Part shown: piece by piece, positions 1 through 35,305 of the stretch
Layout: each line of letters starts with the position of its first letter
Numbering within the stretch: position 1 is the stretch's first letter
Translations under genes and position numbers: made by a program
Origin: a virus
Direction: 5' to 3' (one strand)
Length of the DNA stretch: 35,305 bases
IMG/VR virus record: IMGVR_UViG_3300027806_000096
Location: 1 to 35,305 of that record
The notes under the pieces: model-generated
Told to the model about the DNA's origin: nothing
Databases searched by the model: none
The model's input: only the letters and a program-made list of their open reading frames with translations

Positions 1-1
1 C

Positions 2-322
2 GAAAGAGATGCCGCTATAGCAAGGCTTATTTCCTTGCAAGCCGGAGCAACCAAGTACGACAAGGCCGAGGAACTGGTCCGACAGATTCAAGATGACTTT
101 GACAAAAAGGTCTACGAGAATGCGTTACCGAAGGAGTTCTTGGAGATAAAGAAAATGCCTAGCACAAAAAGGGTCAACTTTGTTGCTAACGAGTTCAACG
201 CGATAAAGAACGAACAGGAGGCCATGGACTATCTTGAGACTCTGTCAACTTTCGACGTCATCAGTGAAAACGAGAAAAGCGAAATCGTCGACATCCTGCT
301 GAAGTCCAACAAGAAGAAATGA
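2..322 (+). CDS. Hypothetical protein, 5'-truncated by window edge
   Basis: The reading frame is open from the first full codon, so this gene begins outside the window; the TTG at 35 and later codons are internal. About 106 residues are visible, mostly charged and predicted helical, ending in a lysine-rich tail (SNKKK). I do not recognise a family. Its stop overlaps the ATG of the next gene as ATGA at 319-322, so the two are probably translationally coupled. They form the only plus-strand pair at this end and converge on a long minus-strand block. Function unknown; confidence is in the gene being real. Confidence 0.7.
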   Translation, partial: ERDAAIARLISLQAGATKYDKAEELVRQIQDDFDKKVYENALPKEFLEIKKMPSTKRVNFVANEFNAIKNEQEAMDYLETLSTFDVISENEKSEIVDILLKSNKKK

Positions 323-591
323 GCGAACCAATAAACATTCGCTCCTTCAAGTACTGCATACTGAGGAGCAATAGCCGCCTTAGAGCGGTAATCAAGCTAC
401 AGATTAAAAGGAAACAGACCTCTCTAAAGAAGGTCTGTGAGGAGAACGAGATAGACTACGATCGTATCCGCAAGTACATGGCAGAGCCGTACTTCGAGAG
501 AACCCCAAGCTATGCTTCTCAAAAGGAAGTAATGGCTTTGGCTCATGTCTTAGGCATTCAAGTTGACCTCTCTTTCACTATCGTGAAATAG
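319..591 (+). CDS. Small helix-turn-helix-like protein
   Basis: A basic 90-residue protein. Residues about 33-56 (KKVCEENEIDYDRIRKYM) look like the first helices of a Cro/C1-type helix-turn-helix, and the C-terminal part (EVMALAHVLGIQVDLSF) resembles the closing helices and start of a beta strand seen in small XRE-like phage regulators. This is pattern reading, not a domain hit. It starts on the ATGA overlap with the gene before it and overlaps the convergent minus-strand membrane protein tail-to-tail by 14 nt, leaving no room for a terminator between them. A transcriptional regulator is the best guess; a structural helical protein is possible. Confidence 0.6.
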   Translation: MSEPINIRSFKYCILRSNSRLRAVIKLQIKRKQTSLKKVCEENEIDYDRIRKYMAEPYFERTPSYASQKEVMALAHVLGIQVDLSFTIVK

Positions 592-1192
592 CTAATGCTC
601 CGGCCGTAAAGCCGAGTATCCCCACTAGTACGGGATTTTCGTACCACTTCTTTTTAGGAGGGGCAACAGAGAACCCGGAGATCTTTGTGACTACGCCGCA
701 GCCGTCGACCTTTGCTGAAGCGACAACCATGTCGCCATATCGGTGCTGAACGAGCTGTAGGCTCAAGGGAGCCAACTGGTAGGTAATGCTATCGTTTGCT
801 ACGGATAGAGCCAAGCAGGAGTCCCAGTAGGAGAAATAACCGGGAATCGTATCATTGCGTACAATTACGGATCGTATCGTATCATGGACCACTAGAATGT
901 CAACAAAAGCTTTAGCCTCAGAGAGCCTCTTGGTGAGCTTCTTTACCTCCGCCTTACCATTGACATTGCTACGCTTGAGTTCGTCGATTGTGAGGCTCCG
1001 TAGAGCGTTCTGGGCGTATAGGTCATCACCAACCTTCTTGTAATGCACAGCGCTGTCCTGGACGGCCTCTAGGAATGCTTCTTTTTCCTTCCTACGCTCT
1101 CTCTCCTGCATGCATGTTTGTAGGGAGAACAGGAGTATGACAATCCACAATGCGTGGACCAGGTAGTGCTTGGAGTTGGAATCTAGGGTCAT
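578..1192 (-). CDS. Membrane-anchored coiled-coil protein (spanin-like)
   Basis: A 204-residue protein with a hydrophobic N-terminal segment at about residues 11-27, a charged coiled-coil stretch at about 29-100 (rich in Lys, Glu, Arg), a beta-rich middle with several Asp-Thr-Ile repeats, and a second hydrophobic segment at about 186-203 near the C-terminus. Proteins of this architecture are common beside lysis genes of Bacteroidetes phages. A role in outer-membrane disruption (unimolecular or inner-membrane spanin) is inferred from topology and from the endolysin 1.3 kb upstream in the same transcript direction. Its ATG overlaps the stop of the preceding small gene (ATGA at 1189-1192). Alternatively it could be a structural or holin-associated membrane protein. 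Confidence 0.65.
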   Translation of the reverse strand: MTLDSNSKHYLVHALWIVILLFSLQTCMQERERRKEKEAFLEAVQDSAVHYKKVGDDLYAQNALRSLTIDELKRSNVNGKAEVKKLTKRLSEAKAFVDILVVHDTIRSVIVRNDTIPGYFSYWDSCLALSVANDSITYQLAPLSLQLVQHRYGDMVVASAKVDGCGVVTKISGFSVAPPKKKWYENPVLVGILGFTAGALAISR

Positions 1193-1353
1193 TTCTTTCT
1201 GGCAGCTGAGTAAGCGATTGCTGCGATTTGTTTTTCGCTACGTTTCTTGCCGGCAGACTTCTCCCTGTTGGCCCGGGTGAGTTCTTGGATGTTGGCAGAT
1301 ACAGCCTTCTGAATGGCTTTCTCTCCTTTTCCTCTGGCTTTCTTGAGTGGCAT
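1189..1353 (-). CDS. Small basic protein (54 aa)
   Basis: A short frame starting ATG at 1353 and ending in the ATGA overlap with the spanin-like gene. It encodes 54 residues starting MPLKKARGKGEKAIQKAV and ending AIAYSAARKK, with strong excess of Lys and Arg and no hydrophobic segment. It lies 1 nt from the stop of the next gene upstream, so it fits a tightly packed coupled run. The pattern GKGEKAIQKAVSANI recalls small basic proteins I have seen in aquatic phage genomes, but no function is known to me. Nucleic-acid binding is a plausible inference from charge. Confidence 0.65.
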   Translation of the reverse strand: MPLKKARGKGEKAIQKAVSANIQELTRANREKSAGKKRSEKQIAAIAYSAARKK

Positions 1354-1354
1354 A

Positions 1355-1699
1355 TTACTTGCGTTTAATTGGCTTTACTCTTGCCCCCATACCGACGCGT
1401 TCCTTCTCGGAGATCTTCCTCCGTTTCTCGGCCGAAGACATCTCTGAAGCAGTCTTAGGGGTTTTATCGGATACTCGTTTCGTGGGACGGCAGTACTCGT
1501 TCTTCCCGCCGGAACCACAGGCTTTACCGGTCTTCTGGTCTACCCATTTCTCGCTCTGCCATCTCTTCAGTTCAGTGCCTTTCTCGGTCTTACGGACCGA
1601 TCCAGAACCCTTGCGGCATTTGGCAATAGCTTGACTAGCCCTGGCAGACGGGAATACATCGTACTGTGCTTTGACTTTGTGGTAGCAGGCGTCTTTCAT
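1355..1699 (-). CDS. Basic Cys-containing protein, DUF5872-like
   Basis: 114 residues, very basic. The N-terminus (MKDACYHKVKAQYDVFPSAR then AIAKCRKG) matches a short motif that recurs in phage and large-virus proteins, and the middle (RWQSEKWVDQKTGKACGSGG with later EYCRPTKRVSDKTP) resembles what I recall as the DUF5872 pattern. Naming is from memory and should be treated as tentative. It shares an ATGA overlap at 1696-1699 with the next gene upstream. Its function is not established; with its neighbours it belongs to a run of small, basic, Cys-bearing proteins that could coat or condense DNA or be virion-associated. Confidence 0.7.
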   Translation of the reverse strand: MKDACYHKVKAQYDVFPSARASQAIAKCRKGSGSVRKTEKGTELKRWQSEKWVDQKTGKACGSGGKNEYCRPTKRVSDKTPKTASEMSSAEKRRKISEKERVGMGARVKPIKRK

Positions 1700-1977
1700 T
1701 TTTTCCCTCGGTTTCTAGCCCGGTTCTTGGAAGCAGCCTCCAGGACGAAGCCTCCGTTCTTAGTGTGGGACACGTCCTTGCCATCGCCCTTCTTGCTGCC
1801 CATCTCACGGTTCTTCTTGCCCAGCTCTGTGCGGTACTTAATCCGCTCAGGAGTGGCGTGGTACTTGGTGTCGTACTCTTTCTTCTTCTCCCTAGCTTCA
1901 GGGTTTGCTGCATAGTAACGAGCGCTCTTGCTCTTTGAGGAGCAAGACTTGCACTTACAGGAGGAGGAACACTTCAT
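1696..1977 (-). CDS. Small basic protein with Cys-rich N-terminus
   Basis: 93 residues. The first 14 residues (MKCSSSCKCKSCSS) hold four cysteines; the rest is highly basic with the motifs ARYYAANPEAREKKKEYDTK, YHATPERIKYRTELGKKNRE and a C-terminal SKNRARNRGKK. This 'YD-KYH-TPER' followed by 'KD-SHTKNG' layout recurs, to my memory, in phages and large algal viruses, without a proven function. Overlaps both neighbours by ATGA (1696-1699 and 1974-1977), so it is translated as part of a coupled series. The N-terminal cysteines could bind a metal or form disulphides; this is inference. Confidence 0.7.
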   Translation of the reverse strand: MKCSSSCKCKSCSSKSKSARYYAANPEAREKKKEYDTKYHATPERIKYRTELGKKNREMGSKKGDGKDVSHTKNGGFVLEAASKNRARNRGKK

Positions 1978-2264
1978 TTTGTCTTTCTACTTTTGCCTTT
2001 CATGAACTTGGTACTACCAGGGCTCCAAAGGTCTTTGCACGCCCAGTGGCGTGCTGTAAGCTTGTCTGTAGCCGTATCACAGCTATGGCGAGACCGGAAG
2101 TTCTTCCTGGCATCATCGCTGTAGTTGGACTTGTAGGCACTAGCCCCGTAATGAACGAGCTTCTCCTTACCCCCAGCGCAAGCCTTGACCATACGCTTCT
2201 TCCCGGCCTTGGTAGAAGGACGAGGGCTGTTACAGGGCATCTTGGCTTTGTCTACGCGATTCAT
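1974..2264 (-). CDS. Small basic Cys-containing protein
   Basis: 96 residues if started at the ATG at 2264, which makes an ATGA overlap with the upstream acidic gene like every other junction in this run; an in-frame ATG at 2282 would add six residues, and the family core begins nearby at MPCNSPRPSTKAGKK. Further motifs are CAGGKEKLVHYGASAYKSNY, RKNFRSRHSCDTATDKLTAR and HWACKDLW. Conserved Cys and His positions suggest a metal site or a compact cross-linked fold. Similar sequences occur in other phages and large viruses in my memory; function unknown. Confidence 0.7.
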   Translation of the reverse strand: MNRVDKAKMPCNSPRPSTKAGKKRMVKACAGGKEKLVHYGASAYKSNYSDDARKNFRSRHSCDTATDKLTARHWACKDLWSPGSTKFMKGKSRKTK

Positions 2265-2437
2265 GATCCGCAGTTTAGGCACTCATCGGGATTGTCCATG
2301 TTACAGGCAGGGACTTCCATGTTTTCGAGCTTCTTGAACCATTCTTCGTCAATGGCGTCAAAATCGTCATCATCGTCCTCCTCCTGCTCAATAAGGTCCA
2401 TCTCTTCGGGCAACAAGTCGTCTTCTTCGTTAAACAT
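2261..2437 (-). CDS. Small acidic protein (58 aa)
   Basis: A frame starting ATG at 2437 (MFNEEDDLLPEEMDLIEQEE) with five consecutive Asp residues in the middle and a C-terminal tail carrying three cysteines in a C-x7-C-x2-C arrangement, ending NCGS. It is strikingly acidic while the three genes that follow it are strongly basic, and it couples to the next one by ATGA at 2261-2264. Low-complexity acid content makes homology hard to judge. A charge-neutralising partner or chaperone for the basic neighbours is a speculation based only on charge and linkage. Confidence 0.6.
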   Translation of the reverse strand: MFNEEDDLLPEEMDLIEQEEDDDDDFDAIDEEWFKKLENMEVPACNMDNPDECLNCGS

Positions 2438-2481
2438 TGTATTGTCGTTTAGTCAATACAATAACCAACCAATGGTTGGTT
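2438..2481. repeat. Two adjacent short inverted repeats
   Basis: Positions 2438-2444 and 2454-2460 form a 7-bp stem with a 9-nt loop, and 2463-2470 with 2474-2481 form an 8-bp stem with a 3-nt centre. They fill the gap between the endolysin stop (2480-2482) and the acidic gene start (2437). Neither is GC-rich nor followed by a T-run, so they do not look like intrinsic terminators. They could be protein-binding operators, RNA-processing hairpins or 3'-end protection structures. Confidence 0.5.
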
Positions 2482-3082
2482 AAGTTCCCGTGGACGACAG
2501 CTCGGAGAGGTAGCGATGTGTTAGGATAACCCTTTCGTGTAGGCCCTTATGGCCTCCATTGACTTTCTTGGTGACCCTGGCGATGTCATCAAAGTCTGTG
2601 CCGGCATCTGCCAGGTTGTTGATCCGGTTCACATCCCAGAACCAAGCTGCTGAGAGCAGGGGGTACTTGGTCGCTACCAGGTCGGGGTTCGCTAAGATGT
2701 CTTCGTCTGTGAAGGCATCAAAGGCTTTGTAATTGCTTTTGAGCGTTAGTTGGATGTAACCCCTACCTCGGTGTCTCCAACCGTCTCCAGAGGCTTCTGA
2801 GCCATTCCCGCCCCTATTGGCGTAGACATAGTTGGCTAACGCTTCGGGGTTCTTGACATAAGGCTTAGGGTCCTTCCCTTTGAAGTACTTGGGGAAGGTC
2901 TTCAGGAGTGCTTTCTCGGAGTAGTTGAGGTTCTCCCGGACCAATCTAAAGCCACCCGATTCGTGGTGGCATTGTCCCAGGAAGTGAGCGAGTCGTTCGG
3001 CGGTTCTTATCCCGAACTTAGACATCACGGACCACAGCTCCTGCTTTACCTTGTCGGGTATTGACAGGTTGTCCAGGTTCAT
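2480..3082 (-). CDS. GH19 chitinase-like endolysin
   Basis: A 200-residue single-domain glycoside hydrolase family 19 protein, expected to cut the glycan strands of peptidoglycan at the end of infection. Visible family signatures are HHESGGF at 39-45 with the likely catalytic acid Glu41, a second acidic residue at about Glu50 (RENLNYS), the conserved RGRGYIQLT at 105-113 followed by Asn117-Tyr118, and the C-terminal VTKKVNGGHKGL substrate-groove segment. No signal peptide is seen, so export should depend on a holin or similar. The start couples by ATGA to the membrane coiled-coil gene (3079-3082). A second, unrelated endolysin (amidase) lies at 17.0 kb. Confidence 0.92.
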   Translation of the reverse strand: MNLDNLSIPDKVKQELWSVMSKFGIRTAERLAHFLGQCHHESGGFRLVRENLNYSEKALLKTFPKYFKGKDPKPYVKNPEALANYVYANRGGNGSEASGDGWRHRGRGYIQLTLKSNYKAFDAFTDEDILANPDLVATKYPLLSAAWFWDVNRINNLADAGTDFDDIARVTKKVNGGHKGLHERVILTHRYLSELSSTGT

Positions 3083-3357
3083 AGTCCTTTGCCGAGTTGT
3101 TTTTTCAGCTCGAAGTTCTCTGTCTCAATCTTGCGGATGTGTGCTTCCATCTCATCGAGTTTCTCCCGCAGGGAGGTGATCTCCTTGCGTAGGGCTTCTA
3201 TCTCCTCTTTATGGGCTTCTGCGGTTTCTTTCCACATCGCCATAATCTCTTTGGCGTTCTGAATCTCTGCGGATTCTTTCTGTACTTTACCACCGGTGAT
3301 CCAACCTACAACGGCTGCTACGACTGCGGTAATGGTTTCGGAGATAGGGAAGTCCAT
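3079..3357 (-). CDS. Membrane-anchored coiled-coil protein
   Basis: I place the start at the ATG at 3357 (MDFPISETITAVVAAVVGW): it clears the endonuclease stop at 3368 and aligns with the start of the related protein at 18.3 kb; an ATG at 3399 is also in frame. The 92-residue product has one transmembrane segment at about residues 6-20, a short GGK turn and then a long heptad-like coiled coil rich in Glu and Lys to the end. Lying directly before the endolysin with a 4-nt overlap, it may act in lysis (holin-like or spanin-like). A paralogue at 18335-18610 shares layout and local sequence (AMWKETAEAHKEE versus AMWQETAEAQKKE). Confidence 0.75.
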   Translation of the reverse strand: MDFPISETITAVVAAVVGWITGGKVQKESAEIQNAKEIMAMWKETAEAHKEEIEALRKEITSLREKLDEMEAHIRKIETENFELKKQLGKGL

Positions 3358-3367
3358 CTTTGTTGGT

Positions 3368-3841
3368 TTATGAGGCTTGGTAGGGAACTTGTTTGACATT
3401 TTCGGGCAAGGCGTTGTTTGCCCTCATGTTTCTAAATCTCTTTAGGGTCGTCCCGATTACTTTAAAAACATCTGATTGAGTGTAGGTAACACCATCAACC
3501 TCAAAATAAACATTACGGCAAGTATTGCAAGACTGCTGCTTCGCAGTAGCCCATCGGCAGTTTCCTTTCCAGTAATGCTCATTTGAATCAATCCGATCAA
3601 GAGATGTCCCCTTCGGCCTTTCCCCCATGTCGGTAATGAATTGCTCAAAAGACTCCCATCGTTCGTCATAGAGTATCCCCTTTTTACTATAAATGTGGGC
3701 CCTGTTATGGTTGGGATTGTTGCAACGCTCTTTCATTTTAAGCCAAGACGTGTATGTCGGCGTGCGCTTAACTCCTGAATGGCCATGCTTGTGCATTGGA
3801 TGGCTCTCCCCTGTTGGGTAAATCCTGTTTCTTTTTTTCAT
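3368..3841 (-). CDS. HNH homing-type endonuclease
   Basis: About 157 residues from the ATG at 3841; an ATG at 3856 is also in frame but sits on a promoter-like box. The central block has the layout of free-standing phage HNH endonucleases: TPTYTSWLKMKERCNNPNH, then YDERW-SFEQFITDMGERP, then SLDRIDSNEHYWKGNCRW and ATAKQQSCN. The C-terminal third (YTQSDVFKVIGTTLKRF) looks like a small DNA-recognition helix pair. Such genes are selfish elements that cut DNA and spread by gene conversion. Placed between a tail fibre and a lysis gene, where the equivalent second module has a small unknown gene and a holin instead, it is probably an insertion. Confidence 0.85.
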   Translation of the reverse strand: MKKRNRIYPTGESHPMHKHGHSGVKRTPTYTSWLKMKERCNNPNHNRAHIYSKKGILYDERWESFEQFITDMGERPKGTSLDRIDSNEHYWKGNCRWATAKQQSCNTCRNVYFEVDGVTYTQSDVFKVIGTTLKRFRNMRANNALPENVKQVPYQAS

Positions 3842-3844
3842 TTC

Positions 3845-3852
3845 CAAAGTTA
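3845..3852 (-). promoter_or_regulatory. Putative -7 promoter element before HNH gene
   Basis: The minus strand reads TAACTTTG, matching the Bacteroidetes TAnnTTTG -7 box, in the 50-nt gap after the tail fibre stop. Only 3 nt separate it from the ATG at 3841, so a transcript would be nearly leaderless. No convincing -33 element is visible. Confidence 0.4.
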
Positions 3853-3891
3853 CCATGCCTAAAAATTCGTAAGATTAAAAAGCGATTAAAG

Positions 3892-5367
3892 TTACGGCTG
3901 GGTCAGCGACTGAAGTTCAGCGTTCGTGAGGCGGGTGTTATAGAGAGCAGCGGCACGGATGCGGTCGTTGAGGATAGTGCCTCCGTTAAGGCTTCCCAAA
4001 TCAACTTTATTCGTTGCGGGAATGAGGCAAGATGTGACCGTTCCAACGCTTGTTCCGTTCAGGTATAGTGCGATATTGTTTTGAGCGTATCCGAGCGCAA
4101 GTTTATTAACTCCCGCAGGCATTACTGCGCTGAAATCAGCCTGATTGCTTGATAAACGATTGACCGTAACACGGATTCTATCAGGAGAAAGTAATTGCAA
4201 ATTGATTGCATTGGCCCCTGTTCCATCCGATAGAGCGATGACCCTTGCGCTGTTTGCAAAGTTCCTCACATCCACCTCCACATAAATCGTCCCTTGTTGC
4301 TGCCCGATGGACCCGCTGACCGCTCCGCTCACCGAGATGACATCTGCGCTTCGGCTTCCCGTGCCTGTGGTGGTGGGGATGTAGGAGGTGGCAATGCTTC
4401 CCGCTTCAAACTGCGCCCCCCAAGTGTAGGCGGTGAGGTTGAGTGCGCCTGATGCGGGCCAAGATAAATCTCCGTTGCCTTCGGCCATAAAAAATGAAAG
4501 CGTTCCATTTAAGTCACCTGCCGCCAATGTGTAAGGAGGAGTTGTTAGACGATACCATCCATTTCCGTAATTTTGAACGCTTGCACCTGCGGTCAAAGCC
4601 GTTCCACTTGCAAGGTTGAAATATGAATAAATTGTGCCAGTTCCTCCAGCATAATTTTCAATCCCCAAGGCACAAAAATTCAGCGGATTAGTTGCTCCAC
4701 GCTTTACAAATAAACTATAAGTGTGAGCGCCTGAAGCGGATGCGACAATGCCTCCCCCTGTATAATAAGCATATTGAGTTGTACCACTCGCTGCGCCACC
4801 GACATACTTGGTTATGCTTCCACTCGTTCCGTCGGGTGCAAGGAAATCCGTGCTGCCCGTTGTTATTGTCATTCCTCCTGATGCCGCAGGGGTATCTTGA
4901 GCGGTCATTTGATTGACCCAACGAGCCAAGTTCGTCGCCGCAGGCTCCACGAGCAAAGCAGGACACCCCGTCACGCCGCCGCTTGTGTAGTAGTCCAAGC
5001 GGGGGATGCCCGATGCTACGGATTCAATCAAGCCCGCAGAATCAAACCGCCGTGCCGCCGTGTTGCGGGTAACGGTGAAGTCGGCGTTAGAACTAGGAAT
5101 CTGTGAATACAGCGTTCCACTCTTGAATCTCGCGGGAACAATGACAAGAGACGGCTTTGTAGCCGTCTTGGTGTACAAACTCTTAAACCGGTCGTACAAA
5201 CATCCATTCACCGCTGCCTCTGGTGCATCAGCGCTACCTGCATTTGCTCGGTTGTTAAACGAGTTCCAAATCTGCCTTGCAGGGTCTGTAAGCAAAGCAA
5301 AAGTCGTATGAGCCCTACGACCTCGTAGCGCTCTACCATTCGGGTCTTTACTACCCCTCGTAGGCAT
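3892..5367 (-). CDS. Tail fibre / receptor-binding protein with LamG-like C-terminus
   Basis: A 491-residue virion protein. Residues 34-61 hold a fixed-length module (W-x2-FN-x-RA ... EAA-x3-CL-x2-RF) that recurs in two other genes. Residues about 70-145 (PSLVIVPARFKSGTLYS ... CPALLVEPAATN) match the second fibre at 19.2 kb. The middle is a beta-rich carbohydrate-binding-like region ending in YTWGAQFEAGSIATSYIPT, a signature common in phage fibre proteins. The last 140 residues look like a concanavalin/LamG fold closing with ALYNTRLTNAEL. It probably binds the host surface. Its start overlaps the preceding gene by 17 nt. An 89-bp part (4301-4389) is nearly identical to the other fibre gene. 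Confidence 0.8.
   Translation of the reverse strand: MPTRGSKDPNGRALRGRRAHTTFALLTDPARQIWNSFNNRANAGSADAPEAAVNGCLYDRFKSLYTKTATKPSLVIVPARFKSGTLYSQIPSSNADFTVTRNTAARRFDSAGLIESVASGIPRLDYYTSGGVTGCPALLVEPAATNLARWVNQMTAQDTPAASGGMTITTGSTDFLAPDGTSGSITKYVGGAASGTTQYAYYTGGGIVASASGAHTYSLFVKRGATNPLNFCALGIENYAGGTGTIYSYFNLASGTALTAGASVQNYGNGWYRLTTPPYTLAAGDLNGTLSFFMAEGNGDLSWPASGALNLTAYTWGAQFEAGSIATSYIPTTTGTGSRSADVISVSGAVSGSIGQQQGTIYVEVDVRNFANSARVIALSDGTGANAINLQLLSPDRIRVTVNRLSSNQADFSAVMPAGVNKLALGYAQNNIALYLNGTSVGTVTSCLIPATNKVDLGSLNGGTILNDRIRAAALYNTRLTNAELQSLTQP
4301..4389. repeat. 89-bp block shared with second fibre gene (copy 1)
   Basis: Aligned by eye with 19576-19664 without gaps, 86 of 89 positions are identical, far above the surrounding similarity. 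It encodes the SYIPTTTGTGSRSADVISVS segment and the following GAVSGSIGQ. It is likely a recombination or gene-conversion tract. Confidence 0.85.
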
Positions 5368-5938
5368 CGGTCATCAATTCAATCTGGAAAGCATTTAATG
5401 CCCCAGAACCAGCAGTGAATCCTCCTAAAGACTGAAGCACCCCAACGAGCGTCCCCGTGGCAGCAAACTCCTGACGGATTCCAGGCCCAGGAGCGCCAAT
5501 GCCTGTAACTCCAGGCACCGTGACCCTAGGCGCCAAAGAACGCTGAAAGCAAATCCTAGCCGTATCTACAATGCTGAACGAACCACTAGCCGTATTGACC
5601 CAAGTGGTAAAATCTAAATACCCGACATACTTAGGGGCATCCGCATAAGCCACCACCATCACGGAGTTGTTTGCAACGGTCGTACCACTAGAAAGGGTCT
5701 CCCCCGAAGCCAAGGTATACAAATGAAGCCTAAGACCAGAAGAGATACCTGAAGCATTGGTGTCGGTGAAAATCTTGCCCTTGGTTACATAACCATTGCC
5801 AAACATAGTCTCTGCAAGACCCAAAAACACGGTCCCGGTGTCAGTCGTGCCCGTTGTTGAGCAAATTCGTACACCGCCAGTTGCGTATGTGATACTACCA
5901 GTAGGCCGAGTAATCGTAGCCGTAGAAATGCGAATCAT
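5351..5938 (-). CDS. Putative virion protein (Thr/Gly/Ser-rich)
   Basis: 195 residues, rich in Thr, Gly, Ser and Val with predicted beta strands throughout and almost no charged clusters, as expected for a virion surface or neck protein. The start is MIRISTATITRPTGSITYA at 5938. It sits just downstream of an intrinsic terminator and directly before the tail fibre, overlapping it by 17 nt. A small beta-rich protein (20638-20919) occupies a comparable place near the other fibre but I cannot align the two. I do not recognise a named family; capsid decoration, fibre base and tail accessory protein are all possible. Confidence 0.65.
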   Translation of the reverse strand: MIRISTATITRPTGSITYATGGVRICSTTGTTDTGTVFLGLAETMFGNGYVTKGKIFTDTNASGISSGLRLHLYTLASGETLSSGTTVANNSVMVVAYADAPKYVGYLDFTTWVNTASGSFSIVDTARICFQRSLAPRVTVPGVTGIGAPGPGIRQEFAATGTLVGVLQSLGGFTAGSGALNAFQIELMTDAYEG

Positions 5939-5965
5939 AGGTATGTCTTTAGTCAGTTATTCAAC

Positions 5966-6000
5966 AAAAAAGGGGAGGATGCGGTTCGCATCCTACCCCC
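5966..6000 (-). terminator. Intrinsic terminator before virion genes
   Basis: On the minus strand a 7-bp stem (GGATGCG/CGCATCC) with a 3-nt loop is extended by a GGGG/CCCC clamp across a small bulge and is followed by six Ts. It ends about 28 nt before the ATG of the 5938 gene. It may end the glycosyltransferase transcript or attenuate a leader starting at the box at 6082-6089. Confidence 0.8.
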
Positions 6001-6081
6001 TTAATGTCCCAACAACCCCTAACCCTCCTTTGGACAACCACGAACCAAAAGCTTAGGCTGTGAGAAACTCAAATCGTACTC

Positions 6082-6089
6082 CAAAGATA
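6082..6089 (-). promoter_or_regulatory. Putative -7 promoter element
   Basis: The minus strand reads TATCTTTG (TAnnTTTG), 18 nt after the glycosyltransferase stop codon and about 80 nt before the terminator at 5966-6000. The roughly 110 nt between box and terminator hold no open frame of note, so a short untranslated RNA or attenuated leader is possible. Confidence 0.35.
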
Positions 6090-6107
6090 ATGGATGTTTC
6101 CCTAATA

Positions 6108-7193
6108 CTACCTTTTATTGACCAGTTTTTCGTACACACTGACTCTTTTTTCGTACACTTTTCGGTAGTCAAAGTCCCTCAGAACTGTTTCCTGTAAGTT
6201 TTTGGCAAGCTCATCACGCATATCCTTGTCGTTGATGAGCATCTTCGTGTACCGGTACCATGCGCCGGACTCCTTCTCCCCGACCAGTAACCCGTTGACA
6301 TTGTGCTTGATAACGTCTTCGTACTGCGGGATCTTGGAGCAAATCAGTGGCTTACCCATAATCCCTGCTTCAACGCATTTAAGCTCAGAGCGGTAATGGT
6401 TGAACTTGTCCGCTCTCAAGGGGGCGTAACAGACATCCACCTCGTTGTACCCAAAGGCGTACTCATAAACGCTCATAGCGTTGATCCTGGCGTAGTTCGC
6501 ATTCCGGTACCCGGCCGTGAAGACGTTCTCGTAAGCCTTGTAGGCTTCGTTGTCGTTCCATCCGGCACAAACCAAGAGGTACTTCCCGTTCAAGGACTTG
6601 TCCTTGTAGAGCGACTTCATGGACTCGGCCATCAAGTTCACGTCCGGAATGTGCTGCGCACCACCGAACCAACCGAACCTGACCTTCTCAGACTGCGTAG
6701 GATGCGCTACAAACGACTCCATCCCTTCGGGGTATGGAGTGTTAGCCACAACGGTTACATTGCTGTTGAGAGGCTCTATGCGCTCCTGGAGGTGTGTTGT
6801 CGTACAGAACACGTGATCGGCCAGGGAGATATTCAAAGCCAGCCGGTGGGGCAGCTTCTGGTCCTTGTAGTGCTGGTACATGTGGTGGTCCGATGGGAGC
6901 ACCCAGTAGTCATCGTAGTCCAGGACGATCTTGGCGCCATGCTTACGCAGGTAGTCAAAGACCTCACGGATTTTGTCATCCTCGTCAATGTGCAGGTTCC
7001 TCGAGATGAGGAACACATCCACGGTCTTGACGAGTTCGTCATCAATGTCCGGGATCTGTTTGAAGTTCGTCAGCAGGAACCGGTCCGCTTTCTCCTTTTG
7101 CAACCACAGGTTGGGCATCGCTAGCCGGTACAGGCTCGCTCCCGTCTCCTCCTGGTGGAATATCGTCCCCAGGTGTATCTTTCCGTCTTTCAT
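6108..7193 (-). CDS. Glycosyltransferase (GT4-like)
   Basis: 361 residues with a GT-B type layout. The N-terminal half has GASLYRLAMPNLWL and VLDYDDYW, the linker region IRFGWFGGAQH-like motif reads VRFGWFGGAQHIPD, and the nucleotide-sugar half has CVEAGIMGKPLICSKIPQYE, which carries the Glu-x7-Glu type motif of family 4 enzymes, followed by HNVNGLLVG. It probably transfers a sugar to a virion protein, phage DNA or a host surface glycan; the acceptor cannot be read from sequence. A paralogue lies at 25.2 kb. Its first 152 nt overlap the 3' end of the preceding gene in another frame; both glycosyltransferases align from the first residues, so this start is sound. Confidence 0.87.
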   Translation of the reverse strand: MKDGKIHLGTIFHQEETGASLYRLAMPNLWLQKEKADRFLLTNFKQIPDIDDELVKTVDVFLISRNLHIDEDDKIREVFDYLRKHGAKIVLDYDDYWVLPSDHHMYQHYKDQKLPHRLALNISLADHVFCTTTHLQERIEPLNSNVTVVANTPYPEGMESFVAHPTQSEKVRFGWFGGAQHIPDVNLMAESMKSLYKDKSLNGKYLLVCAGWNDNEAYKAYENVFTAGYRNANYARINAMSVYEYAFGYNEVDVCYAPLRADKFNHYRSELKCVEAGIMGKPLICSKIPQYEDVIKHNVNGLLVGEKESGAWYRYTKMLINDKDMRDELAKNLQETVLRDFDYRKVYEKRVSVYEKLVNKR

Positions 7194-7443
7194 GCTCGTC
7201 AGTCTCCACCAATAACTCCTTAAACTTCTTTTCGTTCGGAGCTAGTTCGGACCAACCTTCCAGCATGTACTTCTCTAGTTGTCGAATTGTGTTGTAGCGG
7301 GTCGAGTGTTTCCCCTGCTTCTCTTCCTTTTGGCCCTTCAGATAAGCCTTTAGGGCTTTATTCGTGGCCCGGCGTTCTTCCTTGTAGGCTTCATATTCCA
7401 TCCCTTCGGGACGCTTGTGGAGGATGTTAAAACTTGTCTGCAT
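7042..7443 (-). CDS. Conserved phage helical protein with low-complexity tail
   Basis: 133 residues from the ATG at 7443, which overlaps the primase-helicase stop by 17 nt. The N-terminal motif NILHKRPEGMEYEAYKEERR followed by NKALKAYLKGQ is familiar from small proteins of many Bacteroidetes phages, function unknown. Residues about 45-82 are charged and helical. The last 50 residues are Pro, Asp, Glu and Gly-rich and are encoded in DNA that also encodes the glycosyltransferase N-terminus in another frame. This tail could be overprinted on the older enzyme gene. A role in the replication module is suggested only by position. Confidence 0.65.
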   Translation of the reverse strand: MQTSFNILHKRPEGMEYEAYKEERRATNKALKAYLKGQKEEKQGKHSTRYNTIRQLEKYMLEGWSELAPNEKKFKELLVETDEHERRKDTPGDDIPPGGDGSEPVPASDAQPVVAKGESGPVPADELQTDPGH

Positions 7444-9292
7444 TGAGGTAGCGGTTTTTAAGTTTAATTTCAATAGATGCTGGGTCGATATGCGAGGAAG
7501 ACATCGATAGCGTGTTCGGGTCAAAGTTGTATACCACGTTCACGGTCTCTCCAGAATCCCTCTTGTCGAAGAGGCGAAGATAACCAACATCCGTCCGGTA
7601 AACGACGTCATCATTCGAGGTCCTCTCCGTGTCCACCACAAGGCTGCAGGAGATGAAGATGTCTGCATTGTCGTAAATCTTTCCGCTACCACGCAGGTAG
7701 GGAGTCAAGTCCCGAGTGTGCCTCGGGATGTTCTTCGTGACGTGGACCAAAGCAACGATCGGGATGTTCAGCTCGTTGGCGAGATACTTCAGCTCCCGGG
7801 TGTGCTTCTCCGCTGAATCCTTCTCCCCACCGCTGTCTGCCATCATGGACAACCCATCCACCACGAACATGTCTATCTTGCCATAGGCGTTCTCCACCTG
7901 CTCGACGATGGAGCGGTAGTGCGCCGCGTTGGACGCTAGCTTGTAGTCCACGATGATACGCTTGCTAAAGTCGTCCTTGAGCATCTCTTGGACCTTCTTG
8001 GTAGCTTCCTCCCGATCGGAGGAGTAGAGCTCCTTAAACTCGTCCCAGAGCTTCTTGTGGGCATAGCCATCACGGTACATGTTGATGCTTCGCTTGAGGA
8101 ACTGCGTACGAGACATCTCTTGGTTGTTGTAGATACCACGCATGCCGTTCCTTGCGTTGCGGAACATGATCTCTTGAGCGTAGAGCGACTTCTTAGTGCC
8201 ACCCTGCCCGGCAAGCACGATGAGCTTGCCCTTGAGGTCTCCCTTGATTAGGTCGTTGAACTCGTCAAATGCTAGGTCGTACGTACCGCTCTTCTCGTCC
8301 AGGGCGTTCAAGATGTCCGGAATCTGCTCATGCAGGGCGAACCAGGTCTTCACTCCATCACCGGCCTCTGCTTTCACTTGGGTACGCTGTTGGGCCGACC
8401 GAGTAATGTTGTAGAGCTCTTTGTAGTCTAGCGGGTTGGTACCCGCATCGTTGAGCCCAGAGAGTATCTGCATGATGTCGTAGAACTTGAACTGGCTCTT
8501 GTCAAAGAGCGCACAAGCTTGTTTGAATAGCTTGTTGTTCCTGTCGCCCTCCGTAGGGGGCGAAAAGAGACCTCCATCCTCCTTCTTCCGATCGGACCCC
8601 ACCTCATGGCTGTAATCGTCCGTGTAGCATGCATACTCCCACGTTTCAATGAGGCGCTTGTTGGGACGTGCCGGGTTGACCTCGGCACTGAATCGGAAGG
8701 TCGGGTTGGGAACTTCAGCGTAGAAGGAAATCTCCTCGATGTCCTGGGTCATGAAGTCTTCGTAGCGCAGGCCGCTCTTGTACAAGCCGCTATCCGGATG
8801 ACGGGAGTTGATGGCCCGAAAGGCTCTGTTGTTGTTGTAGATGCCATGGTCCACGCTGGTGATACCATCCGTAAGCGAAGCGACAAGGCGCTTCACTCGA
8901 GCTGGCAAGTCGGGAGATGGGGCAAACCCGCCAAACAAGGAGGAGTGGATTCCGATGTGGAAGCCTTTCTTCCCAGAGAAGCAGATGTAGACCTGGCTTG
9001 GGTCCACTAGGTACTCGGAGACGAGTTTCTTCACGAACTCCTTGGACGATTGGAAAGCCAAGGATACATCGGCATTGTCGATGTCCACCCAGAGGATGTT
9101 CATGTAGAACTCCCCTCTGTAGCCCTTTACGGAGCCGTTTACGGCAAAGTGATTCCGGATGGACTCTCCATACTGAAACAGGGAGGTATAGCGTTCATGG
9201 TCGCAAGACTCGTAACCGATGTCTTCGAGGTGAACAATCCGAGCGTTTTGATTGCGGCTCTGTATCGAGCCGTCGATAAGTTCTGTGTACAT
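7427..9292 (-). CDS. Primase-helicase fusion (AEP primase + RecA-like helicase)
   Basis: 621 residues with two recognisable halves. The N-terminal half looks like an archaeo-eukaryotic-type primase: metal-binding DID at 70-72 within LWVDIDN, the FSGKKGFHIGIH motif at 105-116, and the DHG motif at 148-150 followed by AFRAINSRH. The C-terminal half is a RecA/DnaB-type ATPase with Walker A GQGGTKKS at 362-369, Walker B IDMFVVDG at 473-480 and a downstream HVTK motif. Such a protein would make primers and unwind DNA at the phage fork. A TATCTTTG box sits 17 nt upstream. A second replicative helicase, of plain DnaB type, is encoded at 12.2 kb, which is unexpected in one phage. Confidence 0.87.
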   Translation of the reverse strand: MYTELIDGSIQSRNQNARIVHLEDIGYESCDHERYTSLFQYGESIRNHFAVNGSVKGYRGEFYMNILWVDIDNADVSLAFQSSKEFVKKLVSEYLVDPSQVYICFSGKKGFHIGIHSSLFGGFAPSPDLPARVKRLVASLTDGITSVDHGIYNNNRAFRAINSRHPDSGLYKSGLRYEDFMTQDIEEISFYAEVPNPTFRFSAEVNPARPNKRLIETWEYACYTDDYSHEVGSDRKKEDGGLFSPPTEGDRNNKLFKQACALFDKSQFKFYDIMQILSGLNDAGTNPLDYKELYNITRSAQQRTQVKAEAGDGVKTWFALHEQIPDILNALDEKSGTYDLAFDEFNDLIKGDLKGKLIVLAGQGGTKKSLYAQEIMFRNARNGMRGIYNNQEMSRTQFLKRSINMYRDGYAHKKLWDEFKELYSSDREEATKKVQEMLKDDFSKRIIVDYKLASNAAHYRSIVEQVENAYGKIDMFVVDGLSMMADSGGEKDSAEKHTRELKYLANELNIPIVALVHVTKNIPRHTRDLTPYLRGSGKIYDNADIFISCSLVVDTERTSNDDVVYRTDVGYLRLFDKRDSGETVNVVYNFDPNTLSMSSSHIDPASIEIKLKNRYLNADKF

Positions 9293-9309
9293 GTTGTGGT
9301 TGTTTCATG

Positions 9310-9317
9310 CAAAGATA
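9310..9317 (-). promoter_or_regulatory. Putative -7 promoter element before primase-helicase
   Basis: The minus strand reads TATCTTTG in the 26-nt gap between the metallophosphoesterase stop and the primase-helicase ATG at 9292, leaving a leader of only about 10-12 nt. No clear -33 element. Confidence 0.4.
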
Positions 9318-9318
9318 A

Positions 9319-10209
9319 TCAGTACATCCGTGTGCAGGCTGTGAAATCCGAAACTACTTTGATTTCGTCCAGGCTGTCCTTCCTCCCGCGTAAACGAACG
9401 AGTTCAAGCTGCAGCCAGTAACCGCCCAATGGCTTTGGGCCACGACCCCTCTCCACGTGGAATCCTCCAACGCCGCCATCCCATTCCTCCTTGTAGGTGG
9501 CAGTTCTTATCTGATCGATGTGTCTTTGTGAAATTTTTCTGTTATGAGGATCGTAGCGATGAACGATGTTGATGTGGTGATACAACTCATGCACGTGGCC
9601 CTGCCAGGTGCAGTTGTAGCCTTCCACTGAAGCCATGATACGCTGGTCTTGAATGACGCCCTTGGTGACCACGCCTCCGCCTCCGGAACCGTGGAAGTAG
9701 TGAATTACGTATTGACGGCCTTTGTTTTTGCCAACCGGTGGGTCCATAAGCACGGAGAAGATTCCGCCGTATCCGCCTACTTGGATGTTGGTGCCGTTCT
9801 GGTAGTTCATCACATCCGCAAAGCGTCGCAGGATGTCGGTCTCTTGGTGCTTGAGTACGCCGGTCTCATGGTTTCCATAACCTAGCAAGACCAAGTGGTT
9901 TGCGTATGGCTTGAACCATTCCACCGCTGTCTCGATGATGGAGTCCAGGTAACGGCCGTTGTTGTGCTCAGGGCGGATGTCGTCCTTACTCCTACGAGGA
10001 TCGCCTTTCCCTTGCATAAGGCAAAAGAAGTCTCCGTTCACTACGATGGCTGCATTCCTGCGGACTGCTTCGTCTAGGTGGTTCTTGAGGAGGTCCCGGT
10101 CGCAATGCGGGTTGTCCCAGTGCAGGTCCGATAGGAGTAGGAACAACTGCTTAGGACCGACTTTTGAAACGTGGACGTTTGGTCCAAATCTTTCGAGGTT
10201 AATGATCAT
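9319..10209 (-). CDS. Calcineurin-like metallophosphoesterase (copy 1)
   Basis: 296 residues carrying the full set of two-metal phosphoesterase motifs: SDLHWD (27-32), NGDFF (58-62), YGNHE (111-115), the histidine in IHYFHG (170-173) and GHVH (204-207). Family members hydrolyse phosphodiesters or phosphomonoesters; in phages they are found near replication genes, but the substrate here is unknown. The ATG at 10209 is preceded by the C-rich leader typical of this part of the window. A close paralogue at 17454-18338 is collinear over nearly the whole length, with long shared stretches such as NGDFFCLMQGKGDPRRSK. The final residues (SDFTACTRMY) differ from the copy. Confidence 0.9.
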   Translation of the reverse strand: MIINLERFGPNVHVSKVGPKQLFLLLSDLHWDNPHCDRDLLKNHLDEAVRRNAAIVVNGDFFCLMQGKGDPRRSKDDIRPEHNNGRYLDSIIETAVEWFKPYANHLVLLGYGNHETGVLKHQETDILRRFADVMNYQNGTNIQVGGYGGIFSVLMDPPVGKNKGRQYVIHYFHGSGGGGVVTKGVIQDQRIMASVEGYNCTWQGHVHELYHHINIVHRYDPHNRKISQRHIDQIRTATYKEEWDGGVGGFHVERGRGPKPLGGYWLQLELVRLRGRKDSLDEIKVVSDFTACTRMY

Positions 10210-10236
10210 TGCTTTGGTTTTAGGGGTTGGGGGATT

Positions 10237-10497
10237 TTACAAAGACTGCAATTCCGACTTGACATTAAATAGGTAAGCATTTTTTTCTATGTAATAATCT
10301 TTTACAAGTCCTAATAAATATAACTCACCATTTTGAATAATCATTTCATCAACTGCAATCAAAGAATATTTCTTTGCAACAGCGACCGTATTGCCACACC
10401 TATCAACACATTGCATACACCCTTCACAATCTGACGGAAATCGTAGTTCAGAAAAGTATTTATTAAATAAATCGTTTGCTTTTTCTTTTGGGGTCAT
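10237..10497 (-). CDS. Small helical protein with Cys cluster insert
   Basis: 86 residues. The start MTPKEKANDLFNKYFS and the later segment AKKYSLIAVDEMI match a short helical protein family frequent in Bacteroidetes phages, where the two parts usually lie close together. Here they are separated by a segment with the cysteines C-x2-C-x3-C (DCEGCMQCVDRCGN, with a further Cys before), which could bind a metal. The C-terminus is helical (NVKSELQSL). The gene is AT-rich relative to its neighbours and begins a run of small accessory genes. Function unknown. Confidence 0.65.
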   Translation of the reverse strand: MTPKEKANDLFNKYFSELRFPSDCEGCMQCVDRCGNTVAVAKKYSLIAVDEMIIQNGELYLLGLVKDYYIEKNAYLFNVKSELQSL

Positions 10498-10500
10498 GGC

Positions 10501-10803
10501 TTAAACGATTTCGGGGATGGGCATCCAATAGTTGACCTCGCTGGTAAACCAGGCGTGGTTCTCGGAGTGCCACTTACCAGTGTACATATCACGCCAAGCA
10601 ACGATTTGCAATCCTTCAATATCAGTAATTAGGACGGGTTCGTTAAATTCGGGCATTTGGTCTTGGGGTCTTATCCACTGGCTTGATTTTATATGCTTTG
10701 CAAACGACTCCACAAATTTAGCGGCCACCGAATATCCCATCCAGTAGTTTAAGTTTACACCTATCGGTTCAGCAAGTTCGTAAAATTTATTTATTGCGTT
10801 CAT
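10501..10803 (-). CDS. DUF551-like protein (copy 1)
   Basis: 100 residues. The C-terminal 60 residues fit the DUF551 pattern of phage accessory proteins: WIRPQDQMPEFNEPVLITD, then TGKWHSENHAWF and a terminal YWMPIPEIV. The first 40 residues (NAINKFYELAEPIGVNLNYW) are an extra helical part that its tandem partner lacks. It stops 3 nt before the next gene start. A 37-nt block (10555-10591) is identical to 10867-10903 in the partner. The molecular function of DUF551 is not known. Confidence 0.75.
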   Translation of the reverse strand: MNAINKFYELAEPIGVNLNYWMGYSVAAKFVESFAKHIKSSQWIRPQDQMPEFNEPVLITDIEGLQIVAWRDMYTGKWHSENHAWFTSEVNYWMPIPEIV

Positions 10804-10806
10804 GGC

Positions 10807-11001
10807 TTATGGTTTAGGGAGTTCGGGTATAGGCATCCAGTAAACGACTTCACGGGGCCACCATCTGTGGTTCTCGGAGTGCCACTTACCAGTGTACATA
10901 TCAATCCAAGCGACGTTTTGCTCTCCTTCCTTGTCAGTAATCAACACGACTTGGCCCTTCTTGGGCATTTGGTCTTGAGTTCGTATCCAGGGCATGGTCA
11001 T
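10807..11001 (-). CDS. DUF551-like protein (copy 2)
   Basis: 64 residues if started at the ATG at 11001, which overlaps the stop of the upstream small gene as ATGA; the frame is open further upstream but that part looks like a shadow of the other gene. It contains the whole DUF551 core: WIRTQDQMPKKGQVVLITD, TGKWHSENHRWW and YWMPIPELPKP. Tandem partner of the 10501-10803 gene, with one identical 37-nt stretch, so the pair arose by duplication or has been homogenised by gene conversion. Function unknown. Confidence 0.75.
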   Translation of the reverse strand: MTMPWIRTQDQMPKKGQVVLITDKEGEQNVAWIDMYTGKWHSENHRWWPREVVYWMPIPELPKP

Positions 11002-11150
11002 GCGTTTTTGGCTTGAAGGATTCTTCCGAGCAGGGTCCAGTTCACTCTCCACGGAGAAATGGTTTCGGAGCGGTCGGGGCGGCTGCAAGACACGCACTCC
11101 TTGCGGATGTGGATTTGCCAGCGGCGGAAATCGGTGGGGGTTGGTTTCAT
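10998..11150 (-). CDS. Small Cys-containing protein (50 aa)
   Basis: A short frame from ATG 11150 (MKPTPTDFRRWQIHIRKECV) to an ATGA overlap with the DUF551 copy 2 start. It has a C-x2-C pair (ECVSC) followed by a basic and aromatic stretch. The ATGA coupling and a C-rich leader like those of neighbouring genes support it being real, but the product is short and I recognise no family. Confidence 0.5.
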   Translation of the reverse strand: MKPTPTDFRRWQIHIRKECVSCSRPDRSETISPWRVNWTLLGRILQAKNA

Positions 11151-11173
11151 GGGTTAGGGGTTAGGGGTTGGGG
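11151..11173 (+). repeat. G-quadruplex-type motif upstream of small gene
   Basis: The plus strand has four G-runs (3, 4, 4 and 4 Gs) with loops TTA, TTA and TT, directly abutting the ATG of the minus-strand 11150 gene. It fits the canonical intramolecular quadruplex pattern. The same segment on the minus strand is the C-rich leader of that gene. Confidence 0.6.
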
Positions 11174-11178
11174 TGATA

Positions 11179-11361
11179 CTACATATACCGCACTTTGACA
11201 TCTTTTTTGTTTTCAAGTGCATTTTTTGCATATTCATAAGCCTGTCTAACTTGTCTATCGTGGCAAGTTTCGCCTTTACTACTATTGTGAATCCGTGAAG
11301 TTATCCTTAATGCTTCAATGATTGTTTTTAATTGAAACTTGTAAATCGTTATTTCTTCCAT
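11179..11361 (-). CDS. Small hypothetical protein (60 aa)
   Basis: 60 residues, predicted mostly helical (YKFQLKTIIEALRITSRI, then VRQAYEYAKNALENK), with a single Cys-His pair in the middle. Its leader (11362-11400) contains three or four copies of a CCCCAA-type unit on the coding strand. Codons are AT-rich like those of the other accessory genes in this section. I recognise no family. Confidence 0.55.
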   Translation of the reverse strand: MEEITIYKFQLKTIIEALRITSRIHNSSKGETCHDRQVRQAYEYAKNALENKKDVKVRYM

Positions 11362-11430
11362 TTTTCGTTTATGGTTTAGGGGTTGGGGGTTGGGGGTTGG
11401 ACAAATATGCGAGTTATAAGCAATAAAAAA

Positions 11431-11643
11431 TTACCGCTTTACATCTTCAAGGTTGCCGTGGTATTGTTCTGTAATAGAAATTCCAGTTGGGTATTCATCT
11501 TCACATCCATCATAGTAAGCCACAATTGTTGCTTTTGTGCCATCACTAAATTGCATTTCTAAAAAACCATCACTATCGTCTCCTATTAACTTCTTTTGTT
11601 TTACCGCAACAATTGTTTTTCCAATTAAATCTTCAAATTTCAT
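11431..11643 (-). CDS. Small hypothetical beta-rich protein (70 aa)
   Basis: 70 residues starting MKFEDLIGKTIVAVKQKK, with alternating hydrophobic strands (GFLEMQFSDGTKATIVAYY) and a final charged strand. The pattern of a short domain that measures 'function of G-K-x-I' followed by DG-turns recalls small beta-barrel proteins annotated without function in many phages. Its ATG overlaps the stop of the upstream lipoprotein gene (11640-11643), so the two are coupled. Confidence 0.6.
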   Translation of the reverse strand: MKFEDLIGKTIVAVKQKKLIGDDSDGFLEMQFSDGTKATIVAYYDGCEDEYPTGISITEQYHGNLEDVKR

Positions 11644-11840
11644 TTGGATTTGGGGTTAATGGTTTGGAATAATCTATATTTCCCGCATTTTGCGGTTATG
11701 TTTTTTACCTGCGGCCCGAAGCCGTTGCTTCGGGATAGCACATACTCGCAAGCATCCCCCTTGGGCCGAACCTCAATCACCTTCCAAGGGCGGTTGTTGG
11801 TGCAGGCGGTCAGCAGGAATAGGAGCAGGAAGCGGCGCAT
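11640..11840 (-). CDS. Small lipoprotein
   Basis: 66 residues. The N-terminus MRRFLLLFLLTACTNNRP is a compact lipoprotein signal: two arginines, a run of Leu/Phe and a lipobox LTAC with Cys13 as the likely lipidated residue. The mature part of about 53 residues has two more cysteines (CEY and CGKY) that may form a disulphide in the periplasm. Phage lipoproteins of this size can act in superinfection exclusion or as outer-membrane spanins; context gives no decision, since no lysis gene is adjacent. A TATCTTTG box 4 nt before the ATG suggests its own leaderless promoter. Confidence 0.7.
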   Translation of the reverse strand: MRRFLLLFLLTACTNNRPWKVIEVRPKGDACEYVLSRSNGFGPQVKNITAKCGKYRLFQTINPKSK

Positions 11841-11844
11841 GGGT

Positions 11845-11852
11845 CAAAGATA
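11845..11852 (-). promoter_or_regulatory. Putative -7 promoter element before lipoprotein gene
   Basis: The minus strand reads TATCTTTG, ending 4 nt before the ATG at 11840, in the 20-nt gap after the nuclease stop. A transcript starting at the usual distance would have almost no leader. Confidence 0.45.
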
Positions 11853-11860
11853 TAAACACT

Positions 11861-12190
11861 CTACCCACATTCAGCCAACACCCGTTGGAATTCTTCCACG
11901 GAGCGAATGACCTCGTACCTGTACCCCGCCTCCTGAACCACCCCCTGCCACCACTTTTGGGATAGGGACTGCTTGCCCTTGGATGTTTTAAATTCCAAGA
12001 ACACCGCTCCCTTGGGTGATAGGTAGGTCATGTCGGCAACCCCAGCGGTCAGCCCGATGCCTTTGAGGAAGAAACCGTTGGAGCGGGAGCGGGGGTTGTT
12101 GAGGTTCAAAAATAGCAAACCCTGCTCGTTGGGTCGGAGTATTGCGAACAACTTGACGCAGGCGGCTTGGAGGTTGTATTCTTCCATCAT
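11861..12190 (-). CDS. VRR-NUC domain nuclease
   Basis: 109 residues from the ATG at 12190, chosen because it overlaps the helicase stop as ATGA. The PD-(D/E)xK-type VRR-NUC signature is clear: GLTAGVADMTYL with Asp53, FLEFKTSKGKQS with Glu66 and Lys68, and Gln74, followed by QKWWQGVVQEAGYRYEVIRS. Such single-domain nucleases in phages cut branched or flap DNA during recombination and replication. It sits at the end of the initiator-helicase transcript, fitting a role in processing replication intermediates. Confidence 0.87.
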   Translation of the reverse strand: MMEEYNLQAACVKLFAILRPNEQGLLFLNLNNPRSRSNGFFLKGIGLTAGVADMTYLSPKGAVFLEFKTSKGKQSLSQKWWQGVVQEAGYRYEVIRSVEEFQRVLAECG

Positions 12191-13467
12191 AGCGAATTGG
12201 GTGGGTATTCGTTGGCTTTGGTATAGGGAAGGTGACATTGGATGTTTGCGATGCCAAGGGAACCGTTGCGGTTCTTGCGGAAGATGACCTCCATCAAGTC
12301 GGCTGGCTGGTTCCTGTCGTGTTCGTAGGGACGATACACAAAGCCAATCTTGTCAGCATCAAACTCCAGTTGGCCCGTTTCCCGAAGGTCGGACATGATG
12401 GGGCGATGGTCGCTGCGTCCTTCCGTTGCACGGGATAGGGATGACACCACCACCCCGAACACCTTCTGCCGTTTGCAGATTGCTTTGAGGGTCTTGGATA
12501 TGTTGGTCATCTGCTCAATTTTGGGCTTGGCCTTGTCAATCTTGGTCGGCTCAACGAGTTGCAGGTAGTCCAAGTAGAATCCGCAAATCCCATACTTGGT
12601 TTTGAGTTTGGCGATTTCGCCTTCGATGCGGTCCAAGTTCGCTTGGTGTAAGTCCACGATGTAGAGCGGTTTGGATTTTAGGAGGTCCGCTTTTTGGCCA
12701 AGGTCCATGAAATCTTTTGTGCTGATTCGCTCGGTCGGGTTTAAAAAGTGCGCCCCGTCCATGGTGGCGAGGTTGGAAAGCATCCGCTGGGTGAGTTGCT
12801 CCGCTGACATTTCAAGCGTGAAGAAGACCACGGGAATATCGGCCATGGCTTGATTCATTGCTATTTGCAGGGCCAAGAGGGTTTTGCCCATTGCGGGACG
12901 ACCGCCAAGGAGGATGAACTCCGTGGGCTTGAACCCCGTCATCATTCGGTCCATCGGGCTGATGTAGGTCGGGAAAATAGAATCCTTGCGTCTTCCTTCA
13001 CGGACCTCGTTCATGTTCATGAGGTAGGTCTTGGCGAGTTCGTGGGCCGTGGTTTCGGTGGCGTTGGTTTCAATGGCTTGCATGGACTGATAACGGGCGA
13101 AGGCTTTGGGGATGTCCCTGTCATGGGCCAACTCGTCCATAATCCTTTGTTCCTCCCTTTGCTTCCATGCTTCGTTGAGGTCCGAGGCATAGACCTTCCA
13201 ATCAGAGGTCAGCGTGTTGCCGTCCAAGATGTCCACAAATTCAGCGATGACATGGGCTTGACCGTTGTCAATGAGGTGCTTGTGAACGGCTACCAGGTCC
13301 ACGGGTCGCTCTGCTCGGTGGAGGTATTCAATAGCCCTGTAAACGAGGACATGGTTTCCCGTGAATAGGCGTTCGGGGATTTGCAGAAGGAGGACCGCTC
13401 GGTTGGTAAACTGGTCCATGAGGCAGGACAGGAGCCGCCGTTCAGCGGTAAGATGGTAAGGGTTCAT
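12187..13467 (-). CDS. dnaB: Replicative DNA helicase, DnaB-like
   Basis: 426 residues with the two-domain DnaB layout. The N-terminal helical domain starts MNPYHLTAERRLLSCLMDQF and is joined by a linker (about 100-150) to a RecA-like motor with Walker A GGRPAMGKT (188-196), a FFTLEMSAEQL motif (215-225), Walker B ICGFYLDYLQL (294-304), and the SDLRETGQLEFDAD segment (359-372). It should form a hexamer that unwinds DNA at phage forks. It follows the initiator gene with a 26-nt overlap and is coupled to the VRR-NUC gene. It is unrelated in architecture to the primase-helicase at 7.4 kb, and no DnaG-type primase is seen nearby. Confidence 0.93.
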   Translation of the reverse strand: MNPYHLTAERRLLSCLMDQFTNRAVLLLQIPERLFTGNHVLVYRAIEYLHRAERPVDLVAVHKHLIDNGQAHVIAEFVDILDGNTLTSDWKVYASDLNEAWKQREEQRIMDELAHDRDIPKAFARYQSMQAIETNATETTAHELAKTYLMNMNEVREGRRKDSIFPTYISPMDRMMTGFKPTEFILLGGRPAMGKTLLALQIAMNQAMADIPVVFFTLEMSAEQLTQRMLSNLATMDGAHFLNPTERISTKDFMDLGQKADLLKSKPLYIVDLHQANLDRIEGEIAKLKTKYGICGFYLDYLQLVEPTKIDKAKPKIEQMTNISKTLKAICKRQKVFGVVVSSLSRATEGRSDHRPIMSDLRETGQLEFDADKIGFVYRPYEHDRNQPADLMEVIFRKNRNGSLGIANIQCHLPYTKANEYPPNSL

Positions 13468-14146
13468 CGTCGGTTTGGTTTAGTGGGTTGAAGGTAGCGT
13501 TCCTTGGGATTACTTGGTCCTCCCAGCGGCCTTGGTTTAGGTAGGTGGCTGCGTGGGGGACGAACTGCACGGGGGTTTCGGAGTAGAGGCGGGCGATGTT
13601 GTTGATAGCCTTCTGCTGGTCTTCATCCTTCAACTTGGCGAAGGCTTTGGATGCGGACTGCTTGGAGGTCTTGCGGGGGTAGAGGGCCCAAAATTGGTCA
13701 AACAGGACACAAGTATTTTCTCCTCTCTTCTTCTCTTCTCTTCTCTCCTCTTCTCTATTGAACACAGGTTCAACCTTAGTTGAAGGTAGGTTCAACATAG
13801 GTTCAACCTTAGTTGGACTTTCTTCAACCTTTGCTGACCTCCTTTCGGCACTCCGCTTCCCCGCTTGGGACATCTTGGTCCGATGCAGGTTGGCTTCCTC
13901 CCATTGGATGTCAAGGAACTTGATGAAGACCGACGGCCCGTTGGATTCTACCAATCGGGTTTGGAGTAACCGTTCAAGATGCCCATCGGCTTCCAGTTCG
14001 GCGTGTTCGGTTGACATCTCGCATTCTGCGTTCCAATAGACGCAACACAATCGGATGAAGGCCACCTGCACCTCGGCGGGTTGGCGGGATATTCGGCCCA
14101 TCATCCAATCGGCTGGGCAGAACTTGAACCATGATATTTGCTTCAT
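13442..14146 (-). CDS. Replication initiation protein (O-like)
   Basis: 234 residues. The N-terminal 90 residues (ISWFKFCPADWMMGRISRQP ... VAFIRLCCVYWNAECEM) match the winged-helix replisome-organiser type found in phage initiators. A charged linker at about 105-145 contains the repeated peptide TKVEP and an Arg/Glu-rich tract. The C-terminal part (FDQFWALYPRKTSKQSASKA, PHAATYLNQGRWED) is the domain shared by many phage O-like proteins. It probably binds the origin and loads the DnaB-like helicase encoded next. The DNA of the linker carries iteron-like repeats. The ATG lies 4 nt after the T-run of a strong terminator, so expression may depend on antitermination. Confidence 0.82.
   Translation of the reverse strand: MKQISWFKFCPADWMMGRISRQPAEVQVAFIRLCCVYWNAECEMSTEHAELEADGHLERLLQTRLVESNGPSVFIKFLDIQWEEANLHRTKMSQAGKRSAERRSAKVEESPTKVEPMLNLPSTKVEPVFNREEERREEKKRGENTCVLFDQFWALYPRKTSKQSASKAFAKLKDEDQQKAINNIARLYSETPVQFVPHAATYLNQGRWEDQVIPRNATFNPLNQTDDEPLPSYR
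13716..13830. repeat. Candidate replication origin: iteron-like repeats and pyrimidine tract in the initiator gene
   Basis: The core TTCAACCT (one copy TTCAACAT) starts at 13769, 13791, 13802 and 13823, spacings 22, 11 and 21, so close to whole helical turns. Two copies belong to a 17-nt exact repeat (13766-13782 and 13799-13815), and 13769-13784 is an inverted repeat. Immediately beside it, 13716-13756 is 41 nt of unbroken pyrimidines on the plus strand. Phage lambda has its origin iterons inside the O gene in the same way. Confidence 0.55.
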
Positions 14147-14270
14147 GAGTAAAAAAAAAGCCCCAACTGATTCAGGCAGTCGGGGCAGGGTTAAAGCGGC
14201 TAACCCTTAGTCGGACGCATCGTGTGGCCTGAATTACACACGGGCGTTATTGGTAAATGTAATCTTCGGG
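14147..14270 (-). ncRNA. Structured leader or small RNA before the initiator gene
   Basis: Between the SSB-like stop (14281) and the initiator ATG (14146) the minus strand holds a promoter-like box and three hairpins in order: 14221-14242 (6-bp stem, 10-nt loop), 14188-14206 (6-bp stem, 7-nt loop) and the terminator 14160-14186 (10-bp stem, 7-nt loop). The entire terminator loop CCTGAAT is complementary to ATTCAGG in the first loop, allowing a 7-bp kissing contact. No open frame fills it. It may be a discrete small RNA of about 110-120 nt or an attenuator for the replication genes. I know no matching named RNA family. Confidence 0.55.
14151..14186 (-). terminator. Strong intrinsic terminator 4 nt before initiator ATG
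   Basis: On the minus strand GCCCCGACTG pairs with CAGTTGGGGC (10 bp including one G-U) around the loop CCTGAAT, followed directly by nine Ts. The ATG of the initiator begins 4 nt after the T-run. Confidence 0.85.
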
Positions 14271-14278
14271 CAAAGTTA
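14271..14278 (-). promoter_or_regulatory. Putative -7 promoter element for the structured leader
   Basis: The minus strand reads TAACTTTG (TAnnTTTG) 2 nt after the stop codon of the SSB-like gene. It lies about 90 nt before the terminator hairpin, so it would drive the structured leader. No clear -33 element is visible. Confidence 0.45.
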
Positions 14279-14280
14279 CA

Positions 14281-14526
14281 CTAAAACGGCATATCTCCAG
14301 CCTGTGGTTCAAATGCGTTGGCGGGACGGGATTCGTTCATCGGCTCGACTTTGCCACTCAAGAACTTTCTCTCGCCGTTTCTTGATTCTCGAATCCATGC
14401 GGACAGGCGCATCTTGGTCCCGTCGGGCAGGACGACTTCGCCCCTGTAATCGGGACGCTTCGGGTTGTCACCTTTGTCGTTGGCGAACAGGGTGAAGGTG
14501 TTGGGTTGGGGGGTGTAATCGCTCAT
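14281..14526 (-). CDS. SSB-like small protein
   Basis: 81 residues. The core (NTFTLFANDKGDNPKRPDYR, GEVVLPDGTKMRLSAWIRES, GERKFLSGKVEP) has the strand pattern of small OB-like or DUF736-like phage proteins. The protein ends in a flexible Pro/Ala-rich stretch and the tip GDMPF, which resembles the acidic Asp-Pro-Phe tip with which single-stranded-DNA-binding proteins contact partners. It lies between winged-helix genes and the replication initiator and is coupled by ATGA (14523-14526) to the gene before it. A role in coating or handling single-stranded DNA is inferred. Confidence 0.6.
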   Translation of the reverse strand: MSDYTPQPNTFTLFANDKGDNPKRPDYRGEVVLPDGTKMRLSAWIRESRNGERKFLSGKVEPMNESRPANAFEPQAGDMPF

Positions 14527-14750
14527 GGGTTTTGGGTTGGGGTTTGGTTAGGTTGAATTGAGTATTTGCAGTTTTCCAGTACGAGCCAATTTGAGGCCCG
14601 TAAATCGCTTAGGATTCGGTAGGTGGTACGAAGGTTCACCCCAAGCACTTCGGCGAGTTCTGTGGCCCTGTATGGGCGTTGTGCGAGGTATGACACGGCG
14701 TAGATGGTGGCCACTCTTCGTTGGATTTCTTTTCCTTTGGGTTTGGGCAT
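14523..14750 (-). CDS. Small winged-helix protein (tandem copy 1)
   Basis: 75 residues from the ATG at 14750 (MPKPKGKEIQRRVATIYAV); upstream in-frame codons overlap the partner gene and are unlikely. The body reads LAQRPYRATELAEVLGVNLR followed by TTYRILSDLRASNWLVLENC: a helix-turn-helix with recognition helix around RTTYRILSDL and a short beta wing. It resembles IclR/MarR-type DNA-binding domains without an effector domain. The neighbouring gene is a paralogue. Probably a regulator of early or replication genes. Confidence 0.7.
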   Translation of the reverse strand: MPKPKGKEIQRRVATIYAVSYLAQRPYRATELAEVLGVNLRTTYRILSDLRASNWLVLENCKYSIQPNQTPTQNP

Positions 14751-14752
14751 GG

Positions 14753-14974
14753 TTAGGGGTTTATGGTTAGCCAGTAGTAAGACCTGTCGCTTTGCAACCA
14801 CCCCGTTGCTTTGAGGTGGGTAATGATTCGGTAGGTTTGGCGGAGGGGCAAATCTACGGCCTCGGCCAATCGTTCAACACGCATGGGCTTGTTGAGCAGT
14901 AGGTACACGGCCTTGACCGTTGCGTTGCGGTTTCGGCGTTGGGAGCCTCTCTTTTGTATGGGTTGTTCGGGCAT
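14753..14974 (-). CDS. Small winged-helix protein (tandem copy 2)
   Basis: 73 residues with a basic N-terminal arm (KRGSQRRNRNATVKAV) and the same winged-helix body as its neighbour: LLLNKPMRVERLAEAVDLPL, RQTYRIITHLKATGWL, and a closing strand YYWLTINP. Residue-by-residue similarity to the neighbour is clear around the recognition helix (TYRI--L-A--WL). Two such domains encoded side by side could form a heterodimer or bind adjacent operator halves. Probably a regulator. Confidence 0.7.
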   Translation of the reverse strand: MPEQPIQKRGSQRRNRNATVKAVYLLLNKPMRVERLAEAVDLPLRQTYRIITHLKATGWLQSDRSYYWLTINP

Positions 14975-14975
14975 C

Positions 14976-15425
14976 TTAACTGGCTTTAAAAGTTACTGCA
15001 ATGGATGGTTTTGTCCCCTTTGCGGGACATACGGGAACCGCTTCGCCCGTGGATTCGTCATACACCGTGGCCTTGCCAGCGTTGCGGAAGGCCATTTTCA
15101 GCAGTTCTTCCCTTGCTTTCATGGATGCTTGCAGGTCACTCCAAACTTGGTCGTGCGTGTAGTCGGGAGTTAACGCCCCCTCCTTGACTTGAATCTCTGC
15201 ACCGAAGGCGGAGAAGGTCTTGCCATGCTTTTCGGCCTCGTCACGGACGATGTCCTCGGTCGCTTTCAGGACTTGCTCCAAGGCTTTGACGACCGCCTTC
15301 AAGCGAACATGAGCGGCGATGGGGTTGACCTCGCCTTCCTCAATTCGGAGGATGAGGCCAGTGGCGATATCGGCGATGTCAGCCTTGCTGATGTCGCTCT
15401 TGGGTATGGTAACTAAGTGGTTCAT
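14976..15425 (-). CDS. Conserved phage protein of recombination module
   Basis: 149 residues from the ATG at 15425, which makes an ATGA overlap with the gene before it. Helical N-terminal part (ADIATGLILRIEEGEVNPIA, HVRLKAVVKALEQVLKATED), then EAEKHGKTFSAFGAEIQVKE, and a C-terminal segment FRNAGKATVYDESTGEAVPV. This layout, with 'GEVNP', an 'EA-K' helix and 'D--TGE--PV', is a family I know from phage recombination regions, often beside annealing proteins. No activity has been assigned to my knowledge. Confidence 0.65.
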   Translation of the reverse strand: MNHLVTIPKSDISKADIADIATGLILRIEEGEVNPIAAHVRLKAVVKALEQVLKATEDIVRDEAEKHGKTFSAFGAEIQVKEGALTPDYTHDQVWSDLQASMKAREELLKMAFRNAGKATVYDESTGEAVPVCPAKGTKPSIAVTFKAS

Positions 15426-15667
15426 GGCATTGTGGTGGTTTGTTTGGATTGGAATAGAAGATAGAAGGAGTAAACTTTGCCGTTCCAAAGTTGACCATAC
15501 GGCAGGTGTGCCGAGAACCAAAGCAGTTCGCTCAAAGTCAAATCATGGTGCGAATAATTGGTTTTTAATATATCAAGCAACTTTTCTCCAACAGTGGGGT
15601 GTTCGGCTTTAATGTCGAGTATAGCCTTGTACACATCGGCGTTGCATTGGGTCAGTAGGTTGTCCAT
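15422..15667 (-). CDS. Hypothetical protein (81 aa)
   Basis: 81 residues, helical first half (DVYKAILDIKAEHPTVGEKL) and an aromatic second half (SELLWFSAHLPYGQLWNGKV). It starts 3 nt after the stop of the annealing-protein candidate and couples by ATGA to the next gene, so it belongs to the same operon. I recognise no family. Confidence 0.6.
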   Translation of the reverse strand: MDNLLTQCNADVYKAILDIKAEHPTVGEKLLDILKTNYSHHDLTLSELLWFSAHLPYGQLWNGKVYSFYLLFQSKQTTTMP

Positions 15668-15670
15668 GGC

Positions 15671-16231
15671 TTATTTTTTAGAGAGTTGGTTTTGGATGAA
15701 TTGAATCCCCTTCTCAAATCGGGCGGGGGTCATTTGGTCCAGGTCCTTTAGGAACCGCTCCTGCTGGTCCGCTGGGAGTTTCTGCACCAATTTGAGGAAG
15801 TCCGCCCGTAGCGTTGCAGCGGTAAGGTCGTCGTAGGCGGGAACGAGGCCGAGTTTGTCGTTGAGGTCGTTAAGGTTCTCCTGCTTGGCGATGGCCATGG
15901 ACACCTCGTTAGCGGATGCGATGCTCGTTTCAATCCCGATACCAAGGGCGGCCAAGGCACGGCCAAAGGCAGATGTTTCGCAGTTTTCTACATAACTCGT
16001 TTTGTTTATCATGGACGAGGTGCGGTCCTCATGGGCGTGGCCCGTGGCTCGGATGCGGCCATCGGCATCACGAATCATAGCCTTGATGCAGCAGCGGTCG
16101 GGTTGCAAGTCAACGAGGTCGGATTCAATGGACCAACCTGCATAGGCTGGCTCGTTGCGGAAGAACAGGAGGCGTTGGTTGACTTCAACATAGTCCTTGC
16201 CTTTGATGTTGGTGGTTTTAAACTTGTGCAT
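15671..16231 (-). CDS. Candidate ssDNA-annealing protein (ERF/Rad52-like)
   Basis: 186 residues from the ATG at 16231. The N-terminal 120 residues follow the pattern I associate with phage single-strand annealing proteins: KDYVEVNQRLLFFRNEPAYA, IKAMIRDADGRIRATGHAHE, and TSYVENCETSAFGRALAALG followed by GIETSIASANEVSMA. The C-terminal part is helical (FLKLVQKLPADQQERFLKDL). Such proteins pair complementary single strands in phage recombination. The assignment is from motif memory and needs a profile search; location beside SSB-like and nuclease genes supports it. Confidence 0.65.
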   Translation of the reverse strand: MHKFKTTNIKGKDYVEVNQRLLFFRNEPAYAGWSIESDLVDLQPDRCCIKAMIRDADGRIRATGHAHEDRTSSMINKTSYVENCETSAFGRALAALGIGIETSIASANEVSMAIAKQENLNDLNDKLGLVPAYDDLTAATLRADFLKLVQKLPADQQERFLKDLDQMTPARFEKGIQFIQNQLSKK

Positions 16232-16242
16232 GGTTGGTGGGT

Positions 16243-16362
16243 TTAGAGGGTGATGATTGCTAGAACGAATCTGCCGAAAAATGCGAGGCCGAGGCATGCG
16301 GTCAGCACGATGTAGCCCGTCGCAACGGCGGCTTTGAGTTTGGTTTTGGTTTCGTGGGTCAT
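16243..16362 (-). CDS. Small single-pass membrane protein (39 aa)
   Basis: A short frame from ATG 16362 to TAA at 16243. A basic start (MTHETKTKLKAAVATG) is followed by one strongly hydrophobic segment (YIVLTACLGLAFFGRFVLA). It fills the gap between two genes, with the usual C-rich leader before the ATG. Possible small regulator or membrane-targeting phage peptide; function unknown. Confidence 0.5.
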   Translation of the reverse strand: MTHETKTKLKAAVATGYIVLTACLGLAFFGRFVLAIITL

Positions 16363-16372
16363 GGTTTTGGGG

Positions 16373-16618
16373 TTAGTTGCTGAACATATTTTCAATCATA
16401 ACGCCATTCTTAAAAATCCAATGGCCTCGGACATCGGTGTCTTCTTCGTACACATGGACTTCGTAAAAGTTCTTCAATAGTTTGGCCATTGAAAATGCTC
16501 TCGCCTTGCTCTTTGGGGTTACAAGGGTGTATTGGTCGCCTCCGCAGGTTTCTTTGGACACGGGGTCAGTCGCTGATTCTACAACGACGACGGGGTACTT
16601 TTTGATGGTTTGTGGCAT
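16373..16618 (-). CDS. Hypothetical protein (81 aa)
   Basis: 81 residues from the ATG at 16618 (MPQTIKKYPVVVVESATDPV), chosen because a promoter box lies at 16640-16647 and the upstream in-frame ATG would fall in the leader. Mixed alpha/beta: a strand PVVVVES, a middle DQYTLVTPKSKARAFSMAK, and a final HWIFKNGVMIENMF. It is the first gene of the minus-strand replication transcript. No family recognised. Confidence 0.55.
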   Translation of the reverse strand: MPQTIKKYPVVVVESATDPVSKETCGGDQYTLVTPKSKARAFSMAKLLKNFYEVHVYEEDTDVRGHWIFKNGVMIENMFSN

Positions 16619-16639
16619 GGTTGGTGGTTTAGTGTCCGA

Positions 16640-16647
16640 CAAAGTTA
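16640..16647 (-). promoter_or_regulatory. Putative -7 promoter element for replication operon
   Basis: The minus strand reads TAACTTTG, 21 nt before the ATG at 16618, in the divergent intergenic region 16648-16777. This is the natural start of the leftward run of replication and recombination genes. Confidence 0.5.
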
Positions 16648-16765
16648 CAACGCCTCTACCCTTTTGCGACCATTGTAGTCATTTTTCTTTTGGAGCATTT
16701 ACACCCGATGCGGTATAAGATTTTCAAAACTCTCTGTTTTGGGCATATTTCTGCGCTATCGGGTA

Positions 16766-16773
16766 TAAATTTG
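16766..16773 (+). promoter_or_regulatory. Putative -7 promoter element for plus-strand island
   Basis: The plus strand reads TAAATTTG, ending 4 nt before the ATG at 16778, so the transcript would be leaderless or nearly so. A TTTG at 16738-16741 could be a -33 element, but its spacing of 24 nt is longer than usual. Confidence 0.45.
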
Positions 16774-16777
16774 CGGT

Positions 16778-17029
16778 ATGACCTACCACTCCACCCGACC
16801 CGCCAAAGCCCTCACAAACGCCTTGGAGCGACTGATGATAGCCATATCACCCGCTGACTTGGAGCAGAACCACGCCCTCCTGTGCGAGTACCGCAGGGCC
16901 TGCGAGTTGCTGGGCTACGACCCCGCCAAAGCCCAATGGGCTGGGGTCCACGAAGTGTCTGCCTCCCAGTTGCCCACCGAGCAGGACCATACCGTTTGCT
17001 ATTACCCACTCCTTAACCCCGAAGAATAA
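16778..17029 (+). CDS. Hypothetical protein (83 aa)
   Basis: 83 residues: basic start (MTYHSTRPAKALTNALERLM), helical middle (DLEQNHALLCEYRRACELLG) and a polar C-terminus. It is the first gene of the only internal plus-strand island and lies 2 nt before the amidase start, so the two are co-transcribed. No family recognised; an early-lysis regulator or antiholin-type partner is possible only by position, since no membrane segment is present. Confidence 0.6.
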   Translation: MTYHSTRPAKALTNALERLMIAISPADLEQNHALLCEYRRACELLGYDPAKAQWAGVHEVSASQLPTEQDHTVCYYPLLNPEE

Positions 17030-17031
17030 CC

Positions 17032-17457
17032 ATGCGCCAAATAACCCACCTCGTCGTGCATTGCACGGCTACGCCGAAGAACACCACCATCGCCAGCATC
17101 CGCAAACATTGGAAGGAGGGGCTTGGCTGGAAGGCGGTGGGGTATCACAAGATTGTAGAACCCAACGGGAACATCATGACCTTGGCTACCGACGACAAAG
17201 TCACCAACGGGGTTGCTGGACACAACGCCACGAGCCTGCATGTGTCCTACATTGGCGGGAAGGACACGGATGACCGAACCATCCAGCAGAGGCAAGCCAT
17301 CGCAGGGGTGCTTCTTTCTTGGTTGCAGAAGTACCCCAAGGCCCGCATTTGTGGCCATCGGGACTTCCCAGGGGTGACCAAGGCTTGCCCGCAGTTTAAT
17401 GCTGAAAAAGAATACGGTTACCTTTACTTGACCGCCTCCGATACGCAGGAGGGTTAG
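17032..17457 (+). CDS. N-acetylmuramoyl-L-alanine amidase endolysin
   Basis: 141 residues, the size of T7-lysozyme-like amidases. Visible zinc ligands are His10 in VVHCTAT, His109 in ICGHRDFPG and Cys119 in TKACPQFN; Tyr38 in VGYHKIVEPNG fits the catalytic tyrosine. It cuts the bond between muramic acid and the stem peptide. No signal peptide or cell-wall-binding domain is seen. It is on the plus strand, opposite to all other lysis and structural genes, and overlaps the stop of the metallophosphoesterase by 4 nt tail-to-tail. Together with the GH19 enzyme at 2.5 kb the window encodes two chemically different endolysins. Confidence 0.93.
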   Translation: MRQITHLVVHCTATPKNTTIASIRKHWKEGLGWKAVGYHKIVEPNGNIMTLATDDKVTNGVAGHNATSLHVSYIGGKDTDDRTIQQRQAIAGVLLSWLQKYPKARICGHRDFPGVTKACPQFNAEKEYGYLYLTASDTQEG

Positions 17458-18338
17458 TACAACCTATCCGCAGGGGTGAAGGTGGCGTGCAGTTGCAACT
17501 CTGGTCCCTTGTTGTCCTTGCTACTATTCCGTGATGTTTCCAACTTCATCCAATATCCGCCAAGAGGCTTCGGGCCTCGTCCTCGTTCAGTGTGAAATCC
17601 CATATAACCGCCGTCCCATTCTTCTTTGTAAGTAGCCGTACGAAGTTGGTGAATAGGTTTTTGAAGAAGTGTTTTGGTCGAGCGGTCATATCGGTGAATC
17701 ATGTTTTGGTGGTAGTACAATTCGTGGACATGGCCCATCCAAGTCAAGTCGTAGCCTTCGGTGGATGCGAGTAACCGTTGGTCGGCAATTACTCCACGGG
17801 TGACCACCCCACCCCCTGCGCTCCCATGAAAATAATGCACTACAAAGTTGACCCCACGGATTGCATCGTGCAGCACTCGGATGTCAATCGTGCCGCCGTA
17901 GCCACCGACCTCAACTGCTGACCCCGTGGCGTAGTTCAGCGTGCTTGCGAAGCGTTGCAGTATGTCGGTTTCTTGGTGGTGGATGATGGAGGTTTCGTGG
18001 TTGCCATATCCAACAAGCAGCAGGTTCTTGGCGTAGGGGGCAAACCATTCCACGGCGGTGTTGACGATGGAATCCAAATAGCGGGCGTTGTTGTGTTCTT
18101 CACGGATATCTTCCTTGCTCCGTCGTGGGTCGCCCTTGCCCTGCATCAAACAAAAAAAGTCACCATTAACGATGACTCCTGCGTTGCGCCGTTGGGCTTC
18201 CTTTAGGTGGTTGGTCAGCAGCCCCCTATCGCAATGGGGGTTATCCCAATGCAGGTCGCTGATTAGAAGAAACTCCTGCCCGCTTTGGCAGGTGACTTCG
18301 TGGATGTTTCGGGTGTGCTTAGTGGTTGGCAGAATCAT
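17454..18338 (-). CDS. Calcineurin-like metallophosphoesterase (copy 2)
   Basis: 294 residues with the same motif set as the copy at 9.3 kb: SDLHWDNPHCDRG, NGDFFCLMQGKGDPRRSK, VGYGNHETS, VHYFHGSAGG, MGHVHELYYH. All metal ligands are present, so both copies should be active. Substrate unknown. Its start overlaps the membrane coiled-coil gene by ATGA (18335-18338), tying it to the lysis/tail transcript, whereas copy 1 lies beside the primase-helicase. The two copies are in the same orientation and flank the replication module, a possible recombination arrangement. Confidence 0.9.
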   Translation of the reverse strand: MILPTTKHTRNIHEVTCQSGQEFLLISDLHWDNPHCDRGLLTNHLKEAQRRNAGVIVNGDFFCLMQGKGDPRRSKEDIREEHNNARYLDSIVNTAVEWFAPYAKNLLLVGYGNHETSIIHHQETDILQRFASTLNYATGSAVEVGGYGGTIDIRVLHDAIRGVNFVVHYFHGSAGGGVVTRGVIADQRLLASTEGYDLTWMGHVHELYYHQNMIHRYDRSTKTLLQKPIHQLRTATYKEEWDGGYMGFHTERGRGPKPLGGYWMKLETSRNSSKDNKGPELQLHATFTPADRLY

Positions 18339-18610
18339 CGCTGGGATTTAAGTGTTGCGTTTTCGGCTTCGAGTGTTTGGATGGTGTTCTCCAGCAACTC
18401 TATCCGCTCTCGCAAACTTACAATCTCGTTGCGTAATTCGGTCAACTCTTTCTTTTGAGCCTCAGCGGTTTCCTGCCACATAGCCAGCACCGCTTGGGCT
18501 TGCTTGACTTGGAGGGAATCCGCTTGGAAGCGTCCCCGTGTGAGCCAAGCGACTGCACCGCCAACGATTGCGCTGACCGTGCCGATAATGGTTGTTTCCA
18601 GCAGGTTCAC
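18335..18610 (-). CDS. Membrane-anchored coiled-coil protein (paralogue)
   Basis: I choose the GTG at 18610 (VNLLETTIIGTVSAIVGG), 7 nt after the holin stop, because it aligns with the start of the related protein at 3.1-3.4 kb; an in-frame ATG at 18664 would overlap the holin gene by 47 nt. One transmembrane segment (about residues 5-20) is followed by a positively charged turn (LTRGRFQ) and a coiled coil (AMWQETAEAQKKELTELRNE onwards) to the C-terminus. Adjacent to a holin, it probably belongs to the lysis cassette as a spanin-like or holin-partner protein. Confidence 0.7.
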   Translation of the reverse strand: MNLLETTIIGTVSAIVGGAVAWLTRGRFQADSLQVKQAQAVLAMWQETAEAQKKELTELRNEIVSLRERIELLENTIQTLEAENATLKSQR

Positions 18611-18617
18611 CTGTTGG

Positions 18618-18839
18618 CTACTTGTTGGGCTCGCCCTTTGATTTATCCAACGCCATCCAACCAACTGAAAGCAAGGTCAATACCGAGCCGATAATTTCGG
18701 TGAGGGTTGCGGTGTCAAGGATACCTTTGGCGACGAGTGTACCGCCGATGAAGGTGAGCAGGTGGCGAAGCAGAGCGATGACGGCTGATTTCATAAGGGG
18801 GAGTTTGGGTTGGTCGGGGTTACGGCGAAATAGTCCCAT
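18618..18839 (-). CDS. Putative holin
   Basis: 73 residues from the ATG at 18839 (MGLFRRNPDQPKLPLMKSAV). Two hydrophobic segments can be seen, ALLRHLLTFIGGTLVAKG and TLTEIIGSVLTLLSVGWMAL, separated by a short polar turn, with a charged N-terminus and a Lys-rich C-terminal tail (DKSKGEPNK). This matches the small two-pass holins common in environmental phages, with the conserved-looking LRHLLTF-GG--VAKG motif. It would permeabilise the inner membrane to free the endolysin. It is downstream of the fibre gene and just before the coiled-coil membrane protein. Confidence 0.75.
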   Translation of the reverse strand: MGLFRRNPDQPKLPLMKSAVIALLRHLLTFIGGTLVAKGILDTATLTEIIGSVLTLLSVGWMALDKSKGEPNK

Positions 18840-18853
18840 GGTTGGAAGTGTGT

Positions 18854-19153
18854 TTATTTGGGTGATGTTGCAAATTCTTGGAAATCTGCGGCGTATTGTT
18901 CCTCCCACCCGCTGAACGAGTGAACGCCACAGGGTTCGGGCCACACCACGAATGCGGCGAGGTCTTCGGGACAGGTGTCGTGGAATAGTATGTCCACCGC
19001 AAATTCGGGGCGGGTCTTGATGCAGTTTCCTTCCGCATCGGTAGCGGCGCAGAGGTGTCCGAGCGGCACGGCGAAGTCCAGCGGTTGCAGTCCTTGCAAT
19101 GCCTTGTCAGCGGTGGCCCCGTCGGGGAAGGCGAACTTGCGGAAGGTGGCCAT
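18854..19153 (-). CDS. Hypothetical protein between fibre and holin
   Basis: 99 residues, starting 2 nt after the fibre stop (MATFRKFAFPDGATADKALQ). It contains four cysteines (HLCAATDAEGNC, HDTCPEDL, EPCGVHSF) and acidic and aromatic residues, with no membrane segment. Similar short proteins next to phage fibre genes often help fibre assembly or decorate the tail tip, but I cannot name a family. Part of the late transcript. Confidence 0.6.
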   Translation of the reverse strand: MATFRKFAFPDGATADKALQGLQPLDFAVPLGHLCAATDAEGNCIKTRPEFAVDILFHDTCPEDLAAFVVWPEPCGVHSFSGWEEQYAADFQEFATSPK

Positions 19154-19154
19154 C

Positions 19155-20459
19155 TTAGGGGGTTGTCAGCGTTGCGAGTTCAGCGTTGGTGAGGCGGGTG
19201 GTGTAGAGGGCGACGGCACGGATGCGGGCATTTATATAAAACGCATCTTGAACGGCACTTTCGCTTTTTCCTAAAAAACAATGCGTCAGAGATGGAGGGA
19301 AAGAATTGGCCGTACCACTAACAACTGCGCCACCATCAACGCTCACAAAGATGTCGCCGCTGACACCGCTTTGCTGATAACCAATGGCTATTTTGTGATA
19401 GCCAACGGACAACGCACCAATGGTTACATCCGTGGACATTATTCTTGCGAAGTAGGTATTATTGTTGGTAAGTAGCAAAATTCTGTTTGTTGCACCTCCA
19501 TCGCTAATCGCAATGACCCTTCGGTTTGCGGTGTTGTTGGTTACCTCAAACTCGCAGTAAATAGTTCCAGCCGTCTGCCCGATGGACCCGCTGACCGCTC
19601 CGCTCACGGAGATAACATCTGCGCTTCGGCTTCCCGTGCCTGCGGTGGTGGGGATGTAGGAGGTTGCGACCGAGCCTGTTTCAAGTTGTGCGCCCCATAC
19701 GAATACGCCTTCGGTGTTGCCACTTGCAGCAGCGTAAGTTAGCGTTGCCGAGGAATTGGGGATGTAAATGCGATATTGGTATTGCCCCGTAACGCTACCA
19801 ACTGCCGTTGCCGTTGCTGAAAAACGATACCATCCGCTCCCATAATCTTGTATTCTCATCGTTACCCCCGAAGGAGCAGAGCCGTGAATCGTTCCGCTTA
19901 CAACGTTGAAGATAGCGTTTCTCGTTGCACCCCAAGCCGTTGAACTATCAAGTTGCAATACTATAAGCGGATAGTTTGTGCCTCCATCGCTCTTTGCAAA
20001 ACAACTGAATGTGTATGTCGTTCCACTTGTAATTGTTTGACTTGTTATATCTGCAATTCCGTGAACTCCGTTCGTGGTGTTTGGTACAAATTTTTCCGCA
20101 TTTTGTGTCCCATCGGGAGAAATCGCTACATCAGCATATCCTGCCGTTGTAAGGTTTTGAACTAAATGCGATGTAAATAAAGTTTGGCTTTGTATAAAGG
20201 CATTCTGCGCACTCGGCTCCACCAGCAACGCAGGGCAGCCAACAACGCCACCACTTGCGAAGTAGTCCAACCTCGGAATCCCCGAAGCCACCACCTCAAT
20301 CAACCCACTTGCATTCACACGGGTCGCAGTCGTCGCACGGGTAACATTGAAGTCGCCCGATGCACCAAGAACCACACCGCCCGAAGTTGTTGCTAAGGGT
20401 GTGTAGAGTTTGCCTGTCTTAAAGCGTGCAGGTACAAGGATAAGCGATGGTGTCGGCAT
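19155..20459 (-). CDS. Tail fibre / receptor-binding protein with LamG-like C-terminus (copy 2)
   Basis: 434 residues from the ATG at 20459 (MPTPSLILVPARFKTGKLYT); the frame is open further upstream but that DNA encodes another small gene. It is homologous to the fibre at 3.9-5.4 kb along the N-terminal segment (CPALLVEPSAQN), the WGAQLETGSVATSYIPTTAG motif and the C-terminal LamG-like domain ending ALYTTRLTNAEL. Unlike that copy, its N-terminal Trp/Cys module is a separate gene (20461-20634). The beta-rich middle differs, suggesting different glycan targets. It likely binds the host surface. Confidence 0.8.
   Translation of the reverse strand: MPTPSLILVPARFKTGKLYTPLATTSGGVVLGASGDFNVTRATTATRVNASGLIEVVASGIPRLDYFASGGVVGCPALLVEPSAQNAFIQSQTLFTSHLVQNLTTAGYADVAISPDGTQNAEKFVPNTTNGVHGIADITSQTITSGTTYTFSCFAKSDGGTNYPLIVLQLDSSTAWGATRNAIFNVVSGTIHGSAPSGVTMRIQDYGSGWYRFSATATAVGSVTGQYQYRIYIPNSSATLTYAAASGNTEGVFVWGAQLETGSVATSYIPTTAGTGSRSADVISVSGAVSGSIGQTAGTIYCEFEVTNNTANRRVIAISDGGATNRILLLTNNNTYFARIMSTDVTIGALSVGYHKIAIGYQQSGVSGDIFVSVDGGAVVSGTANSFPPSLTHCFLGKSESAVQDAFYINARIRAVALYTTRLTNAELATLTTP
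19576..19664. repeat. 89-bp block shared with first fibre gene (copy 2)
   Basis: Ungapped match to 4301-4389 with 3 differences in 89 positions. It lies at the junction of the beta-rich middle and the LamG-like domain, a sensible place for domain exchange by homologous recombination. Confidence 0.85.
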
Positions 20460-20460
20460 A

Positions 20461-20634
20461 TTAGAAATTGAAGATTGCAGCGAATCGGGCTTGCAGGCAA
20501 CCGCTGACGGCGGCTTCGGGTGCAAGGGCGTTGTCCGTAGTCGCACGAAGATTGAAGGCATCCCACGCAAGTTCTGCGGGGGTCTTGCCCATGACCATTG
20601 AACGGGGATAGCCGTAGCCGTAGCCGATGAACAT
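20461..20634 (-). CDS. Stand-alone Trp/Cys module protein (57 aa)
   Basis: A short frame from ATG 20634 to TAA at 20461, ending 1 nt before the fibre ATG. It starts with a Gly/Tyr-rich stretch (MFIGYGYGYPRSMVMG) and then consists almost entirely of the module seen inside two larger virion proteins: W24-x2-FN-x-RA-x4-A-x-A-x-EAA-x3-CL-x2-RF51. Spacing of the shared residues is identical in all three. It probably acts as an adaptor or attachment segment of the fibre, expressed separately here and fused in the 3.9-kb copy. Confidence 0.65.
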   Translation of the reverse strand: MFIGYGYGYPRSMVMGKTPAELAWDAFNLRATTDNALAPEAAVSGCLQARFAAIFNF

Positions 20635-20637
20635 TGC

Positions 20638-20919
20638 TTAGAGAAATGTATATCCGATGACGCTACCAACGGAAACCGTTACCGCCGTAATCTTGCCGCC
20701 GTTCCTCCCGCAAATCACGATGCCTGCGGAGATGGATTTGGTCGAAAAGTTGTAAGCGGTCAGCAAGTTTTCGCTGCCTGTACCCGTGAGGGTGGTCATC
20801 GTTGCGGCTGAATTGACGACAAGAAAGTCGTAGTTCTTGCCCGTTGCGGCTGCACCTGAATCAATCAGTTCGCAGGTTCCGCCCTGACCGAGCATTTGTT
20901 GTAAGATTGGAGTTGGCAT
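20638..20919 (-). CDS. Putative virion protein (93 aa)
   Basis: 93 residues. After MPTPILQQMLGQGG the protein is composed of beta-like stretches (CELIDSGAAATGKNYDFLVV, TMTTLTGTGSENLLTAYNFS, KITAVTVSVGSVIGYTFL). Such small Gly/Thr-rich proteins in this position are usually minor virion or fibre-accessory proteins. It lies 3 nt upstream of the module gene in the same transcript. The LLTAYNFSTK part resembles LLTAYNFTRTT in the 24176-24730 gene product, suggesting a shared short strand motif or common ancestry. Confidence 0.6.
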   Translation of the reverse strand: MPTPILQQMLGQGGTCELIDSGAAATGKNYDFLVVNSAATMTTLTGTGSENLLTAYNFSTKSISAGIVICGRNGGKITAVTVSVGSVIGYTFL

Positions 20920-20952
20920 TTTATTGGGGTTGCTTGTAAGGGTAAATGTATC

Positions 20953-21456
20953 TTATGAAGGAATTTCACAAACGGAGTGAGAGTACGGCAGTTGGAACGA
21001 CAAGGTGGCCACCCACCCCGCCGTGCGGTCATCTCGGCTCTCCACAAACCTCGTAAGCGACACGGAGGTACTTAGGGTCCACTCTTGCGTCGGGTCGTTT
21101 GTGAGGGCTGAAATGAAGTCCTGTGCGATTTGCAGTTGGTCGCTCAAAACCTCGTCTTCATTGTCCTGCCAACCCAGCGTCGGGCTTCCTGAAACCACGC
21201 CACCCATCGTGGCAATGGATTCCACTCGGTCGCTGAAATAGACACCCACAGTAAGAGCCAAACTGCCCAAGTCCGTACTCGCTGACTGAACATCCGCAAA
21301 CACCAAAGGATAGACGATTCGCTCACGGCTTGGGGTTCGCAGGTTTATCGTGTTGTCGGTCCCGATTGCAAGCGGGTCGCCCGTCCCGAAGGAGTTTACC
21401 TGCGGATGAGCATTTGCAAGCGCAAGGAGTGCTTGCTTGATTTTTATCCATGACAT
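20953..21456 (-). CDS. Putative tail terminator / neck protein
   Basis: 167 residues: helical start (MSWIKIKQALLALANAHPQV), then beta strands (ERIVYPLVFADVQS, LGSLALTVGVYFSDRVES), a helix (SDQLQIAQDFISALTNDP) and a final strand region (STSVSLTRFVESRDDRTAGW). This alternating pattern and its position next to a connector gene are typical of tail terminator or tail completion proteins, which cap the tail tube and join it to the head. The assignment rests on pattern and context. Confidence 0.55.
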   Translation of the reverse strand: MSWIKIKQALLALANAHPQVNSFGTGDPLAIGTDNTINLRTPSRERIVYPLVFADVQSASTDLGSLALTVGVYFSDRVESIATMGGVVSGSPTLGWQDNEDEVLSDQLQIAQDFISALTNDPTQEWTLSTSVSLTRFVESRDDRTAGWVATLSFQLPYSHSVCEIPS

Positions 21457-21498
21457 AAGCCTGTAATTTCAGAATATTTTTTGAATGCGCTCCCATCG

Positions 21499-22074
21499 TT
21501 AGCAGTTGTTGCAGTAAGGGTCGTATGGCCATGGGCGGTCAAGTCCAGCACCACGGCGCAGGGTCCGAGCGTCCAAGGCCATCCCCGTGTTGTAATTGGT
21601 TCCGTTGGGGTAGATGGTGTCCAAAGCCGATGGCGGGGAGTTGAACAAGGGATAGTTGGCCTTCTGCTCCATGAGGTAGCGGGTGATGCGCTCGGAGTAC
21701 CACTCCGCATCGTTCTTCACTTTGTCGGTGAGGCGGGTAATCTCGTCCATGCTCATTTGGGAAGATTCCTCGCTGGTACGGCGGACCATGCCCTTGTTCA
21801 TGTACTTGAACGCAAGCACCATCGGGAGTTCGTAGTACAACCATTGCACCATAGCGGGCTGGATGTAGTCCTCCAAGAGCGTCGTGTTGAGTGCCGTGGT
21901 CGTACCGCTCACCACCTGCCCCACCATTTCCGAGTACAGGGCCGAACCAACGATAGGCTGAATCCGCATCTCTTGGACCTTCACGATGGTGGGCCGTATC
22001 TGCGTAAAGGAAACATTCTCGTTTATGACCGAGTTGTCCAGCAGCGTCTGCTCGCTTATGAATAGTGCCTTCAT
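21499..22074 (-). CDS. Head-tail connector protein, DUF6712-like
   Basis: 191 residues, largely helical. The start ALFISEQTLLDNSVINENVS and the following IRPTIVKVQEMRIQPIVGSA match what I know as the DUF6712 family from Bacteroidetes phages, encoded beside the portal and taken as head-tail connector or adaptor. Further recognisable parts are LLEDYIQPAMVQWLYYELPM and FKYMNKGMVRRTSEESSQMS. It ends with a Tyr/Cys-rich tail (YDPYCNNC). Its ATG overlaps the portal stop as ATGA. Confidence 0.72.
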   Translation of the reverse strand: MKALFISEQTLLDNSVINENVSFTQIRPTIVKVQEMRIQPIVGSALYSEMVGQVVSGTTTALNTTLLEDYIQPAMVQWLYYELPMVLAFKYMNKGMVRRTSEESSQMSMDEITRLTDKVKNDAEWYSERITRYLMEQKANYPLFNSPPSALDTIYPNGTNYNTGMALDARTLRRGAGLDRPWPYDPYCNNC

Positions 22075-24179
22075 GCTTTTGAAATTTTGTTGCCCTTACG
22101 GATTACCAACTGCTGCTCCCATACATGGCGGCATTGGGGGCGGTTCACTCCGCTGGCCGTGTGATACCAACCGCCTCTGCGATTCCAAACGCTATATCCC
22201 ATGATGTTGGAGATGCCGTTGATATCGTCCCGTGTGTAAACCTTCCCTTGGTCAGCCAAGTCCAACATGACCTTGCAGAACTCACGGCTGGTCCGTTTGT
22301 CCTTGTTGCTGAATCCAGCGGCCCAAGAATACTTGTACCTCACTTCCAGCACGGGTTCATCCGTTGGCTTGGCTCCTTCCTTGGCGATTTGGTCCACGGC
22401 CCTTGCGATGGGGTAACGGTCTTTTGTAATCAAGTAGGCCACACGCTTGGCGACTTTGGCCTTGCTGACCCCGAACTCCTTGGCCATTTCTTCCACCGAT
22501 GCGTCCCGATTCTTCTTGCGGTACTTTTCGATTTTCTCGTCAAGTTCCTTTTCTTCCTCCCCCAGTTCAGCGAAGGCTTGACGCACTTGGTCGTCTAAGT
22601 CGGTGTCAAACCGCATTGGCTTGGAGTGCATGACCACATAGTCGTCCGAACTGCTCCCAAACTTGCTTGCGACCACCTCCAAGACCTTGAACTCTTCTTC
22701 CCCCCATCCGTAGTCCTCGGTGTCCTCCTCGCCCCACATAGGCTCGGAAAACGCCTGCTCCTGCACGCCCAATAGGGTGTTCACTTCTTCGGGGGTCAAG
22801 CCGAATCCAGCGGACAACATCGTGCGGGCCATCTCAAGAGTGATTTTTTCCTGCGCATAGTGACGGACGATTCGCATGAGGTTTTGGTACTCACGGCCCG
22901 ACAATTTCTTGATGTTGTCGTTGCTTAGTTGTGCAGGCGTTTGTGGAACCTCGTCGGGTTGATGATTGGGTCCGACCACATCGGCGGGTTGTTTTTCCAA
23001 CGCAGGGAGGCCCGCTTTTTCCCGTAATTCTTCGGGGGTCATAATGGTGAGCAGGGCTTGCTCGGATAGACGCTCGGTGATGGGTTCCACGGGAATCAAT
23101 TCCATCCCCTCCACGCCGTTGAACGAACCCAAGTAGTTAATCATCCGCTCCACCTTGCGAACACGGTCGTTCACATAGGTAGCCTTGAATAGTTCGTACG
23201 CCTCAACCAGTTCCTGCCTGCCTCCCAGTTGGCCTTCAGTCTTAACTCCAAAGAGCATGGGGTTCACGACCCTGTGCGAAATGAAGATTTCCTGCTGCAC
23301 GGTTTTGTTCAAAATTTCGAACTGCTTGTCCATATCGGACGGCGTGAGCGGTTCAAGCGTCGGGGCTTTGCTGACATCATCATTAAAAGTCACAACGAAT
23401 CGGCCCGCATTGTCGGTCCCCGAAAACTTGCGCTTGATTTGACGCTCAATATCGCCTTGCTCTTCGGGTGTCGGGATTCCGTTGTTGAAGTTGATTAAAT
23501 ACCCGCCCCAAAAGTTGTTGCGGAGGTTATTGTTGTGAAAGTTGGCAATTTGACAGTCCGCTTCAATATATGCTAACCCCCCCATGTATTCGGGGAGGGG
23601 ATAGGACTTCACACCTGCGGCATAGACCCGATAGTAGAACAGTTGCTTGCCGATGCGATTGTCTGCATCAAATGCGGGGATTTTCTCTACATCGCCGATT
23701 TTGGGGTAGAGTTGAATCATTGCATCGTCGTACCAGTCGGCCACTTGGAACATCCGCTCGTCCTTGTCCACACGAATCTTTTCGAAGGGGATGTGTTCCA
23801 TTTTCGCAATGGTTCCCATCTTGTTCCAAGTCACGGCAACGGCAAACCCGTTGAATAGTTCCAAGTCAAGGACGAGTTTCTCGGTGATGTCGTTTAGGTC
23901 GTCATGCTCGGATAGTCCGTCAAAAAACTTGGCGTAGCGGGCCTGCTGCTCCACGGTCATCTTCTCCCCAGGTTGCCATCCACCGCCCACGATGTAGTTC
24001 ACCTTCCCGTTGACGATAGCGTTGTGCTTGCTACTTCGGCGGTAGTTGTCCAGCAGGTAATATGGGTATTCATTGAACGCCCCGTAGGTAATGTATTTGC
24101 CCGCTTTGTTCTCCAACATGACGGGGACTTTATGCTCAATCCCAAGCCATTGGGTGAACGATTGTTTGACGCTGCTCAT
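22071..24179 (-). CDS. Portal protein with MuF-like C-terminal domain
   Basis: 702 residues. The first 400 form a portal: NEYPYYLLDNYRRSSKHNAI, the stem/wing region around FHNNNLRNNFWGGYLINFNN, and VQQEIFISHRVVNPMLFGVK. Residues about 440-530 are helical and acidic (GEEDTEDYGWGEEE). A short helix-turn-helix-like stretch (ASVEEMAKEFGVSKAKVAKR) follows. The last 100 residues (RTSREFCKVMLDL, ISNIMGYSVWNRRGGWYHT, NRPQCRHVWEQQLVIRKG) match the C-terminal domain of minor head (MuF-type) proteins, fused here to the portal. The portal is the dodecameric DNA channel at one capsid vertex. It is coupled to its neighbours by ATGA on both sides. Confidence 0.88.
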   Translation of the reverse strand: MSSVKQSFTQWLGIEHKVPVMLENKAGKYITYGAFNEYPYYLLDNYRRSSKHNAIVNGKVNYIVGGGWQPGEKMTVEQQARYAKFFDGLSEHDDLNDITEKLVLDLELFNGFAVAVTWNKMGTIAKMEHIPFEKIRVDKDERMFQVADWYDDAMIQLYPKIGDVEKIPAFDADNRIGKQLFYYRVYAAGVKSYPLPEYMGGLAYIEADCQIANFHNNNLRNNFWGGYLINFNNGIPTPEEQGDIERQIKRKFSGTDNAGRFVVTFNDDVSKAPTLEPLTPSDMDKQFEILNKTVQQEIFISHRVVNPMLFGVKTEGQLGGRQELVEAYELFKATYVNDRVRKVERMINYLGSFNGVEGMELIPVEPITERLSEQALLTIMTPEELREKAGLPALEKQPADVVGPNHQPDEVPQTPAQLSNDNIKKLSGREYQNLMRIVRHYAQEKITLEMARTMLSAGFGLTPEEVNTLLGVQEQAFSEPMWGEEDTEDYGWGEEEFKVLEVVASKFGSSSDDYVVMHSKPMRFDTDLDDQVRQAFAELGEEEKELDEKIEKYRKKNRDASVEEMAKEFGVSKAKVAKRVAYLITKDRYPIARAVDQIAKEGAKPTDEPVLEVRYKYSWAAGFSNKDKRTSREFCKVMLDLADQGKVYTRDDINGISNIMGYSVWNRRGGWYHTASGVNRPQCRHVWEQQLVIRKGNKISKA

Positions 24180-24730
24180 AGGGTGTGTACGGTAAAGTTG
24201 AGGGCCGAAATCGTGATATTTGCGGCATCGTTCACGGCGTTGATGTAGATGGTAAATTCGTCATTGACCGCACCTTGCAGGACGGCTTCCGTGAAGATGG
24301 CGTGGCCGTTGTTGTGGCCCGTGGTGATGTCAGTCATGGACTGCGGAATGATGGTTCCGTTCTTGGCGATATAGATGATGATTTGGTTGCCGTTGCCTTG
24401 CGAGAATACCATGCTGGCAGACACCCGCAAAGCAGCACTCGTCGTGCCTGTGTAGGTAATGGCGGTGGTAGTGCGGGTAAAGTTGTAGGCAGTCAGCAGT
24501 CCCGATTTGAGTGGGGTCGTCAACTTGACTGCACTCCCTTGGGTCGGGGTAAAGTTCTTGGATTCGTCAAGGTACAGGTTCGCAACGCCCCGCTCTCGGT
24601 CCAAGGTTGCGGTATCTGCGAGGTCGTCGAATAGCCCACCCACACGGGCGGCGGTGTTCGCTCCTGCGGCGGTTTCGGATGTGATGGTGGCAGCAGATGC
24701 TACCAACTGACTGCGAGTTTGTACGCTCAT
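24176..24730 (-). CDS. Putative virion protein
   Basis: 184 residues. A helical N-terminus (SQLVASAATITSETAAGANT, VGGLFDDLADTATL) is followed by a Thr/Ala/Gly-rich beta region (LLTAYNFTRTTTAITYTGTT, FSQGNGNQIIIYIAKNGTII) and a final NDAANITISALNFTVHTL. The layout, a short trimerising-like helix and a jelly-roll-like C-terminal domain, fits a small fibre or capsid decoration protein. Coupled by ATGA to the portal and to the gene before it, hence part of the head operon. Confidence 0.6.
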   Translation of the reverse strand: MSVQTRSQLVASAATITSETAAGANTAARVGGLFDDLADTATLDRERGVANLYLDESKNFTPTQGSAVKLTTPLKSGLLTAYNFTRTTTAITYTGTTSAALRVSASMVFSQGNGNQIIIYIAKNGTIIPQSMTDITTGHNNGHAIFTEAVLQGAVNDEFTIYINAVNDAANITISALNFTVHTL

Positions 24731-25125
24731 GCGAAAGAGGGGTCAAAGGTGGAATCAAACACTCGCTCATCGGATGCCCCGAAGACGGTGTACTGGATGG
24801 AATTGGCGTAGGTGTTGAATGTGAGCGAAACTACCTGTACATACGCCAAGCCCGTTTCAACCACCGCAACGGCTGCACTAATCGTGCTACTGGTATCGTA
24901 AACCTCATACTTATACGAGCCTGTTTCAAGCGGCCCCACGGCAATCTGAAATTTGTCATAGCGGTTGGTGTAGGAAGAAAGGTTGGCTGATTTCAGCAGG
25001 GTGAAGTCGGTCGTGGCGTTCTTGGCGATGTTGGTCAAGCGCAAGATGTAACGGTCCCCTGTAGAGGCCCGCTGCGTCCAAGTGACGACGATGGTGTTGG
25101 TGGTGTTGGGGGATAGGTAAATCAC
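24727..25125 (-). CDS. Putative virion protein (beta-rich)
   Basis: 132 residues if started at the GTG at 25125 (VIYLSPNTTNTIVVTWTQRA). The frame continues upstream to an ATG at 25236, but those residues overlap the glycosyltransferase 3' end and look like a shadow. The product is beta-sandwich-like (GDRYILRLTNIAKNATTDFT, FQIAVGPLETGSYKYEVYDT), resembling an Ig-like or fibronectin-like domain of virion surfaces, and ends VFDSTFDPSFA. Expression would follow from the glycosyltransferase transcript. Start uncertain. Confidence 0.6.
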   Translation of the reverse strand: MIYLSPNTTNTIVVTWTQRASTGDRYILRLTNIAKNATTDFTLLKSANLSSYTNRYDKFQIAVGPLETGSYKYEVYDTSSTISAAVAVVETGLAYVQVVSLTFNTYANSIQYTVFGASDERVFDSTFDPSFA

Positions 25126-25156
25126 TCTACCCCTAAATGTAGGATGCGCCCGAATT

Positions 25157-26233
25157 TCACAATTTGCGCCCGATGCTTCGGTAGAGTTCGGCCCTCCGCT
25201 CGGCGGTCTTGCTGATGTCAAAGCGTTCCCGTACATCCTTGGACAACTGCACGGCCAAGGAGCGAGCGTAGTCGGGTTCGTTCACAAACTTCCTGACGGC
25301 CTTGTACCATGCGTCTTTTTTCCCGTAGGGGATGAGCAGACCGTTGTGGCCGTGGACAATTATGTCGGTGTAGGGGATGGTTTCCGAGGCGATGATAGCC
25401 TTGCCCATCCAGCCTGCTTCCACAACCTTCAGTTCGCTTTTGAGGCGGTTGAACTTGGTATCACGGAGGGGTGCGATGGTGGCGTTGATGAAGTTGTAAC
25501 CCCCGACATAGGAGTAGATGTCAGCGGCTTGGATGCGGCCGTAGTTCTTATTCAGGCCACGGCAGGATAGCATCCGTTCGTAGTCGTCATACACGGCGTT
25601 CCCATCGTTCCACCCGCCAAGGTAAATCTTGTATCGGCCATCAAGGGAACGGTCATGGGCAAGCAGTCCAAAGGAATGTTCCACCAAGGCGATGTCCTCT
25701 TGGTGTTGCGCCCCGCCAAACCAGCCAATCTTGAACAAGTGCGGTTCGGGTTCGGCATTCGTGTCGGGCAAGTATTGCTGATATGCTTCGTAGGGTTCGT
25801 TCGGGAGGATGGTGACGGCCTTGTTGAGCAGGCGAATCTTTTGGGCAAGGTGTTCGGTCGTGGTGGTCACATGGTCGGCCAAGCGGATGTGTTCACGGAT
25901 TTGCTCGTCCAACTTGGTGGACAAATAGTGCCGATACATGATATGTCCGCTCTCCAGCACCCAGTAGTCGTCGAGGTCCAGTATCACCTTCGCCCCAAAC
26001 GCCGTGAGAGCCTCGTAGACCTTCCGAATTTGCTCCAGCGTACCTTGACACCAAAGACGATTGAAAAGCCACACATCGACCGTCTTTAGGTCCTCGTCTT
26101 TCACATTGGCGATATTATCGACACACACATAATCGAACTCGGTGTAGTTGTCGCCAAGATATGCGTTTGGCATCTCCAAGCGATAGAACGAGCAGCCCGT
26201 CGGGTGGGCGTTGTAAACGATGCAAATTCTCAT
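25157..26233 (-). CDS. Glycosyltransferase (GT4-like, copy 2)
   Basis: 358 residues from the ATG at 26233 (MRICIVYNAHPTGCSFYRLE); the frame is open further upstream through a terminator, which rules out the longer start. It is collinear with the enzyme at 6.1 kb: VILDLDDYWVLESGH, KIGWFGGAQHQEDIAL, and VVEAGWMGKAIIASETIPYT followed by VHGHNGLLIP. The Glu-x7-Glu type motif of family 4 is present. It lies inside the head/tail gene block, between the tail tube gene and virion proteins, so glycosylation of capsid or tail proteins is a reasonable inference. A TACCTTTG box sits 3 nt before the ATG. Confidence 0.87.
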   Translation of the reverse strand: MRICIVYNAHPTGCSFYRLEMPNAYLGDNYTEFDYVCVDNIANVKDEDLKTVDVWLFNRLWCQGTLEQIRKVYEALTAFGAKVILDLDDYWVLESGHIMYRHYLSTKLDEQIREHIRLADHVTTTTEHLAQKIRLLNKAVTILPNEPYEAYQQYLPDTNAEPEPHLFKIGWFGGAQHQEDIALVEHSFGLLAHDRSLDGRYKIYLGGWNDGNAVYDDYERMLSCRGLNKNYGRIQAADIYSYVGGYNFINATIAPLRDTKFNRLKSELKVVEAGWMGKAIIASETIPYTDIIVHGHNGLLIPYGKKDAWYKAVRKFVNEPDYARSLAVQLSKDVRERFDISKTAERRAELYRSIGRKL

Positions 26234-26236
26234 GCC

Positions 26237-26244
26237 CAAAGGTA
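26237..26244 (-). promoter_or_regulatory. Putative -7 promoter element at glycosyltransferase 2 start
   Basis: The minus strand reads TACCTTTG, 3 nt before the ATG at 26233 and directly after the T-run of a terminator. A transcript from here would be leaderless. Confidence 0.45.
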
Positions 26245-26245
26245 C

Positions 26246-26277
26246 AAAAAAAAGGGCCACCCCTTGCGAGATGGCCC
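26246..26277 (-). terminator. Strong intrinsic terminator before glycosyltransferase 2
   Basis: On the minus strand a 10-bp stem (GGGCCATCTC with GGGGTGGCCC, two G-U pairs) closes a GCAA tetraloop of the stable GNRA class and is followed by eight Ts. It isolates the capsid/tail-tube transcript from the glycosyltransferase gene. Confidence 0.85.
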
Positions 26278-26315
26278 AGACCACTAAACCATTGCGGGGT
26301 ATGAGGCCCGCAGGT

Positions 26316-26323
26316 CAAAGATA
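26316..26323 (-). promoter_or_regulatory. Putative -7 promoter element after tail tube stop
   Basis: The minus strand reads TATCTTTG 2 nt after the stop codon at 26326, about 40 nt before the terminator stem. Between them is a small hairpin (26294-26298 with 26307-26311). A short terminated RNA is possible. Confidence 0.35.
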
Positions 26324-26325
26324 CG

Positions 26326-26844
26326 CTACGAACCGCTGATTTGTGCGGTCGCTACCGTGAATTGAGATACCAAAACATTCAGCATCGGATTCGGTTCCAT
26401 GCCCGAAAGGGTCAACTCGTAGCCACTCCTGTCGCCAAATGCAGTCCCCGTTCCAGCGGTTCCAGCAGACACCTCCAAGCCATTGGCCGCACCGAGAAAC
26501 CAGTAGCGGTCGTTGTTGTCAAGGACGATTGCGTACACCCGATTTTGGGCCAACAAGCGCAACTCATTGCGGACGGTCGTCTGCAACTTGTTGATGGTGA
26601 AGGTCAGTTCGGGCGTGTAGAAAAGCGTCCCATTCTCAACCGACGCATTGAGCGTTTCGGTCATGGATGAAGTCGCTTTGGTCAAGTCGTATTCAAACCA
26701 AGTACCTGCAAGGGTTCCCGACACGGAGCCAGTCGTATTAGCGACCGTTCCCGTTGGGTTGAAGGTTTGAACAAAAATAGTTTTGATACCGCCAACCGAG
26801 TTGCGGCATCCGAGGGCGTAGCCCGTAGTTAGGGAGCAAGACAT
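26326..26844 (-). CDS. Putative major tail (tube) protein
   Basis: 172 residues with the layout of tail tube proteins I know from Bacteroidetes phages: MSCSLTTGYALGCRNSVGGI at the start, then KTIFVQTF, TWFEYDLTKATSSMTETLNA, LTFTINKLQTTVRNELRLLA and IVLDNNDRYWFLGAANGLEV, ending with YELTLSGMEPNPM. It would form stacked hexameric rings of the tail tube. It directly follows the major capsid gene and its terminator, consistent with separate high-level expression, though I see no clear promoter in the 66-nt gap. Confidence 0.72.
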   Translation of the reverse strand: MSCSLTTGYALGCRNSVGGIKTIFVQTFNPTGTVANTTGSVSGTLAGTWFEYDLTKATSSMTETLNASVENGTLFYTPELTFTINKLQTTVRNELRLLAQNRVYAIVLDNNDRYWFLGAANGLEVSAGTAGTGTAFGDRSGYELTLSGMEPNPMLNVLVSQFTVATAQISGS

Positions 26845-26875
26845 AGTGTATATTTATTTTGTGAGTTGCAAGAAT

Positions 26876-26904
26876 AAAAAGCGGGGGGCAGTTACCCGCC
26901 CCCC
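26876..26904 (-). terminator. Intrinsic terminator after major capsid gene
   Basis: On the minus strand GGGGGGC pairs with GCCCCCC around an 8-nt loop (GGGTAACT), followed by GC and five Ts. It lies 6 nt past the capsid stop codon and may set the capsid-to-tail-tube expression ratio through partial read-through. Confidence 0.8.
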
Positions 26905-26910
26905 TTACAC

Positions 26911-27852
26911 TTAGGCCAATCTCCAATCAACAACGAGGTCTGGATAGGCTACCTGCACGCCGCATTTTAGGGCACACTGAAAGCGTATTTCGTCGTTGTC
27001 GATGCTTGGCCAGATGGAAAACTGCTCCTCGTCGCTCAACAAGTCCGTTCCGTAGAAGAAGTTACCGAGGTAAGAACAAACCAAGCGGTTATACCCAAGC
27101 AAACCTGGGACGGCAACTACACGGACATTGGTACCAGGGTAGATGATGTCACCATCGGCCAACCCTTGCAGGTCAACTTGGTTGTACATGACGCTGGCGT
27201 TGGTGGTGGACTTGAACGCTCCAATCAAGGTGCGGAAAGTGTCCCATCCGCAGAAGATGACGAGGTCGTTGCGGGTCAAGATGGCCTGCGGGATGCGGGT
27301 GTAGATGTTGTCAAAGATGCTGATAACATTGCTTGTGGTGATACCAACGGAGGCAGACACGGCAGCGGTGTTACCCGACACAGTTGAACCTGATGCAGCG
27401 TTCAAGATTGTCAGCAAACCAGTCACCAAGGTAGAACCCGACCAAATGGCGTTCTCCAACGCTTCAGCGATGCGGAGGGCTTTCTGCTCGGCGAATGCTT
27501 GCTCGAATGGTACGCCGTCATAATTTGAACCAGCAGTCAACTGGGACTGCATCCAGTACTGCTCAAGTGAGCGAGGGCAAAGAGCCTCTTGGATTTTCAA
27601 GGGAGCAACGGTGATGGTACGCTGCGTGAAGGTTGTGTTTCCTGATGCAGCACCTGCGACATTCCATCCGCAAGCCGTTCCTGATTGAAAGGCAGCATCG
27701 GTGTCCATCAAGTTGAGGGTAGCAGCCGACTTGATACCCACCTGCTTGGTGAACAAAGATGCGGTGCGGGCCGAGAATACGGCCTTGGTGATGAGGGGGA
27801 GCCGCTGCTGCTCGGTGTAAGTAGTCAGCGGGGAAACGAATGAATAAGCCAT
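26911..27852 (-). CDS. Major capsid protein (HK97-like)
   Basis: 313 residues, the usual size for a processed or small HK97-fold capsid protein. It starts MAYSFVSPLTTYTEQQRLPL and shows family-like segments: TQRTITVAPLKIQEALCPRS (E-loop/P-domain region), AFAEQKALRIAEALENAIWS (long spine helix), ILTRNDLVIFCGWDTFRTLI and NVRVVAVPGLLGYNRLVCSY (A-domain strands), with GTDLLSDEEQFSIWPSIDND near the end. It follows scaffold and protease genes and precedes a terminator and the tail tube gene, the expected head-gene setting. The leader before the ATG contains a CCCCCC run. Confidence 0.85.
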   Translation of the reverse strand: MAYSFVSPLTTYTEQQRLPLITKAVFSARTASLFTKQVGIKSAATLNLMDTDAAFQSGTACGWNVAGAASGNTTFTQRTITVAPLKIQEALCPRSLEQYWMQSQLTAGSNYDGVPFEQAFAEQKALRIAEALENAIWSGSTLVTGLLTILNAASGSTVSGNTAAVSASVGITTSNVISIFDNIYTRIPQAILTRNDLVIFCGWDTFRTLIGAFKSTTNASVMYNQVDLQGLADGDIIYPGTNVRVVAVPGLLGYNRLVCSYLGNFFYGTDLLSDEEQFSIWPSIDNDEIRFQCALKCGVQVAYPDLVVDWRLA

Positions 27853-27877
27853 GGCTTTGTTTTTGGGGGGTTAAAGT

Positions 27878-28516
27878 TTATTTGGATTTTTTGAGGTTTT
27901 GAATTGCTTCGGCAAGGGCATTGAAGTTCTGCGTTGCGGCGGCCTTCCGTTGCTCCACGATAGCGGAGGCGGTTGGCTTCGGGGCTTCGGATGGGAGTTC
28001 TGCGACCTTCTCGACGATGTCGGTCATGGTTTCCATTTGGCTGGCAAATGCGGCCATCTTGTCATTCATCTTGCCCATCTCCACTTCCATGGCAGCCTTC
28101 AACTCGTCCATGATAGCGGCAAGGTGCTTGGCGACGATTTCTTGAACGGCTTCGGGGGTCAGTCCTACTCCAGGAGCGGCAGGGGCTTCGGGTGCTTCGC
28201 CTTCGGGGGAAACCTCGATTTCTACCTCTTGGGCCGCAACTTCGGTAGCAGGTGCTGGGGCTTCGGCTACAACGACTTCGGTGATTTTGCCACCTTCGGT
28301 CTTGATTGTTCCAACACCTTCCACTTGATGCTCGCCGTCAGGAGCGGGCAGGGTTTCGTCTTCGGTTATCACATACACGGCTGTACCTGCAACGAGGTCG
28401 CCGTCCACTCGGATGACCGTACCATCTACCAACTTGTAGTCGGCGAAGGATTGCTTTTGGGTTGTGAACTTGCGGAGTTCAGTCCGCAGGGTCATGATAG
28501 CGTCTTTCAGGTTCAT
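27878..28516 (-). CDS. Putative scaffold / head assembly protein
   Basis: 212 residues. The N-terminal 85 residues form a small beta domain (FADYKLVDGTVIRVDGDLVA, GTAVYVITEDETLPAPDGEH), then a long Ala/Pro/Glu-rich linker, then a coiled coil (VQEIVAKHLAAIMDELKAAM, MGKMNDKMAAFASQMETMTD) and a basic tail (EAIQNLKKSK). An acidic, helical, coiled-coil protein between the protease and the capsid genes is the classic position and make-up of a scaffold, which shapes the procapsid and is then removed. Confidence 0.75.
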   Translation of the reverse strand: MNLKDAIMTLRTELRKFTTQKQSFADYKLVDGTVIRVDGDLVAGTAVYVITEDETLPAPDGEHQVEGVGTIKTEGGKITEVVVAEAPAPATEVAAQEVEIEVSPEGEAPEAPAAPGVGLTPEAVQEIVAKHLAAIMDELKAAMEVEMGKMNDKMAAFASQMETMTDIVEKVAELPSEAPKPTASAIVEQRKAAATQNFNALAEAIQNLKKSK

Positions 28517-28517
28517 A

Positions 28518-29111
28518 TTATTGGGATTTGTATTGAGGTTGGATATGTTGCAAAAAGTTAGTCAAATCGTCTGCGAGGCCAGCGAGTGCGACCTCCAGTT
28601 CAGTCCCCGTGTTCTTCATGCCGAATAGTCCCTCAACGGAGAAACCTTTGAAGGCGTGGCGGTTCTCCCACACTTCATCGTTCTCGACCTTGAAGGACCC
28701 GAACCATGAGCCGTCGGGGGTGTCCTCGTAGCCTTTGGGTGCAAGTACGCCCCGCTCGGTGTCGGTGATGTAGGATTCAAACATGAACACGCCATCCAGT
28801 TCGGCATTGTGGTAAGCGTTCACATTGTGCTGGTTGCCTTGCTTGAAATACTTTTGGACAATCTTGCGGATGGTTGCCTTGTCGAATACGACATAGTACT
28901 CGCCGTATGTATCGTCCTTGCGATAGATGGGCGTATCGGCAAGCATGAGCGGTCCCGTCAGCACACGGCGTTCTCCCGTTTCAGCGAATCTCTGCGGGGT
29001 CTTGGCAAAGGCTTGGAAGGGTTTTTCGATAGCGGGCATATCAACGAGGGCTACAAACTGCACGCCTTCGTCCACCTCATCAACCGTCATTCGGTAAACT
29101 GGAAGTTCCAT
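28518..29111 (-). CDS. Prohead protease, XkdF-like
   Basis: 197 residues. The start MELPVYRMTVDEVDEGVQFV, the ALVDMPAIEKPFQAF segment, TGPLMLADTPIYRKDD, YYVVFDKATIRKIVQKYF and GNQHNVNAYHN with the likely catalytic His95, followed by WFGSFKVENDEVW and FKGFSVEGLF, match the XkdF-type putative serine proteases of phage heads. It should cleave the scaffold and capsid during maturation. It sits 1 nt upstream of the scaffold gene in the head transcript. Confidence 0.8.
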   Translation of the reverse strand: MELPVYRMTVDEVDEGVQFVALVDMPAIEKPFQAFAKTPQRFAETGERRVLTGPLMLADTPIYRKDDTYGEYYVVFDKATIRKIVQKYFKQGNQHNVNAYHNAELDGVFMFESYITDTERGVLAPKGYEDTPDGSWFGSFKVENDEVWENRHAFKGFSVEGLFGMKNTGTELEVALAGLADDLTNFLQHIQPQYKSQ

Positions 29112-29128
29112 GTAGGCAAGTGTAGCGG

Positions 29129-30658
29129 TTACCCCAATGTTGCAAATTCGGACAAGCGGCGCACCCTGCTGGTCGTCTGCTGGATGTCACGCTCAACCAC
29201 ATAGGCCCGCATGGGTTGCATCCCTTGGCCTTGGCCGTTCCCAAAGGAGGATAGGTCGGTTGTGTTGGGGTTGGCGAAGATGGGGGGAGCAGCAGCCCCA
29301 CCCGCTCCCGTTGGCATCGGTCCAGCAGGTGAAGGCGCACCGCCTCCTTCCCCGCCGCTTGTGATAGCCTTGCCTGCTGCAATGCCCGCCGCCGTGATGG
29401 ATGCAACCCGTAAGCCTGCACGAATCTTGGCCAGGGTGTTGAGGACTTTCAGTTGTGCGGCTCCCGCTGCACCTCCCGTTACGACATTCAATGGGTTGGC
29501 CGCCGCCATGACTGCATTGGCTCCCATCTCTTTGTTCAAGTTTACAATGACGCTGGCAATCGCTGCACCTTTCTCAATCGCCAAGGCTGCAATGGCCAAG
29601 GCTTTGTTTTCCCCTGCAAATGCGGAGAGGGTTTGCCCGATGGCTGCAACGGAATCAAAGACCACCTGCTCCTTGTAATCCGCAACCGCTTTCTCAATGT
29701 TCTTGCGTTCTTCGGCGTTCTTGCGGTCGTGTTCAAGGATGGCATCGCTTTCGGCAAAGTAGGCTTCGGCAAATGCGTTGAAGTCAGCGGTCTGCTGGTC
29801 CAATAACGCTTTCTCGTAGGCCACCGAATCGGCCTCCGCTTGGAGTTCAGCAGCGGCAAGGATGGCGAGGCGTTCGTTCTCTGCGATGCGGTCTGCAATG
29901 GCTTTGTCACGGGCGGCTTTGCGCTTGGCGTCAGCAGCAATGAGGCCGTCGGTGTGGGCCTCGTATGCGCTGCGGTATTTCTCCAACTGCACCTCTTGGT
30001 CCTTCAATGCCTGCGCCTGCTCCGCTGCCCGTTGCTTCGGGTCGGGTAGGTTCAAGAACCGACGAACCGCTGCGGTCAGTTCGTCCCACTTCGCCACAAG
30101 CAGACCAACCGCCGCAACTGCTGCACCGATACCCGTGGCAAGGAGGGCGATGCGGAAGGCCTTCATCGCTCCTGTGCTGGTTCCCACCGCCACGGCGTAG
30201 AGTGCCTGCGCCGCTGCTTGGCCTTGGGTTATCAGGATGGAATCCTTGTTCAGCAGGTTAGCCACCTGTTGCACCCCGTTAGCGAGGGCCATGGCCGCTT
30301 GGACTTTGACCAAGGACTTCTGCAGTTCTTCTTCCTCCGCTCCAAATAGTGCCGCCGCACCTTGGGCAATTTGGAAGCCCGCCGTGATGCCTTGGATGGC
30401 CCCGACGAAGGTGTCAATGGTTCGGGTGTCCGAGGCGAGGTTCTTGATTCGCTGCTGGGTGTCCCCGATTTGGTCTTTCAGTTTTCCCGCCTCTTTCTCC
30501 ATTTCACGGAACGCCTTCGTCCCGTCTTGCCCTGCGAGAGCCATGTCCGCAAGGGTCTTCTGCAATTCCCGCAGGCGGGTTTTTGCGCTGGTCGTGCCAG
30601 CGGCGGTCGAATCCTTGAGGCCAACCTCAAGTACAATTTCTTTAGTTACATCTGCCAT
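29129..30658 (-). CDS. Tail tape measure protein
   Basis: 509 residues. A charged helical start (KTRLRELQKTLADMALAGQD) leads to long Ala-rich helices, a hydrophobic part (IALLATGIGAAVAAVGLLVA) typical of tape measure proteins, a long coiled coil (AYFAESDAILEHDRKNAEER), another hydrophobic Ala/Gly stretch and a Gly/Pro-rich C-terminus. It sets tail length; with about 1.5 angstrom per residue a short tail of roughly 75 nm would result. It follows the tail-tip genes by 2 nt, on the opposite side of the capsid genes from the tail tube gene, an unusual order. Confidence 0.8.
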   Translation of the reverse strand: MADVTKEIVLEVGLKDSTAAGTTSAKTRLRELQKTLADMALAGQDGTKAFREMEKEAGKLKDQIGDTQQRIKNLASDTRTIDTFVGAIQGITAGFQIAQGAAALFGAEEEELQKSLVKVQAAMALANGVQQVANLLNKDSILITQGQAAAQALYAVAVGTSTGAMKAFRIALLATGIGAAVAAVGLLVAKWDELTAAVRRFLNLPDPKQRAAEQAQALKDQEVQLEKYRSAYEAHTDGLIAADAKRKAARDKAIADRIAENERLAILAAAELQAEADSVAYEKALLDQQTADFNAFAEAYFAESDAILEHDRKNAEERKNIEKAVADYKEQVVFDSVAAIGQTLSAFAGENKALAIAALAIEKGAAIASVIVNLNKEMGANAVMAAANPLNVVTGGAAGAAQLKVLNTLAKIRAGLRVASITAAGIAAGKAITSGGEGGGAPSPAGPMPTGAGGAAAPPIFANPNTTDLSSFGNGQGQGMQPMRAYVVERDIQQTTSRVRRLSEFATLG

Positions 30659-30660
30659 AG

Positions 30661-33027
30661 TTATCCTTCGGAGGGTAGTTCGGGGTTTATGGGGGGCTCA
30701 TATCCTGGGTCCACAGGGTCGGGGTCAATGGGGCCGTTGAACAGGAATTCGGGGTCGCTTGCAATCGGGGTCGTCGTGGTTGCAACAAAGTCGGAGAGGT
30801 TCAGTATGCGGCGCAGGGTTACACGGCAGGGCTTCATCTGTCCCACCAAATAGTCCCGAATCTCCAGCAACCGCCAACGGATGCCGCCGTAATAGACGGG
30901 CTTGCGAAAGTCCAGTTGGTAGATGTCCACGGACGAGAGCAGCATCGTGAGTTCTAACTGCAAGGCTTCCTGACTGACCGTTTCGTTGATGTAGTTCAGC
31001 CAATAATTGTTGTAGAGGTTGTTGTTGGTGTAGGCGTACGGCGACCCGCTTGCGTTCACGGCATTGTAGTACACCAAGCGAGGCTGACCAAAGGCCAAGT
31101 CCACGCTGGGGGCGTAGGGGTTGTCAATGTGGGACACGAAGGGCATCTTGAGTATGCCGACGGATAGGGCCACATTCCCGCTGACCCCGTATTGGTAGGC
31201 CCACTCGGTCTGCCCTTCGATAAGGTTGTACTGCGCCAATCGGTAGCCCGTTTGCAGGGGTTTGATGGTTCCGCTTGCGAGGGTTCCGTCAATGTCCCAA
31301 GTACGGCCCACGATTTTGTCCGTGCTGAACGAGGCGGGTATCAAAGTGCCGCATAGTGTTTCTACCACCTTGTCCCCCTTGCCGTAAAAGTTACCCGTGT
31401 TGAAGATTCGGCCTCCATATCCCTCACGAGCCAACGGGTAGGACTGCTTGTAGGTTTTGGACAAATAGTCCCCCATGTCCTTGTACTTGAAGATGATATT
31501 GGTATAGGCATTCGGGTCGCCATTGGTGAGATTCTGCTCGGCATTCTCATCCGATTTCTGTGACCAATCCACCACCGACCCGCTGGAATAGAAGTCCTTC
31601 CACGGTTCAATATATAGGAGTTTCGGGTCTTGGGGGTCAGGCATGAATTGCAAGTTGAACATCTTCTGCAAATCTTGCAGGAGGTCGCTCTGCTTGACAT
31701 CGGCAGGCAGGGCCGTCCGCATATCCAGCACGCCAATCCCAACGGGGTTTTCAAGGCAGGTCCATTGGACCGTTGCCCCCGAAAGGATGGAGAAAGTGCT
31801 CGTCAAAAAGTTTGGACCCGCCGTAACTGCGAAACCAATATTGGCGGTCGTGTTGGCTGGAATAGTTACATTTTGGAAGCGGACCGTGAACTGGGTATTG
31901 GTTGCAAAACTTATCCCCGTGATGACTGCGTTATCCGTGGAGTTCGTGATGTTTCGGATGGACATACTCGCCCCAAACCTTCCAGCAGTTGTGCCGCTGA
32001 CTGTTAGGGTGACATCCACATTCCAACGGGTTGCAACGGCTGGATTTGAGAATACGCTGGACGATGCGACCCAGTAGCCAGGATTATCGTAAAAAGGCGC
32101 AGGCGTGTCTTTGGGGAATAGAGCGGTTGCGTTTGTGCTTCCTGCAAAGGTCACATTTCCCGTGCTTTGTGCAAAGATGTTAGACCCCGATAGGTTTATC
32201 GGCATGGTCCCCGCCGCATAGGGCATCACCAACTTGTTGAACAGGGACGAGTTGAAGAAGGTGCTGGAATAGCGAAACCCCGCCTCGGTGAAAATCAAGT
32301 CCACCATCTTCTTCACATAAATACTTGGACCGAGCCTCCACCACGGGGCTTGAAACCAACCGCCTCCTTGGTTGAGTATGTCCGTGAACCCCGCCGCATC
32401 CACCACTCCGTAAACATACCCGCTTGATGCCGCACCCGATGCCGTCCAAGTGCCGCTCACATGGCCGCTCGTGGGCGTGTGGTTCATCCCTGTCACTCCC
32501 GCCGTGTTCACCAGCATATTGCCCTCAATGGCTTTGAAGAGGGACACATTATCGGTAAACAACCCGACCTCGTAGGTGACGGTTCCCTTGGTCTTGCTCA
32601 TGGAGAGCAACTGCAGCACTCCGCTGAATACCTGCACCCCGTCCTCCCACATGGCGGCACGGATGCGCTTGTTCGGTTGGAATCCACCCACAAAGGACTG
32701 GATGTTGTAGGCATACGCAAAGCAGGCCCGATTCGTCGGGGTGTTCGGCAGGGTAATGGTCTTGCTGAACGACCCCCGTTGCTTGGTCACATCCTCAATG
32801 TCGCCAATGGAATAGGTGACCGCAATGTCGGTCCCGCCCATCGTGTCCAGCACATAGGCAAGTTCGGGCATGGCATTCAGCCCCGCAAAGCGCAGGTAGA
32901 GGCAGTCAAAGCAGGCCGCTTCAACCGCATCGGCTCCATCGGCAGTCGCACGGGTGTTGAAGTTGTTCCACGCCGTTAGGTCGTCGATGAAGGTTGCTGT
33001 CGGGTAGGCTATGAGGGTTACGCTCAT
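30661..33027 (-). CDS. Tail-tip / baseplate protein with N-terminal Trp/Cys module
   Basis: 788 residues. Residues 20-47 are the W-x2-FN-x-RA ... EAA-x3-CL-x2-RF module also found in the fibre genes. Then follows a segment I know from Bacteroidetes phage tail-tip proteins: YSIGDIEDVTKQRGSFSKTI, TLPNTPTNRACFAYAYNIQS, KRIRAAMWEDGVQVFSGVLQ. Beta-rich regions and LLQDLQKMFNLQFMPDPQDP and DYLSKTYKQSYPLAREGYGG come later. It is probably the distal tail or central tip hub. The start overlaps the stop of the upstream tail gene by ATGA (33024-33027). Confidence 0.75.
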   Translation of the reverse strand: MSVTLIAYPTATFIDDLTAWNNFNTRATADGADAVEAACFDCLYLRFAGLNAMPELAYVLDTMGGTDIAVTYSIGDIEDVTKQRGSFSKTITLPNTPTNRACFAYAYNIQSFVGGFQPNKRIRAAMWEDGVQVFSGVLQLLSMSKTKGTVTYEVGLFTDNVSLFKAIEGNMLVNTAGVTGMNHTPTSGHVSGTWTASGAASSGYVYGVVDAAGFTDILNQGGGWFQAPWWRLGPSIYVKKMVDLIFTEAGFRYSSTFFNSSLFNKLVMPYAAGTMPINLSGSNIFAQSTGNVTFAGSTNATALFPKDTPAPFYDNPGYWVASSSVFSNPAVATRWNVDVTLTVSGTTAGRFGASMSIRNITNSTDNAVITGISFATNTQFTVRFQNVTIPANTTANIGFAVTAGPNFLTSTFSILSGATVQWTCLENPVGIGVLDMRTALPADVKQSDLLQDLQKMFNLQFMPDPQDPKLLYIEPWKDFYSSGSVVDWSQKSDENAEQNLTNGDPNAYTNIIFKYKDMGDYLSKTYKQSYPLAREGYGGRIFNTGNFYGKGDKVVETLCGTLIPASFSTDKIVGRTWDIDGTLASGTIKPLQTGYRLAQYNLIEGQTEWAYQYGVSGNVALSVGILKMPFVSHIDNPYAPSVDLAFGQPRLVYYNAVNASGSPYAYTNNNLYNNYWLNYINETVSQEALQLELTMLLSSVDIYQLDFRKPVYYGGIRWRLLEIRDYLVGQMKPCRVTLRRILNLSDFVATTTTPIASDPEFLFNGPIDPDPVDPGYEPPINPELPSEG

Positions 33028-34229
33028 AGGATGTTATTATCGTAGGCTACGGCTACCTCAATCTGCAACTGCGTGAGGCGGTCGTTCCGTCTGGTTACAA
33101 ATTGATACTGGTTGGCATTGACCACCGCTTCCACAAGGGTTCCACCAAGTTCGAGCCACACATACCCGCTCCGTACCATCTCAATCAACCATTCCGATTC
33201 TGCATCGGTGAGCCAATCGCTATTCAAAGCATACACGAAGTCAAACGACCCCGCCCATACCTTGTTGTAGGTGGTCGTGGCGTACACATCAGAGTTATAC
33301 CCAAAGACCTCCCGCTGGATGTTGGCCCGCTTCCTGTTTTTCATCGTGAAGGTGTAGGAATCAATCCCGCCGTACTTGTTGACGAAATGGACGGGGATGG
33401 AGTCAAACCGCTGGCAGGGGCCGATGACATAAGTGAAGGGAACCGTTCCGTTTCCACCATCATCAGCAAAAAATATTGTGTAATAAGAACCTTCGGCAGT
33501 TGGGAAATTGACCGAACCAGCAGAGCCGTCCGAACATTGGCCCGAAGTCAAGGCGGTGATGTTTAATGGCCCAGCACCAAATCGAAAAATAGTAGAACCC
33601 GATGCAGACCCGATGCTGACATTGTAAGTCCGAGCCGATGCGCCGCCCGCCGTATAGTAGGTGACTGTTGCGATGATGTTTTGGGTGTTTGCAAATCCCG
33701 AACCAACGCCTTGACAAAGCCATCCATAGGAATCGGAATAGACCGTCCTGCGAACATTTGTTGCAAGGCTTCGGCTGACCGCATCAGCAAATCCTCCACC
33801 TGCGGGAAAGTACAGGCCGCCACTCCACCCCGCCAACTCCAACTGCTCCAAGTTCCCCGCAAACGCCATCACCCCGCTGACCGTTGTGGTTGCTCCCGTG
33901 ACGGAGGGGGTGTTCCCGTACTCTTGCGTGAAGTCCAACCGATACCCCGAATAAAACCCCGAATGGTCCACGAATCCCGTCTGCGTGAGTGTTGGGGCGG
34001 TCGGGGCTACGAGGGTCTCAACGACCTTCTGCACATCAAAGAATCCGAAGTTGGTGGTCGGCAGTTTGTCGCACTTCAGCCTTGCCAGCGTCGTGCCTGC
34101 GGGGTTCTTGACATCGCAGACATACCTGTAATTGGGTTGTGCAATCAGCGAGCCGCTGACTTTGAAGAGCATCTTGTTGTAAACGGGCGTGGCCACGAGG
34201 GGCGAACCCGAAAGGACGGATATGGACAT
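33024..34229 (-). CDS. Tail protein (distal tail / baseplate component)
   Basis: 401 residues, beta-rich. Start MSISVLSGSPLVATPVYNKM, then FKVSGSLIAQPNYRYVCDVK and LKCDKLPTTNFGFFDVQKVV, a middle full of Gly/Thr, and a C-terminal part IPVHFVNKYGGIDSYTFTMK and WLTDAESEWLIEMVRSGYVW, LQIEVAVAYDNN. This 'C--FD--NKYGG-D-YTF' layout occurs in tail-associated proteins of Bacteroidetes phages. It precedes the tip protein and is coupled to it. Probably a distal tail or baseplate subunit. Confidence 0.7.
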   Translation of the reverse strand: MSISVLSGSPLVATPVYNKMLFKVSGSLIAQPNYRYVCDVKNPAGTTLARLKCDKLPTTNFGFFDVQKVVETLVAPTAPTLTQTGFVDHSGFYSGYRLDFTQEYGNTPSVTGATTTVSGVMAFAGNLEQLELAGWSGGLYFPAGGGFADAVSRSLATNVRRTVYSDSYGWLCQGVGSGFANTQNIIATVTYYTAGGASARTYNVSIGSASGSTIFRFGAGPLNITALTSGQCSDGSAGSVNFPTAEGSYYTIFFADDGGNGTVPFTYVIGPCQRFDSIPVHFVNKYGGIDSYTFTMKNRKRANIQREVFGYNSDVYATTTYNKVWAGSFDFVYALNSDWLTDAESEWLIEMVRSGYVWLELGGTLVEAVVNANQYQFVTRRNDRLTQLQIEVAVAYDNNIL

Positions 34230-34232
34230 GGG

Positions 34233-34832
34233 TTATCGGACGGTTGCGACGCTGATGGACTTGCCGAGGACTTCGGCGATGTTTTCGGTTAGCACATCCA
34301 CCATTTCCTTGGTGGCTGCGTTGGACATGAAGTTGGTGGCTCGTAAGCCTTCCCGCCGAATCTTGTTAGCGATGTTGATGGCGAAGGAACGGTTGGCGGC
34401 CTTCTTGTCACGGCCTTCCAGGGGGATGGTCTTAAACGCAATCCACTCTTGGATGGGTCGGATAGGTGGCCGCTTGTCCCTGTATTGGAACGGGCTATTT
34501 GGCGCACGGCTACTACTGACCGCACCTTTGACACCGAGGTCCACGAACTTCCAGTAATCGTTGGCTACAATGGCAACCACGAAGGAAGTGTCGGTCAAGG
34601 TAATGGGTTCAAAGTCAATACTCGCAGATAGGGAATCGCTTGCAATGGCCCCCGAATTTGCGAGGTTCTGCTTGGCCAAAGTGATGACCCCTTCCAACCA
34701 TTTCTTGACCACGGCGTAGGACTTGTTGTCAATGGCCCCATCCGCAAGATTGACCCCGAAGTCGGGCAACGCTTGCTTTTGGAAGTCGGTCAGTTTCTTC
34801 CCTGACCCGCCTACGAATACATCGAACTCCAT
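34233..34832 (-). CDS. Tail completion protein (HK97 gp10-like)
   Basis: 199 residues. Helical start (LTDFQKQALPDFGVNLADGA), strand pair (SDSLSASIDFEPITL, TSFVVAIVANDYWKFVDLGV), then a basic loop KGAVSSSRAPNSPFQYRDKR and helices (AINIANKIRREGLRATNFMS). The DYWKFVDLG... P-P-I--I-EW-- pattern is what HK97 gp10-type head-tail joining or tail completion proteins show. It is 3 nt upstream of the tail gene at 34229. The C-terminus is helical (MVDVLTENIAEVLGKSIS). Confidence 0.7.
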   Translation of the reverse strand: MEFDVFVGGSGKKLTDFQKQALPDFGVNLADGAIDNKSYAVVKKWLEGVITLAKQNLANSGAIASDSLSASIDFEPITLTDTSFVVAIVANDYWKFVDLGVKGAVSSSRAPNSPFQYRDKRPPIRPIQEWIAFKTIPLEGRDKKAANRSFAINIANKIRREGLRATNFMSNAATKEMVDVLTENIAEVLGKSISVATVR

Positions 34833-34864
34833 GGTTGTAAATGTCCAACCACCGAAATTGTGTC

Positions 34865-35304
34865 CTACTTGCGGCGCATCCGCTCTGCTTCCATCCGTTC
34901 TGCCTCCAAGATGTCGTGGATGAGCAACGCATAGTTCAGGAACTCCACCGCCTTCATTGCGAAGATGGCCTCAAATTTCAGCACATCCTTATTCGCCATC
35001 CGCCATACCACCATGAGCCAACCGTAGCCAGCGAGGGGGTTGGTTACTGGCCCTGCATCCCTTTCGTCAGGTGCCGTGAATAGTCGCTCAAAACCTTCAA
35101 GTAGGATTCTGAACTTAGCAAAAAAAAACTGACCACCCCCCAAACATCGCCAATCTTGGCGTGGGCTTTCAGCAGTTCGGCCCGCTCTTGATGGCTTGCC
35201 CCGTCGTACTTCTTGGGGAAGTAACCGAGGAAACCGCCCTCCCTGCAAAGGGTCGCCATGATGCGGTGAAGGTTTTGGACGAGTTTCTTTTCGTCGGTGG
35301 TATC
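34865..35304 (-). CDS. Helical protein split by a T9 run (probable -1 frameshift), 5'-truncated
   Basis: The first frame is open to the right edge of the window (DTTDEKKLVQNLHRIMATLC at the edge), so the gene starts outside. It continues LCREGGFLGYFPKKYDGASH to DVWGVVSFF and would stop at 35044 after 25 poorly family-like residues. At 35120-35128 nine Ts (minus strand) allow a slip by -1 into a frame that carries on as FAKFRILLEGFERLFTAPDE, AGYGWLMVVWRMAN, ending EAERMEAERMRRK at 34865. The joined product is the more protein-like reading. A programmed frameshift as in tail assembly chaperones is the likely cause; a homopolymer sequencing error or a broken gene is the alternative. Confidence 0.65.
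   Translation of the reverse strand, partial: YHRRKETRPKPSPHHGDPLQGGRFPRLLPQEVRRGKPSRAGRTAESPRQDWRCLGGGQFFFAKFRILLEGFERLFTAPDERDAGPVTNPLAGYGWLMVVWRMANKDVLKFEAIFAMKAVEFLNYALLIHDILEAERMEAERMRRK
35120..35128 (-). other. T9 slippery run
   Basis: Nine consecutive Ts on the minus strand join the two overlapping frames described for the right-edge gene. Slippage by -1 at a T-rich heptamer is the usual mechanism in phage tail assembly chaperone genes. Confidence 0.6.
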
Positions 35305-35305
35305 G

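Follow-up and report, generated by a model that had tools for sequence, protein, structure and literature searches.

The initiator gene and its surroundings

The window (the whole stretch of DNA that was analysed) is a virus record of 35,305 nt, classed as linear and possibly a fragment. Its replication genes, and the features inside one of them that concern us here, are the following:

12187–13467, − strand: DnaB-like replicative helicase gene (PF03796, E 1.3e-59; PF00772, E 2.9e-9)
13442–14146, − strand: initiator gene, 234 amino acids (phrog_9327, E 3.5e-21, residues 1–214; phrog_270, E 2.8e-19, residues 106–214)
13442–13708, − strand: DNA for the C-terminal helical domain of the initiator (residues 147 to end; conserved F..FW..YP motif, helices at 147–204), proposed to handle the helicase
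13716–13756, no strand assigned: 41-nt run of pyrimidines on the + strand (purines on the coding strand), the longest purine/pyrimidine run of the window and a proposed unwinding element
13758–13830, no strand assigned: tiled repeat array with TTSAA cores at 13758, 13769, 13780, 13791, 13802 and 13823 and a degenerate TTGGA at 13813
13835–14146, − strand: DNA for the N-terminal domain (residues 1–104), winged-helix-like in an AlphaFold2 model and proposed to bind the array; its type agrees with the repeat type in 107 of 107 proteins
14281–14526, − strand: SSB-like gene, upstream of the initiator gene (phrog_18154, E 3.8e-7)

The two PHROG profiles that the initiator matches, and to which it can be assigned, are those of phage "primosomal" and "replication initiation" proteins. 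A profile search at E 0.01 gave no Pfam family match for it, neither to the λ O family (which we take to be Phage_rep_O) nor to any other, and no RepA_N profile match. The helicase gene overlaps the 3' end of the initiator gene by 26 nt. Beside this helicase the window encodes a second DnaB_C-containing protein (7427–9292), which also has PriCT_1 and primase-like parts. No named phage has DNA similarity to the window, and none of 49 candidate stretches from the genome collection was confirmed as encoding a relative of the initiator protein.

Several other features of the window were recorded. Two G-run repeats, TTAGGGGTTAGGGGTTGGGG at 11151–11174 and a near copy at 11376–11400, lie 222 nt apart on either side of a 60-amino-acid open reading frame; their sequences suggest a capacity for G-quadruplex formation, and they are conceivable rivals as origin repeats. 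At 9319–10209 and 17454–18338, 7 kb apart, lie genes for two proteins of about 295 amino acids that resemble each other; they have the stretches LLSDLHWDNPHCDR and KGDPRRSK in common, and neither has a Pfam match. There are two glycosyltransferase-like genes, 6108–7193 and 25157–26284 (Glycos_transf_1 / Glyco_trans_1_4), and two genes for cell-wall enzymes, a GH19 chitinase-like gene (2480–3082, − strand) and an Amidase_2 gene (17032–17457) which is on the + strand, unlike most other genes of the window.

The array and the pyrimidine run both lie in the DNA for the linker of the initiator protein, which is predicted to be disordered. An earlier note on this DNA had described four TTCAAC(C/A)T cores, at 13769, 13791, 13802 and 13823, spaced by 22, 11 and 21 on nearly the same helical face; all four are present on the + strand, and the regularity is stronger than was claimed, in that the six TTSAA cores and the degenerate one follow each other at steps of 11, 11, 11, 11, 11 and 10 nt, or one core per helical turn. 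The exact 17-nt repeat it reported (AGGTTCAACCTTAGTTG, at 13766–13782 and 13799–13815), an inverted repeat (coding strand TTCAACTAAGGTTGAA), the adjoining tract of 41 pure pyrimidines and two copies of the peptide TKVEP in the linker are likewise there. The best 11-bp units of the array are AGGTTCAACCT, at 13766–13776 and 13799–13809. Low coding constraint in the linker, which the same note had assumed, stands only as far as the predicted disorder goes, since the relatives do not show low amino-acid identity in this part (0.84–0.87). GC skew, a check that it had suggested, did not point to the array: the cumulative minimum of the whole window is near 7.5–8.5 kb, a point against the array as origin, but weak evidence because the replication genes are all on one strand and the record is linear and possibly a fragment.

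The motif TTCAACMT occurs seven times in the window, four of them at the array, against an average of 2.99 in whole-window shuffles. When the codons were redrawn with the peptide fixed and the codon usage of the window, the observed direct-repeat score was reached in 0 of 5000 redraws for 7-mers, 0 of 5000 for 8-mers and 1 of 5000 for 9-mers; inverted repeats alone were significant in the same redraw at k = 6 (0.0044) and showed no significance at k = 7, 8 or 9. A scan of the window in 3-nt steps, with 78-nt windows and with purine tract and array counted together, gave a top 25 that all start at 13678–13768. The next longest purine/pyrimidine run is 19 nt, less than half the length of the one beside the array. 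The least stable 40-mer of the initiator gene is 13714–13754, with just 2.3% of window positions having lower stability; the duplex of the purine tract is weakened no more than moderately (z 2.07–2.22), which counts against the interpretation as a replication origin put forward below.

Constraint and exchange of the linker DNA among relatives

Relatives were taken from the best 80 of 123 confirmed IMG/VR loci (51–100% identity), and in further searches from the best 80 of 135 and the best 80 of 95 confirmed loci. Searching with the C-terminal domain and with clade B brought in linkers of three types, named after inspection: type A consists of AGGTTSAACCT tiles, type B of 21-nt units around GCAAGTGCTAAGCAA in 2–4 copies, and type C of CTAACC-like boxes at 11-nt steps. 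Steps between neighbouring cores in types A and C are all near whole helical turns (10, 11, 21, 22, 32 or 33 nt in A; 10, 11 or 22 nt in C). In every type the repeats are followed by a tract that is rich in purines (0.69–0.79, against 0.48–0.50 elsewhere in the gene) and in A+T (0.59–0.68, against 0.49–0.50). The full type A unit is rare outside the initiator gene, with 2 occurrences in 296,211 nt of A loci. A helicase gene adjoins the initiator gene in 45/45 A, 34/34 B and 26/27 C loci, the remaining C locus ending too early.

The linker DNA of clade A is strongly conserved at synonymous positions. Among 48 distinct genes (duplicates and the partial genes L022, L058 and L076 were left out), synonymous differences in the linker and purine tract are 0.066, where these amino acids in the rest of the gene lead one to expect 0.315; none of 20,000 column shuffles was as low. 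The lowest 38-codon window of the adjacent helicase gene in 44 clade-A phages is 0.311, compared with 0.060 for the initiator linker of the same phages, and third codon positions that are conserved to at least 97% number 26 of 38 in the linker and 46 of 196 elsewhere. Relatives that kept the peptide and lost the DNA repeats had been named in the earlier note as evidence that would speak against an origin; here the DNA repeats are kept at synonymous sites, and where related clades have other repeats, the whole set has changed along with the N-terminal domain.

The other clades give a less uniform picture. The synonymous value in clade B (19 genes) is 0.022 against 0.122 expected, with 1 of 20,000 shuffles as low, but the first 30 codons of this set are as quiet as the array, which counts against an origin; with 34 genes the array is clearly quiet (0.017–0.056, against 0.105–0.346 in most of the remaining gene). 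In clade C (26 genes, L248 left out) it is the AT/purine tract that stands out, with synonymous values of 0.008–0.019. The clade C array itself (0.046–0.062) is no quieter at these sites than the N-terminal part (0.052–0.120), a further point against.

We compared 107 distinct proteins (46 A, 34 B and 27 C; L249, of which there is only a C-terminal piece, was dropped). Because repeat type coincides with N-terminal cluster (60% identity) in 107/107 of them, while C-terminal clusters (75% identity) mix all three types, the array is, as judged by these sequences, inherited with the N-terminal domain. Individual pairs are nearly identical at one end and highly diverged at the other: L012 and L069 (types A and B) have identities of 0.99 in the C-terminal and 0.37 in the N-terminal part, L056 and L173 (A and C) 0.95 and 0.20, and L219 and L248 (B and C) 0.93 and 0.23, and the window gene and L061 have DNA identities of 0.919 in the C-terminal and 0.569 in the N-terminal part. 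We count at least four such N/C swaps, in each of which the break lies C-terminal to the linker, statistics that are weak when taken alone. Part of the joint inheritance of array and N-terminal domain is accounted for by their adjacency; the linker has the C-terminal domain as its other neighbour, yet that domain does not follow the repeat type.

Predicted domains and likeness to known initiators

In the AlphaFold2 model the N-terminal domain has three helices, a two-strand wing and a long helix (block pLDDT 73–86, residues 21–90), and residues 103–145 have a pLDDT below 50. The C-terminal domain is common to proteins with different repeat types, at up to 0.99 identity. Matches of the N-terminal domain to solved structures are weak: the DnaD N-terminal domain 2vn2 (Z 4.2, rmsd 3.1, 71 residues aligned) and the plasmid initiator 4pt7 (Z 4.2, rmsd 3.7, 76 aligned) appear among other winged helices, unrelated ones tying with the latter, so that these fold matches of a model are suggestive only. 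Foldseek gave a DnaD model as its best match (E 1.1) and nothing at E 0.001, and a sequence search of solved structures gave seven weak matches (E 0.1 or more) with no initiator among them. The structure model for type C was too poor for use (pTM 0.29).

The arrangement resembles that of the λ O gene. According to published work, the λ origin is placed centrally within O, where λ has four iterons and Stx phages have six (PMC7466680), a tract beside the λ origin has almost all of its purines on one strand (PMC5043065), and the iterons are bound by the amino-terminal half of λ O (PMC4488673). In λ O as in our gene, repeats in the middle of the initiator gene are followed by an AT-rich, strand-asymmetric purine tract, an arrangement also found in Stx phage O; the copy number of the repeats varies between relatives in both groups, as far as the same sources describe it (PMC7466680, PMC5043065, PMC4488673); and the repeats are read by the amino-terminal half of the protein, a role known for λ O and proposed here. 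With λ O as a control, the same repeat script placed its best repeat window over the annotated iterons, and the least stable 40-mer of λ O starts at locus position 522, iteron 4 ending at 519. Unlike λ O, our protein has no λ O profile match, its gene has 11-bp tiles rather than 18–19-bp iterons 20–24 bp apart, and it lies next to the phage's own DnaB helicase gene rather than a P-type loader gene. The designation "lambda-type" in the earlier note is thus apt for a way of working and fails as a statement of membership.

A second parallel is with RepA_N plasmids. PMC5703833 describes pSK41 Rep as having a winged-helix N-terminal domain, a central linker encoded by the origin and a helical C-terminal domain, and pPR9 as a natural exchange of N-terminal domain and origin in one block, with C-terminal domains more than 97% identical. 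The initiator of the window similarly appears to have a winged-helix-like N-terminal domain, a linker over the putative origin and a helical C-terminal domain, and its relatives, like pPR9 in that account, exchange N-terminal domain and array as a block (N-terminal identity 0.36–0.37) against a conserved C-terminal domain (up to 0.99). It differs in having no RepA_N profile match, in belonging to a phage and not a plasmid, and in a structural match of only Z 4.2. The best reading by analogy is that it may work like λ O or pSK41 Rep as an unrelated initiator family, which the tests above assign to neither group.

The C-terminal family is also represented in named phages, such as Arthrobacter phages LittleTokyo and Abidatro and Pseudomonas phage psageK9, which likewise have linker repeats at 11- or 22-bp steps and in several frames; they differ from the window in their repeat sequences and are less than 60% identical to its protein. 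In LittleTokyo, GGGGTGC recurs at steps of 22, 22 and 22 through three frames. In 11 of 14 named-phage relatives (L305, whose annotated gene is short, was left out) no more than one codon shuffle in 200 matched the best repeat window, the failures being Azospirillum Cd (6/200), Asapag (11/200) and MT837034 (69/200). Clear helical spacing (11, 20 or 22 bp) is found in only 6 of the 14 (LittleTokyo, psageK9, Abidatro, phi19:1, GRNRAP2 and MT835537), and in Moorella, NrS-2 and PfAn1 the best-scoring repeats are simple 6-nt ones, which weakens any general claim. In PfAn1 and psageK9 the gene lies just before a replication-P or helicase-loader gene. Annotations of the named-phage relatives read HTH, replication initiation, hypothetical or antirepressor protein, and none marks an origin in the regions examined. 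Relatives in Pseudomonas phages (L294, L303, records MR13 and MR15) are annotated as hypothetical or "putative antirepressor", and in the two regions examined they precede a helicase loader or ATP-binding protein gene. A mycobacteriophage study also suspects an origin within or next to repA (PMC7157519).

The N-terminal domain of type C is DUF6291 (PF19808, E 3.2e-17), and because type C carries it we propose from these sequences that DUF6291 may be an origin-recognition module. A Riemerella phage with a 45%-identical domain has AACCTAA at steps of 22, 11 and 22. Among 73 DUF6291 loci, nine were too short and were dropped, and one more that contained N was dropped from the shuffle test; in the linkers of the remaining 63 genes, from genome contigs, AACCTAA occurs 33 times against a codon-shuffle mean of 13.5 (0 of 200 shuffles as high), ACCTAA 40 times against 20.3 and AACCAAA 72 times against 35.1, the last two also exceeding all 200 shuffles, as does ACCAAA. 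ACCGAA and AAACCT showed no excess over all 200 shuffles in these genes, and only 8 of 64 loci have ACCTAA at least twice in the linker, which weakens the general claim. DUF6291 genes of Bacteroidota, Clostridia and other genomes (L307–L379) have repeated KPNDNQTITE-like linkers, followed by AT-rich stretches of the NVNDNVNVN kind.

A candidate origin and its alternatives

We consider it highly probable that 13716–13830 is a replication origin, located in the linker of its own initiator gene and bound by the initiator. The alternative that the array is an operator, or a site for some other protein (repressor, partition or packaging) that happens to lie in the gene, is unlikely. Nearby genes encode two small proteins that resemble winged helices (weak Pfam matches), the dyad units would suit a dimeric repressor, and the origin role of the array is itself read from sequence; however, a change of repeats goes with, and is not independent of, a change of the protein's own N-terminal domain, the purine/AT tract next to them is both conserved and the least stable part of the gene, and the same anatomy is found in λ O. 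Repressor sites are moreover expected near promoters, yet no core heptamer lies within 600 nt upstream in 37 of the 40 A loci that extend far enough, a result by which autoregulation through upstream array sites was also rejected; the window's core site at 14550 looks accidental.

It is very improbable that the repeats arose through slippage or as a side effect of a repetitive linker peptide and have no function as DNA. TKVEP is repeated in a disordered linker, and type B, with its 21-nt units, copy number of 2–4 and mostly one frame (one frame only in 19/34 genes, which counts against an origin), could be read this way. Codon redraws that keep the peptide do not give the repeats, however, third codon positions are conserved, and the cores fall in all three reading frames in 44/46 A and 26/27 C genes and therefore cannot be explained by selected peptide repeats; the sequences thus largely refute it. 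Slightly less probable still is an overlapping gene or a structured RNA as the cause of the synonymous constraint: two + strand open reading frames overlap the region in the window, and the RNA folds somewhat better than its shuffles in the window (z −2.44) and in L032 (z −3.73), but z is +0.20 in L057 and +1.70 to −1.32 in six B and C representatives, folding thus not being common to the types, Rfam matches are all below gathering scores, and stops interrupt the linker in the three antisense frames in 48, 28 and 48 of 48 genes and in the sense +1 and +2 frames in 47 and 48 of 48. Peptide repeat, overlapping gene and RNA structure were each set aside on these tests of codon redraws, frames, stops and folding z.

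If 13716–13830 is an origin, the N-terminal winged-helix domain would bind the 11-bp tiles and, because the core recurs once per helical turn, several copies of the initiator would be arranged along the same side of the helix. The resulting strain may open the neighbouring purine-asymmetric stretch, and the disordered linker would leave the C-terminal domain free to deliver the DnaB helicase that the phage itself encodes in the adjacent gene.

New here are the protein family, a tiling in 11-bp units, an exchange of domain and array that has recurred in nature, and the proposed role of DUF6291; a literature search with most subscription journals outside its scope, and so weak as evidence of novelty, found nothing on origins or iterons in this protein family and no paper mentioning DUF6291. 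A wider proposition, which in our judgement could go either way, is that throughout a phage primosomal superfamily, in which one C-terminal helicase-handling domain is joined to N-terminal domains of many unrelated kinds, the linker DNA generally serves as the origin. The domain that binds DNA and its helically phased array would then form an exchangeable cassette of key and lock, repeatedly swapped before the conserved C-terminal domain, and DUF6291 would be a key of this sort, its AACC(T/A)AA boxes occurring both in phages and in bacterial genomes of several phyla. DUF6291 would thereby gain a testable function, and the odd repeated linkers of such proteins would be explained, the peptide being incidental to the reading of an origin in three frames. 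The natural domain swaps amount to an experiment that nature has run several times. Origins of uncultured phages are rarely located, and here an array, an unwinding tract, a reading domain and a helicase could all be proposed without culture of the phage, from its sequence; if the wider proposition is true, the origins and compatibility types of uncultured phages would be readable in the same way.

Follow-up and report, generated by a model that had tools for sequence, protein, structure and literature searches.

In an IMG/VR virus record we found a noncoding RNA, predicted from its sequence, that lies ahead of the replication initiator gene and carries two hairpin loops complementary to each other. 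Comparison with related sequences establishes the architecture of this RNA, the strand from which it is read, the pairing of its loops (through covariation), its independence from the gene downstream, and the hypervariability of the paired loops. These always-matched, changing loops suggest RNA-based control, perhaps with self-recognition. The stretch that we analyzed, here called the window, is the whole record of 35,305 bases.

A structured RNA flanked by an SSB-like gene and the replication initiator

The predicted RNA belongs to a minus-strand cassette that runs from a single-strand DNA binding-like (SSB-like) gene through the RNA to the initiator and then to a DnaB helicase gene (Table 1). 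The portal gene is elsewhere in the window, away from the RNA. Read along the minus strand, the TAG stop codon of the SSB-like gene (14281 to 14283) is followed by TG, TAACTTTG, a 9-nt spacer, TACATTTA, hairpins P1, P2, and P3, nine T's, ACTC, and the ATG of the initiator (14146). An earlier sequence-only reading had noticed a box 2 nt past the upstream stop, which the sequence places at 14278 to 14271, and had described three hairpins and a nine-T terminator ending just before the ATG; its coordinates were right, and sequence and fold both agree with them. The predicted free energy of the fold is -38.3 kcal/mol, compared with -24.9 kcal/mol (SD, 3.3) for shuffled sequences (z = -4.1), and none of 200 shuffles equaled it. 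Together with a predicted promoter and terminator of its own, this bears out the description of the locus as a compact structured RNA. The G+C-rich 10-bp stem of P3 and the T run behind it have the form of an intrinsic terminator. The same reading had placed the RNA ahead of a replication initiator, and in relatives, too, mostly replication genes follow.

Two further features of the window were observed. Adjacent small ORFs at 10501 to 10803 and 10807 to 11097 are clearly related (a tandem duplication), and two related metallophosphoesterase-like genes (9319 to 10209 and 17454 to 18338) are separated by about 8 kb.

Table 1. Features of the predicted RNA and its surroundings (positions in the window)
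Feature	Positions	Strand	Description
SSB-like gene	14281..14526	-	phrog_18154; upstream of RNA
Candidate operator	14258..14280	.	Dyad TGTAA-N13-TTACA over both promoter boxes
Box 1	14271..14278	-	TAACTTTG; sigma-A -7 box (TAnnTTTG); perfect fit to consensus
Box 2	14254..14261	-	TACATTTA; nearer to P1
Predicted RNA, whole	14151..14266	-	116 nt from box 1 (+1 at 14266); ~99 nt from box 2 (+1 at 14249)
Hairpin P1	14215..14247	-	4 + 6 bp; loop TAATTCAGGC (14236-14227)
Kissing segment 1	14228..14234	-	ATTCAGG, in P1 loop; C at 14227 can give an eighth pair
Hairpin P2	14187..14207	-	8 bp; 5-nt loop
Hairpin P3	14160..14186	-	Terminator stem; 10 bp; 7-nt loop
Kissing segment 2	14170..14176	-	CCTGAAT, the entire terminator loop
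Terminator tail	14151..14159	-	Nine T's; ends 4 nt short of initiator ATG
Replication initiator/primosomal protein	13442..14146	-	phrog_9327, phrog_270; first gene downstream of RNA

Predicted promoter and start

The Bacteroidota sigma-A box has the sequence TAnnTTTG and is found at -12 to -5 in Flavobacterium (F. psychrophilum) (PMC9723704; PMC7366714). In relatives, the two free positions of box 1 vary (AC, AA, AT, and TC) and TA and TTTG are constant. Of 124 distinct RNAs, 120 have their nearest box 17 to 22 nt ahead of the kissing segment, and this holds for single-box relatives as well. With conserved boxes, free nn positions, and tight spacing, the region has the sequence features of a Bacteroidota sigma-A promoter, in which a TAnnTTTG box lies about 5 nt before the start. 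Because box 2 has the spacing of single-box relatives, transcription may begin at 14249 rather than 14266, or at both. The sequence-only reading had located TAACTTTG correctly, but the spacing to P1 seen in single-box relatives is that of TACATTTA.

The dyad that spans both boxes is retained or longer in relatives such as L062 (TGTAAAT/ATTTACA) and L031. Two small ORFs upstream (14523 to 14801 and 14753 to 14974) are winged-helix-like by weak matches, and it is possible that their products repress the promoter through the dyad. Scans for the consensus TAnnTTTG found none on the minus strand from 14271 to 12114 of the window and, among consensus boxes, none on the plus strand from 4575 to 14832 that could drive an antisense RNA.

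The loops of P1 and the terminator covary

All seven bases of the terminator loop, CCTGAAT, are matched by the reverse-complementary segment ATTCAGG of the P1 loop, and the chance of one such 7-nt complement in the roughly 100 nt upstream is about 0.6%. This match and its 8-nt version (14170 to 14177 with 14227 to 14234) had been reported to the base in the earlier reading. We then scanned for terminators with an unbiased pattern that did not require kissing and obtained 121 distinct contexts. In 119 of these, the P1 loop holds the full complement of the terminator loop; the exceptions are one unrelated sequence (L115) and one imperfect match (L111). In unbiased samples, the loop pair is perfectly Watson-Crick in 119 of 120 RNAs of the main family and in 28 of 29 of a diverged second family, whose one exception (L219) has a single mismatch. 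In L111, which is on the same contig as L303, the loops come from different types and match only in part. Both L111 and L219 are probably fresh recombinants or mutants, useful as natural test cases.

Since a kissing helix is a pseudoknot, which covariance models do not hold, pairs were counted with pseudoknot brackets on an alignment of 41 sequences. In the kissing helix, 98.9% of cells are paired; five of its seven pairs vary, each time on both sides, and there are no one-sided changes. For the entire structure, the paired fraction is 94.6%, compared with 29 to 50% when partners are slid by one to three columns. Every cell of the P3 terminator stem (100%) is paired. Sixty are G-U, a pairing that only an RNA of this strand could form, and these cells thereby fix the transcribed strand. 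Across 76 distinct RNAs, seven of them from the second family and the others from the main one, the kiss never contains a G-U pair; each could add an eighth pair, either G-C or G-U. The earlier reading had proposed a contact between the P1 and terminator loops and had named independent change of the two loops as evidence against it. Instead, the loops change with compensation over 22 types. By this comparative test, which we regard as decisive, the loop match is not due to chance and the contact, as judged by covariation, is real.

A portable module with many loop types

The RNA is present at several hundred IMG/VR loci, and one scan alone recovered 124 distinct sequences. A search based on the initiator gave 80 related contigs, and the layout was found in all that had enough upstream sequence. 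Further searches and a generic scan brought the number of loop-pair types to 22, with the terminator loops CCTGAAT, CTGGAAT, CCGGAA, CTGCAAT, CCTCTAC, CCGTAAT, CTGCGAC, CTGCTAT, and CCTCAAT; CCGGAAT, CCGCAA, CGGTCA, CCAGCA, CTACGAC, CTTCGAC, CTGCGAA, CTCCTAC, and CTGGTAT; and GCACCACC, CCTCACA (L029), CTGCTAC (L254 and L257), and CCGCTT (L334). In the most diverged RNAs, every stem sequence is different, yet P1 (about 8 to 14 bp), P3 (about 8 to 12 bp), and the kiss (6 to 8 bp) are kept. Main-family T runs stop 4 to 10 nt short of the following ATG; in the second family, this gap is 19 to 27 nt.

Genes that follow the RNA encode DnaD-like initiators of three kinds, VapE/BT4734 primases, a ParB-N/MT-A70 protein, and a DUF3223 protein. 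Since the downstream gene can belong to any of at least five unrelated families, most with roles in replication, the RNA behaves as a portable module. One loop type can accompany up to four downstream gene families, and the loops therefore serve no particular downstream protein. A ParB-N/MT-A70 gene is inserted between RNA and initiator in four contigs (L035 to L037 and L056), and L029, whose RNA is divergent, has an insertion of this kind as well. With another gene in between in L029, L035 to L037, and their relatives, the RNA need not be next to the initiator.

The inserts themselves resemble a ParB-N domain joined to an MT-A70 methyltransferase (L035, 1173 to 2486; L029, 1392 to 2297; L056, 87 to 1406), and similar genes come after the RNA in L179 and L213. 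In two phages with VapE primases (L253, 1240 to 1500; L255, 970 to 1230), another long terminator-like hairpin replaces the kissing RNA and is preceded by sequence resembling the 3' end of a tRNA.

Matched loops are hypervariable between near-identical phages

P1 and its matching loop are hypervariable even where the flanking genes are identical. Neither this variability nor the RNA's independence of the initiator gene had been noticed in the earlier reading, which also did not consider a contact between two molecules. Contigs L380 and L381 are identical over 600 nt downstream and 98.7% identical over 300 nt upstream, but their P1 hairpins are just 52% identical, and the terminator loop has been altered in step to match the new P1. 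The pairs L252/L251 and L226/L227 behave in the same way downstream. Between L004 and L006, 1 of 500 downstream nucleotides differs and 1 of 116 RNA nucleotides outside the kiss, compared with 4 of 14 within it. (The L006 contig has 71,351 bases, roughly double the 26 to 39 kb of most related records; it may be either a larger relative or a concatemer.) The pattern is a signature of selection for, or fast exchange of, matched specificity elements and not of slow drift. The likely route of loop change is recombination of whole RNA cassettes.

A possible attenuator of replication genes

Our preferred reading, to which we give a little less than an even chance, is that this RNA of about 100 to 116 nt is an attenuator of the replication operon, in which a type-specific loop-loop contact sets termination in a copy-number-dependent manner. 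Transcription would start at the Bacteroidota-type promoter, proceed toward the replication genes, and mostly halt at the RNA's own terminator, and the P1 and terminator loops would form a kissing helix of 7 to 8 bp. Because the terminator ends 4 to 10 nt before the ATG in most relatives and no consensus promoter separates the two, expression of the replication operon would depend on readthrough, which would make the element an attenuator by position. The terminated RNA is the likely regulator. Its loops would recognize loops of the same type, either their own or those of another copy (a nascent leader), and this recognition would set how often the polymerase terminates, giving negative feedback and copy-number-dependent expression of the replication genes. 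Acting in cis, the kiss could stabilize the terminator or postpone it; acting in trans, a completed RNA could pair with same-type leaders that are still nascent. That the contact forms or blocks the terminator, or controls replication, as the earlier reading had suggested, is likewise a proposal. The terminator looks strong by itself, and the effect of the kiss on termination could be small.

It is also possible, if somewhat unlikely, that the kiss is purely intramolecular and tunes termination or RNA stability in cis, with loops drifting freely as long as they stay matched. Both partners are always in one RNA, about 43 to 52 nt apart (84 nt in one case), and a rough estimate of linker geometry indicates that the linkers of most types reach, or nearly reach, for such a kiss. 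Phage contigs hold no other conserved partner: loop k-mers of a phage's own type are no commoner elsewhere in these contigs than those of other types, and no second target was seen. Under free drift, however, one would expect intermediates with one-sided changes or G-U pairs, which the kiss lacks; moreover, P1 has been replaced wholesale while unstructured linkers and flanks persist. In L254 and L334, the same rough estimate gives a tether of 43 to 49 Å, compared with 84 Å for a straight intramolecular kissing rod, and since the tether looks too short, pairing between molecules is favored there. In the phage RNAs ROOL and GOLLD, kissing loops that covary turned out to pair between molecules (PMC12286853), so covariation cannot separate cis from trans. 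Given how strongly the matched loops diversify, we lean somewhat toward trans or mixed action.

A type-specific attenuator that acted between molecules could extend to RNA self-recognition in apparently virulent phages, although we consider this doubtful: a resident's RNA would pair with the nascent leader of a same-type co-infector and limit expression of its replication genes. Rare loop types would then be favored, so that matched loops diversify like plasmid incompatibility groups, except that here both partners are in a single transcript. Avoidance of equal loop types within a sample was not seen in the main family, where 13 of 70 pairs were equal (9.6 expected), or in the second, where 6 of 8 were equal (1.9 expected). 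A strong incompatibility model might predict such avoidance.

We think it improbable that the element is a free-standing structural or scaffold RNA that forms loop-joined dimers or multimers without acting through the terminator, leaving downstream genes to leaky termination. Intermolecular kissing in ROOL and GOLLD (PMC12286853) provides a precedent, reciprocal kisses would presumably close a ring dimer without strain, and the lengths of P1 and P3 are kept despite different sequences. But the RNA always lies ahead of replication-type genes and never of packaging genes, and a scaffold gives no reason for fast-changing matched loops. Pairing in trans with host mRNAs, the internal kiss being an off state, would suit an RNA with its own predicted promoter and terminator and exposed 7-nt loops; since 22 unrelated loop sequences swap between near-identical phages, however, a conserved host target is unlikely, and this is a very improbable reading. 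The least credible is an element that acts as DNA or as a replication primer (an origin with hairpins whose RNA primer would stop at the run of T's), for which its position before the replication genes, whichever those are, would speak, but one-strand G-U pairs show selection on RNA and there is no sharp skew switch at the site.

Comparison with known RNAs

The sequence-only reading knew of no RNA family with this layout. Searches of the window with Rfam 15 agree, returning no match at the gathering cutoff and, in a permissive search, a best sub-threshold match to NsiR1 (23.3 bits versus the 39 needed). No homologue was found in 84,980 prokaryote genomes searched by protein and by a narrow RNA pattern, GenBank phages gave no match to DNA of two RNA types and the window region as queries, and we found no description of such an RNA in the literature. 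The RNA was also absent from the regions scanned in the cultured flavobacterial phages P12024S, phi46:1, mumin9-1, and phi19:1; in P12024S, mumin9-1, and phi19:1, the preceding gene overlaps or abuts the primase or initiator-like gene.

Among plasmids, control loops diversify into specificity types (incompatibility groups), and the kissing loops of ColE1 are 7 nt. As in pT181 and pIP501 attenuation, an RNA, here a putative control RNA, lies ahead of a replication gene with an intrinsic terminator in the leader, and as in pT181 (PMC3753616) and ColE1 RNAI/RNAII, complementary hairpin loops kiss, here as judged by covariation. Unlike in these plasmids, both loops are in one transcript from one strand, and the carriers are phages without a detected integrase. 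Because the defining antisense transcript is not predicted (there is no consensus TAnnTTTG on the plus strand between 4575 and 14832), we do not assign the RNA to the plasmid antisense-control class.

Like phi29 pRNA, ROOL, and GOLLD, this is a phage noncoding RNA with complementary loops; theirs join molecules, and their kisses covary (PMC12286853). It differs from them in its length of about 100 nt, its three hairpins, and its place beside replication genes rather than packaging or tRNA genes, and the Rfam models of all three gave no match. Identity with phi29 pRNA was rejected, as the fold has no paired 5'/3' end helix, the neighbors are replication genes, and the portal gene is elsewhere. 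A type III toxin-antitoxin RNA (ToxI-like) was also rejected: repeats and an endoRNase would be expected, whereas there is a single unit and the downstream genes are mostly for replication.

Phage P4 CI RNA and P1/P7 c4 RNA confer immunity by ending transcription early, ahead of genes for replication or for an antirepressor. The RNA described here resembles them as a short phage RNA with predicted termination before replication genes and type specificity through RNA pairing. Those, however, are immunity RNAs of temperate prophages, whereas no tyrosine integrase (PF00589) was found in 20 related, possibly incomplete, records and no copy was found in prokaryote genomes by protein or with the narrow RNA pattern. 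The absence of integrases from these records weakens a prophage-immunity reading. In the 3' untranslated region of bicoid mRNA, two complementary loops in one RNA can form closed dimers by two reciprocal contacts. A complementary loop pair within one RNA is the shared feature; unlike the phage RNA, bicoid concerns localization of a eukaryotic mRNA and has no terminator.

Hosts and significance

Since no integrase was found in the 20 records and no prokaryote genome matched, the carriers may be virulent phages. The promoter type, along with distant relatives of the portal and primase in flavobacterial phages, points to Bacteroidota hosts, and the carriers are probably many uncultured phages of Bacteroidota. 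The RNA represents a family of phage RNAs that is widespread and, it seems, has not been described before, and the covariation of its loops is exceptionally clean. It accompanies the replication modules of Bacteroidota-type phages regardless of which replication protein is encoded there. It is unusual for an RNA that is otherwise conserved to contain a loop pair that is hypervariable yet always matched to itself, and the natural loop types are ready candidates for orthogonal kissing pairs. If the contact acts between molecules, virulent phages would gain a device for copy counting and for telling self from non-self that is known mainly from plasmids.
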